From: Taiwanofungus camphoratus
Taxonomy: Eukaryota > Basidiomycota > Agaricomycetes > Polyporales > Taiwanofungaceae
DNA length: 64,000 bases
Assembly (NCBI GenBank): GCA_003999685.1
Contig: CP021229.1
Location: forward strand, 1,674,001 to 1,738,000
Direction of reading: 5' to 3'
Shown in pieces: positions 1 through 64,000 of this stretch (position 1 is its first letter; every line of letters starts with the position of its first letter). The translations under genes were made by a program, and so were the position numbers. Under the pieces are notes generated by a model. It saw only the letters and a program-made list of their open reading frames with translations. It did not search any database and was not told the DNA's origin.

Positions 1-1292
1 ATTGTCGAGGAGATCAAAGCCCGTGGAGATAACACAGTCACTGTTACAGGTGATGGAGTCAACGATGCACCTGCATTGAGGGCAAGTGATATCGGAGTGG
101 CAATGGGCAGTGGAAGTGATGTAGCCAAGGAGGCCGGTGAGGTTGCGTCCACAGCTCTCCTATTTGAATTTCTGATTGGAACCATTTCAGCTGCCATGGT
201 CCTGCTCAACAATGATATTTCATCCATTGTCATCGCTATCGAGATGGGGCATCTTGTGTTCGACAACTTAAAGAAAGTTATGATTTATCTGATGCCAGTA
301 TGTCGATGCGCCTATATCCTGCTTTGTCTGTGATTTACAAAAATCTAGGCTGGAACATACACAGAATTTATGACCGTCTTCGCGAATGTCTTCTTGGGGA
401 TGCAAATAGCTCTCAGTTCCTATCTTCAAGTATGCTTCTCGATCACAAACGATGTTGTAATGTCAATTTCGCTGATGTATGAGAAATCAGAGGCAGGTAA
501 GTAATCTATTTCGCCTTTCGTTATAGCTCTAGTCTGAAGCAATCGTCGCCAGATCTGATGCTACGCAAGCCGCGTAATGCACGTACTGACCGCCTGACTG
601 ATTGGTGGTTTTTTGTTCAGATCTACCTAGTATGTGCATTTATATGGGTCATTGGGCTTACATTTCGATTCACCTATATCCCAGTTCATTGGTTTGATGA
701 TGTGGCCTGGTGCTATGGCCATTTGGTTCCTCTACATGGATCGGCAAGGCCTTCGTTTTTATGATATCATTCTTGTCTATGACAAGCGGACCAATGGCTT
801 CATGGGCTTCAGCATTGATCAACTAACCCACTTTGTCTCGGTTGGCCAGTGCATTTAGTGAGTTATGATTTCACAAATACAGTGTCCTTCCAGCTGAACA
901 TATTGTTCATAACGTAAGCTATGTTACAATGGTGTTTATGCAGTATGGTGGCTTGCTCTCTGTCCGTAACCGCCGCGTTTCTATCCTGCAATCTAATCCG
1001 CTGTGGGGTCCACGTCGTAATCTCGTTGTGCTAATGGGTATGATCGGTACCGCACTGATCGCTGTGGTCAACTTGTATGGCCACGGTCTACAACGTGTCT
1101 TCGGTACGGCGCCAATTCCAGGGATGTTCTGGGGTATCCCTTTTTCGTTTGCGCTAGGAATATTAATAATGGATGAGATAAGAAAGTTAGTTGTGAGGAC
1201 TTATCCGAAGATGAGGTGTATGTTCTGTCTGCCTTTCTGGTTGACTGACTCAAAGCACAAATCAGTCCATTGTTGCCAGGATGGCTTGGTGA
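1..1292 (+). CDS. P-type cation-transporting ATPase (ACU / Na,K-ATPase-like), 3' part
   Basis: This is the C-terminal part of an ion-pumping P-type ATPase of the plasma membrane or endomembranes; the 5' part lies outside the window. Seven exons can be read: 1-136, 191-297, 349-496, 553-629, 685-857, 919-1215 and 1280-1292, all with GT-AG introns of 51-64 nt, giving about 316 residues. The first exon holds the hinge motif [11 protein letters not shown] and [14 protein letters not shown] of the P domain, followed by [18 protein letters not shown] of transmembrane segment 5, then [18 protein letters not shown] and the last membrane helices. The ending [13 protein letters not shown] followed by a short tail is typical of fungal ACU pumps and related Na,K-ATPase-like proteins. 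Family assignment is firm; whether it moves Na+, K+ or another cation cannot be told without the N-terminal ion-binding helices. Confidence 0.9.
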
Positions 1293-2019
1293 TCTGGTGT
1301 TGGGGCATCGACAGTAGTTATTGAACTGAACAGATAATACGAAATTCTTGTTACACCCAGGGCCAATCAATGAACTCACTCTGGTAACAGCAAATCTTTC
1401 AGGCTACAAACTTCTCGCAAATGAATTGAGCTTACAAATTGTGGCAGCTTATGACTGTAATCAGTCTCCACTTTGGCTGAACACAGTCACATATGACTTA
1501 CTTAAGCATCATCTCCAAGCATATAAGAAGTGCGCGTAGTGCACACATAATGTTATGCTTTCCACCATTTCTACTTCCTTGCATTGACCATCAGCTACCA
1601 ATGTTGTGGATTGCAGGCACACAGTGCTGGAAGGTTGTTCCATGATCGAGACTTGACACATAGGCCCAATTGGGTCCCCAGACATATTCCTGCCGTAGAC
1701 CCTTGGTCTAACACTATTTAAGTGGGAGCGGTGTCCTGTATGAAGTTTTGGATCAAACACTGCAATCTGTCCTCACAGTGATACATGCTACTGTAGCTTG
1801 TCACTTGAGCAGTCCTGCCATTAGAACCTGTCACAAAGGTTAGTATGTATGTCCACTGCACCTGATCATACCTGGAGGCAGGTGCCTTAAGGTCATTCCC
1901 AATGTCCGCTGAGCAAAGTGGTGTCAGGTCTCTGACTCGCATATAAAGCTGATGCTATTTAAGTTGAATGTACACAATAGCAGCAACCACTCGCATCCAC
2001 AACCATCGAGATACTGTTT
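1293..2019. other. Intergenic stretch between the ATPase and the secreted-protein gene
   Basis: No recognisable gene in either direction. It should hold the 3' end of the ATPase transcript and the promoter of the next gene. The DNA is CpG-poor compared with the genes further right. Confidence 0.6.
1941..1947 (+). promoter_or_regulatory. TATA box of the secreted-protein gene
   Basis: ATATAAA lies 73-79 nt upstream of the ATG at 2020, a normal distance for a fungal promoter. Assignment rests on motif and position only. Confidence 0.5.
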
Positions 2020-5000
2020 ATGAAGTTCTTCCTTACCATTGCGTCCTTTATCACCAGCACAATTGCACAGAGTGCGACAATCAGTGCCCCACTCAATGGC
2101 TCTATGCTAGCCAGCAGTTCTTCTATCATAATAGAAGTTAATCAAGCTGTCAGTGCAGTCTCAGCCTGCATATTGTCTGGGCTTGTTGACTTGTTTGTAT
2201 GCTTACTTGATACAATTTCTTTTATTGCATACCTTATCGGTCGGACCTCGGATCGGTGATGAGTCCCGTAGCCTCCTGGGCCCCGAATCGCGATTTTAGG
2301 AGCTTTCTAATCCCCCAACCGACCACTCTAAGACTCTTCTACAGCCTATGACAGGAGGGATAGGTTCCTATAATATTCCTAACGCCTCCTTTTCTTCCTA
2401 AACCCTTCTAACACCCTATGAAGTCTTGCGAAGTCACACGAGGTGCTACGAGGTTTCAAATGCTAGACGTGAAGTCCCTAACTCCTGCTAAGTCCACTAT
2501 CGGACACTGCCGGCCCTCCCACACTGTTCCATTGGATCTAGGTCCTACCTACTACGTCACTCATCCCGGGCTTAGCTAAGAAGTCTTAGCTAAGTCTCTC
2601 CTAGCTCTTGTGATTGCAGCTACCTCCGATAGGCTCTGAAACGGTCTGAAGTTCTGGAAGCTGGACTTAGGAAGCCTTGCGCACCCCATGGGTCTCGATC
2701 CTATGCCATAAGGTCATCCTAGGGCGTATCCATATGGTCCTCCACCCAGTTAGGACACCTCCTACCCCGATTAGGCCAAGTCCCGCTGCTAAGAACTTTG
2801 TACGCTCTTAGCCCACTAAGATAGTTGATCACGGCGCATGGCTGCTCTCAGATAGTCATCCTGCCCTTGTGAATGAACTTGGTCACCTTTCTACCGTACG
2901 TAGTTCCCCTGTTTCAGTTCCTATTTAGTTCCTATCCTCCTCGTGTTCACTTCGGAGCCCATGCGCTTTAGTACACATTTCGGACTCGTAAGGATCACTT
3001 CGCGCAAGAATAGTTCATCTCACACTCCCCTATTTAGTCAGAGGTAGTTTACTATGTACGAGAGAGACCCCTCAGTGTGTTACTGTTGGGTAGGACTAGA
3101 GACGTGTTCGTTTTTTCTTTCCCTTTGTTTGTCACACCATGGACGCGCGGCATCCCTTCCACACCTTACTTACCCAGATTGACTGATGGGCCGACCGTCC
3201 CCGCTTACGCCATGGTAGTTATGTACTTTCGGACCGCTGACTCCTCTCACCTTATGCGGTCTCTGGGGGGCTGCTAGTATACCTGGGGGTTGGTGGTGGC
3301 AGTATAAAGGGGGGTCCCACTGTTGGAGGTTCCCCTAGTCGTATTCTCTTCGTTCATCCTTTCCTAAAGTGTACTACGCATTAGTACCAATACACGCTAG
3401 TCTTCACACATCTTCTTGCACCTCAAGAAGCCCGTAAAGACTATTGTGACTACATAGGGCTTGTAGTTGAAGACTACCGAGGATCATGACTCGTCGTCAC
3501 CATCGCTCCTCTTCGACCCTTTGCTGCACACCGCTCCAAGCTTCTGCAGCATTACCAGGGTGAACCCCCCGATAACACTAGAATACGACTCCACAAACCC
3601 GAACCCGTCCAGGTTCGAGAAGTCACAAGAAGACAGTGCCTAAAAGACCCGTATCGGTCTCGAAGAAGGCGAGGTCAGCGTACTCATAGGATTAGTACTG
3701 ATCACCACGGATTATCAACGACCTTTTGATATCGACTACAAACAAGAAGAAGAGCTGGATCACGCAGCGTTTGACCCTACTCTCCCGACTTTAGAAGAGG
3801 TCCTGGATCAAGCTGAGCGCAACCTCAGAGCCATTCTCCATGCCGATAGTTCCACCAGTTTCCTCCCAGCTGAACAGAGGGAGCTGATTCTTTACACCCG
3901 CTCCCGCATCTCCAAAGTCAGTGACGCTTGACAAGCTGTATTAGAAAATCACGACAGGCTGGCAAGTAGGAAAGGGAGCCGACCTCTACCTCCCACTCCC
4001 TCTGAAGATTTTGACGAAGTCCTTGACCACCGTATCCTCACTGCTCAGAAGGTGCTCTCAAACCCACGTTTCTCATTTCAGTTGGCCGTTCCCATAATCG
4101 TGAACCTATATCAAAGGCTACTGAGCGCCCAAGATTTCTATCGCCGGTGGCAAGCTGGATCCATCCTCCAAAACGAGGCGGAGGTCGACCCTGACGTGCG
4201 CCGGGAAGGCTCATCGTTATCAAGCGGAGAACAATCGGGACGTACACCGACATTACACGAAGACTTCTAACTGGAGGGTCTGCTCAACGCAACCGTGCCC
4301 TCACCGCTACGACTCTGCACTCTACAGGGGAAGTGATTTCGAACCTTGTACTCCAACCAATCGTGCCCTCATCCAGGCCCGCTGGACAACCTTTGACGAA
4401 ACTGACCCACCCTCTGACGAAGGCTCCAGCTCAGAACTGACCGATCCTGACATTGAACGGACAGAACGACAAATGGAGACTGAAGGGACAGGAAAAACAT
4501 CCCCTTCCACCCCGGAAACGCCCCGTGGCTTGAGCTCTTTCCGATCAGGAATAGGGGAATCAGGGCCACCGCCTGACGATGGGCTGGGGGAAGAAGGCCC
4601 CCTTGAGGGAGGGCCACCTTATGATGAGAGCAGAGGACCCCCAGGAGGACCACCTGGTGGAGGAGGACCACCTGGCGGAGGAGTGCCCGGTGGAGGAGGA
4701 CTACCCGGTAGAGGAGGACCACCTGGGGGAGGAGGACCCCCCGGGGGAGGACCTCCTGGAGGGGGGCAGCCTTCTGAAGGAACACCCCTCCCACAGGGAG
4801 CTGCACGGGTACCAGACCGAAAAGAGCCAGAAATTACTAAGTTCTCTGGAAAACGAGAAGATGCCCAACACTTCCTCATCCAATTTGCCCGAAGATTCGA
4901 CACCGAGCGATGGGCCTCTGCTTCCAAACGAGAAAAGGTCGGCAATTTCCTTGGCCACCTCGAAGGCCATGCTGGTGCTTGGGCCGATACTCTTACCGAA

Positions 5001-8000
5001 AAGGCACTCGAACCCCACCCCCTCATCCGAGGAGTGAGCCAGGGGTATGGCACTTTCAGGAATGTCGCTTTCGAGTTCATTAAAAGGTTCGGGGTAATAG
5101 AGGAGGAGGTCTCTGCAGCCATCGGACTACGGAACTTGGTCTACACCTACGACAAACCCATTGCCAATTTCAACGAGGAGTTCGACCGACTGGCCCGCAG
5201 GACAGAAATCACTGAAGAAAGTGCCCTTATGGCCTGGTACCGAGAAAAACTACCCAGCACCATGCGAGTCCGAATCATGGAACGAGATGTAGCTCCCACA
5301 ACCCTAGAAGGATGGAAGGAAGCTGCTGCCCAACGGGACCGGGCCTATCAAAACAACAAGGCCATCGATGCCGCTCAAAGAACTTCGAAAACCCCTCCAC
5401 AAGTCGCAGCAAGGGCATTTGACAGTGGAAAGCCAGACCATCAGCGCTTGCAAGACCGAAGGACGGGCTCCTGCTACAAATGCCACAATAAGGGGCACCT
5501 GGCCAAAGACTGCCCAGAGCGAACCTCAGGTCGGAGAACAGGACCCCCAAACCGAAGGGCCAACATGAAAGATGAAAATGAGGCAGATGATGAAGCCTCT
5601 GAGCAGGAGGAGCAGGGGCAAGAAACGAAAGGAGTCAGATTCCCCCACTTCTCTCAGCACCACGACTTTGCGGATTTTCTGTAAGGCGACCTGACGTGAC
5701 GCACGAGTCGCCTAAACTCTCTGTACGAAATGTAATTACCGGAACGCGCAAGCGCAATACACTTTATCTACCAGGTTACATCGTAGTAGGAGAGAAAGCC
5801 GTCACCGCATGCCCCTTGTTGGATAGTGGGGCTGACGCCAACCTAATTCACCCCGACTTTGTAAGGAAGTGGGGACTCCCCACTCGACCGCTTCCCAGGA
5901 CAGTAACCTCAACCACCATTGATGGCTCTACAAACAAAGGGAGACCGATTACCCACAGAGTCGAAGGGAGTATACAATTAGAGGGGAACGACATCCCAAC
6001 CAACTTTTACGTCTCAAACATTGGAACGCTCGATGTAGTACTCGGCAACCCCTGGCTCGCACAAGTCAACCCATGCATTGACTGGGTAGAAGGGACGCTC
6101 GAGATTGACCAAGCTCGACTCACAGAATGGCAAGGATACTATGCCTGGGTCATGAGCCAACCCACGACAGATGGAATTCCCCTGTGTCGAGCTTCCATTC
6201 ATGAAGACGATGAGGAGCTTTCGGACATAATGTGTGCTTACACACAAGGAGAAGGGGTTCTGGGGATTTTCCAACAGAAAGAGCAGCCGCTCACACGTGA
6301 AGACGGGCTACTGCAGGCCCTAAAGCCCCCACAAGTAGGGCTCAATCGACTAACACACTTCTCTGACTCCCCACGTATGATATGGAATGCCCCAGAGCTC
6401 ACGGAATTGGTGATCCCCAAGGACCCACCCCCATCCGTAGAAGACCTCATCCCAGAATACCTGTGGGACTATAAACGGTTGTTTGAAAAGGAGGCCGCCA
6501 ACCGGTTCCCAGAATCCAAGCCCTGGGACCATGCCATTGAATTAAGGCCAGACTTTGTCCCCAGGAAATGCGCAGTAATTCCTTTGTCTCCAAATGAACA
6601 AGCGGCGATGGACAAATTTCTGGAAGAGAACCTGGCCAAGGGCTATCTCTGGGAATTGAACTCACCAATGGCGTCACCAGCCTTTTTTGTCAAAAAAAAG
6701 GATGGTACCTTGCGCCCGTGCCAGGACTACCGATACCTGAACAAGGGCATGATCAAAGATGCCTACCCCTTACCCCTCATAGGAGAGCTAATTGACAGGC
6801 TCCAAAGGGCCACTGTGTTCACTAAATTAGACCTCCGAAACGGGTACAACAACATCCGGATCAGAGAGGGCGACCAATGGAAAGGAGCATTCATGGTCAA
6901 ACATGGGAATCAGGACAAGATCGTCAAACCCACTGTCATGTTCTTTGGGATGTGCAACTCGCTGGCCATGTTTCAGCGAATGATGAATGACACATTCCAG
7001 GACATGCTGGCCGAGGGGTGGATCGCGATCTATATGGACGACATCCTCATTTTCTCTGACAATATGGAAGCCCACCGAGAACGAACCAGACGCGTCCTAC
7101 AACAGCTGCAGGAATGGGATCTATTTGTAAAGCCAGAGAAATGCGCGTTCAATGTCGTTGAAGTTGACTTCTTGGGAATGACCATCTCACCTGGACAGGT
7201 GCACATGGACAAGGACAAACTGGCAGGAATCGCAGATTGGCCCATTTCTACTAGGATCAAGGATGTAGAACGATTCATGGGTCTCGCCAACTACTACCGA
7301 CGCTTCATCCACAACTTCTCCCACATCGCTCACCCCTTGAATGTCATCAAGAAGAAGTGTGCGGAGTGGAACTGGACCGAAGCCTGCCAGGAGGCCTTTG
7401 ATGAGCTCAAACGGTGTTTCCAGAGCATGCCTATCCTCCGCATGCCCGACCCGTCCAAACCATTCACCATTGAGGCCGACGCCTCTCTGGTAGCCACTGG
7501 TGCAGTGCTTCAACAACTTGATGAGGAAGGGCGGCTACACCCTATAGCTTTTCTCTCGAAGAGCCTGAAAGAAGCGGAGCGGAATTATCAAGTATATGAC
7601 AGAGAGCTGCTGGCCATTGTCCGAGCACTTGAGGAATGGCGCCACCACCTTGAGGGAAGTGGACACCCGGTCACGGTGATCACCGACCACAAGAACCTCA
7701 CCTATTTCTGAGAAGCACAACGACTCAACCGACGCCAGGCCCGATGGCAGTTATTCCTGTCACAATTTGACCTGCAACTATTAAACAAAAAAGGCAGTCG
7801 ACTCATAGTCGCCGATGCACTCTCTCGGTGACCTGACCACCCAGGAGGGAAACATGACAATGAAGATGTCATCCTGCTACCAACAGACCTCTTTGTCAAC
7901 GCCACCAACACTGCAATCATCGAAAAGATACGTGAATGTCGTACCCGTGACAGGATGGTCATCGAGACGATTGACGCTTTAAAACGGGGGAAGGTACCGC

Positions 8001-11000
8001 CATTCAAGGGCACAGGCTTTGCGCACACAAAGCTGGCAGACTGGGACATTCAGGAGGGACTAATTTTATACAAAAACAGAGTTTACGTACCTCCTGATGA
8101 TGATCTGCGCTGAGAAGTCATTCAACTCTGTCATGACACACCAGCAATGGCACACCCAGGGGCACAAGGTACAATGGCCATCGCTCGAAGGGACTGGTTC
8201 TGGCATGGAATGTCTTCATTCATCGAGAAATATGTTGAGGGGTGCACCAAATGCCAGGAGAGCAAGATCAACACACACCCCACGAAACCCCCCCTAATGG
8301 CCATCCCCACAGAACCGAACTCAAGGCCATTCTCTCACATATCGGTAGACTTCATCACTGATCTACCAGAGTCACAGGGCTTCAATGCGCTCATGGTAGT
8401 AGTTGACAGAGAACTCACCAAGGGCATTGTGCTCATACCCTGCACCAAGAACATAGATGCGGTAGGGACGGCAGAGGTCCTACACCTCAATGTATACAGG
8501 CGATATGGCCTACCTGACCGGATGATATCCGACCGAGGGCCACAGTTCGCAGCGGCCGCATTTCGAGAATGGTGTAAGCTGACAGGAGTCAAGGCGGCAA
8601 TGTCCACCGCCTACCACCCCCAATCAGATGAGAGTACAGAACAGGTCAACCAGGAACTGGAGGCGGCCTGGAGAATCCTATGCGCAAATGACCCCCACAC
8701 CTGGGTCAAACACATCCCCGAGTTTGAATTCGCACACAACCAGGTGCCGCATGCTGGAAGGAAGAAATCGCCATTCAAGCTCACCATGGGGTACGACCCG
8801 AAGGCCATCGGATCTCCACGACCCTCTGACAAATACCCCACGCTCCAAGACCGCCTGATCCAGATCTCTGAATCCCGTAAAGAGGCTCTTGCAGCGCAAG
8901 AGCTAGCCCAGAAGCTGATGGAGGAATGAACCCCTTTTCCCTGGAAACCTTTCCAGGAAGGCGACAAGGTTTGACTAGAAGCCACGAACCTCCGGCTAAG
9001 GACAATAAGTCAGAAATTTGACCCAAAGCGGCTTGGACCCTTCAAGATCACGGAAGCCAAGGGGCCACTGACATACAAGCTACAGCTCCCGAGAACCTGG
9101 AAGATTCACCCGGTGTTCCATGCATCGCTGCTCACCCCATACAGGGAAACAGCGGAACACGGACCCAACTTTCTGAAACCATCACCTGATCTGGTCGAGG
9201 GGGAAAAAGAGTACGAAGTCGAGGCCCTCCGCGGGCATCGTGCCCGACGTGGGAAATGAGAGTTTCTCATCAAATGGAAGGGATGGCCGGTCTCTGCCAG
9301 CACCTGGCAGAAGGAAGACGATCTACGGCATTCCCCTGACCTGCTGAGGCGTTATAAGAAGGCAAACCACCTAGGCATCAACCCAGTTGACAACCGTTCA
9401 ACTGCCCTGCAAGGAGCCATTCCGCAGCACTTCAAGGCCGCCTCCCACCATGTCCCATCGAACCAACGCCGCCCGAGCCCGCCTTGCCGCCTCCATCCTC
9501 ACCGCAGGAAACGCCCGCACACTGAATCCCTTTCTTCGGGGACCGCAGAACCTCCCCAACTTCACCGAGGGGATTGTTGTCCCCCTACCTCGCCAAGCAA
9601 CATCTGGCCTCGCCGCCGACTTTCTGACCCCCGCCGACCGTCTCGGATGGGTGCTGGCCAACGAACGACTACGCCCGGCGGTGGACACCGCCCTCGTTGT
9701 CTGGCCTGATCTTGCGGCCCAGGTTGCCATCTTTCGACATCAGGCCGAGGTTGTCTTACACCTCGATCAGGTAATAAGGGGGTACAGAGGGGAGAGGGAG
9801 AAGGGGGAGCATGACGAAGCTAAGTGGTGGGCCAGCCCCATCCGGGAAATTGGTATATCGTACTGGCAGGCCTGTAATGCAACGCGCTCCCATCTAAATT
9901 TCCTCCTTCGCACCGACATCGTCTCCGCCCTCGAGCATCTCCTACCACCCTCCTCCGTCATCACACGCCCGGCCCCCTCCACGCAGGACGAGTGGACAGT
10001 TTGTCTCCACCCCGAGTGCCGCCCCCTGAACCGATGGACTGGGGCCTGTGAATTCTGCATGGGCCTCGATCATGTTGCTGCTGACTGCATCCACCGGCCA
10101 CGACTGGGGGAGCCGGCTGTTGAGCCCTTCGTCCCGCCTCGCTGTCTGGATTGTTTCACTGACGATCACGACACCGACCAATGCCCTAAGGCAGGGGCCG
10201 CCTGGTCGGAAATCAGTGGGTCGAAGCAGCCTGACGAGGAAGCTACCAGGTCATGAAGGTAGGTGTCGGGGCGACACCTGAGAGGAGACGGGGGTAGTGT
10301 TACTGTCGGGTAGGACTAGAGACGTGTTCGTTTTTTCTTTCCCTTTGTTTGTCACACCATGGACACGCGGCATCCCTTCCACACCTTATTTACCCAGATT
10401 GACTGACGGGCCGACCGTCCCCACTTACGCCATGGTAGTTATGTACTTTCGGACCGCTGACTCCTCTCACCTTATGCGGTCTCTGGGGGGCTGCTAGTAT
10501 ACCTGGGGGTTGGCGGTGGCAGTATAAAGGGGGGTCCCACTGTTGGAGGTTCCCCTAGTCGTATTCTCTTCGTTCATCCTTTCCTAAAGTGTACTATGCA
10601 TTAGTACCAATACACGCTAGTCTTCACACATCTTCTTGCACCTCAAGAAGCCCGTAAAGACTATTGCGACTACATAGGGCTTGTAGTTGAAGACTACCGA
10701 GGATCGTGACTCGTCGTCACCATCGCTCCTCTTCGACCCTTTGCTGCACACCGCTCCAAGCTTCTGCAGCATTACCAGGGTGAACCCCTCGGTAACACAG
10801 TGCACACTTCTCTCTTTGGAATACAAGTTCCCCTGTAGCTCTGATCTCAGGAAAGCACCACGAGTACAACCTTAGGAACGGTCCTAAGGCCCTTAAGTCT
10901 CCACCCCAGCTCCGTTTCAGTACCTCTGAACTACGTCTACGCTTGCGATATATCTACGAACCACGTCTACGCTTCCCGAACTATGCACTACGATCTACGA

Positions 11001-12629
11001 AGTCGCCGTGACTTCGCGCCCTTCAGCACCTCTTATAGCACCTATCCGGTGGGCCTCCGCCTTAGTTATACCCTTAGGCTCACGTTGCGTCATTCCTACG
11101 TCCTACGAATAACCCTACGACTCCCCCATAGCCTTCATTACAGGCTATAGTACATCTCTCTACGTCCTCGAACTCTCCGACCTACACCCCGAGGTCATCA
11201 GACACTTCAGAGCTTCCAGCAACCTCGTTCTCCAATTTCTATTCCAAGTATTAGCTCTCTGAACTCTCCGACCTCTCCTACAGGTCCCCTACGCTAGCCA
11301 AACCTCGCTCTAACAAACCTCTAAGCCTTATGCCCTTTAGCTAACTCTAGCTAAAAGGACTTCGCAGCAGTCTCGTACCCTCTGCCACTTAGTAGAAACT
11401 ATAGTCCATTGGCTTATTGCTCCCTAACTCCATACAGCCTACGAAGTCAGCTCGCGCGATTTAGCTAAAACTTCGAAGGACTTTGCAGAATCTCAAAGAA
11501 CTTCGCGTACTTCGGAGGGCCTTGCAAGGCCTTAGAGATCGTATAGCACTTAGGAACAAGATCCTGTTGTGCAGGACCCTTGACCCCTTACTCCCCCACT
11601 TACAAAAAACAAGACATACAGGTTTCTCGGTATTATACAGGTTGTAGCTCCTACCTCACATCCCCACAGTTATCACCCTACCCCACAGCCACGTTGCGGA
11701 GCACTCCCTAGGTACCAGGGTCCCCTAGGTCGTATCATCGGTCCTGTGACCTCTCGCTTCTAGGACGGGGCCTCGGGTAGGCCCAGCTTCTTCGCGCAGC
11801 ATCCTGACTCATCGCTGCTTACGGTACGGGCTCCGGACAGGCCCCGGTTACTCATGAACATTGACTCATATTGGGCCCCGCTTACACATTCCGTCTTACG
11901 CTTACTGATTGCTAATACGGCCCGATGACTCATATCGCCTTACTTACGCTTACTCATGCTGATCCTTAGACCACATGCCATGGTCCGTGCACAGAGTAGA
12001 ATACATATATAAGGCCCTGTACTTTGTAGGTCGGACCTTAAGTTCGATCTGGTTACCAAGTAGCTAGTTACCACTAGCAATCTTATACTCGTATCTTGCA
12101 ACCTCTCGCTTTGTACTTGAGCACTCGCTCGACTCTATCGACTTCGCCCAGGAAGGACATACGCAGTGTCCATAAAGCCTCACTACTATCTCAAGTAGCC
12201 AGGTCCTCACGTTTGAGGCTTTCCGATCGTTGATACCAGTTTGTATCATTACTCATATTTTAGCAATCAGCAATGAAGTCCAGATTGCAATCATCATTGG
12301 ACTTCAGCAATGTCTAGAAGGTACATACACATCTTACGACCCAGCCATCAATGGCATAGGAGACATTCTGTACCAGGACCAGTTCAATTCACAATATGAC
12401 CCTCAGAATCTAAGAAAGGGACTTTACCAGAACTTCACAGTTCAATTGCAGAGCTTTGTAGATGAGGGAATGCCACACCTAACTCATCTGATGTTATCTG
12501 GGGTAAGCATTATCTGCTCATAGTTGTAGTTGACTTGGTACTGAGCAGTGAGCACTGACTGGATTTTGATGGTAGGTCTCACATGTTCCCTTGCATGAGG
12601 TTCACAACATTACTGTGACCTTGGATTAG
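2020..12629 (+). CDS. Small secreted protein, gene split by a 10 kb nested retroelement insertion in intron 1
   Basis: Exon 1 starts at 2020 and encodes a signal peptide ([17 protein letters not shown]) followed by [20 protein letters not shown], the start of a fungal secreted beta-sandwich-like family with an 'AP.NG' motif. The matching second exon lies 10 kb downstream, about 12264-12502: [14 protein letters not shown], then [12 protein letters not shown] and [10 protein letters not shown]. Exon 3 is 12576-12629, ending HNITVTLD and a stop. Exon 1 probably ends near 2152 at a GT donor; the exact junction is uncertain. Without the insert, intron 1 would be about 110 nt. The coding exons look intact, so a 10 kb intron might in theory be spliced, but fungal introns are rarely so long and the gene is probably silent or makes a truncated product. 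Function unknown; members are extracellular and often small. Exons 2 and 3 are almost free of CpG. Confidence 0.75.
3078..3577 (+). repeat. 5' LTR of the Ty3/Gypsy element
   Basis: 500 bp, starting TGTTACTGTTGGG and ending ATAACA. Contains a TATA-like AGTATAAAGG near 3301-3310. Same length as the 3' LTR, with about 11 differences, all transitions. Confidence 0.95.
9387..10256 (+). CDS. Accessory ORF of the chromovirus with two CCHC zinc knuckles
   Basis: An open frame of 289 residues lies between the chromodomain end of pol and the 3' LTR, where most Ty3/Gypsy elements have no gene. Its C-terminal third carries two motifs of the form C-x2-C-x4-H-x4-[15 protein letters not shown] and [14 protein letters not shown], the spacing of retroviral nucleocapsid zinc knuckles. 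The N-terminal two thirds is basic, then mixed, with no domain I recognise. A nucleic-acid-binding role is inferred from the knuckles alone. The likely initiator is either the first Met or the Met of [11 protein letters not shown] about 21 residues in. It looks whole. It could be a duplicated, diverged gag tail or a captured gene. Confidence 0.65.
   Translation: MTTVQLPCKEPFRSTSRPPPTMSHRTNAARARLAASILTAGNARTLNPFLRGPQNLPNFTEGIVVPLPRQATSGLAADFLTPADRLGWVLANERLRPAVDTALVVWPDLAAQVAIFRHQAEVVLHLDQVIRGYRGEREKGEHDEAKWWASPIREIGISYWQACNATRSHLNFLLRTDIVSALEHLLPPSSVITRPAPSTQDEWTVCLHPECRPLNRWTGACEFCMGLDHVAADCIHRPRLGEPAVEPFVPPRCLDCFTDDHDTDQCPKAGAAWSEISGSKQPDEEATRS
10298..10797 (+). repeat. 3' LTR of the Ty3/Gypsy element
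   Basis: 500 bp, starting TGTTACTGTCGGG right after a purine-rich tract and ending GGTAACA, followed by the CAGTG duplication. It keeps more CpG dinucleotides than the 5' LTR. Confidence 0.95.
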
Positions 12630-13023
12630 GCTCTGTCCTCTCCTAATACTGTTTAGTTTTGTCATCTTTCAAATAAATATTGCACATGATTGTGTGAGAA
12701 CAAGCAAAAAAATGATGGTGGGTGTGGTTTGTCTACAGGCATGAATGAAGCCTGAAGGGCAATCACATAAGGTAAGTACATGAAAATTGATCATTTATAT
12801 ATCTTGTACCCCCCCTGCACTATCTTGGCTGAGCTTGTGAGTTCGCCACGATCGCGTGCTCCAACAGATTGCATACTTTTACATTGATATGCAAGTTTGA
12901 AATGGACAAGTCTCGGAGGCATGCCATACACGCGCTGTGACTCTCTTCACGTGCTTCCGTGACATGCGTGCTTCGTGTAGTTTCCTGCCTGTGTGCAAAG
13001 GTCAATCCTTCTACTACGGAGTC
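12630..13023. other. Intergenic stretch, CpG-poor
   Basis: Contains the 3' flank of the secreted-protein gene and the upstream region of the BTB gene. No coding feature recognised. Confidence 0.5.
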
Positions 13024-13913
13024 ATGCCTCCAAGGCCGAATAAACGTCGACATCGATCTCCCTCTATTGTCTTCGTGCGGATGCAGAGAACGGCTCCGCC
13101 TCCATTCGACTCTCCAGACGCCGACCTCATCCTACAGACACACCTCGACACCCGGTTCCTGGTGTCCAAGTCCATCATCATGGCAGGCTCCGATTATTTT
13201 CGCCGTCTCCTCTCTTCATATCCCCTGTCCTCTTCAGCCAGCCCCACGATCATAGACAACATGCCCGAATCGGGCGCGACTATTGAGACGATTCTTCGTC
13301 TGACGTATCCCGTGCCCGAACCCATCCTTTGTGACCTCGACGACGTATGCGACGCGTATGAGGCGGCGAAAAAGTACCAGATGAGCAAAGCGCAATACTC
13401 TTTGCGACGAATGTTCTCAGCGTCTCGGTTCATGGACGTCGAACCTGTTCGCGTCTACGCCATTGCACGGCGGTTTGGGCTGGAAGATGTCGCTGAGAAT
13501 GCTGCCAAACACGCCCTTAAATCTCCTCCAGTATGGCCTAACTACGAGGAATTCAACGACATATCGGCAAGGGAGTACCATGCCCTCATCAAGCTGCATC
13601 GGAAGCGAGGGTCTGCTGCAGCCGCCTGCCTCGATGACGCAACGAAAGCCTGAAGCCTTGCGGGATGTGTCAATATTCAACTGCGGGACCGGAGGGCGTT
13701 CCTTGCTGATGGACTCAGTATGTACTACGTGCGCGACCTGTCTTATTGCAGTCGCCCACCAGTGATGTAGTGTGCACGCCCGCCTTTCTGGCAGAAATAG
13801 AGGAGGAGACTTGTGAGGGTTGCATCCAGAGCATATTCTATGCTTTTCTTCCTGGAGGCGCAATTACCAGACTCAAAGTCCTCATAGAATCTCTGCCAGG
13901 GCCACTCTTGTGA
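13024..13913 (+). CDS. BTB/POZ domain protein
   Basis: The long first exon (stop-free to 13653) encodes FDSPDADLILQTHLDTRFLV followed by SKSIIMAGSDYFRRLLSSYP, the start of a BTB/POZ fold in which surface residues hold a substrate or a CUL3 ligase. YPVPEPILCDLDDVCDAYEAA and RRFGLEDVAENAAKHAL are the BTB end and the helical region behind it, as in the many BTB proteins of Agaricomycetes. A C-terminal exon, 13752-13913 in phase (SPTSDVVCTPAFLAEIEEE ... LIESLPGPLL), matches the usual end of this family, so at least one intron lies between about 13640 and 13752; I could not fix its borders. I chose the Met of MPPRPNKRRHRSPS; the Met at 13084 is an alternative. Cellular role unknown. Confidence 0.8.
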
Positions 13914-16601
13914 CAGATTCTCCAGGTATGACTAATGCCTTCCTCGACGTATGGTTGTCTGTTTCCTCCCTCATAAACTGATTGTTATTTCAGGAATAAG
14001 CGGGCGTCCATCATGCAGACCATACCCTCGCATGGATTCCTTCAGACGGAAACGAGCAGCTGCAATATTTTTTTTCAATGATCTGATACTGAGATGTACT
14101 GAATAACCACAGTTTGTATCATGGGCGCATGACGTCGAAAAGTAGTTCTTGCAGACCTTCTGAAGACGCATAGGCGAACGTCTCTAAGCCACCTAGCTTT
14201 GCATTGCAAGCTGGATGTTTCCCGGTGAAGGCTAAGTAGCCAATATTCGACAAATCGACTGTCACAGGACGTCCGATTTTTTTTCTTCGCTGCACAAATT
14301 GAAGGCAGCATTATATATCCTGAACGAGCATATTTTTTGCGACGCCGTTTTTCGGTAAGCGTTATCTGTCGGTACCGCATTTCACGTCTGCTTACATACG
14401 CGGCACATGTCGCCCACTTATCTTTAAAATTATGATTAGTGAGAATAGTATTCCGTATACTTTCTCCTAGTCCGACACTATCACCCGCTTTTCTGAAACT
14501 TGCTCTAGGGCTGTGTCAGCACTGCTGTCTACCTGCGCAAGTCGTTCAACACACCAGCACTCCCTAGATGCTGGTTTTGCTCTAGCACATTGGAATGTGA
14601 ACCCCAGGTAAGAAGCGGATCAGTTCCTACAACTGCGTTAAGTTTGTTATTACAAACCATTTATCCAATCTGACTCCAATAAGAACTAGCAAATTACGGC
14701 ACCGCTTCAAGCCTCGCGCTCGAGCATGACGAGCTGTCTCGAGGAGTCACCGTGATCGTTGACCGAACATGGCAAAACGGGACGATGATTGTCCTTGAGA
14801 GCAAACTTAGCTACTAAGCTGTATTCATGAGCAAACATGACCAACACACATCCGTTGATCCTTGCGATTATACCACTCGACATTGCCCCTCGCAACCACA
14901 AGAATCTGATGGCATCATAACACGCCGCTGAATCCCTCTAGCTTCTGGAGGCTGTGGAGCCCTTGCCACCGGCCGACGAGCTACGCCTCCGCCTTCGCCT
15001 TCCAGTTTGTACTGACAATTCTTCGTGATCGTAAGCGAGAGTGCCAATCGATCGGATCTCTCTTGTCTGCCCACCCCGAAGCATTCATTCTTCGAGAAGT
15101 ACCTCAAGTCGTCGGACATATTCATCTCACCCCGACGTCGAGCCGCATCGAGCAGTTGGTGGGCATGTTCCTTTGAAGCTTCCTTCGAGCGGATCAGGCC
15201 GTTTCATGCCTTCTAGATGTTGACCCCTGAGCCCATGATGCCGACTATCACATTGGCATGTACACCCTGGCAGAGTTGATCCAAGCCATTTTTGGGAGTC
15301 CCAGCTCACATCCACTCACATAGCTGAGGGAATTCCGCGGCGGAAGATACAGATGGAGAGTGAGTTCAACTCGTGCTGTTCCCTCTCATGCAGCGACCGT
15401 CGATCAAGCCTAGTGTCACATCTTGAAAACTCACCGTAGGCCGTTGACGCTTTGCTGCAAACTGTGCGGTCATCCGCTTGCATGTCGGTTACATGCCCCT
15501 CGCCTACTAATGGTGAAGTCTAGAACCCGGTACTGACCACATTATACACGTCCGAGAAATGAATTGTAGTCCGGCTGCGAATTTCAGAGCCCGATGTATA
15601 CCTGTGCTGTGGGAACGGAACTGCGTGTGGGGTGTAATCAGCGCGTCAAACAAAGACCTTCGCCTGCTTCTTAGAAAGTAACAGTTGTACTAACATCCAC
15701 ATTTATCAATTGATTACTATGGTGTCCAGAGGTGATCCCAATGAAGCTAGACTTCAACTTCAAATGAACTTCTCTGTCGACAAGTCGGCGCCACCCACCA
15801 CCCACACCCATCGCGCTAGCTATCAAAAAATAGCTTCTTATCGATTGAAGGAACCAATAAGGGATCAATCATTTGTTGACAAGGTCAGTGTCGTCACATC
15901 AAGGCCTCTGAATATTTTCCATGGCCAGTGAGCGTGGTCGTGCTACAGTAGCACAACCATAGTAGTGGTGCTAGCTCTATGATGCATCACCCTAGTATTT
16001 ATCGAGTACATACTGCTTCAGTACAACATTTTTATTACTTTTTGTATCACCCCTGCCTGTTACGGCCGTTACTCATCTCACAGTTCGGATACGATTATAT
16101 ACATGGCATTGCGAGCATTGTTCCATAATATGGAAGAATAGGCTGTCTACAGTGTGTTGCATAAGTACACCTCTTTGTTTTAGAAGCCGCGCGCAAGCAC
16201 GCAATGTTCTTCTGGTTCCCAGGACTATCAGCTGATATCCCGCTGACTGTAGTCAGACTACGTTCAATTCCTCGGACGTGTAACGATTTGGTGCCGTATC
16301 TTGCAGCCCAGCCTGTTTGGTCGATGTCTCCTCGAAAGGTACACTTGTGACGCACCATATCGCGAATCAAGACACATTCGTAGCCGCAAAATGGAACGAG
16401 AACTTGTGGTGGTAATAGTGATTGTAAGAGTAGGCTGCACATGAATGATGCACATGTTCGGATCGTAGAGTCAGCAACAATGCTCGGTGTAGCGCAGGAT
16501 AAGTCCCGATAATTCAAGTCTGTCGAATGATATATACCCTCCGTCAGGTAATCACTAGTTTTGAACTCGATGGAGGCAGTGCAAAGTGTAGATCACGATT
16601 T
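13914..16601. other. Gene-poor stretch with one weak coding candidate
   Basis: No convincing gene. On the minus strand about 14868-15200 a frame reads SKEASKEHAHQLLDAARRR, then MSDDLRYFSKNECFG; it looks coding-like but has no family I know and no clear start. The rest, including 15.3-16.6 kb, shows only short random frames. Confidence 0.45.
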
Positions 16602-18240
16602 TCAAATGAGCTTGCCAGTTGGTTCAAGTCCCTCAAATCCACCCGCTCTATAGTCGTACGCAAGAATTCCACGGAGGTATGTCTTGTCCACGCGGCCGCA
16701 TAAATCCAGACCCTCATATGGTGTGAGTTTATTCTTGAAGTTCAGTGATTGTTTGGTGACCTGGTATCGCAGCATCAATCACTTCGTTCATTTACCAACC
16801 TCGGCTAACCGCACCTTGACCTCGGCCTCGGGGTCCCATATGATTAGATCGCCGTCATAGCCAACCTTGAGCTCACCCTTCTGGCTGTTGAGACCAGCGT
16901 GCCTAGCGGTCTTTGTGCACACCCACTCCACGATCTTGCCGATTCCTACGCCCCGCTTCCTGCCCTCGGTCCATAGCAGACTCAGTCCTAGCCCAAGAGT
17001 GCTGATCCCGCCCCAAGCTCCCATAATGTCGCCGTCTTCCATCTTTTTTAATGATGCGACGCATGGACTATGATCGCTGACTACGCAATCAATGGTACCA
17101 TCAAGCAAGGCTTGCCACAACTCCTCGCGATTCGACTCTTCACGGATGGGAGGACAGCACTTGAATTCAGGGCGGCCGTGAGGAATGTCCTCCGAGGTAA
17201 GGCAAAGATAGTGAAAGCAAGTTTCGACGGTAAGAGGGAGACCGCTCGATTTGGCAGCCCGGATGAGGGGCAGCGCGAGAGCAGCTGAAAGATGAACGAT
17301 GTGCAGGCGCAGTTTAGGATATTGGCGATGCAAAGTCGTGATCAAAGAGATAGCATCCACCTCGAATTGCTGAGGACGAGAGGAGAGGAAAGTTGAATAC
17401 AAAGTACGGTCCCTGGATTCAGTAGATGAGGCCTGCGGAGCCTTGTCAAGCTCCGCGTGGAAACAGAGGACAGTCGAAGTATCCTGCTGACTTAAGTCAA
17501 TATTATCGCAATATTATCTCAAGAGCAGGCTTGCCTGCAATTCCTTCACTGCCAGCCGTAATTCAGGCTCTGCTATGCATGGGAATTCCTAAGAGACATG
17601 AGAAGACATATTCAGATATGCTTAGACAACATACGTCGACACCACTCTCGATGAGGAAGCACTTGAATCCCCTTACGCCAGCGTCGGTGAGCGGCTTGAG
17701 GTGCACCTATCACGCTGTTGCTATTAGTGGCCATTGCTATGGGTGAGAAAGATGTGCTAAGCGACAACCTGGTTTCCAGGGATGACACCTCCCCAGAATG
17801 CAACGTCTGACCAACATTGCCCGCGCGCCGCTTGTTGCTTGTCATGTAGATTCTTCACGGTTGTCGTGGGAGGAATAGAATTCAAAGGCATGTCCACGAC
17901 CGTAGTGACACCACCGGAGACAGCTGCGCGAGTGCCTGTCCAAAACCCTTCCCAGTCTGTGCGACCGGGTTCATTGAGATGAACGTGAGCACTGGGATGA
18001 CGAATTAAGCATGGCCCACAGTATTGACATGAACACCACTCACTCAACGAGGCCTGGAAGAATGTAGCGCTCGCCAGCATCTATCCAGTCATTGTCGTCG
18101 ATATCTGGGAAGTCCTGTCGCTCATGGACACCGCTGCGTATGTCGACAATTTTCCCCGTCGTTATATCCACGATTACAGCAGCACGGCACAACTCGCCGT
18201 CCACCAGCACGTTGTATCCTGTGAAAACTCGGTTAGGCAT
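16602..18240 (-). CDS. DAL1: Allantoinase
   Basis: Hydrolyses allantoin to allantoate in purine degradation, letting the fungus use purines as nitrogen source. Six exons: 18240-18044, 17991-17769, 17706-17635, 17588-17535, 17483-16800 and 16760-16602, 462 residues, the usual length. Metal-binding and active-site motifs of the cyclic amidohydrolase superfamily are present: [22 protein letters not shown] with the lysine that is carbamylated in the family, FHAEL, LHIVHLS, ETCFHYL and SDHSPC. The C-terminus has [10 protein letters not shown] and KTYLRG. I start at [15 protein letters not shown], which aligns with the family. Intron 4 (17484-17534) uses a GC donor (AG|GCAAGC) instead of GT. The last intron (16761-16799) would be only 39 nt, so its borders are less sure. 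Confidence 0.95.
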
Positions 18241-18789
18241 GTGTTTCACTGTAAAAAGACAATGAAGGTGATGATGGGAAGGACCGACGGCCTCTCTGCT
18301 ATCACTCGGGATCAATATTCAATGTATAAGTATGCGACAGATAAGATCGTGTGTGGATTTCCGATCCGGGAAACCGACGTCGTTCAACTGAAACTCTCGT
18401 GTCTCACAGCCTCAAGCTTCAGACTTAAGTACAATTGATGCGAGCGGGCCGAGGCTGTGTAGTATTCCATTTCTGCCAGTGTTCCCCGAGATCTGTCAAC
18501 TTTGTATCTTGATATAAAGTCAGGTTGAACTGACACAACTCCGAGGGCTTGTCCGAGTGTACCTTAACCACCCATGCGGTCTTTCATCACCTATTGGCAG
18601 GTTGAAACTTGGACTCTTTAAGCCATTCTCTGTACGGCACTGACTGGCTCGTCGGGAACTCTGCAGTGAGTAAAATGTGTCCCAGATTGAACGAGGGGTA
18701 CTAAAATCCAGCGGCTTGAAGCCGCTTCTCGCTAGTGCATAGTACAGCGCGACTTTGACTACGGAATTCTCCAAGGGCTTCCCGTCTGC
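18241..18789. other. Divergent intergenic region between allantoinase and the Yippee-like gene
   Basis: 549 bp that must carry promoters for both divergent genes. No TATA box or known operator stands out. Confidence 0.5.
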
Positions 18790-19434
18790 ATGACCGAAGG
18801 GCTCCCTCCAGAACATAGCATGCACACGCTCAACACTAACCATCAATTTTCCCCTGAACTGACTTGCAAAAACTGTCACACATATATTGTCGGGGCAGCT
18901 TGTCTTCTATCTAAGGTGAGCGAGATACCGGACTATCTTCTTGTTCTGATTGAAACTTGGATCGGTAAGGCATTCCGTGGGTATGCGGGTAAAGCCGCAC
19001 TCTTCACTCAAGCGTAAGGCTCCATACGAAACCAGAGACATACGAATGACCACTGACGGGACGTTGGCCGCAGGTCCAACATTTCTCTAGAAACTCCTCG
19101 CGTGCACCTAATGGATACAGGCGCACATACAATCCAAGAACTTACTTGCACGACATGTTCGTCCTACCTGGGCTGGAAGATTGTGCGCGCGCATGAATTT
19201 CCAGAGAAGTGGAAGGAGGGGAACTATCTGCTCGAGCTTGAGCTCCTAGAGAACAACTTCGCGCAGGCAGAGACTGAGTATGAGGACGCAACACGCGAGT
19301 TTATGGAGAGGTTGCAGTTGGGGCACAGACGAACATCGACAGATTCTCAAGGTTGCCGGGAGCGCCCACATGGTCCGCGTAGTCTTCCTCCCAGTTTGAG
19401 ACCTCAAAGGAATCGATTCAGTGTACCAACGTAG
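18790..19434 (+). CDS. Yippee-like zinc-binding protein
   Basis: Three exons: 18790-18915, 18970-19013 and 19074-19434, 176 residues. The Yippee fold (also found in Mis18 and cereblon) binds one zinc through two CxxC pairs; here they are CKNC (LTCKNCHTYIVG) and CTTC (LTCTTCSSYLGWKIV). Between them are SKAFRGYAGKAALF, equivalent to the family's 'SKxFxGxxGxAxLF', and TGAHTIQELTC. WKEGNYLLELELL closes the domain. The last 60 residues are a polar tail outside the domain. Yippee-like proteins are small nuclear or centrosomal proteins in animals; the fungal role is not settled. Confidence 0.92.
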
Positions 19435-19897
19435 TCGTGAGAATAATGTCAGAATGAGACTGAGACCTTGACACAATTTCTGACAAGGCAATGTTGCATG
19501 TGCTCGGAATCAAAACGCACTGATTGATGATCGACTTGGGTTCGAAAGCCTTCCTTCGTCAACGATTCGACGATTCGTATTTTATCTTAAAGAGAGCAAC
19601 TCCTCTCTAGTGCATATGATGTAGGGCTAGCGACTTTCCAGGGAAGCGCCGACTGTGTCGCCCTGAACACGGACTACCCAGTCCTGGAATCGCACTTCGT
19701 GTCCGGATGAGATTGAAAGATGTAATGGAAATTATCCCACGTCGTGATCAAACGGAAGGCTGTTACCAAACGGTGCGTATATTAGCCCGTGAAACAGATG
19801 ACTGTTCACATACTTTATATGGTCACGTACCCAGAAATAATGATACACAAAACTCCGATAGCTATCAGTGATAGGAGAAAATCCCATGATTACCTCT
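19435..19897. other. Convergent intergenic region
   Basis: 463 bp between the 3' ends of the Yippee-like gene and VPS29. Nothing recognised beyond presumed transcript ends. Confidence 0.5.
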
Positions 19898-20711
19898 TCA
19901 CCATACACTTTGAGGCTGTGAAGACGCAGGGCTAGATGGGATGGTTTGTGGCATGACCGTACTTCTCGGCACCTCTTTGAGCACGTCCGTATCTTTCCTG
20001 TACTCGATTTTCTCCACTCGGACCTCACCCTCGATGAGCTGATAGACATAAGTCACGACTACAGGGCCTTGGATATCCATCAATGCAAATGACGGCGTAG
20101 GATCGCTATGATAAGTCATGAAGAAGAGGATAAACGAAGACGCCAAAGTGAGAGGTGCATACGCACCCGCTGACGGTGCCAATCCATGCTCCTGTTGCTG
20201 ATCCTGGGTTGACAAAGAAACGGTTGTCGTATTCAACGGCTTGGAACCTGTGCACCATTGGGTTTGACAACCCTTCGCTCGACAACATAGGGAGGAACGC
20301 ACGTATGAGTGTGTCCAGAGACTAATACATCCACATCCAGCTGTCTTGCAATAGAACTTAGAGAGTCCAAATCACCCGTGGGGATGCACTGATGGCCATG
20401 AATGACTCCAATCCGTATTGGAGAATGTGTCACGGTTATAGACAACGGAAATGAGGTCTACAGGACTTGCCGATCAGAATGCATAAAATATTGATTAGCT
20501 GAGCGGCACATACCTCATCGTAATCTCCTCGAACAATATGAACATCGGGAGAGACAGTGCGCAGATATTCGTAAGTCTCTCTATCACAGACATTACCGGT
20601 GCACAATATCTGTTGAATCTTCCCCGGGACTAGTAGTTTCTTGAACTTTGTAGGAAGGTCGTGAATCCTGTGCGGAATATGCAGATCACCGATTATTAGT
20701 ACAAGGACCAT
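19898..20711 (-). CDS. VPS29: Retromer subunit Vps29
   Basis: Core subunit of retromer, which with Vps35 and Vps26 returns receptors from endosomes to the Golgi. Four exons: 20711-20514, 20457-20303, 20247-20167 and 20105-19898, 213 residues. The metallophosphoesterase-like fold is clear: [71 protein letters not shown], and [19 protein letters not shown] near the end. The start was set at [11 protein letters not shown] because all family members begin there. It has a C-terminal tail of about 25 polar residues beyond the fold. It is divergently placed to MDM35 with 149 bp between start codons. Confidence 0.96.
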
Positions 20712-20860
20712 CGTGGTGTTGTTGAGAAGTACTAGTGGGTACTGTTGATAGTACTTAGTACACCGTGTCTTGCCGGGCGTCATTCTGCTTACGTCAGCTT
20801 GCCTTGCCCTGAGGACTGAAGACGGCGATTTCGTTGTCTTTTATCCTGTCTCATCGATTC
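20712..20860. promoter_or_regulatory. Compact bidirectional promoter VPS29 / MDM35
   Basis: Only 149 bp separate the two start codons, so both 5' UTRs and both promoters must share this segment. No TATA box is evident. Confidence 0.6.
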
Positions 20861-21229
20861 ATGTCCAATAGCTTATCAGAACAATGCACCCCTTTCAAAA
20901 AGGAGTATGATGCTTGCTTCAATGCCTGGTTCGAAGGTTATCTCGAGCCTGCTGTCTCTGCATCTACCACACTCGAACAGCGCTCGCAGTATTCCCAAGA
21001 AAAGGCTGCCGAATATGAACGCAACTGCGGTAAAGTCTGGTCACAGTACCGCGAATGTGTGCAGGTATCGAGCCCACTCTTATAAGCTAGTAGCTTGAGT
21101 AACACCTGCATTGTAAAGAAAGCTGTGAAGGAGAAAGGTCTTGACGCCCTGCTTGACCAGGCCCGACAGGAAAATCCCTTGAAGGATCCGCCGCCGCCTC
21201 CAACCGTAGACGGAGCCTCCTCTTCGTGA
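20861..21229 (+). CDS. MDM35: Mitochondrial intermembrane-space protein Mdm35 (TRIAP1 homologue)
   Basis: Partner of Ups1/Ups2-type lipid-transfer proteins in the mitochondrial intermembrane space; it stabilises them and helps shuttle phosphatidic acid or phosphatidylserine. Two exons, 20861-21064 and 21119-21229, 104 residues. It carries the twin CX9C signature: CTPFKKEYDAC and CGKVWSQYREC, which form two disulfides after import by Mia40. The first exon starts MSNSLSEQC, as in homologues, and the second begins KAVKEKGLDALL. A short proline-rich tail (PPPPPT) follows. The linker between the two CX9C hairpins is somewhat longer than in yeast. Confidence 0.95.
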
Positions 21230-22763
21230 TGATCAAAATTAGTTTTGATTAGAGCCTTACTGAGTAGTGAGTAGGACCGTCTCCAGGATTACAATCACAA
21301 CTTACAGCATCCCGTACCTACTAGCTTATTCCACGGGACTGGCTTACTTCATGTCACATCCCTTTTTCTCGTGTTCTTGTATGGAGTGCTGTACGGATTT
21401 GCCTGTAATTCAGGACGCGTAGCGCAAGACGTCATATTCAGCTCTGCACCAAATAACATTTCTTTCGAGGGTTCAAACGTTCGCTTGTGCACAAGTACAA
21501 ACGGCCGTATTTCTGTTTGATATCGTCAAGTGAGTGGATAGCCTGACCGAGATGATTATGCCCACCAGTAAGAGCGCTTGATTCTATGTCATCGTCCACG
21601 TCGCTTATTCGGCTACGGTGATAAGGTTAATCACTCTAAATGGGAATGCGTCTTGACATTACGATCGTTCTGGTGAGAAGAAATCGAGGAGGAGGTTCAA
21701 AGTGAAGTCCTCAGTGTTTCCGAAGCGCAGACAAAGGAAGATGTCATCATATGTTTCTGACCTACTCAGGCCAAAGAGATATGGGGTTTCAAGTCTACCG
21801 TATTGGCACATATTCTCATAAACATAAATACCGTGCTGATTAAACTCCTCATACAGCTGATCACTCACCTGTATATCGCTATATTTCTGTACCTTGATCT
21901 TTGCATTCGTTTGCGTGCGTGACACTACGTGTTCCTGTGTTCGTCTCACATTTTTGATTTATTCACAATAACCCAATTGGTGTCATTAGTCCGAGGAATT
22001 TTGGTAAAAGATGCCCGGAGCAAGCTTTGTGCACTGCTGTCAATGTCAACCCGTCGCCTGCACGACCTCTGTTCTGATGTAGACTAGTCGCAGCGCAGCA
22101 GGACGGCAGGCCGACGTGCAGTTCTAGACAAGCGCCACATTCGCACGACGAATGCGAAGTGATGCCATCAGTAAGGTCATCGCGAGGTTCGGTGCTCTCA
22201 CGGCCGCATCGACATTCTTGCCGTATCATGCGTGCAATTTTGGTGGCGCTGACCATACCCACGAATCGGGACCTCGGGAAACACAGCGCCCTCTATTCAC
22301 AAAGAACTGTGCGGTGTTAGAATCCGTGACTGGTATTAACTTTCGATGTGTGGTATGCGTATAAGTCCATGAGTGATGTATATACGTGACATCCGTGAGC
22401 CTTTTCAAAAACGATGCAACAACAGTGTGGTGAGGAACAGGAAGTACAAGATGTCCGGTGCGGAATATGCCAAGAATGTCCGTGCAAGGAAAAGCAATGC
22501 TGGGAACTGAGAAGCGAATCAGTGAAGTCAAAATCGGCTCGTGCAATATGTGGTCGAAAACAGCGTCAACATTCGTCGAAGGAGAACGCAGTGCGCAGCA
22601 TGGGTTCTAGATACCTAAGTCGAATATGTTGTGGGCGTTGCCTCGTGCGAAGATACAAATTCATACATAGATAAATCTGGATGTTGGTGAATGTTACAGC
22701 TGTCGGCATCAAAAGCTGGCAGACAGGCTATGTTGGTGGGTGTATAGCTACAACGAGCAGACT
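21230..22763. other. Intergenic stretch
   Basis: 1.5 kb without a recognised gene. A 96-codon minus-strand frame at 21659-21949 (LYEEFNQHGIYVYENM, LLLDFFSPERS) reads plausibly as protein but has no known domain and no support from neighbours. Confidence 0.45.
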
Positions 22764-24031
22764 TTAGGTACAATGATCAATGGAATATCTAGAAACCACG
22801 TACAACTCATATACGTTATGCGTCCCGTATGATGCTTGCAAAAGTAGTGATTCGACATCATCAGCATATGCAGCGAGTAAGGGACCATGGGGCTGCATGG
22901 ACTCTTCGGCAAACGTGCAATGCGTTGACATGGGTTCCGCGTGGACAGGCGCATCACCTGCGTTGATTTCGCTGTTTGGAGGCGACAAGAAAGACACTGG
23001 CTGAGGGCACTTCACGGGTCGTGGAGCATGGACTGCAGGGAAGGCCTGAAGGGTTGATGCTTCGACGGACGAGCAGCTGCTGGGAGGAACGGATATACGA
23101 TCCTCGTAAATCGTATAGTTTTCAACACCGGCCGCAGTATCATAAATATTTGAGCCCCCCAAGCAATCAGATGCCGCTGGAGGGTGTTCTTCCCACAGTG
23201 CAGGGTTCTCCGTCGACGCCGATGTCCAGTGTTCGATGCCACCGGCAGACGGGTGTGTGAGATCAACGGATGAACCCTCGTCTCGTTCTTCGTGTTTAGG
23301 AGAGGAACCATCCGAAGTGGAAGCGGCATAGTCGGAGTAATCCAAGCTGGAGGTCGTGTTGTAGATGGAGCCCCCTGAAGTATGAGGAGACAAAGTGACA
23401 CTGTCGCGCCGCCTTTGCCGGCTCAAGGCTGGACCTCGGCTTCGTTTTGTATCCGCTTCGTAGTGGCAGATATAGCCCCGAGAGAGACAGCGTGAGCACG
23501 TAGGCTGTGTACCGCTGCACTGAAGGGAAGTAAAAGTAAGGCATCAGCTTCTTCATCATGTCAAGTGCCTACCTTCGCTTTACGTTCGCGACACTTGTTG
23601 CACGCCTTCACCGTGCGCCTGTTTTTGAGAGGCGTCGGCGATCGAAGAAAAATGCAGGTCCCATCAGGACCTGGCAGAGTTCCTGCCTGATACTGATGAT
23701 ATTCTGATCCCCAGGGTACGTTGTAAGGAATAAGATTCCAACATCCGTCTCCATCTCCAGCAGACTCGCCGACTAGAGTATTCGAGGGACCACTCAAGGG
23801 CGTGACCGGAGTTGAAGACGAAAATGAAGGAGACGAACGGTCTGAACAGACATCAGGCGACAGCGTGTCGGAGGGTGGGTCGAGTGAGTCGAGCATGATG
23901 TTCAGACCTGCGGCCGCTGCTTTGCTTCGGCGCGATATGGGCGGAAGAGGAACATAGCCGTCGAATTGGGGCGAGACGGTCAGGGCGGGTACTGTCGAGG
24001 ACAAGGCCTTCGTAGGATAATCTGCCAGCAT
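22764..24031 (-). CDS. Zn(II)2Cys6 binuclear-cluster transcription factor
   Basis: Two exons, 24031-23573 and 23519-22764, 404 residues. The intron splits the zinc cluster; after splicing it reads CNKCRERKAKC then SGTQPTCSRCLSRGYIC, i.e. C-x2-C-x6-C-x6-C-x2-C-x6-C, the GAL4-type DNA-binding domain, at about residues 144-170. It is preceded by KNRRTVKA and followed by basic residues (RQRRR). The cluster sits in the middle of the protein, not at the N-terminus; the N-terminal 140 residues and the C-terminal half are Ser/Pro/Thr-rich and probably disordered. No fungal-specific middle-homology domain is seen. Target genes are unknown. Confidence 0.9.
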
Positions 24032-25336
24032 ATTGGCTTCAACGGTCGTTGGGCGTGTTGGAGATGGCCTAGAAGTGAACAGCGGCTTTGAGTGGCAAAA
24101 GGAACGTTAAGGGCAAAACGGTTCAGCTTGAAGTAAATATGTTCTTGTGCCGCGGCGCGAAGGACGGCGACCTAGCGGCGGTGAGGCCATTGGATACTCG
24201 AGAAGGCGTTGAAAATAGGGTGCAAAAATTCGAGAAACCGAGTGCATTGTTGTGACTAGATGGATCGCGATAGACTGAGACCTGAATTCGAATTTGAGAT
24301 CTGTCCAACGGAGGTTAGCTGGAGTTGACAAATGAGGAAACAAGTCGGATACAGATTCCGCCGTATCGCCCGACGCTTAGCCAGGTGGTCTGTTACGAAT
24401 TCCAAAATGATGAACAGCATACGTCGACTATACTATTTCACAGTCTGGACTCTGCCACGATCTAGATTATGTTTTCCTACTTACCTTTGCCTCGGCGTCA
24501 GGTTCTCAAGAAGCGCGGTATGGTAGTGATAAGTAAGCGGTATATGTCTTTCCATGTCCCGTGCGGTCAAGGCAGCAATAGCCCGTGGAAGAAGTTTACC
24601 GGCCCATCAGTGAATACGATGGTGAAGCCAAGTCTTCTGGCTTCTTGGTCAACAAGTTCAGGGAAGGAATGAATCAAATTTCTGAAGATTACTCAAATTT
24701 CCCACCAATCGCTTGGCGAGAATTTCCCAATTTGGGGCAAAAGTGGCCGCCAACGCCACGTCGTAAGATGCGACCGAAGTCGAAGCTGCGACTCCAAGGA
24801 CCTACTTATCAGCCTGGAATTCGCGGGCAACGGACGGAAATCGGTCAAAATCAAAAGGCAGACCGAGTGGCCTTGCACGATACTCGCAAAGCGTTTCTCT
24901 CAGTCGCATAACATGACTGACCTACTGGCGCGACAAGGTAAGGTATATTGAGGGCTAAGGAACCCGTTGGCGACGAATCCTTACATAAGTCCGCACTAGG
25001 GAGATTGCAGAGATCACGATTTGCGCAACCCACCGCTTACAAAACGAGGACCGGTCAGTCGGCCGATCGTTGATGATCCCACGTAGCTGCTGCCACCGTC
25101 CAATCTTGCAGGAATCGCGTGGTGGATTCCTGTGGGAGCGTCACCTAGCATCCACATGTTCATTACGGTATCATCTAGAAAGCCCCTCAGAAGATCATGC
25201 GAAGACGAATCGACAGGTGATAGTGGCACAGTCAACGAAAGAATCGCGATAGAGTTTCTACACAAGAACGGTGAGGCGAGACGGGGCGAACCGAGGACAT
25301 ATAATTACCCCATATGCATCTGAAATACCAGAAGCT
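24032..25336. other. Intergenic stretch with a weak coding candidate
   Basis: Upstream region of the Zn2Cys6 gene and 3' flank of the roadblock gene. A plus-strand frame at 24585-24911 (109 codons; EVYRPISEYDGEAKSSGFL, NFPPIAWREFPNLG) is rich in Pro and basic residues and could be an exon of an unrecognised small gene; no family found by eye. Confidence 0.4.
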
Positions 25337-25818
25337 TCATGAGGCAGGGTCGTGGAGAACTGCCAAAAGATACCGTTCGTCTGTTCAGATGATGTGCAAC
25401 GTCAAGCTGATAGCACTTGGAGAAGACAAGAATAAGTAGTATACCTGGGGAAATCATGATCTCGTGCCGCTTCGTGCGTATCCTCATGAACCGCATATCA
25501 TCCTGAAGATACCGTGATACCCTATCACCGGACAATATCGGGTGACAGAAGACTCACGCCTTCTGTTTGACCGCTGCTCACTTCCTCCAAACCCCGCTGC
25601 ACGCTCTCAACGATCCGTCCGATCGCGCTTGCGTACTTCCTACCCTGCTCGCCCTCGAAAACCACTCCAGAGTGTCTGATAATTGTCAAAGGGTGGCTCC
25701 TCGTGAGCAACATGTACCCAAGCACCGAGCGATGAGAAGTCAACATGGTCAGAGTTTGTTCAAGTTCTGGTGGTGTCGGAACCGATATTGAGGCGGCCGT
25801 GACCGCGTCTGACTGCAT
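25337..25818 (-). CDS. Roadblock/LC7 dynein light chain
   Basis: Light chain bound to the dynein intermediate chain in the cytoplasmic motor. Three exons, 25818-25558, 25502-25445 and 25380-25337, 120 residues. Family features: LEQTLTMLTSHRSVLGYMLL for the first strand-helix, IIRHSG, YASAIGRIVESVQRGLEEV for the long helix, then MRFMRIRTKRHEIMISPDERYLLAVLHDP, which is the conserved C-terminal half. Length is slightly above the usual 96-100 residues because of an N-terminal extension and a short insert. The assignment to dynein rather than another roadblock family rests on the RIRTKRHEIMI block, which is typical of DYNLRB. Confidence 0.95.
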
Positions 25819-28800
25819 AGTATGCGGTGAAGCAGAGACTCCTTGGAACGACTACTCTAGTTGAGAACAAGATGACTTGGACAGCTCACGAGCAGATAAC
25901 TTGAGCGGCTCACCATGTCGAATGTTGGAGACGATGTTGAGCTCAGGCTTCGATTGGTGGTCCAGAGGCAAATGATTACTTACGTAATATTCTTTGTACG
26001 GTCGCCGTGTTCCTGTCTCCAACCTTCTTCAACTGGAATAGTCGGCCACAAAGTCATTAGTGAAGTTAGAGTTCACTACTCCTGTGCGAGGCTATGGATA
26101 CTTATTCTTGTCCTTCACCCTCACTCATCCGTGGCCAATGCGCAAGGCAAGGTAAGATTGATGTATCACAACGTTAGTGAGCACAAAATCAGCGTTCGTA
26201 TTAACTTGCGGAATCTTGATCACACAATAAGTAATTGATCAAGTCCTTATCATGACAGAATGCTGGCAGCCCTGATGGGAAGAGACCACCTGTCCCCTGT
26301 GTTCAATTCCTAATGATCCCTAATGGCAGCGACATGTGAGCTCCCCAGAATCCAGCGAAGCCGCGAGACTTCCCAGCAGAGACGCTTCGCCATCGCTAGG
26401 TACCACTAGGCCATTGCGGTACTAGTCTGACTCCGGGCTATCATGGTCACGACCTCTTCGATCCTGCTATGTTCTGTTGCCGTATTCATTGCAAGCTCTG
26501 AGTGATGCAACTATTTGGTTGATTGGTGGATGTTGCTATTGACGTTTCCTAACCTGTTCATTGTTTTTTAAAAGCTTGAAAAGGAATCGTCTCGTCATCG
26601 GATGTGAGTAAACCCGTCCTTACAATGCGTGTCGTCTCGATTTGACAGCTCGCTTCCAAAGCAAAGGAAATCTCTCCGCCGCAGACTGTTGCTCTTTTTG
26701 CGCTACATCGCGAGTGGCTGATCGCTGGATACCCCTACTCATGGTGCATCTCGGGGTTCAACTACACAATTCTCACGAGGTCACAGAAAGAACACGTCTT
26801 GCGGTGTCACGTTTTCTAGCATGAACGACGTTTCTTGAGCAGTAGCAAGACCGTAACGGCAAATTACATGGGCGACCCAGCGCTCGGATATCAACCAGAA
26901 CGCACGTTCATACCTAAGTCTTCGCGGGTAATCCAGGGCTGTCATGTAGTCCGTGGCTCTATCAAAGTTCTCCGTCTGGATGTAGCTCATCATGACAATT
27001 ACCATGATATGAGTGACCTCTGTTCTCGTTTGGTCATAGTGGTCGTCATTCGTACTATTAGACCAGTTCGTTTACTTGTTTGGCAATTTTTGAAGTGGAC
27101 TGGCGGTACTCATGCAGCCAAAAAACTCAGTGTTATTTAAATCGCGAGACAAGTCCGCATTCTTCTACGAGAAAACAGGAGGTTTCATGCATGTCTTTCA
27201 GATCAAGATGACCTCGCAACTACGCATTATATTGGAACCGTCAGTTGGAAGAAGTTGTAGCGAGAGCTTCAGGACCGCGATGAGCTACACTTCAGTGAGT
27301 TCAGGATTGTCTCGGAGCCCGAGGTATAGCAGTGTAGGACAGCGAATAGCCACTGACGCCTTTTCTGATGTGTATATTGAATGCAAATATTAGCCGTTCC
27401 AGCGATTCAAAATTTAGCTGCATGACGGAACTGATGTGTACAGGCTGTCGTTCCTAGATACCTGCCATAACAGGAAATGGAGCTGCTCCGGTCTGGCGCA
27501 CTGTTCAAACGCTCACTGAGTTAACGAGAAGGATGTCTGAAATCCGAGCATGTCTTCATGATCTTATCACGCATGCTAAGTTTGTCCCTGCATAAGGCAT
27601 CTTGACAATAGCAACCTTGGTGAGAACAGGAAATTCAGAGTTTGTGTCCAAAATCGATAGTGCAAACGAGCGACGGTGTGTGTGGGGGCAATTCCAGTGC
27701 TCGAACGACACCACAAAACCGACGCTCCATCTCGCAGTATGATAGGTGACTTGAGCAGAACTGAGAGTCCCAAGACCAATGTGCATAGGGGATCATGTAG
27801 CAGAGCGCCTCGCTCGAGCATTGCGTTGCGTCAATGGTTCACGTGAATCAGACACAGTGCGGTGAATCTATACAAATAAGTCAGGTACGTTCCGATAGCA
27901 GTGGCAGTCCCTAGAGTGACCTCACCGACGTTGCTGGGTAGTTAGTCAGGCATAGTCCCCGACTGTCAACTTTTGTGGTATGGATCGATGTTCTATTAAA
28001 TTTGAGAGCGACCTTGAAATTATACGGGGCCTGACATGTACCGTTGATTATATTAATTTGGTCCTAAAACTGCAAAAGAGCAGACCACAACATGGATGTT
28101 CTTATCTGATGAATGTTTGCGATCAGTATCACATTATATACGGAGACTAAATAATGGTACCTGGTAGGTCATACGGATCTCTGACTTGAGTTTGCGGCGG
28201 CCGACAATGACGGCCACAGTGCCAGACGCACTCTAGACCTTGTGCACATGACTAAGGGGATAGAAATCTCGGTAACACGAGGTTTCACCATATCATCGAG
28301 CTACGCTTCGAGAACTGTCGTGGAAATTGTCCTGTACACGTCTGTGCAATTTATGCGATGGTACCAGACCACAAGCCGTATATATGATACCGACCACATC
28401 ATCTCGACACGAAGCGGGACTACTATATACTGTTCTTTCTGACTGGACAGCTTTCCGCATTGTGACAGCACTACGACGTTGAGAGAGCCCTGTGGTAAGA
28501 GGATGAGAAGTCGGTCCCTTTCCAAACATTCTTTAAACCCACGCTGATAGTGGTGTCAGGTACAAACCTGATGGGTAGAAGTCGTTGTATCCGGTAAGAA
28601 TTGTTACGACTGACCTGACTACACCCTTGCGCATGAGATCGGAAAATCACCCTGCACCATGCAAAAACCGGGTAAGATCCCATAACGGCACGGCAGGCTT
28701 CCCCGTCGACTCATCGATTAGGCATTTGTGTGAATCTAGGATGCTCCACAGGGCAGGGCGAGGGAAAGCAATAGCGTTTGTCACAAGCTTCTGCGGTCTG

Positions 28801-30208
28801 CCCGGTCGTTTGCTGCCTGTGTGAATCTCGCAGACACTCGCATTCAAGAACTTGGACATCCGCGCAAGGGCAGGAGACAACACCTCACCAATAAGAGGTT
28901 TGAGGGCCCTCAAGACCGGTGTAGGTAACAGCGACAATAGAGTAGGAGGAGGCACTGGACGCTTAAGGGGCTTTCACAGCCCAGCTTCTACTCGCTCAGT
29001 GCGACTTCCTGAAAGCTGGATGCCACTGCATATGCCCTGCATTGCAGGCGGTCTCAGTAACATGGCCATCTAACAAGGTATGGTGTTGGAAACGTAAATT
29101 GGTCGTAAAAAGCATCGGTCGTCCGCTTTTACAGATCAATGACCCAGTGCAGTCGGTTGTCATGGTAGGGCTTTGAGACCGTCGGGGCAAAGACCAAGCA
29201 CGCCAACCGGGCCTGTATCGTGGACGCAGCATGTAACCCCGCTCTCGAAGCCATCACTGTGTCCCGGGAAAGGGCCAATTGTTTAAGTATAGTTAGACGT
29301 GCATTTCAACACGGTGATGCAACTTACGAATACCGCACTTTCTCAAATCACGCCTGCATGAGCCAGACACATTTTCGAGAGAAGCTTGTGGCGAAAGGAA
29401 AATTGTATGAAAGTTACATAGTCCTCGGTAACTTGGCTACATGGCTATACACAAGTGTTCTTTTCTCGTCGTCGGTGCTGCACCCAGTCAAGCCAATCCC
29501 AACAGGCTTCGAGTTGTGCGAGGGCGAAGGAAGGGAGGCAACTTCAATCTCAGCATCATGGGCTAGGCTTGAAGGCCAGTGAATTCAGCTGCCGGGTGAG
29601 AGTATGTCGGGCCCAGGAGCTCGCCTAGACCAGGCAACATGGCTACTGCTTGTACCTGGACGGACGAGCCTCGCTTGGTCCGACGACGTGTTCCAGAACT
29701 GCTAAATGCCATGAAATAAGTAGTAGGTGAGACAGCCGCAACACGTCGGTATGTTTACATAAAGTGAAGGCCTCATGAAGACCCTAACGATTGCCGCTCG
29801 TGGTTGAGCGGATTGCTAGGCGCTGCCACACAGCCATGAAGTCGAAAACGACGAGCCACATCACCTTATTCCCGCTGAGCGCGCTGGTTGCTGATTGTCG
29901 CCGTCGTTGATCTTGACGGGTGCTTGTCCTCTTTTCCCATTTACATTTATCTGCTTATCGTTCGTTTGGCCCATCGTTGATATCTGTGTGGCGGGGAGCA
30001 GGTGAGTTAGTGTTTTGATGTGCTTGACTACGCCCGCATAGTTGACTTGCTGCTCCCTCGTGCAACGTCCCTTGTGTATCAATCTTTTTCTCCCCCCCAT
30101 CTCACGACTCTTCACGACCGTCTGCCCGCTCGCCATTTACCCTAGCCAGCAGCGATACCCTGGTTGTAAACCAACCCCACATTTCCTCCTCTCCCGCCAT
30201 AGGCTGCG
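25819..30208. other. 4.4 kb gene-poor stretch
   Basis: I found no gene I can name. Short frames exist, the most protein-like being minus-strand 28647-28955 (LLPTPVLRALKPLIGEVLSP, KRPGRPQKLVTNAIAFPRPA) and plus-strand 29220-29582, but neither has a recognisable family or splice pattern. They may be decayed genes or chance. Confidence 0.45.
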
Positions 30209-32037
30209 ATGACCCGGTTTGGGGACTTTGCTCCCCTCTGTCACCAACTTCCGTCGTATCCTTGGTGTAACCTCTTCTACCGCCAGGTATTCCTCTATCC
30301 ATTCTTATATTCGCCGGTTGTCTCACTTTTTACAGCTCGAAGATAATGATCCTTCTGCCCTCATTAATGCCTCCGCAAACGCCTCATCTGCACCCGTAGG
30401 TGTAAATCCGGAATGCGGAACCCTCAGGGTTGGCTATGACAAATCAATAGGCAATGTAGCCAATATCATTGCTTGTGGATTGAGCATCATTTTTGTTGTG
30501 GCTCTGATTGTATGGACCAGTAGGAGGAAGGCCGCTGTCGGTAAGTGCTGGTATCTGATCTTATTATTTTCCGCATTGGCGGTGCATGCACGAATGTATG
30601 ACAGTGCGGGAGTCCCCCTTCTGTCGATTACCTTCACCATGACTCGTCTCCGGGTTTCATTCGCGCTGTTCCACCTCCGAAATTCTTCCGTGCATTTGCT
30701 CTCTTGTCGTCATTCCTGATGGAATTAGACTGTCAACTTTTTGTGTTTGGCTTCCAGGCCCCTTGCGGTTGTGTAGACGATGACCCAGGCTTTCGTAAGT
30801 GAAAAAAATCCGCTCACACTTCTACTTCGTTGATCATGCGAGTCCATGTTGAACTTGGGTCGTTCAACTAGACTGCGAACTCGTTGTGAAGGGCCTGTAA
30901 CTCCTTGATGGTGGAAGAGCCAACGTTGCTGTCGTTCACTGATAGTCTTAACATGGGTTCCTTCGTGACATTCATCGCTAACTAATTCTGATATTATTAT
31001 TACAGGTCGGGTAGAATTTCGTATCTTCCTCGTGCTCTACCTCCTCACGCTCCCTATGCAACTCATAACAACCGGCTCCTTCCTTGAACAGGGTTCTACT
31101 GCGCTTACAGCCATCACTGCAGTGCATGCCGGCCTCGTAGCCTCTACATTTTGGGCGCTCCTCGGGAATGCCCTCGTTAGCACTCAAGTGGTTGAGGATG
31201 GGACCATCACCTCACTCATCGTGAGTCAATAGGCTGCTCATGTGCCCTTACCCGTTCTATCTCCACACCCTTTTATCTGTCATGACTGTGAAGCGGGAAG
31301 CCGAGTGCCAATGCTACGGGTCCCAAGGCTAGAATCTGAGAAGCTGATGCGCTTCCCTTCTCTGTGCAGCCCTTCAACTTCTTCATCTTGGCGTTCTTTG
31401 TGGTTACAATGTATATCTCGCTCGACGTCGGCTTCACGTTTACACACGCTTTGGGGCCGTCCAATCCTCCACAGAGTTTGCACAGTGTGCCCCTTTTTGT
31501 CTTCACGAATATTTGGCCTGGAGCGTGAGTGCTCACTTTTTAACTCTCCGAGTGGCTTACGAATTCCGCACTTTCATCTGTATAGCGCCGCCATTCTCTA
31601 TTTTCTTTCTATGCTGTATGTCGTGCTGGGCATCCTGAACGAGGTCCGCCCAGTGTGGTATTTCATCCTAGCCGCTGTTCTCTTTATTCTCAGTCAGTTG
31701 GATTATTACTTGTTGAACAAGGTTATTTGCAAGGTGGGTTCATTTCGTCTTTTTATCTTAGGTTATGTCCTTTGTCACACATCTTGTATTTCGGTGATCC
31801 GACATTCCGGTGTAGAATTCTGACGATGACTTCATACTTCCAGGGGACTTCTGCAAAAATAGATGGATCGTTTGTTGCGACAATCTTGGAGACAGCGACG
31901 GTAGGTGTACTGTATCTTGCATGGAAGAGCATCACAGAAGGTGAGTTGTCCTCGACTTTTGTCTTATTTCCTGATCTGACTCAGACACGGTGATGTCAAC
32001 AGAATCGTTCGACGATGAAGTCTACTATCCATATTAA
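30209..32037 (+). CDS. CHS7: Chitin synthase export chaperone Chs7
   Basis: ER membrane chaperone needed for class chitin synthase III-type enzymes (yeast Chs3) to leave the ER. Seven exons: 30209-30286, 30336-30540, 31006-31220, 31370-31524, 31586-31733, 31844-31940 and 32003-32037, 310 residues, normal for the family. Start MTRFGDFAPLCHQLPSYPWC is the conserved N-terminus. Seven hydrophobic segments follow, including NVANIIACGLSIIFVVALIV, EFRIFLVLYLLTLPMQLITT, ITSLIPFNFFILAFFVVTMY and LSMLYVVLGILNEVRPVW. The end SFDDEVYYPY is typical. Intron 2 (30541-31005, 465 nt) is about eight times longer than its neighbours. Confidence 0.97.
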
Positions 32038-32767
32038 CTCAGTACGGACACTCTGCAAATTTCTACTGTCTCGATTCATCTCCATTGGAATCCCATACTT
32101 TTCTAGTAAATACCTTCTGTTGTCTGTATTATCACGTCTCGTCTGTCGATGCTGTGTTTCATCTGTGCCCGATATCCCACTCGTTATTTATGTCCTAAAG
32201 TTTCATACCCTGACCTTCTGGATGGATCTTTTCTCTATGGTATCCTTGTAGCACGGTGCGACATATTCATACAACCCGCCCGGCGAGATCTTGTTTATTG
32301 AGTGGGATCGCAGACGAAAACTGTCATATTTCAGTCTAATGGCCTAAGCAAGTCGAGTGGTGAGTTGACTCACGAGTTTGATGGCTCGGTAAAGGCATTG
32401 CACTGTGACAAAATAGAGACTAATCATATACAAAAGATACAAATATCATATGTGTATGCTGCCAATAATAAGTGTCATTTGTGTGTGTTGTGCAGCTCAC
32501 CAGCAAAGCCAATTCTGAGCAGCTTCCGTGCGTACTGCTGGCGGCGAGCAGTTCGGATCATGTGCTCATGGGAGAGTCTCAATAGAAAGCATGGGTGACC
32601 ATTACATCTGCTCGGTCAACAGGACTCATACACGAGTAGATCAGCCAACTCTAGTCACGTTCAGCTCGCGAGTTCACTCGAACTCGCGGCAACACCAGTC
32701 TATCGTCTTTTTGTTGGCTGTAAAACATGTCAAGGCAGCTAGGTCAGTTATTGACAGTTATTGACAT
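32038..32767. other. Intergenic stretch right of CHS7
   Basis: 3' flank of CHS7 and unassigned sequence; no gene recognised. Confidence 0.45.
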
Positions 32768-34390
32768 GCTTTACAGCAATGTTCATATTTTTGCGGAAAC
32801 GCAACTTTTTTTTTTGTGTAGCCGAAGTAGGACACCAAAACGAGTTTCCATTTTGAGTATTGCTGTTTTTAATTTCCACTGTGTCTGTAGTATTCTTTGT
32901 TTTTGAATTGCAATATCTCTCAAACCACTCAGTGTATTCACATTCTATTCTACTTGTCAACATGGAGGGCATGATTTGAGCACTAGGTAATAGTTGGCTA
33001 ACAGTTTTTATGAGCAGCCAGTACACCTGCAGACAGTGCTCCAGAGATCTCATGTATGTTGCTTATCATGCTGTTCATTTCATTGAGCCTAACATTCCTA
33101 ATATCAACCCAATATCTTCCCTTCAGTGATGCAAGTTTCATTCAACTTGTCACACAACCAGGATGAACCAGGGGTGAGCAACCAGTCAGGCCCATATGCA
33201 AAAAAAACCTGTTGGCAGTGCACTTGCCAGCCAGTTCTGTCAACTCACTGTCACACCACAGAAGCCCCAATGACTTCTCACTATGCAATGTGTTTCTAGA
33301 CTTGCATGGGACAAGCCAGGAACCTGTGCCCTTCTCCCTTTTGACAAACCTGTTGAGCCAGGGCATCACACAGTGCTCACATTCAGGCTTGGTGTGCCAT
33401 TTGTCAATGAATCCAGCATGCTTGACATGCTCACCATGAAGAGTGCACTCACAATGTCACTGAGCCCCAAGGAGGTGGAGAAGGAGGTGGGGGTGGAGGT
33501 GGCAGGTTTTACAGGCTCACCCCAGTGGCAAATGAGAGCAGACCAGCCAGTGGCAGGATGGGCTCCTTTTAATGCAATGGCAAGGCAAAAGCACACATTA
33601 TCAGACTGTGGTGTATAGACATGGACCTCAGTATGATGTGCTTAAGTATCAAGTGCAAGACTGTAATTGCATACCTGTAGTGTATGGACACAGACTAGAC
33701 AATGTAAGTAAGTCAATGGTATGCAACAATAAACATAGGGTATGAAAGTACTCACCCTCAGTACAGCATGCTTGAGTATCAAGTGCAAGACTGAGGGTGC
33801 AGGTTGTGAATCATACACTATATGAAGTAAAGTGAGTAAGGGACTGGCACATATCATAAGGAATGATGGCAAAGGAACAGGAACATAGTAGTATACCTAG
33901 TATGAAATAGGACCAGAAGGAAAAACTATCAGGTGTATAGTGTGCAAGGGCGACATGCGCGCTGAGAAATCTTGGCATAGCACGGTCACCGCTGATACGC
34001 ATGGGTATCAGACTTGCAGTGGACTATGCACGGATTGTGGTTCCAACATGGATGTCGCTATGTATGTCCCAGAAGGGGCCAGGTCCAACATTGCTGGTTA
34101 TAATAATCAGCCTGCACTTCAAGCACGAGTCTGAGTGACATACCAGGAAGAATACCATCAGCATGAGCACCATGCCCTCCATTTCGACGAGTAGAATCTG
34201 AACCTGTTAACGAAATCTGAATACACTGAGCAGTTTGAGAGATATTGCGATTCCAATCTACCGTCAGACGCAGTCGAGGCGGAAATTGAAAACAGCAATA
34301 CTCAAAATGGAAACTCGTCTTCGTGTCCTACTTCGGCTACACAAAAAAAAGTTGCGTTTCCGCAAAAATATGAATATTGCCGTAAACAAG
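32768..34390. mobile_element. 1.6 kb element with about 210 bp imperfect inverted repeats
   Basis: The arm 32768-32973 matches the reverse complement of 34171-34390, sharing long identical runs such as CATATTTTTGCGGAAACGC and TCAAAATGGAAACTCG on the right arm's strand. The interior of about 1.2 kb holds no transposase I can recognise; it contains a 40 bp direct repeat (about 33625-33663 and 33754-33793, sharing GTATCAAGTGCAAGACTG). Inverted arms read like the same short coding tail (PTSATQ...) on opposite strands, so this could be a non-autonomous DNA transposon, or an inverted duplication of a gene end. No clear target-site duplication is visible. Confidence 0.5.
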
Positions 34391-35131
34391 TTATATACCG
34401 TCAAATACAGCAAGAATACTAATCTCTTTCTGCAAATCCACTCGCTGTAGGACACCGCGACGTTATGCAACGGTCCGTGGATCTAACTTCTGTATAGGTT
34501 ATGCATCACAGCTCTGGAATGGTCTGAGCCGGTCGGAAATCTGAGTAAAAGGAAGTTGAGATGTTGACTAGTCACAACTATGTTATTTAAAGATGTGCAC
34601 AGACTTCGTCCTCAGACGTATAGCAGTAGGCATTAAGCCATTCTCCATTCAATTGCAAAAATGCGCATCCAGGAAACCCTTTACAGGCACCCTACGCTCC
34701 TTGAGTTTCGACACTTCAGTTTTTGGCATGGTTTAAAACATATCTTTAACCAGGTCATATAAAATCTGCATTCACATGATCTGTGATAGTCCTGTGATCG
34801 CCGGCTTGGGTTAGTATATCAGACTCCTTCAGTACTTTCGCAACACTCGTTATCGGCCTGAATGGTACGTGTTGCCTGAGCAACGGGGTACGTATACAAG
34901 GATCGTTACACAACATTTGTGGACTAATCAAACAACTAGAGAATTACAGAAGGCTTCCCAAGCCGAAAGAAAGTACTAGCCTGGGACTCATGCCAGGTAC
35001 GGAGAATGAGATCACGGACCTCTAAAAATGAACCACATGTATGAACGGGAATTGGACGAAGGAGTCCGCGGCCGTAAAACAGAAGCTACATAATGAACCA
35101 TGGTCATGGTGACATCCGCCGTTATAACGTC
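34391..35131. other. Intergenic stretch
   Basis: 741 bp without a recognised feature. Confidence 0.45.
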
Positions 35132-36319
35132 CTACACGACATGACGAGCCACTTTGTGCGTTACCTTATGCGTGACCTCCACGCACACCCACCCGTCCTC
35201 CTCGTTTTTCACGCATTTCCCCAGCCGATCTAGTAAGGCCTTCGCTCGCGCAATAGACTTCTTCCGGCTAATGGCACACCGGGAAGTGGGGCCTAAGGGT
35301 TGTACGTGGTTGTAATGCTGTCGCGCAAGCACCTCTGCCGGGCTGGCGGGAGTTGTAGGAGAGCTGCCTTCAGAACGCCATTTTTTGAGGCGGCGTCTGC
35401 GCTCCGGTGGTGGTATATTGAAGCAAAATGCTCGATCTATACCGTGCAGCGTCTCCCAAGAGGAGGAATCGTCACTGGGCTGCTTTGCCCAACTTTCGTC
35501 AGACGGGAAATCGACTTCAACATAGTTGTTGGTTGAAGTTGTCGTAACAGAAAAAGCTGAGCTCTGGGAACCCGTTGGAGTCAAAGGATAAGGCGAAAGA
35601 GTCGAGTAGCTCACCAGGTTGAGGTTTACAAATACCGGCAGACTCCCGTAACTCCCCGTCGGCAGCTGTCTGCCTTCGAAAAAGCCCTCGTCCGTCACGG
35701 ATTCCTGCATCACAGATGGCTCACTACTTGAGCTGGTAGAGGGCGATTCGACGTAGATTGGGAGACGTTTAAAAGGAGCGATCGAACGAAGCTGGCGGCC
35801 GACATTAGTGAGATGCGAAAGGTCGGGTGAAGACTTCAGCAGTGTCGGAAAGTCGGATTCGTGGACGAGATTGGCCAAGGCCACTGAAGATGCAAAGGCT
35901 GGGCTCTGAGGAGTTGTTCTCATTCCAGGAGGAATAGTGATCCAAGCGGGCAGTAAATGTGGGTCCATGACAGTATCTGAATCCGTTTGAGCCTCACACG
36001 CCGAGGAATACGGCCTTGTGGCCTCTGAGCCCATTCCAAAGGCGGTGCTTGGAGCCGTGCTCGCAAGGGCAAGTGCAAATCTATCAATGGTCAGGACCTG
36101 CGACTGACCGTCGGCAACGTCACGAGGTGAATCACCGGCACAGGGATTGGTGGTGGCACGATCAGCGCACTCCGAATCCAGTAGATGTGCGCCCGAGAAT
36201 GTGATCATTCCCTCGACGGGGTCCCACACAGCTGCAAATGTAAGAGCATTATGGGGAGGAATAACGTCGGACCATCGGTGGTCCTCGAAGTCACGGGCGT
36301 CCCTTGTCCGGAGCGGCAT
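35132..36319 (-). CDS. Uncharacterised Ser/Pro-rich protein
   Basis: An uninterrupted frame of 395 residues from MPLRTRDARDFEDHRWSDV to the stop; an upstream in-frame Met exists at 36361. I do not recognise a domain. The N-terminal 90 residues look folded (PPHNALTFAAVWDPVEGMIT), the middle is Ser/Thr/Pro-rich, and the C-terminal 90 residues are basic: PPPERRRRLKKWRSEGS, then SRKKSIARAKALLDRLGKCV and EDGWVCVEVTHKVTHKV. On the same strand just upstream, 36354-36500, a frame reads REAYRDPSVNHIACVGAFKL and RIVVRVPFPPTYKDTIETVL; it may be an exon of the same gene, but I see no convincing intron to join it. Confidence 0.6.
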   Translation of the reverse strand: MPLRTRDARDFEDHRWSDVIPPHNALTFAAVWDPVEGMITFSGAHLLDSECADRATTNPCAGDSPRDVADGQSQVLTIDRFALALASTAPSTAFGMGSEATRPYSSACEAQTDSDTVMDPHLLPAWITIPPGMRTTPQSPAFASSVALANLVHESDFPTLLKSSPDLSHLTNVGRQLRSIAPFKRLPIYVESPSTSSSSEPSVMQESVTDEGFFEGRQLPTGSYGSLPVFVNLNLVSYSTLSPYPLTPTGSQSSAFSVTTTSTNNYVEVDFPSDESWAKQPSDDSSSWETLHGIDRAFCFNIPPPERRRRLKKWRSEGSSPTTPASPAEVLARQHYNHVQPLGPTSRCAISRKKSIARAKALLDRLGKCVKNEEDGWVCVEVTHKVTHKVARHVV

Positions 36320-39300
36320 GTCTAGAAGTATAAGTAAGGAATGGCTAGAGCACTGTCTCAATGGTGTCCTTGTACGTCGGAGGAAAGGGCACCCTCACCA
36401 CAATCCTTTCGTACAGAGTCTCGTTCAGCTTGAAGGCACCGACGCATGCAATGTGATTGACTGAGGGGTCGCGGTAGGCCTCACGGGTTGTCCCTCCAAG
36501 GAGAGTCGCCGAAAGGAAAAAGGAAAGGTTTCACTTAGGGGAGGAGACTTGTACGCCCGCGTATGCCCGCACACACATATGGCCCTTGAAGAGGACGACG
36601 GAGGAAGTGGAGGAAGCAGTGAGGACATTGATATTTCCGTCCTGCAGGCCTCATGGTGATTGTAGGTCACTTGAGGAAGAGGGGACTGGTCCTGTATCCA
36701 CGCCATATAGAATGGTCGTGAGAACGGCACATAACGAAACGCGCTCGACACGTTATCTCCGGGTCACAATGGATCCGTCACACCGTCACATCTCGTGACG
36801 GTAGAGAGGATGCCACCGACAGTAGGTGGTAGACCGTCCACAGCCAGCGTTCGCAAAAACAAATAGAGCTTGAAAGACATCGTCGAAGCAGGACATGCCA
36901 CTGGAATTTACGTCCAAGAATTAGGGTCGGTCTGCCGTCGGAATGGAACGTGTCAGTGCAGCTCGACGCAGTGACGCAGCTTTATCTGGACTCGAGATAG
37001 CACATCTTCCTGTACCGCTGCGCAACAAAGATGGGTCGTTGCGGAGAAACGGACGTGGTCAGACACGTCGCCAGGATCACAGACTTGTCTTTTTATTCTA
37101 TTATATTTCATTACAACGCTGCAACTCGCGCTGGTCTTCAAGACGATATTGAACACAGAGACACGATGCAGAGAGAGCAGCTGACCAAAGGCGTTCCAGC
37201 AGCCGCCGTGATGAACACGAGAACCCATGCCCAGGGGTACTACTAGAATCTTTCATTTCTGAAATTCCGCACGTAGTGAAAATCAGTATAGCTGCCAAGA
37301 AATCGATTGCGATAGCCTATCCATCTGACGGGTAAAAGAAGAGCATCGTACCAGAATCAATAACCGTCGTTGACTTTCAATTTGGCGATGCTGAGCGCAG
37401 ATCAAGCGTGAGTGAGATGCAAACTCACATCCAACGAGAGAAGGCACAAATTGAAAATACATGCAGGAGACTTAGTCCTGTTTGCCAGACAGAGCACGAC
37501 GGAGAAGCATCGGTTGCCAGCCGCACTCAGACCGCAGTTTCCGGACAGATTGCTCACACCAATGGAACTCGCGTGTTGACAATTCCGGAACATTACATGC
37601 GAATAACAGCAGATATGGCAGTACAGACCCTCTGTACTATGACGCAGCCAGGGGGTGTCCTACTACCTCAGCCGCAGTCATCTTCAATGTAGTAGCCATG
37701 AGAATCCGTCGCTCTGTCCGAGAACGCCGGTCCGCCGTGCTCATGCAGCCGAGGAAAAATGCTTGACAAGATAGACAAGCTGAGAACAATATGGTAAAGT
37801 CAGAACGGAACACAGGACCTTGACACATATAGAGATGGTTGACAGCCCTTGATTGTGGTACAAAACCCGTAGCACCAGAAGACACCCCCGACGACCCTGA
37901 GGGACAAGAAGAGACATTGTCCGAGCCTCACGATGAATGTTTAGGATTGCACATTCGGCTGAAATCCAGAATTACCTCTTACGTAGATGGGGTCTATCCA
38001 ATTCCTTGGGCTCGTGCCGAGCTTCGAAAAGACTATCGAGAATCCCAAGCGGAATGCGAGGCAATACCCACATCTAATGGATAGATCGTCAGGTGGAAAG
38101 TAAATTTAAAGTACGTCGCGGAAGAACTTGCGAAGAGCTGCCAGCGCATGATCAATCAGGGAACTCTGCAACTCGATGACGCTAGGAGTCGCTTCGACCA
38201 TCTTCTCCTGTGATATTTTTGCCAAAACAAGCCCGGAAACGCCAAAGATAGAAAAGCGCTATTCGACATGGCTTGTCACACAGGTGGTAGCAAAGTCTGC
38301 TGAAGAATGTATGGCTCAACGGGGTTTTTTTCTTCTTTCGTTATGGACTTGGAACGAATTCTTTGACCTAATCGGTCCCAAATCAAACAGTCAAATCAAC
38401 GGTGGTCAGTCCATAGCATAAGTAGGGGCTAGAAGGGGGTTGCAGAGTATGGGAGCCAATGAAGCCCGGAAGATGTGATCCAGCCCGTTTGCACGTGTCT
38501 GCAGATAGCTCCGAAGCTCAACGGTGATTAACATAGGGCAATGAATTTATTACTGCCGAGCGTGAGGAAAGAGGACATGAGGCACAATGCATGCAGACGG
38601 GTGAAAGTCCAAAACGAACAGTGATAATCTGTGAATACGTCATAAATGCCGTTAGCAATAAACACCTCTATCAGCTGTATAACGGTAGAGAGCTAGTGGC
38701 GCTGACCGTTAACCTTTGGTCTATATGCCGACCCGCTGGATGGTTGTTCATCCATAATTGAAGCTTTCCAGGGAGATAACAGGTGGCTGAAGACCGATGA
38801 TTCGCTCCAAGGATTGAAAGCCGGTGACTTCGGCCGTAAGATGCATCAAAAGAAATAATTCACGCAACTTTCGCCCGATGACAATCCCTTGAGAACGCTC
38901 GAAGAGGGGGAATAGTTCCGCGGAGTTACCCCGGAAAGGCAATCTCTATGGTCCGCGGCGAGCGATTGGTCGCTCACAATCGATGTCGAATACGATGTAG
39001 ACCCTCCTTAAGAGTCCGACTACGCGTGAAAGTAGGTGTCACTACAAAGGTGGAGAGTCAGGGAAGGGAGACGCGTCTGTCGTAAAGAAGTCGAAGAAGG
39101 CCTCGGTCATCGACCCGAGACCGACCGAGACAAAGGCTGGGCGGGGGGCTCGTGGCTTCGAGATCATTATCGAGGCAGTGTATAATTTAGGAACACGGGT
39201 CTTAGACTTCGCAATCTACACAGTCATGGACGTTGAAGATGTTAACACTGCACGATAAAAGGTCTCATAGCAGGATCGGAAATCTGTACGTTACCCACAT

Positions 39301-40990
39301 TCTCATCCCGGAGCTTGCGATATGTTAGGTTGCCCATATATCGAATAAACATCGTTTTGGTAGCGAACTCCTTCGTGTCATGCTCTCAAGCGGATCACGG
39401 AACACGGTTGTATCTCCGAGAGCTAAGGGACACGGTTCGGGAACTCTGAAACGCACTCCATGGATTCTTCCTTCAAAGACGGACGTTGGACGGCGAATTG
39501 TGCATAGGAATCATTTCCATAGCATTTACTGGAAGGCGATGGAAAGAGTTACACAGATTGTCGAGGGCTCGTGCCCGTAGCCGAGAGAAAACCTCGTCTA
39601 CTTCCTACTCACAGTGCCAGCTTGACCCTTCTTTGATAGCGGTACGATTCACGCTTGTACACCCTTTCGCATCAGAAAGTGGAGTAGAGGGCGTCCAAAA
39701 CTTGACGAGGGTACATGGTAGGGAATACACCCCATCTTGTAAAATTCGAGATAATTGAATTCAACAGCACGATGCGCTTCGAAAACAGAGAGCCACCGCC
39801 TCACCTAGGATGCAAAACCACCCAAATGTATCCGAGTGTGTGGCATTTGATCCATAAGACTGGAATTGCGGTCGCCCGGCCCAAAAAACACCTGCATCAG
39901 ACCAAATCTTTTCGCTACATTCCCGTGGACATCATAACATCCGAGAACTCTTGTGCCAACATGTAGTAGTTGCCGAAGACCGGACATCGGAAAAGTTGTT
40001 GAGATCCGGTGATTTGGGACACATAGCTCCTTACACGGGCTGCCTGACAAGCGGTATATTCTCAGATGTATGGTTAGGAAAAATCGAGTAGCTGCCGAAC
40101 CATTCCCTGCTGGTAGAAAGAAATTCAAATTAGAAAAAGGGGTTTCCTGTGGTGCAAGAACCGCGTACCGAAAAAAGGTAGCACAGTGTGTATGCATTTC
40201 GAAGCACAATACGCGGGCCTTCGATATAGACAAACAGTCCAAAAAAGCTCACTAACTTCGTCAATTTCTGGCATGACAGAAGTCGCTTCCGGCGGATTTT
40301 GTATCCATTCGAGAAACATTATCGGAAAGACATTGTATTCCCATTAGGTTGTCTAGGATAACTGAGACGACGGCATGCTCAACACAATATGGAATATGCT
40401 TCAGACTTGAGAAATAGTAACCGGATACCTTGTGTCGTGCGAAAGGCGTGCACAGAAGGACTGTGGTGGTCACCAATATAATATTAGCACCTTTAGGGAA
40501 AAACATCAGTGCAGTGAAGACTACGCAGGCCATCATTAGACACATTACGTCAGCCGTGTAGGTAGCGAAACCACAAAATTCTTGACATTGGGCAACATAG
40601 TATGGTGACCTTTCAAATGCGAAAGAAATTCTGATCAACACTAGCGGGTGAGTTTGCATTCAAACTCATCGAATATTTGATGGAGCTGACACGCTGAAAG
40701 TTGCTTTCATCACCTTTTCATTAGATTGCAGCCATGGCCTGGCTATGTGTCGACTCGTATTGTATGAGAGGCAGTTGAACCAGTGCTGAGATGGAGTTTG
40801 CCGGACCGCAGCCGTTACAGCTTGAGCACGCTTTAGGCGCCCATTTAGCGACTCGACTGGGTGAACTGGCAGCGCTCGCCATCCTCTGCTCGTCGTTGTC
40901 TTTGTATTCACGTTACCATTTCTCTCTTGTATTCAATTCGACGCCTTCAGCCTGCGAATAATCTGTCTGAGCTTGTAAACGGTCAATGCG
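36320..40990. other. 4.7 kb gene-poor stretch
   Basis: Apart from the possible upstream exon of the orphan gene near 36354-36500, no gene is recognised. Plus-strand frames at 37839-38084 and 38176-38421 and a hydrophobic minus-strand frame at 40261-40659 look mildly protein-like but belong to no family I know. The right end must contain the VPS74 promoter. Confidence 0.4.
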
Positions 40991-42918
40991 ATGACTTCCA
41001 CAGGCGGTCTCTCCCGCCGCCGTGTTCCCAATACTTCCTCGTCAACCTCGCCCTCTGATGACCCGGATGATGCCTGGGGCCTCAATGGTTCCACATCGAA
41101 TGGCACTGTAAACGGAGGGTCTGTATCACAACAGAACTCTGTTCATTCGTCGCTCTCACATGGCGGGTCTGCTTTCGAGGGCGGCAGCAAGATCGCATAT
41201 GATCCTCGTGACCTGGAGAGAGAGGACGAAGACGTTCGCCAAGGGGGAAAGGCGCCTAGGCTGACAATAATGGAGGAAGTATTACTTCTCGGCTTAAAAG
41301 ATAAACAGGTGAGCGTGCACTGTGGATGCTACCAGGGAGAGGACGTTTGTGCGTTTCGATCGCTGTACACGCATCCCCCATCAGTTCTGTTATTGTTCGT
41401 GACTAGAAGGTCAACGTCGCATGCTCTTTGCTGCAGGAAAATATTTCCCGAATTTCCCTAGTATAGTCTCTCAGGTCATAGGCAAGTTCTGTTGGATTAC
41501 TTTGCCAGGCCCAAGCACATCTCGGATATGCTCCTCGGAAAACCCTTGCGGTGCTATGCGTCGAGGCTTCCCGTCTGCGAGACGCAGACGTTTCAGGCTT
41601 GTCGCACAAGTCTTTATCACTTCTCACGAACGACACTGTCTCGCCCGCCATGCAGAAAGAAAGTGGTGTTCCGATCAGTTCATCCCTGCAACCAAACATA
41701 TAGTGGATATAGTTCATGACTTGGGCATTGGGTCATCGCATTCATTGCGTGGTACCAGCTGCGTGACGTTATGCAACGGTATAACGCCATCTTCGCAATC
41801 CACCAAGAGATGTCAGTGGCTACCCTTCTGCCAGTCATACATATTGGATTCCGACTGTGAAGTGAATGACATGCCATCGTAGTTCCGCTTGTGCTTCATC
41901 GCTATAGCCAATATTGCCGTAGGCCGTCATCTTCTAACCTCTCTTCTATCCTACTAGGGCTACCTGTCATTCTGGAATGATAATATTTCATACGCACTGC
42001 GGGGCTGTATCCTCATCGAGCTCGCATTACGACGACGAATCGCTCTTGTACGAGACCCGAATCGGCGGCAGCTGCCACCTGCAGAACGCATGATCGAGGT
42101 GATCGACGACCGGCAGACTGGGGAGACGATCCTAGATGAGACACTTAGGATGATGAAGGACCACGAGAGGGAGCGCATGGCGGTGAATACATGGGTAGAT
42201 CTTCTCAGCGGTGTGTATCGTGTCTATGTGTCTATGCGTACCCGCTCAGGGACGTGAACTCACACGACGCAGGCTGACGGCGGCGTTTGCATTCGTTGTG
42301 TGATTCTTAGGTGAGACATGGAATGTCATGAAGATTGGCTTCCAACTTAAGCAGGTGCGTGAGCGGCTCGCTAAGGGCTTGGTTGACAAGGGTATTTTGC
42401 GCACCGAGAAGCGCAATTTCCTCCTCTTCGACATGGCGACGCACCCTATTGCGGATGTGCGCACAAAAGATTCAATAATCTCACGTGTCGTAGCGTTGCT
42501 GACAGCGTCAACATCAGCTGTGCCAAGCGCAGCATTGGGGAAGGAGGGAACGCAGTGTCGAACTATGCGGGCAGTCTGCCTTGTATGTGCAGCGTATGCA
42601 GCGAGCGTGCTCGATAACGCATTCGGACGGCTGACATACGAGGAGCGGGAGGCGGCGTTTCAACGGTGTGACGATATCCTCGCGGAGTTCGCATGCTGGC
42701 CATTTGGGAGTGCAAATGCGGTGAAAAGTGAGGCCCCCCTACGGAAGAGAGAGGCTGCACGGATTGGGATGGGCAGTGCTGGTATGGGCGGGCGTGAGGC
42801 GGTGACAGGACTGGTCATGGAGGCCAAGAGAGAAATGAGCGGGGAGGAAGACATGTGCTTCGAGTTGATCGCAGGCGTGCTAGAAGTATTATCGAAATTA
42901 GACTCGTTGCTATTATGA
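40991..42918 (+). CDS. VPS74: Golgi PI4P-binding protein Vps74 (GOLPH3 family)
   Basis: Binds phosphatidylinositol 4-phosphate on the Golgi and retains glycosyltransferases there by linking their tails to COPI. Three exons: 40991-41308, 41958-42210 and 42311-42918, 392 residues. The GPP34 domain starts at [19 protein letters not shown] and continues [60 protein letters not shown] and [15 protein letters not shown]. The N-terminal 90 residues are Ser/Gly-rich, as in other fungi. There is an insert relative to yeast around [16 protein letters not shown] and near the C-terminus. Intron 1 is 649 nt, far longer than the usual 50-60 nt here, and I see no gene inside it. Confidence 0.95.
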
Positions 42919-43866
42919 TAGTTATTCTCTGTAGGCTTGCCGTTTTCGCGTTGTGTATATCCACATCTCGTGTCGTGTTTCCTTTGCACTTATTATTGCT
43001 GGTGGTACATATATCAAACTTCGTAAACTGATTGGTAGTGAACAGCGTGAATAGAATATTAGATACAAGTGTAAGTCTGGCATGGTGAGTGTTCCTAACG
43101 TTCGTTCACCCTGCCACCAAGATACAGCTTGCCTTAGTCATTGACATGTTATGGAATTACAGATGGCATTGCAGGTCATTAGCACGCAACAAACTTCCAT
43201 TTCACGTCATCGAATAGCGCCGGGGAAGGGAAGAGCGGGGAGACTGTCAAAAGATTACGGCAGCAACTTCTTACCAGAGTGATAGCCTTATCATCGAGAG
43301 AAATGAATTCCGAGTAAGGCGGTATATATGACCAATCCCAACTATGAGCTTGTGGGAAAGCCAAAACTGTATTAGAGCCAATCTGAAGGAAGAGTCGGGC
43401 ATTAATTATAAGGCAACAGTGATAATAACCGGACCATACCTAAGGCAACGCCATCATGAAGCCCTTGCAACGGCATGCAGTCCGACTCGAGGCAACCAAA
43501 CGCAAGAACCGGAGACACGGAAGCTGTTAACCAGACTTGGGATCCGGTCAGTGAGTAAGATTGGTCCAGAGAAATTTCAATACAAAACGCAATCGATGAC
43601 AGCGTGGAAGTATAGCAACTGACTCCGTTGTATCTGCATGGATCTGTCATCTGTGTTCCAAAGCCGAATTTTAGTCCAATTCCATATCTGCATGTAACGG
43701 GACTCGTAAAACGCCATAGTCGCATCAGCGGTATATTGGCCTTGCATCCTGCGACTCAAAGTGACACCTATTCCAGTCACCATCCCAACTAACTTATACG
43801 ATGTCCCGCTGCGAACCAGAAATACAAGTAACAAGTAGATCCAATAAATCAGATACATGCGAGACC
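42919..43866. other. Convergent intergenic region VPS74 / MIS12
   Basis: 948 bp with no recognised gene. Confidence 0.5.
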
Positions 43867-44817
43867 TTACTGAGTGTCCACATGCTCAATATCACCTTCA
43901 CGTCCGTCAGCATCTGCAGGGGCCTCCCTTCCCATATTATTCTCCAAAACAGCTTTGACATCCTGTGTACTCGCCACACTATAAGCAACAGCAGCGGCAG
44001 CTCCCACTGCTGAGCTGCCTTCCGTGAACGCTCCTTCTCCCTTTGCCTGCTCCTTCGCACGCACCATCAACTGTTCAACAGCCCAGTTTAGATAGCCAGT
44101 CTTGCTAGTCTCCCATTGCCTCTTCCCGGGTTCAGGTAATGGAATCTGCTCTGCAGCATCGGAGGATGGGTCGACTGCGGGAAGGGAAGAGACCGATATA
44201 TACATCGTCTGAAACTCGTCTGGCAGTGCGCGAAGGGCCTGTAATTGTGGTGCACGTAGGAATGAGAGTCTTTCCAGCCGTGATTGTGAATGTGCCAGTT
44301 GCTCAGCGGACTTGCGGACAGCATGTGTATAGAGCCGCCGAAGCTTCCTTTGCTATGTGGCGGTAAGAACCTAGTACGCTGAATGTGGATAGAGGCGTAC
44401 TGCTTGTATCTTCTTACGCAAAACTCTGATCTCTATCAATAGTTCTGTCTCTTTCTCTTCAGTCTCGGTCAGATCTAGGCCTCTCTGATGCGGCGCCACT
44501 ATTGGTAGATCAGCCGGAATGGCGAAGATATTGCGCAAAGACCACGCTTCGAAAAAGTCAAAAGCGATATCGACATGAGACTCAAGTAGCGTTTGAAAAG
44601 AGTTCAGTCCTTTTTCCAGCTCTTCTGTGTTGTTCCAACTGCTGGTCGCGCTCGTACGTGTGGCGTCCCGGCGCTCCAAGAACGCCTCCATGGCATCCAC
44701 TGCTTGCCGTGTCGCATCATTAGCGATATTGATGATATCGTCTAGAAGAAATTGAGGCACAAATCCGATCAGCTCAGGCAGGAGGACAGAAGGCACTGTT
44801 GGCGGTGGTGCAGTCAT
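43867..44817 (-). CDS. MIS12: Kinetochore protein Mis12 (Mtw1)
   Basis: Subunit of the MIND/Mis12 complex joining centromeric chromatin to the Ndc80 complex. Two exons, 44817-44401 and 44352-43867 with a 48 nt intron, 300 residues. Motifs: LLPELIGFVPQFLLDDIINI, EELEKGLNSFQTLLESHVDI, AFDFFEAWSLRNIFAIPADL, and a coiled coil LRKKIQAQRKLRRLYTHAV that continues through QLAHSQSRLERLSFLRAP. The C-terminal third is variable and Ala/Glu-rich. Start set at MTAPPPTVPSVLL; an upstream in-frame Met would add 21 residues of low similarity to the family. Confidence 0.93.
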
Positions 44818-47800
44818 CGCGAAGGTAGCGGCCGCATGTTGGTGTTCGTGCACAAGACGCGCTCTGTCACACTTCATCACGTGTATCCGTCACACTTTTG
44901 GACTACTGTCATATGCAACCAGCTGGAAGAGCAGTTCAAATTAAATCCACAATCAAGCATTAGTATGAAATGCGTCATTCTTCATCCGTACTTTAAGTGT
45001 ATATATGGATGCACGTTTAGAATCAATAAGACAGCACAGTCGATGCTACATTCAAGTTGATGCCTCCGAGACTCGTATGTTTTGTTATACCACATGCTTA
45101 TCGAGAGGTATATACCTTTTGCGCGTCATGTCAAGGTTATTGCTGTTCCATGAACCATACATATCAGGTATGGATCACGAGTCACATCGGGGTAAATCAA
45201 GTCGCCACAAACCCCTTCAGAACTGTCCTGTCTTCCCGCGAAAGGGAAGGGGGAGGGCTGGAGTGATACATAACTGTGGGAATGGCGGTGCCCGGACAAA
45301 AGACCTATCACCGGGGAAGTTTGGTAGACCCCTAAAGAGGGGATAGGAAGTATCACTGCAACAAGCTCCTTTAGTGGATGACTTCTATGAAGGGCCCGCA
45401 GCTTTCCGCAGACTTGTAGATGTCTGTACATGCTGTTAGGAGGAATGTTGGGTTCAGATACTGTTGATGGAGAAAGTAACCTAGCTGTCGTTACTTACTT
45501 ACGGCTAATTTCAGATCGGTAGGTGTGACGCTCCAGACTAGGGTTCCACGACTTCCTCGTTGACGTACCTGCGTAGTAGGCTGTGACATCAGCCATCGTT
45601 TCACCAGCCTTGCGGCTCCCGAGAAAGCCGTAAAGCGATGACACAGAGCAGCGATAGTGCGATGATGTCAAGTGGACATGAATGAAACGTCGGATATACA
45701 CCTCCAATGCAACTTGGTGTTTTTTTACATCAGACCTCATTTTGAAGACGTCAGGCTTGTCATTGATAGTTCGCTCCAATCGAACTGTCTCGCGGCATGC
45801 TAAATTTGTGCAATAACACCCGTCCATCAGGTGAGATCACTTCTAGGCTGGCTTGATCCTGGACTTCCGATAACTAGGCACCATCTCCAATGACCACGAA
45901 TGCTTTGAGACCCTTTGGGGAGCTATCAGGGCAGAAGCAAGTCGTTCGAAGACCGCAGACTTGACCATCTGTATAGAATGCAGATCATCAGGCCAGAGGC
46001 CGAACTTTCTCGAAAGCTACGATAATTTCCATCGGCGCTAGGAAGCGGTAGGAGTGCGGGAATGAGTTTCAGGCGTGAAGACAGCAACGAAGACACTCGT
46101 ATAACTGACCGAATCTGTGACAGAGCGACATTGAGAGCCGACAGACCTAGCTCTTATTCCGGAGCGTTAATATTACTCGCTAGATTCTCAAAAGCAGTCA
46201 TAGTAGCTATGAACCCAGCCCCGGCATCAGCAGTCTGGTACAAGATTGTAACCGACTCTGGGGAGCACCAACACGCCTTCAAGCTGAGACTGCTATGCAT
46301 GCAGATTCATCTGATATATTACAGTGACGGTGCAGGATGTGGCGCGTGATGAAAGATAGGATGTGGGTCGGATCACCCTCTCGACGACAAGGTGGAACGC
46401 GTGTTCTGTATCAAAAACGACGTCAATGTAGATGATGGAGGAGTTGGAGGGATGCGCACGCGACGCGGGTCGGGCTGAAATGAGGGATGGAGGACAGCGA
46501 TCGTTCTGGCACGGTTCTTCGCCGGGATAAGGATAGGAAAGTGGCAACTACTGCGTTATACGCTGAGCCATACATCAGCATTGCCTGTGGAGGTGCAGTT
46601 TTTCAGATCGCAGATCCATGTAAGAACCTACGTCGGCAATTGTCGTTATCCATAGTACAGAGATCTTACAGAGCGATAATATCGAAAATCGCAGCGTAGC
46701 CAGTACATGCCATACACAAATAGCCAAGCCTTCGATATCCTCGATGCTCGTTTTTCACTTGGGATAAACATTTGTTCCTGGCTGAAATCGTCCTTCGCTT
46801 CGTACACCGACATCAACTTCTGGTTGAATGGATCAAAAAGCCCAGTGCAGGCACCTTTACGACAAGATAGAAAGTCTCAGTGTCATGTTAACCAGTACAA
46901 GTTTCTCCGACATGCTATACTGTCTTCACCCATTCGTTCTAATACTCGGCCAGGTTTTAGAGGAAATTAGGAAAGTGCTCACTCATCGCTACCACAAGGC
47001 CGAACGACACATTGCTGCAATTGACCGTAAGGTCTCCGATCGACTTCACAAACGTTTTGTCCAGGCATTCCTTGGCATTATCAAAGGCCTCGACATCGAA
47101 GTAGGTCCTCAGTACGGAGTTACGAAAGGATCACTAACCTTAAAAGGCCTTGGGTAGACTTGTGTTGCCGAAGAGAGGGATGAGAACAGACGAGAATGAA
47201 TCGGAAAACAGGGTTGACCGTAGCCAGACGACAACGGTAATGTTAGCGATAATATAAGCAATCTTGGCAGCTTAAATACCAGCCGTGTAGCAGAGGTGAA
47301 AAGCTGAATACTCACTCACCAAAAGTACCAATATTGAGCTCTGAGACTGACCGAAGAATATCGAACCTACTCATGGGTGGAATAGCAGCGGCCTTCAACG
47401 CTCAATACTAGGGTAGCGACTCTAATGCAGTATCTGGTTCTCTGCCACACGCGAACGGTTCGTTCAGGTTCCAGCAGAAAGAAGCGTTAGGTTCGATGCA
47501 TTTGTGTATTAGATCAAGACACAAAAGTGTACGAAGCAAGTGGTGGGTGAAGAATGAGGACTGAAGTGCGACACAGAGCACATATGGACACTCTAAAGTT
47601 GTAGCCCTGTGAAAGCTAGCGGTCCAGCGACTCCAGCCCGATATTCACATAAGTGCGCCGGAGAAGGAGAACATATGGCGGAGCGGACAGGAGGTACTAT
47701 TAGATTGTGTCATTGTTCCAGAGGAGCCGAGAGGGCAATTGATAAAAACAGTATCAAGATAGGAGAAAACTCGAGCCAGTCAAGCATCTTCGGAGAGGCA

Positions 47801-48071
47801 ACTTGAATGAAAGCAACCCCAAGCCTAGCCCACGAGTATGTAAGTAGAGAGAAAAGCTGTAAGTAGAGAAGCCAAGGGGACGCTTCCAAGTTAGGTCACT
47901 TATTCGGGTAATGATTGCGGTCTATGCAAGGTACCTGCATACTTACTCCTCGGACACCGACCATTGACCTCAGGATTGGCGTATACTTTCAAACCAATTC
48001 AGTTGATACACCAGAGGATATTATCATAGAATAAGATCTCGATATCGCATTTCCCATCTCCAGGCAGTTTG
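44818..48071. other. 3.25 kb gene-poor stretch
   Basis: No gene recognised. Frames at minus 45495-45827 and plus 46828-47157 (VLEEIRKVLTHRYHKAERHI, RLHKRFVQAFLGIIKGL) are the most protein-like but match nothing I know. The right edge should contain the ATG14 promoter. Confidence 0.4.
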
Positions 48072-50497
48072 ATGGAATGTCACAACTGCGAGTTGAAGCA
48101 ACGTCAGTTCTACTGCGAAAACTGTCTCAAACAACAGTACGTCCGCACATATACTGTGAAAATAGATTTATCTTATGCTTCTCCCTGCCTTTATTTCATG
48201 CAGTCTACTTTCTTTACGGCTGCAGATCAATCATGTTGCAGCCGATCGTGATGCTCACATCAATTCTGCACAACGCGCTCTTAATTCCGTCGTCGATTCA
48301 GCACGGGTTAGGAGAGCAGACCTTAAGGGTACTGAGGAGAGAACGCAGGAGCTTTGGGAGACTATAAACGAAGTAAGACAGGTGAACGAGAAGAGTGAGT
48401 CTATGTTTTCCGTTAGTATTGACTCTCCCTGGGCATATGCAACGAATCATTCTTTACGTTGGTCATGGTGTGAATGCTCACGTCCTATTACCTCTGTGGT
48501 GACCAACTACATCATTGAATAGAGGTGTTGAGCGTTCCCCATGAACACGATATGGGACTGACTCAAGGAATATGTGAATACGAGTCTCGACGACGCAGAT
48601 TAAGCTTATCGTTTCGGAGAGCGACTTGTCAAAATGGTAGAATGCGTCCGCTCACGAGACAGGCACTATGCATCACATATGTGCCTCACTATCAATGACC
48701 ACTCCGAACCAAGCTTGTACTGATATTCACTGTCTTCGTTTTCTATAGCGCGCGAGCAGTTACGGACACTCCGCAACAAACTGTCCGCCCGCAGACGCAC
48801 CCTTGCGATCGCATCCTCCACGTTCCATTACCCTAGCTCAGGTGTATACCCTTCATCGACCCCTCCTATCCCGGCTTCTGCTTCCCCGCCTTACGCTTCC
48901 ACACCCACGCCACCTGGTGGATTCCCCTCACCACATGTCCATTCCACCTCATCTCAGTCTGTGCGCCCTACGGCGCACAGGCGCGACTCTTCTTGTTTTC
49001 TCTCTTCACACTCTCCCACACCTACTGCTACACCGCCCAAGAACATACCTCGTCCACCCATGTCTGGTTCCCGCACTACTAACTCATTTCCGTCTCCTCC
49101 CTCTGTTCAGCCTGGGCGCGCACCTTCTACACCACCATCCACGTCTCCATATATTAGCAGAGGCGCTGTGACGACATCGGCTTCGCCACAGTCCTTCTCA
49201 CATGCGCGTGCAGGTCCTTCAGCAACATCACCGCATGCACAGTCGGACAGGCGTGTGGACCCGCTTACGAGACAGATTGACGAAGCATCATATCAACTAG
49301 TAACCTTGTCCGATACCATTACTCGGGCGCGATCAGGTCTCGTGCAGGAGCTTGTCGAAGTTTTCAGCGTCGTTGAGGTATGCCATATACACTCTTACTG
49401 AATTGCGAGGATATTTGATACTCATTCACACTCTATAGGTAGGTGGACGTCCACCATTGGGTGGAAAAGCGGGCAGCAAAGGCGAATGGACTATCGGCGG
49501 ACTCGTATTACCTGTCCCCGGAGATATGAGACGTAAGTGATGTTTCGGCTTCGAAACTGTCCATTTGCAATCTCAGCAATTGAGACAGTCTTTTAACATG
49601 GCTTATGTTTTTGCTGCGTAGGATACCCCCCGGACCATATCAATGCTGTCATAACTCACATAATACACTTCTTGACCCTTCTCGCATTTTACCTCGGAAT
49701 CAAGTTTCCCTTCGAGATCGTTTGGAGCAGATCAACTAACCCTCCTGCTTCAGCTTCGGCCTCATCAGGGACTATCAAGGGTAATGGGCTGCTAGGCGTG
49801 GGAACCCCGTGGATTGGCTCGATCCGGAGCGGGGAGAGTGGTGGATGGGTGCGGTGAGTAGCATAATTTCGAGGAATCTGTGCTGTCGTAGTGGCTGACC
49901 AACGTATTTTATAGATGGTCAGTCAAGCGCCCGCTTCACGTATCTTCATCGTCAACTCCCTCGAATGCTAGTACCATAAGTACCTCTACGTCACCCCGCT
50001 CGCCCCATAGCTCGCATGTCCGCTCTGGGAGCACGCCTTTGACTTCCCCCTTGACGTCTGGCGATCCTGCGGAACCGAATGCCTCTTCGTTTGCACTCGC
50101 AGACTCGCAACTCGACGAGACATCAAGCACGTCTGCATCTTTGCCTGGGAATTCCTTCACAACGGCACTAGCGATGCTACTGTATGACGTCTGCTACCTG
50201 GCGCATACGCAGGCAGTTGAAGTGCCTTTAGCCCAGGCCGGAGAAGTGCTCGGTAATCTATGGGCGGTGTGTTGTAGCCCGGAGTTGGGAAGAAGATCAC
50301 ACGCGACACATCCTTTGCTTCCAGCTCCAACTCCACCCAACTTCCCTCTCGATTTTTCTCAGCTCCTGCAGGCGACTTCTGCAAACCCTACGCGTCCACG
50401 GGCGCGTGGGACCAGTGGCAAGGAGGTACGGTATCATGAACGACTCATAGAAGAAGATGAAGACGGATGGGACTTGGTCGATGCTGGTGCTGAATAG
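48072..50497 (+). CDS. ATG14: Autophagy protein Atg14 / UVRAG family, subunit of the Vps34 PI3-kinase complex
   Basis: Directs the Vps34-Vps15-Atg6 kinase to the autophagosome formation site. Six exons: 48072-48136, 48204-48394, 48749-49377, 49439-49532, 49622-49853 and 49915-50497, 597 residues. The N-terminus has two cysteine pairs, CHNC and CENC (MECHNCELKQRQFYCENCL), typical of Atg14/Barkor, followed by a coiled coil: VAADRDAHINSAQRALNSV, RRADLKGTEERTQELWETIN, TREQLRTLRNKLSARRRTLA. The Vps38/UVRAG-like C-terminal part has PPDHINAVITHIIHFLTLLA, FYLGIKFPFEIVW, ALAMLLYDVCYLAHTQ and a terminal EDGWDLVDAGAE. A long Ser/Pro linker separates the two. Intron 2 is 354 nt. Atg14 is preferred to Vps38/UVRAG because of the cysteine pairs. 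Confidence 0.88.
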
Positions 50498-50881
50498 GAC
50501 GTGAAGACTACGCATCTGGATTCAACTTTGAACTATGGATTGTATACGATTATTGTAGCGCATCACACAGTGTATCTATTAGTTGTATAGAGCATTATTT
50601 AATGACTTGCATACATTATTTAGTAGATATAGATTGTAAAAGGTACTGAGCGGTCATTGTGCGAGATATGCGCGCCGTCTGGCCACGATCACGTGTCACG
50701 ACGCGGTCTCTGGTTCATCAGTTTGTACGAGTTAGACGCCCACAAGTGTTCGTTTTCCGCCACAGCGAATGCATCGACCACCTTCGCTTTCGTTCACTGT
50801 ATAGTTATTATTGACTTCCTTACAGTATTTTTTTGGGCCGTTCTTGCATAACCATTCCGTCTTTCGACTGCTTTTCCTCCG
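50498..50881. other. Intergenic region ATG14 / coiled-coil gene
   Basis: 384 bp, AT-rich on the left (probable ATG14 terminator region with several TATATA-like words), and the promoter of the next gene on the right. Confidence 0.5.
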
Positions 50882-53800
50882 ATGTGGGCCAAAATCAGCA
50901 GTGCTCTCAAGCCCGGACGGCCGGGTACCCCGACGCTCGACCAAGATGACGAATTACCACCGCATGCAGACGTCCTTTCGAAAGTATACGAACAACATCC
51001 GAACTTATCAGTTTTCCATCAAGCTTCCGAGATACCCTTCCCCTCCCCTAGTCCTCCCGCTTCCCCGTCCAAGCATGGGCGTCGAGGCATGTTCAAGCGT
51101 CCCAAGGCACCCCGCAATGATACAGGAGAACCAACCACATCCTCGCCAGTAATGCTTCCCTTACATTTACCAAAGAAAGTAAAGTCATCCCTCCACCTTT
51201 CTAATGGTAAGTCAATGTCATATCGTGCTTTATTTATTTAACACTCATGCAGACACAGGTTCTGACGTTTCCCTGAGCCGCCCATCCTTAGAATCAACCG
51301 AACGTCAATCTCAGGGCTTAATCCATCCGGCAGAAGATATGCCCCCGATCACTCCCACCACAGAGAACAAGTTCGGCTCCTTGCGTTCGATACTTCGCGA
51401 CCGTAACACACCCGCCACTGGACAGAGCGTTCGCTTCTTCTCGCGGGATGCCTACAAGGTGATCACCCCGGACGTCTCTTCAACTAGCTCTAGCGAGCCG
51501 GAAGCGATGTCTTTTGCCGCTCGACTGCAACGTGCGACTCCAGCTCGTCCTGCGGCGCAAGATCTATTCTCTCCGCCTGCAACACCTGCAACACCATCGC
51601 TCATGATGCCGATGCCTCCGCCTAATGTGTCCAACATCTTCGATTTGTCGCAGGACGGGGAGTTGCCAACCATTCCAGCGGGAATCGAAGCTCCGTTGCT
51701 TGATAGTGCCATTGAGATATCTGACGCAGATGCTAATACCATGATACATAAGGACGAAAGTTGTCCACCCACTCCTCCCGCCAAACCTTCGTTGCACGAC
51801 CGGAGCCACTCATTCAGTTTTGGACAGACCATCTTCCGCTCGCTAGGGAGCGAGAGTTCCCCCGCATCTATATCCAAAGCAAATCGAAGTCGTGCCCTGA
51901 GTGACACAGTTTTCCACTCATTCGCTCATACCTCAATGCAGGCGCTCTCCGATCCTGCACCCCCCGAAGCAGATATTAATGACAAGTCGGCCGCGATTGT
52001 GGCTTACGCATCTCCAGAGCGTGAGAAGGACCCGTTCGGGGCGAATGCGACAACTTACTACACTCCTGGAACGATGATGCCTCCGACACCGCCACATCAA
52101 CCACCAGAGGGGCACGTACGTAAGGCCTCCAAAGAAGAAGACTTGATATGGTCGTTACGCACGCAGCTAGCATTACAGTCTGAGCTATGTGTGCAATTCG
52201 AGGTGGACTTGGGAGCCCGAGATGAATTGGTGCAAGTACTTACTGCGCGGCTGGAGGAGAGCGAGCGCGAATGCGAGCGGAGGAAAGGTGTCATTCGGAG
52301 CTGGCGGAAGCGAGTTGCTGAGCTGGAGCGGTGTGTAAGGGGATTACAAGAGGAGGTGGACAGGAGCCGGGAGGAAAGCATGGAGCGGAGTGTCATGGAC
52401 GAGGCCAGTGGAGAAGCGTTGAGAATGTTGCATCGCCGCATCGAGGCGTTAGAGCACGAGAAAGCAGAGAGTGACAAGAGGGAGATCCAAGCGCGGGAAG
52501 ACATACGACTAAGAGATGAGGAACTGGAGCGAGTAAGAGGGGAGTTATCGAGGAGGGACCAGAGCGAGCGCGAGTTAAAAGAAGGCATCAAGGCGGCAAG
52601 GGAGCAGATGGAGCAGATGGGAGACCTGTCCGGAGCTCAGGAGGCGGCCTGCCATGACGATCTTACGAGACAGGTGCGAATGCACGAAGAAGCTGAACGT
52701 CAGCATGCTGCTGCAGAAGTATCTTGGACCGATGAGCGTGTCAATCTTCTTCATATCAACGAATCCTTACGGAACGAACAAGCTTCACTGCAAAGTCAGC
52801 TCACCAATGCGCGTGAGGAGCTCTCACACAAGGAGTCCGAAATTGGTGTGCTAAAAGCGGAGCTAGAGGCACAGTGGAGGCACACCGAGAAGTCAGCAGA
52901 AACGATACAAGACCTGCAGTGTGAACGCAAGACATTACGGGATGAGGTCGACGTGCTTATGAAACGGATGTCAGGCATGGAAGAGAATTCGAGCCAGACT
53001 GAGAACAAGCGATTGGAACTAGAGAGGGAGATCCAAGAAGTGTGGGTGATAAAGGAAGATGCTGAGCACGCCCGCGATGAGGTAAGGAATTCAATTTTAT
53101 TTTCTGCGGGCATGTTTCCCATGGATTGTCGTCTACAGATCGAGGATCAATTGCGTTCGGAGCACGAACATGCTGAACACCTAACACAAGCTCTCCAAGA
53201 GCGGGAAGATCGTGCGACGGCGCTTGAGCAGGAACGACAGTATGCAGTTGATACCGTCTCACGTCTCGAGGCTCGCATTCGCCAGCGCGATGCGGACTGC
53301 GGTGAACTCTCAGAGCGAATGGTAGCCTGCGAAAAAGAAGCAGAGATGGCGCAAGAAGAGATGGCGAAGATGAAGCGTGAGCATGCTCGTATTGTGAACG
53401 AGCAGAGCCGTACCCTACAGGAGGTCGTGGCTCGCGAGGTTGAAACCCGTGCCGTCATGGAGAATCTGGTGCGAGAGAAGGCGGAGTCCGATGTACTCTT
53501 GGGTACATTGAAAGAACGATTGGGCGCATTGCAAGAAGAGACGGAGCGTCTCAGGCGCCAGGTTTACGCCCTGCAGCAGGAAAGCGCAGACAAGGAGGTC
53601 AAGCTCGCGAACTTCGTTAAGCAACGTGCACAGGATAAGGAGGACTTGCAAGGCCTGAATATTGCTTTGGACTCCAAGCAACAGGAGCTGGAACTGGTAC
53701 GTCTTGTGGGTGCTTAGAGAATAATCCTGCTTGACTTCCTAAACATGTAGCTCAAAAGGCGTATCGGTGTGCGTGGTACGGCGGGCAGTACGCCTGCGCA

Positions 53801-54329
53801 AGTCTCGAAGGCCCCTCATCGTCGGGAGTCATCGATTTTTGCCACCCCAACTATCTCGGGCTCAAGACCACCGTCTGCATTGTCAGATGCCGGAAGTACC
53901 GTGAAGGAGCGCAAGCTCAGCGACCCGCCTCTCTCCGTTGCTAAACCCGCTTTCGCAAAGAGTGTGCGTACCAATGGCTCCGCACCGACAGCAATCATCA
54001 CAAAACGCTCCGTAGAGGGGTCTATGGGCCCCCCACCGGCGGTGTCTCGTAGTGCTGTCAAGACAGGAACACAATCTACGGCAACACCTACCCGCATCCC
54101 CTCGTCCTTGACCCCACGGCCTGGTGTTCCTGGCGCATTTGGTAGATCAACATCCTCGACTTCACAACGGCGGACGTCATCTGCGTCGATCCTTGAACCT
54201 TCCCGATTGAGATCATCGCTGGCAAGTCGCGAGACGCTTGCATCAGCTAGTGAAACCGATGAAAAGGAAAAGGAGAACACAGCACCGGGAGCGAAGTCAG
54301 TCAGGCGCATGAGTGCTATGCTGGCGTGA
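50882..54329 (+). CDS. Large coiled-coil protein, possibly spindle-pole or cytoskeletal
   Basis: Four exons: 50882-51206, 51253-53081, 53139-53696 and 53751-54329, 1096 residues. It starts MWAKISSALKPG. The N-terminal 380 residues are Pro/Ser-rich with a conserved-looking block SLRSILRDRNTPATGQSVRF then FSRDAYKVITPDVSS and FDLSQDGELPTIPAG. A coiled coil of about 500 residues begins at EEDLIWSLRTQLALQSELCV and runs to the end of exon 3, dense in Glu, Arg, Lys and Gln heptads. The last exon is basic and Ser/Thr/Pro-rich (TPTRIPSSLTPRPG), typical of microtubule-binding tails, ending KSVRRMSAMLA. I do not recognise a named family; the architecture resembles fungal spindle-pole-body proteins such as Cut12, but that is inference. 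Confidence 0.8.
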
Positions 54330-55682
54330 GCTACCATTCAAAATACCCCCTCAGCCTTAGCTGCCTGTAAGTATTCTTCCTAGTGTATCGTGTCATTAAG
54401 TAGTGCATCCCCTCGCCTCATATCGCATGGACAGTCACAATCTTGTATATGTGAATCATGCATTCAACCATCATGAATTTATGCATCTATATACTCATGT
54501 TAGCTTTGTGCTTGCTATTGTCTGTCATATTTGTTGGTTTCCTTTTATGCAAATGAATGTTCTTTTAAGCTTTGGATGGTGGATTGTATTGGTGGGTCAG
54601 AAGGGGGAGTGAGCACTGCGGAGCAGGTGTGATGGTGATCGGTCTGTGACGGCCTTTCCGCAGGAGCGGGAAGGATCCGTACGACGGCTCTCCGGCGGAT
54701 GGGGAGCGAGCTGCGTGAAAATGGGCAGGCACTTAGTGGGCTCGTCTAACGGACCGTAGTCAGTGTATTCGTCACCCAACGACTTGTGGGGGGCCGATGG
54801 ACGTCCAGATGGAACTGATGAGCGGGCGCTGCTCTTAAGTATATAGTCAGACAGCTATCACGTTTACAAGGATGGGCGTTGGCTCAAGAGTATTGTTGGG
54901 TACATGGCAGCGTTACATGGAAAATGAGTTCTAAGATCTTATTCTTGTCTTTTCCTATTTCCCCCTACTTCCTTATTATTTTTTAAAGTCCGCGCAGACT
55001 ACTCCATCTTGGTAGCAGGTCATGCATCCCTCTTTTGTACTACTCTGTCTTGATGTCCATTGATAGGTGCCAGGCCCTTCTAGGCCCCATGGAGCACCCT
55101 AACTCGACCCTAGGGCCTTAGTCATGTCTTCAATGTCACTTGATGCATCGGATCCAGCCTATACTGTTATGAGAGTGTCTATACCTGTAAGTGACTACTG
55201 GTGATGGTGAGTCATTGAGTAGTTGAACATAAAGTGTATACAAGAAGTCAGCCCAGCTGACGATGAGTATACATCTAAGTTTTCAACTGTTAGCCCAATG
55301 GTCTCAAGAGAGTTGCAGGCTAAGTCTGATACAAATTGGTATCTTAGACCGCTGTCTCGTATAGAGGGCCTGACCATGACAGAGGGTGGCAAGGACTTAT
55401 GAATGATATAGTCTGAGTATCATAAAGTTCAGGAGTGTTCAGTGGGGCGGTAGCAAGATACAAATATGATATGGTAACCAGATTGAACTTAAGGTCTGAC
55501 CTAATTATATCAGTTTTTCTAAACATGTTAGAGTAGGACTAGGGTTTTCCCAGGAAAAATTGAAAAAATGAAGTAAAAATGAGCGGCATAAATGTGAAAT
55601 AAATAGAAAAAAGGCAAATATATGTATGACTGATGAATATAAGATTGATGAATTGAAGGAGAGACCACGCATTCTCGAACGC
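54330..55682. other. Intergenic stretch left of repeat B copy 2
   Basis: 1.35 kb with the 3' flank of the coiled-coil gene and, from about 54.95 kb, AT-richer and CpG-poor sequence that may be old repeat. No coding feature recognised. Confidence 0.45.
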
Positions 55683-57290
55683 TGATACGACCTAGGGGAC
55701 CCTGGTACCTAGAGAGTGCTCCGCAACGTGGCTGGGGGTAGTGTGATAACTGTGAAGGTGTGAGGGTAGGAGCTACAACCTGTATGATACCGGGAAACCT
55801 GTATGTCTTGTTTTTATAAGTGGGGGAGTAAGGGGCCAAGGGTCCTGCACAACAGGATCTTGTTCCTAAGTGCTATACTAACCCTGAGGCCTTGCGAGGC
55901 CCTCCGAAGTATGCGAAGTTCTTCGAGGTTTTGCGAAGTCCTTCGAAGTTTTAGCTAAATCGCGCGAGCTGACTTCGTAGATGTTGCGAAGTCCTTCTAG
56001 CTAGAGTTAGCTAAAGGGCGTAAGGCTTAGGGGTGTGTTAGAGCGAAGTGGGCGAGGTCTGGCTAGCGTAGGAGACCTGTAGGAGAGGTCGGGGAGTTCG
56101 AGGGCGTAGGGAGCTGTACTATAGCCTGTAACTAAGGCTATGGGCGAGTCGTAGGGCTATTGGTAGGACGTAGGGATAACGCAACGTGAGCCTAAGGGTA
56201 TAACTAAGGCGGAGGCCCACCGGATAGGTGCTATATGAGGTGCCGAAGGGTGCGAAGTCACGGCGACTTTCGTAGATCGTAGTGCGTAGTTCGGGAAGCG
56301 TAGACGTGGTTCGTAGATATATCGCGAGCGTAGACGTAGTTCAAAGGTACTGAAATGAAGCTGGGGTGGAGACTTAGGGACCTTAGGACCGTTCCTAAGG
56401 TTGTACTCGCGGCGCTTTTCCTGAGATCGGAGCTACAGGGGAACTGGTATTCCAAAGAGAGAAGCGTACACTGAGGGGTCTCTCTTGTACATAGTAAACT
56501 ACCTCTGACTAAATAGGAGAGCGTGAGGTGAACTAATCTTGCGCGAAGTGATCCTTACGAGTCCGAAATGTGTACTAAAACGCCTGGACTCCGAAGTGAA
56601 CACGAGGAGGATAGGAACTAATTAGGAACTGAAACAGGGGAACTACGAACGGTAGAAAGGTGACCAACTTCATTCACGAGGGCGGGATGACTATCCGAGA
56701 GCAGCCATGCGCCGTGATCACCTATCTTAGCGGGCTAAGAGCGCACGAAGTTCTTAGCAGCGGGACTTGGCCTAATCGGGGCAGGAGGTGTCCTAACTGG
56801 GTGGAGGGTCATGTGGGTACGCCCTAGGATGACCTTATGGCATAGGATCGAGACCCATGGGGGTGCACAAGGCTTCCTACGTCCAGCTTCCGGAACTTCG
56901 GACCGTTTCGGAGCCTATCGGAGGTAACTGCAATCACAAGAGCTAGGAGAGACTTAGCTAAGACTTCTTAGCTAAGCCCGGGATGAGTGATGTAGTAGAT
57001 AGGACCTAGATCCAATGGAACAGTATGGGAGGGCCGGCAGTGTCCGATAGTGGACTTAGCAGGAGTTAGGGACTTCGCGTCTAGCATTCGAAATCTCGTA
57101 GCACCTCGTGTGGCTTCGCAAGACTTCGTAGGGTGTTAGGAGGGTTTAGGAAAGAGAGGGGGCGTTAGGAACTTTATAGGAACCTATCCCTCCTGTCGTA
57201 GGCTGTAGGAGAGTCTTAGAGTGGTCGGTTGGGGGATTAGAAAGCTCCTAAAATCGCGATTCGGGGGCCAGGAGGCTACGGGACTCATCA
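55683..57290 (+). repeat. Repeat B, copy 2 (LTR-like, 1.6 kb)
   Basis: Runs from TGATACGACCTAGG to GGGACTCATCA and is the reverse complement of copy 1 at 2257-11737, without the Ty3/Gypsy insertion. The site where that element sits in copy 1 is empty here: one CACTG (the complement of CAGTG) at 56469-56473. No matching target duplication flanks this copy, so it may be truncated, recombined, or one end of a larger element. Non-coding, palindrome-rich. Confidence 0.75.
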
Positions 57291-57458
57291 CCTCCTCCCT
57301 ATTGAAATCCTGACTGTCCTCAGTCAGTGTGCGCGACCGTGGGAACTTGTAGCCTATCGCGTCCGATCTGCGAAGCGGGCGATATCCTGATAGAAGCTAA
57401 TTGTGGGTGCCTCTTATCTTTTTCTCCTTTCTCCCCTTTTGCCTTTCCCTTCCCCATC

Positions 57459-58836
57459 ATGTTCGACGATATGGACTCTGATGGTGTTGGCCTGGCTCAC
57501 AGCGATGTCCTGGCGCTCCTCGATTCTCGTCCGGAGGGCGTAGCGGAGGCCGAAGATTACCTGCGGTGGGCGAGGAACTTAGGACGTCGTGTGGTACGTA
57601 CCCTCCTCGATCGCTCGATACATCGTCTTCACTGCGTTATAGGGTAACTGGCGGGTCCTGTCCCAGGCTTCGAACGCTCCCGCCGATCCTACCTTAGAGG
57701 CCGCCATCGTCGAAGGTTTGACGGCGATCCTCCCTCTCGCGGACTCGTCGTGGATCTCGTGGGCGCGTACCGGCTTTCCTCAGTTCGCCGCTATGCTTCA
57801 AGAGCGAGACGCGCAGCGCGAACTTGCCCGCGCGACCGAACGACTTCGTGTGGAGGCGGCCGAGCGCGCTGCGCTTGAACGTGCTGCCCAACTTGTGGCT
57901 TCGTCTTCTGCTCCTTCGCCGGCCCCTAGTCGTACCTCATCGCGTACTCGTCGTCCCTCAGCTCGGGCCAAGGCAGCAGCTTCTACTCGCGCGGCTTCCC
58001 AGGCCAGCTCGATCATGGCCTCCGTTTCTAGCGGCCAAGTCGGCGAACTCGCCTCGTCCACGAGTTCGGGTGTCTTCGTAGGGGTCCCTCCTGCTCAGGG
58101 GAAGGACACTGCGAAGGCGAAGGCTCCTCCGACGCCCGAAGCCCTGGCTAACATGGCGAAGGCGGCGGAGCATAGGCGAACTCATGCGAAGGTGAGTGCA
58201 CGTCCTTTTCGTGACCGTTCGCGGCTTATGATTGCTACCTAGTGCGATCGCTGCAGCACCTACACCGCAGACTTCGAGTGCGAACTCCCCGCGGGCGCCG
58301 TGAAGTGTGGTAAGTGCCTGCGAGAGTCGCAGGGGTGTTATTGGGGCGGATTCTCCGTAGACGGTAAGGAGCGCGGCGTGCGCGTTTCGAAGCGTGGTAG
58401 GGCTTCTCGTGCCCTCGTTATCGCGACATTGCTGATGTTAAGACGTTCCCTAGCTGCGGGCCAACCTCCTCAGGTGTCCCCGCCTCGCGCCCGCGAGTCC
58501 AAGAAGGCGAAGTCGACCCCTGCGCCTACGATGTCGCTCGAGGCCTCGCTGGCCCTTAACGGCGCTGAATACTTGGACGGCCTCACCCCTGCGCATCAAG
58601 CCGTTGTCGAAGGCCTCTGGTATGACCGCGCGATGGCCGAGAGTCGCGCGATGCGTCTCGAAGACTACATCTCGGGGCTCTATCGTGCCGAAACCGCCCT
58701 AACCGGTCGTACGCCTGCGCCGCTCGACTTGAGCTCTCTCCCCCTTCCTCGCCGTCGCGTCGCCGCCTCCTCTACCGATCCTGGTCCCTCTGGTGAGTCC
58801 GAGCAGGATGAGGAAGATGCCGAGGCCGAGGTTTAG
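57459..58836 (+). CDS. Subtelomeric protein with a six-cysteine zinc-cluster-like motif
   Basis: Three exons: 57459-57593, 57667-58191 and 58243-58836, 417 residues, in phase with consensus splice sites. Start MFDDMDSDGVGLAHSDVLAL. The middle is a helical segment rich in Arg/Glu/Ala (ERDAQRELARATERLRVEAA) followed by a Ser/Ala/Pro linker. Exon 3 opens with CDRCSTYTADFEC, then KCGKCLRESQGCYWGG: C-x2-C-x8-C-x8-C-x2-C-x6-C, close to but not the same as the GAL4 cluster. It is GC-rich with a strong preference for C- or G-ending codons, unlike genes further left, and lies 168 bp from repeat B and 26 bp from the first TTAGG array. Could be a host subtelomeric gene or a mobile-element passenger; function unknown. 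Confidence 0.65.
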
Positions 58837-58862
58837 AAGGTGGGGGGTTCGTAGTTCGTCAT

Positions 58863-58882
58863 TTAGGTTAGGTTAGGTTAGG
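58863..58882 (+). repeat. TTAGG array 1 (4 units)
   Basis: Four perfect copies of the pentamer TTAGG, followed directly by AGGTGGAGCGAGCAGCG. Confidence 0.9.
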
Positions 58883-58951
58883 AGGTGGAGCGAGCAGCGC
58901 CGCAGGTGCTGCGAGTGCGATACGGGCTTGAAAGGAGGACTTAGAGGAAGC
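58883..58951. other. Short hairpin-bearing insert between TTAGG arrays
   Basis: 69 bp. Starts with AGGTGGAGCGAG, the same word that opens the larger blocks at 59204 and 63883, followed by a hairpin CAGCGCC-GCA-GGTGCTG. Probably the stump of a telomere-attached element. Confidence 0.5.
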
Positions 58952-58992
58952 TTAGGGTTAGGTTAGGTTAGGTTAGGTTAGGTTAGGTTAGG
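58952..58992 (+). repeat. TTAGG array 2 (one TTAGGG plus seven TTAGG)
   Basis: One hexamer TTAGGG followed by seven pentamers. Confidence 0.9.
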
Positions 58993-59117
58993 AGGAGGAG
59001 ACAACAGCGCCGCAGGTGCTGTTGGTGCGCTAAGAAAGGAAGAGGCTTAGGAGAAGCTAGTACTAATTAGCCCGATATCGCTATCGGACGGCTAATTTCG
59101 ACTAAGTCTCATCAGGG
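58993..59117. other. Second hairpin-bearing insert between TTAGG arrays
   Basis: 125 bp. It repeats the CAGCGCC-GCA-GGTGCTG hairpin and adds an interrupted hairpin with arms AATTAGCC and GGCTAATT near 59065-59100. No coding capacity. Confidence 0.5.
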
Positions 59118-59203
59118 TTAGGTTAGGTTAGGGTTAGGTTAGGTTTAGGTTAGGTTAGGTTAGGTTAGGTTAGGTTAGGTTAGGTTAGTTAGGTTAGGTT
59201 AGG
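59118..59203 (+). repeat. TTAGG array 3 (about 17 units, some variants)
   Basis: Mostly TTAGG pentamers with single variant units (TTAGGG, TTTAGG, and one shortened unit). Confidence 0.9.
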
Positions 59204-59263
59204 AGGTGGAGCGAGACCGCCGATAGGCGGGCGAGCGTAGTAAGAGATGAGAAAAATAGAGAA

Positions 59264-59336
59264 GACAAGAGTAAACAAAGGTATCTGTCGCCAGATACCA
59301 ACTTGTTTCGCTAAGGAGCTCATCAGTACTCTCGTC
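59264..59336 (-). ncRNA. Hammerhead ribozyme, type I, complete
   Basis: On the minus strand all conserved parts are present in order: stem I arm GACGAGAGUA; core CUGAUGA; stem II GCU/AGC with loop CCUU; core GAAA; stem III with an outer C-A-A-G paired to U-U-U-G, a small bulge, and an 8 bp helix GGUAUCUG/CAGAUACC closed by the GNRA loop GCGA; cleavage triplet GUU; and the stem I partner UACUCUUGUC. Stem I pairs over 10 bp with one G-U. Self-cleavage is predicted between plus-strand positions 59274 and 59273. Hammerheads are known from Penelope-like retroelements, where they process the transcript. Activity is inferred from structure. Confidence 0.85.
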
Positions 59337-59344
59337 GTACTTTT

Positions 59345-59405
59345 AACCGATGGTTCAGGGTCATCAGATGATTGACCCTGAGTCATCGGCCGGAGGCCGA
59401 TGACT
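59345..59405. other. Three contiguous hairpins next to the ribozyme
   Basis: AACC/GGTT (59345-59355), CAGGGTCA/TGACCCTG (59356-59380) and a perfect 11 bp stem AGTCATCGGCC/GGCCGATGACT with loop GGA (59381-59405), back to back, just upstream of the ribozyme on the minus strand. Confidence 0.75.
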
Positions 59406-59602
59406 GATTCTATTTGACCAACCAGGCCATGAGGTAGTGGTGAGCTCCAATCACATTAGAGCTATTTCTCTTATCTCTTATCAGCGGGCCGACAAAAGGC
59501 AGGCTAGAACGCCCTAGCCTTTACCAATACCGCCACCTGATCAGAGATAATAATCAGATGTAAAGATAAGGAGTCATTTAAGATGACTCATAGATAAGAG
59601 AT

Positions 59603-59630
59603 CCCTTATCATCGGTTAGGGTGATAAGGG
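59603..59630. other. Hairpin displaying a telomere-like loop
   Basis: A 9 bp stem CCCTTATCA/TGATAAGGG encloses the 10 nt loop TCGGTTAGGG; on the minus-strand RNA the loop reads CCCUAACCGA, complementary to the G-strand repeat. Confidence 0.6.
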
Positions 59631-60055
59631 TGGGAATAGAACAATCCGGGCCGGTGCCGACCGAGTCACATGACCGGTCCGACTTCCGGGCGCCTAGATA
59701 AGGGCAGCGTGGACCACTGAGGAAGCATCATGTCACGGCACAAACCTGAGGATCCCTAGGAACACCCTCACCGAGCCATGCGGGGCGGGGGCGGGATATT
59801 CACTAGGACCGCGTCCGGCAAGTTGCCGCACCGTGCCATAGCATGTTACACCTCACAGATCACCGGATCATGGACTAACACAGCAGAGGGGCGCTGGTGA
59901 CCATAACTAGGTAGTGCCCAGGCCAGTCCAGCCTTGCGGCTCAACCGGTCCGTGCCTGGATGCTGGTTACATGGCCGGCCCTCTCGGGCAAGTCACGTGA
60001 CGAGCATCTTATTTCCCAAAGCTACCAAATGGAGAAGGCGCGATAGCGCCTTCAG

Positions 60056-60134
60056 TTAGGTTAGGTTAGGTTAGGATTTAGCGTTAGGTTAGGTTAGGTT
60101 AGGTTAGGTTAGGTTAGGTTAGGGTTAGGTTAGG
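60056..60134 (+). repeat. TTAGG array 4 (about 15 units, a few variants)
   Basis: TTAGG pentamers, preceded by a hairpin AAGGCGC-GATA-GCGCCTT (60035-60052) and followed by the 3' end of the Penelope-like element. Confidence 0.9.
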
Positions 60135-63100
60135 TCTGGTTTGAACAGACAACCCTAAGTGCGAATAAACGCAAAAGGTAGTTACACCAATAACCTTAAG
60201 CTAAACAAATCGAATCAACCGATTTATATGTCCATTTCCAATAGTACATCATCTGTACTTTGGGCATTAATTACACTTCTGCGCCATTTGCTTGCTAAGT
60301 CAGCGAAATTGGTTTCCCTTTTACGCGACACAAGCCAGCGCTTGTCTAAGAACCCGAGTTGGGAAAGGTCAGGGACCTTCTCCGCTTCGATGAATCCGTT
60401 GGGTTTCTTCAGGTACCGCCCAGTCCAAACCCAGCCCTCGTCCGCGCGGTTGTCATGGACAACTGCCACCGGTTTCGAGATTTGATCGGACCGCCTGGCT
60501 TCAGCGGCGGCGAGTTCTGCTGCTGCTTCCGCAGCCGCCGTTTCGCGCGACAGCTTGCGCTGGGCTACTCGGGCGGGATCCCACCACTCCTCAAGCGTGG
60601 TCTGAACTGTGCTGGATAGGGTCGCATCCTTAGGACCCCCAGACGAATACTCAAAGATCGGAGCGGCCGAGTTTTCCCAACTCGCCGAAAAGAAGGACTT
60701 AAAGAAAGATAAATCCTTCACCCACGATTCCGTAACACGTGTCATTAATTCATGAACATCGAACTGATCCCATGAGGGGTTGAACTTCGACTTAATCGCA
60801 AGTACGCCCTCAACTTGGTCTGCATCTTCGGTCGAAGATTTTGGTTTTCCAAGACGTTCTTTCCAGCGTACCGCTTTATGCGAATCAAGCCAAGAAGTAA
60901 CCAGAGCAGGGGGATAGCCACGGCCGACATACAGGTCGACAAGCCCATGAAGGGCATCTAGGTAGTGTTCCAACTTAGAACTTAGCGTAGCTAAACGGCT
61001 CATCTCCCCAATGAATGTGCCTTTTTTCACATCCTTCGGGTGGTGAGATACCCATGGAATTCGTTCATGATGGTTAAGTGCTTTCCGATATGGCTTATGT
61101 TCCACCCGGTTAGAAACGGGGTCTATATAAATAAGCATGTCAAGGAATGGCGTCGCCCATTCAGACACTTCCCATGTTATAGTGCAGCCATCATAAGATA
61201 TACGGCTTTGGCAGGCTTCTAAAGCTTCTGCCGCACTACCTGCTTCAACTATGGCGAATACATCATCAATGTATCGACCATAATATAGGAACGGTGGAGT
61301 AACCTGTCCACCGGGCCATACTTGATTTTCAAAATGGCATCCATAGAGATTAGCTAAGTCAGGCGAACACGCCACACCCATAGCTAGTCCTCGTTTTTGA
61401 AAGTAAGTACGACCGTTGAAGTCGACTATTAAATCGTAATTGGCTGTTTGCATGCACCTGATAAACAGCGCATTATAAAACTGGGGCTGGTCCATAGACT
61501 GACTACCCAGAGGATGTCTTGTGTACAATTTGGACACAATGCCAACACAATCTCTGAGTGGTACATTTGGGTAGAAAGCGACAACGTCGCCAGCCACTAA
61601 CCAATACTTTTTCCATTTTAACGTTTTAACCTTTGCTAACTGGATCGCAAGATGTTTTGATCCGTGTATAATGAAGGACTCAGCCTCGATAATAGGTTTC
61701 AACAGTTTAGATACAACTTTAGCCGCGGGCCCTTGAGCGCATGAGTGACATGGAACAATAGGTCGCATCTTTACTGGGGATTTATGGATTTTTGGGATCC
61801 CGTAAAAGATAGGCACCTTTGGTTCCTCTAACTCGCTCTCGGGACATTTTGACCGGAGGAATTTGGCTAATTGGAGTGTCTGATCGTTAGGCAAAGCCCC
61901 TTCGACCCAATCGCTTAACTCCTTAACCCGCTTTGTAACTTTTTCTAAATACATCTGTCGCTGACCGGGATTAATTTCCTGATAGTCAGCCGTATTTGAC
62001 AGAAGATTCATGCAACCATTAATGAACCATTCCCTTGTGACTACTGCCGCACCGAGATTCTTGTCCGTTTGGAGAACGAGGTAGTTATGCTCGTTCAACC
62101 AGAGGCGAACACGGTCCAGGTCTACAAGCCGATTAGGGTGGCTTCTAGCTTTCAAACCGGGTACGACACTACGTATGTAATCAGTGACGTATGTTTGCCC
62201 GCGTTTAAGACCGTTTTCGATATATTGTGTGGCCCTAGGGGCGGACGAGTCCCGCTTAGCCCTAAGGTCGTAGTCTGGATCATAAGGTGGTTGGCTTATA
62301 CCTTGCCGTTCGAGTTGAATCTGTTTAACTTTAAAATACACTCGCCAGCGTATTCGTTCACAGAAATCATCGAACGCTGTTTGAATGAGTTCCCCGCTCG
62401 GGGGGGAGTACAACATATATTTCAAACCGCAAGATATGTGTATGCTAATGTCCGGCGGTAATATAACGTCCTCGCCACAATGCACCCAGCTTCTGAACCT
62501 CGCCGCTTCGACTAAAGCAACCGGAGCGAAATAAAGGAGGGTGCGAGCTGCAACTGGCAAGGGTAACATTAGGATACTGTCTGGATAAGACGACGGCTGG
62601 GAGAAACGGAGTCGCGAGCGAATAACTGACCGAATTATTTCGCTCTCCCTTTGCCTTTCCGATCTTTGGTCTTCTTCTGCTTCTTCGCAGAGGAAGCGGC
62701 CTGCTGCTGCTTGGCCTTGCGCTGCGGAGGTTTGGGAGGGCGTCCTCCCGTACTCATGCGCACCGATCGTTTTGGCGCCTTTGCCTTTGCTCCCTAAAAT
62801 ACGTGATAGAGCGGCGCCTGGTAAGCTTTTTGGAACAGAACCATGTACAAAACTTACCGCGTTCTTTGAGCTGCCTTCGCCTTTGAGACGACGATCAACC
62901 GCATCGTCGATCAGCTTTTTCAAAGCTGCAGGGTTCTCGGTGGCGTCACCCATCTCGACCTCCGCTGCAGCCTTGACGGCAGACTTTGCTTGCGCTCGAG
63001 CCGCGGCTTGTGCCAGTTGTGATTCACGGATATTAACTACCCGGAAGGCAAAGCGTGGGAGCACGGCGACGAATCGCTTGTACTCAGACTCGAGGACAGG

Positions 63101-63870
63101 GTCATTGGTCCACGTATCTAAGCGTTGACCGCCGTCGATAGTTTCCCTCCAAACAGGAACGCGACTAGACTGGCTAATGCGCGCCCACTGTTCGTCAACC
63201 ACTGTCCGCATTTTCTCCAACATTGCTGTCGGGTCTAATGCGCGATCAAAGAACGCGAGCTCTGCTCGCTTTTGGGCGATGGCCAAGTCAAGAGCCTTCC
63301 GACGGAAGGATTGGAACTCGGTTATCAGAGCTGCGGGCTCCGCCGGCGACGTCTCGAGCCAGAGTTTTGAGCTCTGGAAGACGGGTTCGCTGAGCCCCTG
63401 TAACTGGTGGGGGAGCGAACCGTTAGCTTTGTGCGACTCAAGGTCACCCAATTGCTTCTGCAAAGAAACAGAACGTTCCTTCGCTTCCGCAACGCTAACC
63501 AGCACCGGACGGAGCACCTCTCGATAGACGAGAGGTATAGCTGAGAAGACTTGGTCAATGGTCTCTGCGTGAAAAATGGCTCGGAACTCATCGGCAACAG
63601 TCTCAAGCGATGCCGCCCCGATAGCGTACGATAAGCTCGCGGGGGCAAGATTCCGGGCAATTGCAGACCTAAGTGAGGCAGACCCGGGACCGACGGAAGA
63701 AGAACGGGGTGTGGAAGGTGGAGCCATGCGAACGGCGGGGGACGATAGTAGATCGACTCAGACTTGGGCTTGTAGAATCGATTGCAGTCGTCACAGAAGA
63801 TACCGACAGTCGTGCACCAGGTAAGGGGCTTGCGGTGGCGGATGTAGAGAGACAGCTTGGCGGCGGTGTT
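60135..63870 (-). mobile_element. Penelope-like retroelement, endonuclease-deficient (Coprina type), apparently whole
   Basis: A 3.7 kb element with one long ORF. Its 3' end adjoins a TTAGG array on the G-rich strand, and its 5' side is linked by two TTAGG units to the next telomere-attached block. This orientation is what is expected if the element RNA is reverse transcribed from the 3' OH of a telomeric G overhang, as described for Athena (rotifers) and Coprina (fungi). No GIY-YIG endonuclease is encoded. The 3' UTR is short (about 90 bp). Confidence 0.85.
60224..63727 (-). CDS. Reverse transcriptase of a Penelope-like element
   Basis: 1167 residues without a break. N-terminal 330 residues are helical and low in recognisable domains. 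The Penelope-type palm and fingers follow: TDKNLGAAVVTREWFINGCM, IFYGIPKIHKSPVKMRPIVP, YWLVAGDVVAFYPNVPLRDC with a catalytic Asp, KRGLAMGVACSPDLANLYGC, YYGRYIDDVFAIVE with the YIDD catalytic pair, and WATPFLDMLIYIDP. RKALNHHERIPWVSHHPKDV then matches the thumb region of this family. The C-terminal 200 residues end LASKWRRSVINAQSTDDVLL and show no GIY-YIG motif. The enzyme should copy the element onto chromosome ends. Start set at MAPPSTPRSSSVG, 225 nt downstream of the ribozyme cleavage site in the neighbouring block. Confidence 0.93.
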   Translation of the reverse strand: MAPPSTPRSSSVGPGSASLRSAIARNLAPASLSYAIGAASLETVADEFRAIFHAETIDQVFSAIPLVYREVLRPVLVSVAEAKERSVSLQKQLGDLESHKANGSLPHQLQGLSEPVFQSSKLWLETSPAEPAALITEFQSFRRKALDLAIAQKRAELAFFDRALDPTAMLEKMRTVVDEQWARISQSSRVPVWRETIDGGQRLDTWTNDPVLESEYKRFVAVLPRFAFRVVNIRESQLAQAAARAQAKSAVKAAAEVEMGDATENPAALKKLIDDAVDRRLKGEGSSKNAVSFVHGSVPKSLPGAALSRILGSKGKGAKTIGAHEYGRTPSQTSAAQGQAAAGRFLCEEAEEDQRSERQRESEIIRSVIRSRLRFSQPSSYPDSILMLPLPVAARTLLYFAPVALVEAARFRSWVHCGEDVILPPDISIHISCGLKYMLYSPPSGELIQTAFDDFCERIRWRVYFKVKQIQLERQGISQPPYDPDYDLRAKRDSSAPRATQYIENGLKRGQTYVTDYIRSVVPGLKARSHPNRLVDLDRVRLWLNEHNYLVLQTDKNLGAAVVTREWFINGCMNLLSNTADYQEINPGQRQMYLEKVTKRVKELSDWVEGALPNDQTLQLAKFLRSKCPESELEEPKVPIFYGIPKIHKSPVKMRPIVPCHSCAQGPAAKVVSKLLKPIIEAESFIIHGSKHLAIQLAKVKTLKWKKYWLVAGDVVAFYPNVPLRDCVGIVSKLYTRHPLGSQSMDQPQFYNALFIRCMQTANYDLIVDFNGRTYFQKRGLAMGVACSPDLANLYGCHFENQVWPGGQVTPPFLYYGRYIDDVFAIVEAGSAAEALEACQSRISYDGCTITWEVSEWATPFLDMLIYIDPVSNRVEHKPYRKALNHHERIPWVSHHPKDVKKGTFIGEMSRLATLSSKLEHYLDALHGLVDLYVGRGYPPALVTSWLDSHKAVRWKERLGKPKSSTEDADQVEGVLAIKSKFNPSWDQFDVHELMTRVTESWVKDLSFFKSFFSASWENSAAPIFEYSSGGPKDATLSSTVQTTLEEWWDPARVAQRKLSRETAAAEAAAELAAAEARRSDQISKPVAVVHDNRADEGWVWTGRYLKKPNGFIEAEKVPDLSQLGFLDKRWLVSRKRETNFADLASKWRRSVINAQSTDDVLLEMDI

Positions 63871-63872
63871 GG

Positions 63873-63882
63873 TTAGGTTAGG
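63873..63882 (+). repeat. Two TTAGG units at the 5' junction of the Penelope-like element
   Basis: TTAGGTTAGG, between the 5' side of the RT-bearing element and the block starting AGGTGGAGCG. Confidence 0.8.
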
Positions 63883-64000
63883 AGGTGGAGCGAGACCGCC
63901 GATAGGCGGGCGAGCGTAGTAAGAGATGAGAAAAATAGAGAAGACAAGAGTAAACAAAGGTATCTGTTGCCAGATACCAACTTGTTTCGCTAAGGAGCTC
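63883..64000 (-). mobile_element. Second copy of the ribozyme-bearing telomere-attached block, cut by the window edge
   Basis: 118 bp nearly identical to 59204-59321, with one visible difference (C to T at a CpG). It continues beyond the window. Confidence 0.8.
63943..64000 (-). ncRNA. Hammerhead ribozyme, second copy, truncated by window end
   Basis: Shows stem II, GAAA, stem III, the GUU cleavage triplet and the 3' arm of stem I; the 5' arm of stem I and part of the CUGAUGA core lie outside the window. The stem III loop is GCAA instead of GCGA, so it remains a GNRA tetraloop. Cleavage would make an RNA starting at 63952, upstream of the reverse transcriptase ORF. Confidence 0.75.

Follow-up and report, generated by a model that had tools for sequence, protein, structure and literature searches.

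A complete type I hammerhead motif, designated family A, occupies positions 59264-59336 on the minus strand of the window, by which we mean the whole stretch of 64,000 nucleotides that was analysed, and its predicted cut lies between 59274 and 59273. The site is a genuine motif of this class, its sequence predicting cleavage, and the surrounding host has the appearance of a Penelope-like element (PLE) that is attached to telomeres and lacks an endonuclease. As an explanation of the whole, we consider it probable that such an element carries the hammerhead, is primed internally by the telomere, and uses slow or conditional cutting as a switch. The motif, its conserved pairing, the orientation of the copies, a constant 10-mer and the junctions are directly visible in the DNA. 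The preliminary description of this locus as a complete type I hammerhead within a fungal, telomere-attached element was borne out for the hammerhead and for the attachment to telomeres, and the element also has a reverse-transcriptase (RT) open reading frame (ORF); cutting of transcripts by the family, which that description proposed, is a prediction here. The genome looks fungal, the window also coding for a Zn2Cys6 cluster and for a portion of a Chs7 chaperone.

The hammerhead motif and its predicted fold

All core positions of a hammerhead are present on the minus strand between 59336 and 59264, and the layout is that of type I, i.e., three helices meet at the core, stem I is open, and stems II and III are closed by loops. 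Stem I pairs 59336-59327 with 59273-59264 over 10 bp, one of which is G-U; it is followed by CUGAUGA (59326-59320), a stem II of 3 bp with a CCUU loop (59319-59310), GAAA (59309-59306), and a stem III that reaches U16.1, contains an internal loop and is capped by GCGA, a GNRA loop. U17 is 59274, and cleavage is predicted after GUU, before the second strand of stem I. When checked position by position, the coordinates and strand in the preliminary description were correct, and the conserved positions, three stems, 10-bp stem I and GNRA-capped stem III that it had claimed were all present. It should be noted that this hammerhead is not the sole one in the window, where a truncated family B copy and a partial second family A copy were also found.

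An 82-nt piece folded alone had a minimum free energy (MFE) of -28.8 kcal/mol, compared with -17.2 (sd 2.9) for shuffled sequences (z -4.0), and none of 200 shuffles was as good. In the MFE structure of this piece all three stems were formed, stem I lacking one of its ten pairs, and the core held some additional pairing; the strict hammerhead fold lay 1.3 kcal/mol above this MFE. In a 221-nt context (59200-59420, minus strand), the MFE structure was a different fold, in which GAUGAG of the core pairs with CUCAUC downstream of the cut, while the centroid retained stems I and III and had no stem II. CTCATC is found in all four distinct family A cleavage products and in none of the 17 of family B; in these folding models, the GAUGAG-CUCAUC pairing is a possible off-state of the family A hammerhead. 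Since stem II is only 3 bp long and no loop-loop contact was seen in the family A hammerhead, activity may be low.

Searches for the motif were made with a descriptor, with Rfam, and with a model built from the genome itself. The descriptor, which required the core, a stem II of at least 3, a stem III of at least 4 and a stem I of at least 6 pairs, matched once in the 64 kb (both strands) and not at all in 100 dinucleotide-preserving shuffles. No Rfam family reached its gathering score in the 64-kb window, no Rfam hammerhead family matched 59264-59336 at E<=10, and five further stretches (L013, L038, L040, L026, L061) also gave no Rfam match at gathering score; the truncated family B copy scored 18.3 bits against RAGATH-1-hammerhead, for which the cut-off is 56.3. 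A covariance model trained on nine family B sequences alone, from the same genome, recovered the family A motif (59340-59263) at a score of 31.8 bits and an E-value of 4.4e-7 in 64 kb, the calibration being rough. Thus, the covariance-model search, which had been proposed earlier as a check on the motif, had a divided outcome: Rfam returned nothing at threshold, an outcome that the preliminary description had named as refuting the motif, whereas the genome-derived model detected the site. Because the model trained only on family B matches the family A motif, we attribute the lack of an Rfam match to the limits of the Rfam models and do not count the motif as refuted; an Rfam match is a database test and no defining feature of a hammerhead ribozyme.

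Conservation of the motif in two families

The stretches analysed comprised 31 blocks with 184,543 bases, in which most loci were chosen for carrying the motif, and contained 74 hammerhead sites with 17 distinct sequences. For comparison of families A and B, 14 of the 17 distinct hammerheads, all collected by the core pattern, were aligned; those left out were two 5'-truncated copies (C10:1733115, C1:11687) and one deletion copy (C1:4265013). The last belongs to family B and has lost 3 nt at its cleavage site. CUGAUGA, GAAA and the A15.1-U16.1 pair were identical in all 14 aligned copies, which is to be read with the rows having been collected by the core. In a 60-column block of the A/B alignment that covers most of the motif, identity was 47%, with the core kept.

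Over the 17 pairs of the three stems, the 14 copies were 99.1% paired, compared with 81.0% in shuffles, and cells changed on both sides numbered 41 against 15.3; neither value was attained in any of 500 shuffles. The covariation score was likewise higher than in every one of 500 shuffles (0.516 vs 0.210), and slid structures scored at most 0.175. Two other measures did not rise above the shuffles: pairs with two-sided change numbered 8 (7.5 in shuffles, 287 of 500 reaching 8), and further pair types numbered 10, which is lower than the 12.5 in shuffles. The paired changes represent few independent events, because they mostly reflect a single split between A and B. That the site is a chance or decayed look-alike of a hammerhead, devoid of function, is a reading to which the missing Rfam match could lend itself, and we regard it as highly improbable; it is contradicted by the pairing conserved in families A and B, and is also opposed by the failure of all 100 shuffles to match the descriptor, the match of the B-only model to A, and the number of sites and distinct sequences in the stretches analysed.

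The host element and its place at chromosome ends

In reading order, the second family A hammerhead (63943-64000, minus strand), which is cut by the right end of the window and is complete in L011, stands ahead of an RT ORF of 3504 nt and 1167 aa (60224-63727, minus strand). Between this hammerhead and the ORF leader is an encoded TAACCTAACC (63871-63880, minus strand), the proposed pairing site for the telomere G overhang. Past the ORF, a built-in telomere-like stretch (60055-60135, minus strand) bears the marker GCTAAATCC, which recurs in many A copies, and is followed by a pLTR-like repeat region (59202-60054, minus strand) with the hammerhead near its 3' end. The 72 nt that follow the cut site (59202-59273, minus strand) extend to CCTCC, the conserved 3' end of the element, and telomere repeats (TAACC)n in sense orientation stand past the 3' end of this family A copy (59116-59201, minus strand). 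They are followed by the family B hammerhead without the 5' strand of stem I (59056-59115, minus strand), to which telomere repeats join at CUGAUGA and which, judging from what remains of it, is presumably inactive, and by a 72-nt insertion between telomere repeats (58881-58952, minus strand) whose start lies 6 nt into the cleavage product of family B. The telomere-like variant upstream of the repeat region is fixed in each family, being GCTAAATCC in A and GCTAATCC in B, and several terminal copies begin inside the built-in telomere-like stretch, as if seeding a new telomere.

The RT ORF matched the Pfam profile RVT_1 with 28.7 bits, just below the curated cut-off of 29.6. No other Pfam family was found at E<=1 in the family A ORF or at E<=0.01 in the family B ORF, a profile miss being no proof; specifically, no GIY-YIG endonuclease domain was detected by Pfam profile search of the A and B ORFs. 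An NCBIfam search gave weak RT matches and nothing else, a PDB search gave no match, and an AlphaFold model of the RT part was unusable (pLDDT 36). The ORF also contains YIDD and other motifs that we take to be PLE-like. The ORF of the family B element is 81% identical to that of A, with dN 0.13, dS 0.81 and dN/dS 0.163.

In the genome of 33.2 Mb in 15 contigs, the core pattern had 218 matches, compared with 18 for a reversed control. Among the 100 matches listed, 86 were of A or B type and were located in arrays at contig ends, within ~32 kb of the end (the length of C4 not being listed); all 86 read inward, i.e., the strand was plus at left contig ends and minus at right ones. The remaining 14 of those listed had unlike stem II sequences and were scattered. 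Identification of some internal pattern matches as tRNAs was unsupported, as was a telomere on C6 adjoining an rDNA array, there being no Rfam match at gathering score for either; a tRNA scan of the window found none. In the 31 stretches, copies of the element are separated by TAACC repeats, and their 3' end is constantly CCTCC (in a few, CCACC), while the 5' ends occur at many places and are joined to telomere repeats. Overall, the element is attached to telomeres with its 3' end proximal, and its 5'-truncated copies are capped by telomere repeats. A different element, an LTR-type retrotransposon, lies at 4473-8929 on the plus strand of the window, with gag, protease, RT, RNase H and integrase in separate open frames; the domain order protease-RT-RNase H-integrase suggests that it is of the Gypsy type.

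Copying, predicted cutting and known relatives

All 18 ORF leaders in the 31 stretches were preceded by an exact TAACCTAACC and then CCTCC, with a hammerhead core upstream; this count was not blind, as the leader seeds came from an earlier listing of sequences after such tails, and some of the 18 copies are near-duplicates. Inserted copies stop at CCTCC and are followed by telomere repeats, and the cut site precedes the encoded CCUAACCUAACC by 65-78 nt, the distance in family A being 72. Insertions ending at the place of the 10-mer suggest internal priming by the telomere. In the proposed mechanism, the G-rich chromosome end would pair with the encoded CCUAACCUAACC inside the element RNA, and reverse transcription would begin at this paired stretch, internal to the RNA and away from its 3' end, the start point being the encoded UAACCUAACC and the primer the TTAGG telomere. 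The cDNA would run back through the hammerhead, then through the upstream repeat and ORF, and telomerase would cap its end. Uncut RNA would give long copies, and RNA cut before copying would give run-off insertions of 65-73 nt. Cleavage, priming by pairing, and the switch are what we infer from these arrangements, and the hammerhead is retained as a fold and probably also as a slow or conditional cutter.

CCTCC-type tails numbered 77 in the stretches, of which 18 were leaders and the other 59 were mostly insertion ends. A hammerhead core with its 3' arm was found within 140 nt upstream of 52 of these 59, which indicates that the templates were uncut there; the test asked for core and 3' arm alone, the 5'-truncated B copy of the window being counted among the 52. 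Among the remaining seven, C3:23530 and C1:4264893 reach beyond the cut as well. The sample of tails is biased to copies of the motif, and two of the remaining seven came from a targeted search. These uncut tails would also be expected if the hammerhead were kept only as a fold recognised by the RT, presenting the telomere-complementary stretch, with cutting vestigial or harmful. Such a presenting role has been given for the Terminons of rotifers (PMC6431247), and for a lizard PLE, hammerhead mutants had no effect on insertion in vitro and no RNA-seq read had either of its ends at the cut (PMC11167929). Nonetheless, the full catalytic core, needless for a mere fold, is kept in both families while the flanks diverge, and two insertions start exactly at the cut; we treat retention as a fold alone as possible, and as the less favoured reading of the motif.

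The two insertions are at C9:1733608 (65 nt) and C13:1458924 (73 nt), where junctions fall at the family B cut, the reversed control giving 0; they come from subfamilies of those lengths and lie between telomere repeats. A gapped search with CTAGCTTC over ~-26 to +4 of the family B copies returned the same two junctions and one unrelated internal match, i.e., three matches compared with four in the reversed control, and a similar looser pattern gave three against three. Because the reversed controls match as often, these looser-pattern counts alone prove nothing; their internal matches, C7:260442 and C6:212248, were taken as unrelated. When short insertions ending in CCTCC were sought regardless of the cut, 14 were mapped and reversed controls gave 0. 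Of the 14, two start at +0 of the cut, and for three (C9:3299 and two on C11) the offset is only approximate, none of the reference copies being identical to these insertions. If starts were uniform, at least two would fall at the cut with a probability of 0.017-0.059 for all 14 and 0.0095-0.035 for the 11 of family B, for a target of 1 or 2 nt. Family A had no junction at the cut, none being found within 12 nt or 10 nt, and one at about -20; in family B, junctions elsewhere included two at 5 nt before CUGAUGA, on C1 and C11, and one, in the window (C10), at the start of CUGAUGA. Telomere repeats are also interrupted by a lone CCTCC at C4:2945190, C9:95 and C11:141, places that are possibly insertions of a few nucleotides and were left out of the 14.

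The two insertions that begin at the cut are a suggestive sign of cleavage; starts may also be steered to this place by a telomere-like junction base. We put forward only tentatively, and with some doubt, that the 65- and 73-nt insertions are cDNA footprints of ribozyme-cut RNA in living cells, the hammerhead switching between full-length transposition and aborted short additions.

Fungal endonuclease-lacking PLEs were reportedly described by Gladyshev and Arkhipova in 2007 and named Coprina. The present element is like the Coprina type in apparently lacking an endonuclease and residing at chromosome ends, the likeness being drawn by description rather than by sequence comparison. Fungal PLE hammerheads are said to be stable monomers (Cervera and De la Pena, 2014).

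Like the present element, the Terminons/Athena of bdelloid rotifers have a hammerhead near the 3' end, then reverse-complement telomere repeats, and they form head-to-tail arrays in which 5'-truncated copies are capped by telomere repeats (PMC6431247, PMC3846280). More generally, the truncated 5' end of endonuclease-lacking PLEs receives telomeric repeats, and such elements have been reported at chromosome ends in fungi (PMC3846280). Unlike in Terminons/Athena, a single RT ORF, a repeat unit of 4679 bp and a TTAGG telomere unit are found here, and the telomere-complementary stretch, which follows directly after the ribozyme in Terminons (PMC6431247), is 65-78 nt past the cut, ahead of the ORF. 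PLE hammerheads reside, as here, in flanking repeats near the ORF start (PMC6155905, PMC11167929); they are usually minimal, without helix III (PMC6155905), whereas a full stem III is present here. In the lizard PLE, reverse transcription initiates internally, within the ORF start and downstream of the hammerhead, and the hammerhead cut only when its protein was present (PMC11167929). Hammerheads in fungi were reported in 2011 (PMC3088659), and PLEs have been linked to telomeres in Agaricus bisporus (PMC7473861).

The retrozymes of plants are, like the present element, retroelements whose flanking repeats contain a hammerhead (PMC6155905). They are 600-1000 nt long and non-coding and have type III hammerheads (PMC6155905), while the present element encodes its own RT and has a type I hammerhead; with an ORF of 3504 nt and a unit of 4679 bp as well, it does not qualify as a retrozyme. 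The hammerheads are spaced by 4679 bp at several contig ends, as might be expected if the ribozyme cut tandem transcripts to unit RNAs that were circularised and copied, as in plant retrozymes, to yield tandem copies; an internal priming site would permit the use of a circle. However, uncut tandem transcripts or recombination also predict tandem spacing, and the unit is far above the size of retrozymes, making copying by way of circles an unlikely explanation.

PLE hammerheads, telomere-linked fungal PLEs, and rotifer hammerheads beside telomere-complementary repeats are thus already known (PMC6155905, PMC7473861, PMC6431247). The fungal element is a fresh example of the known pairing of a hammerhead with a telomere match, a combination that related elements also show (PMC6431247, PMC11167929). 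In a literature covered in part, with key papers missing, we came across no account of cDNA ending at the cut of a PLE hammerhead, nor of the leader 10-mer in a fungus. Whether PLE hammerheads cut in cells is unsettled, given the mutant, protein-dependence and RNA-seq results for the lizard PLE (PMC11167929). This fungus is a test ground for cutting in the cell, since its compact genome contains numerous nearly identical copies and two ribozyme families that have diverged, and its junctions are sharp; the 10-nt telomere match, being constant, hints at a possible start of reverse transcription.
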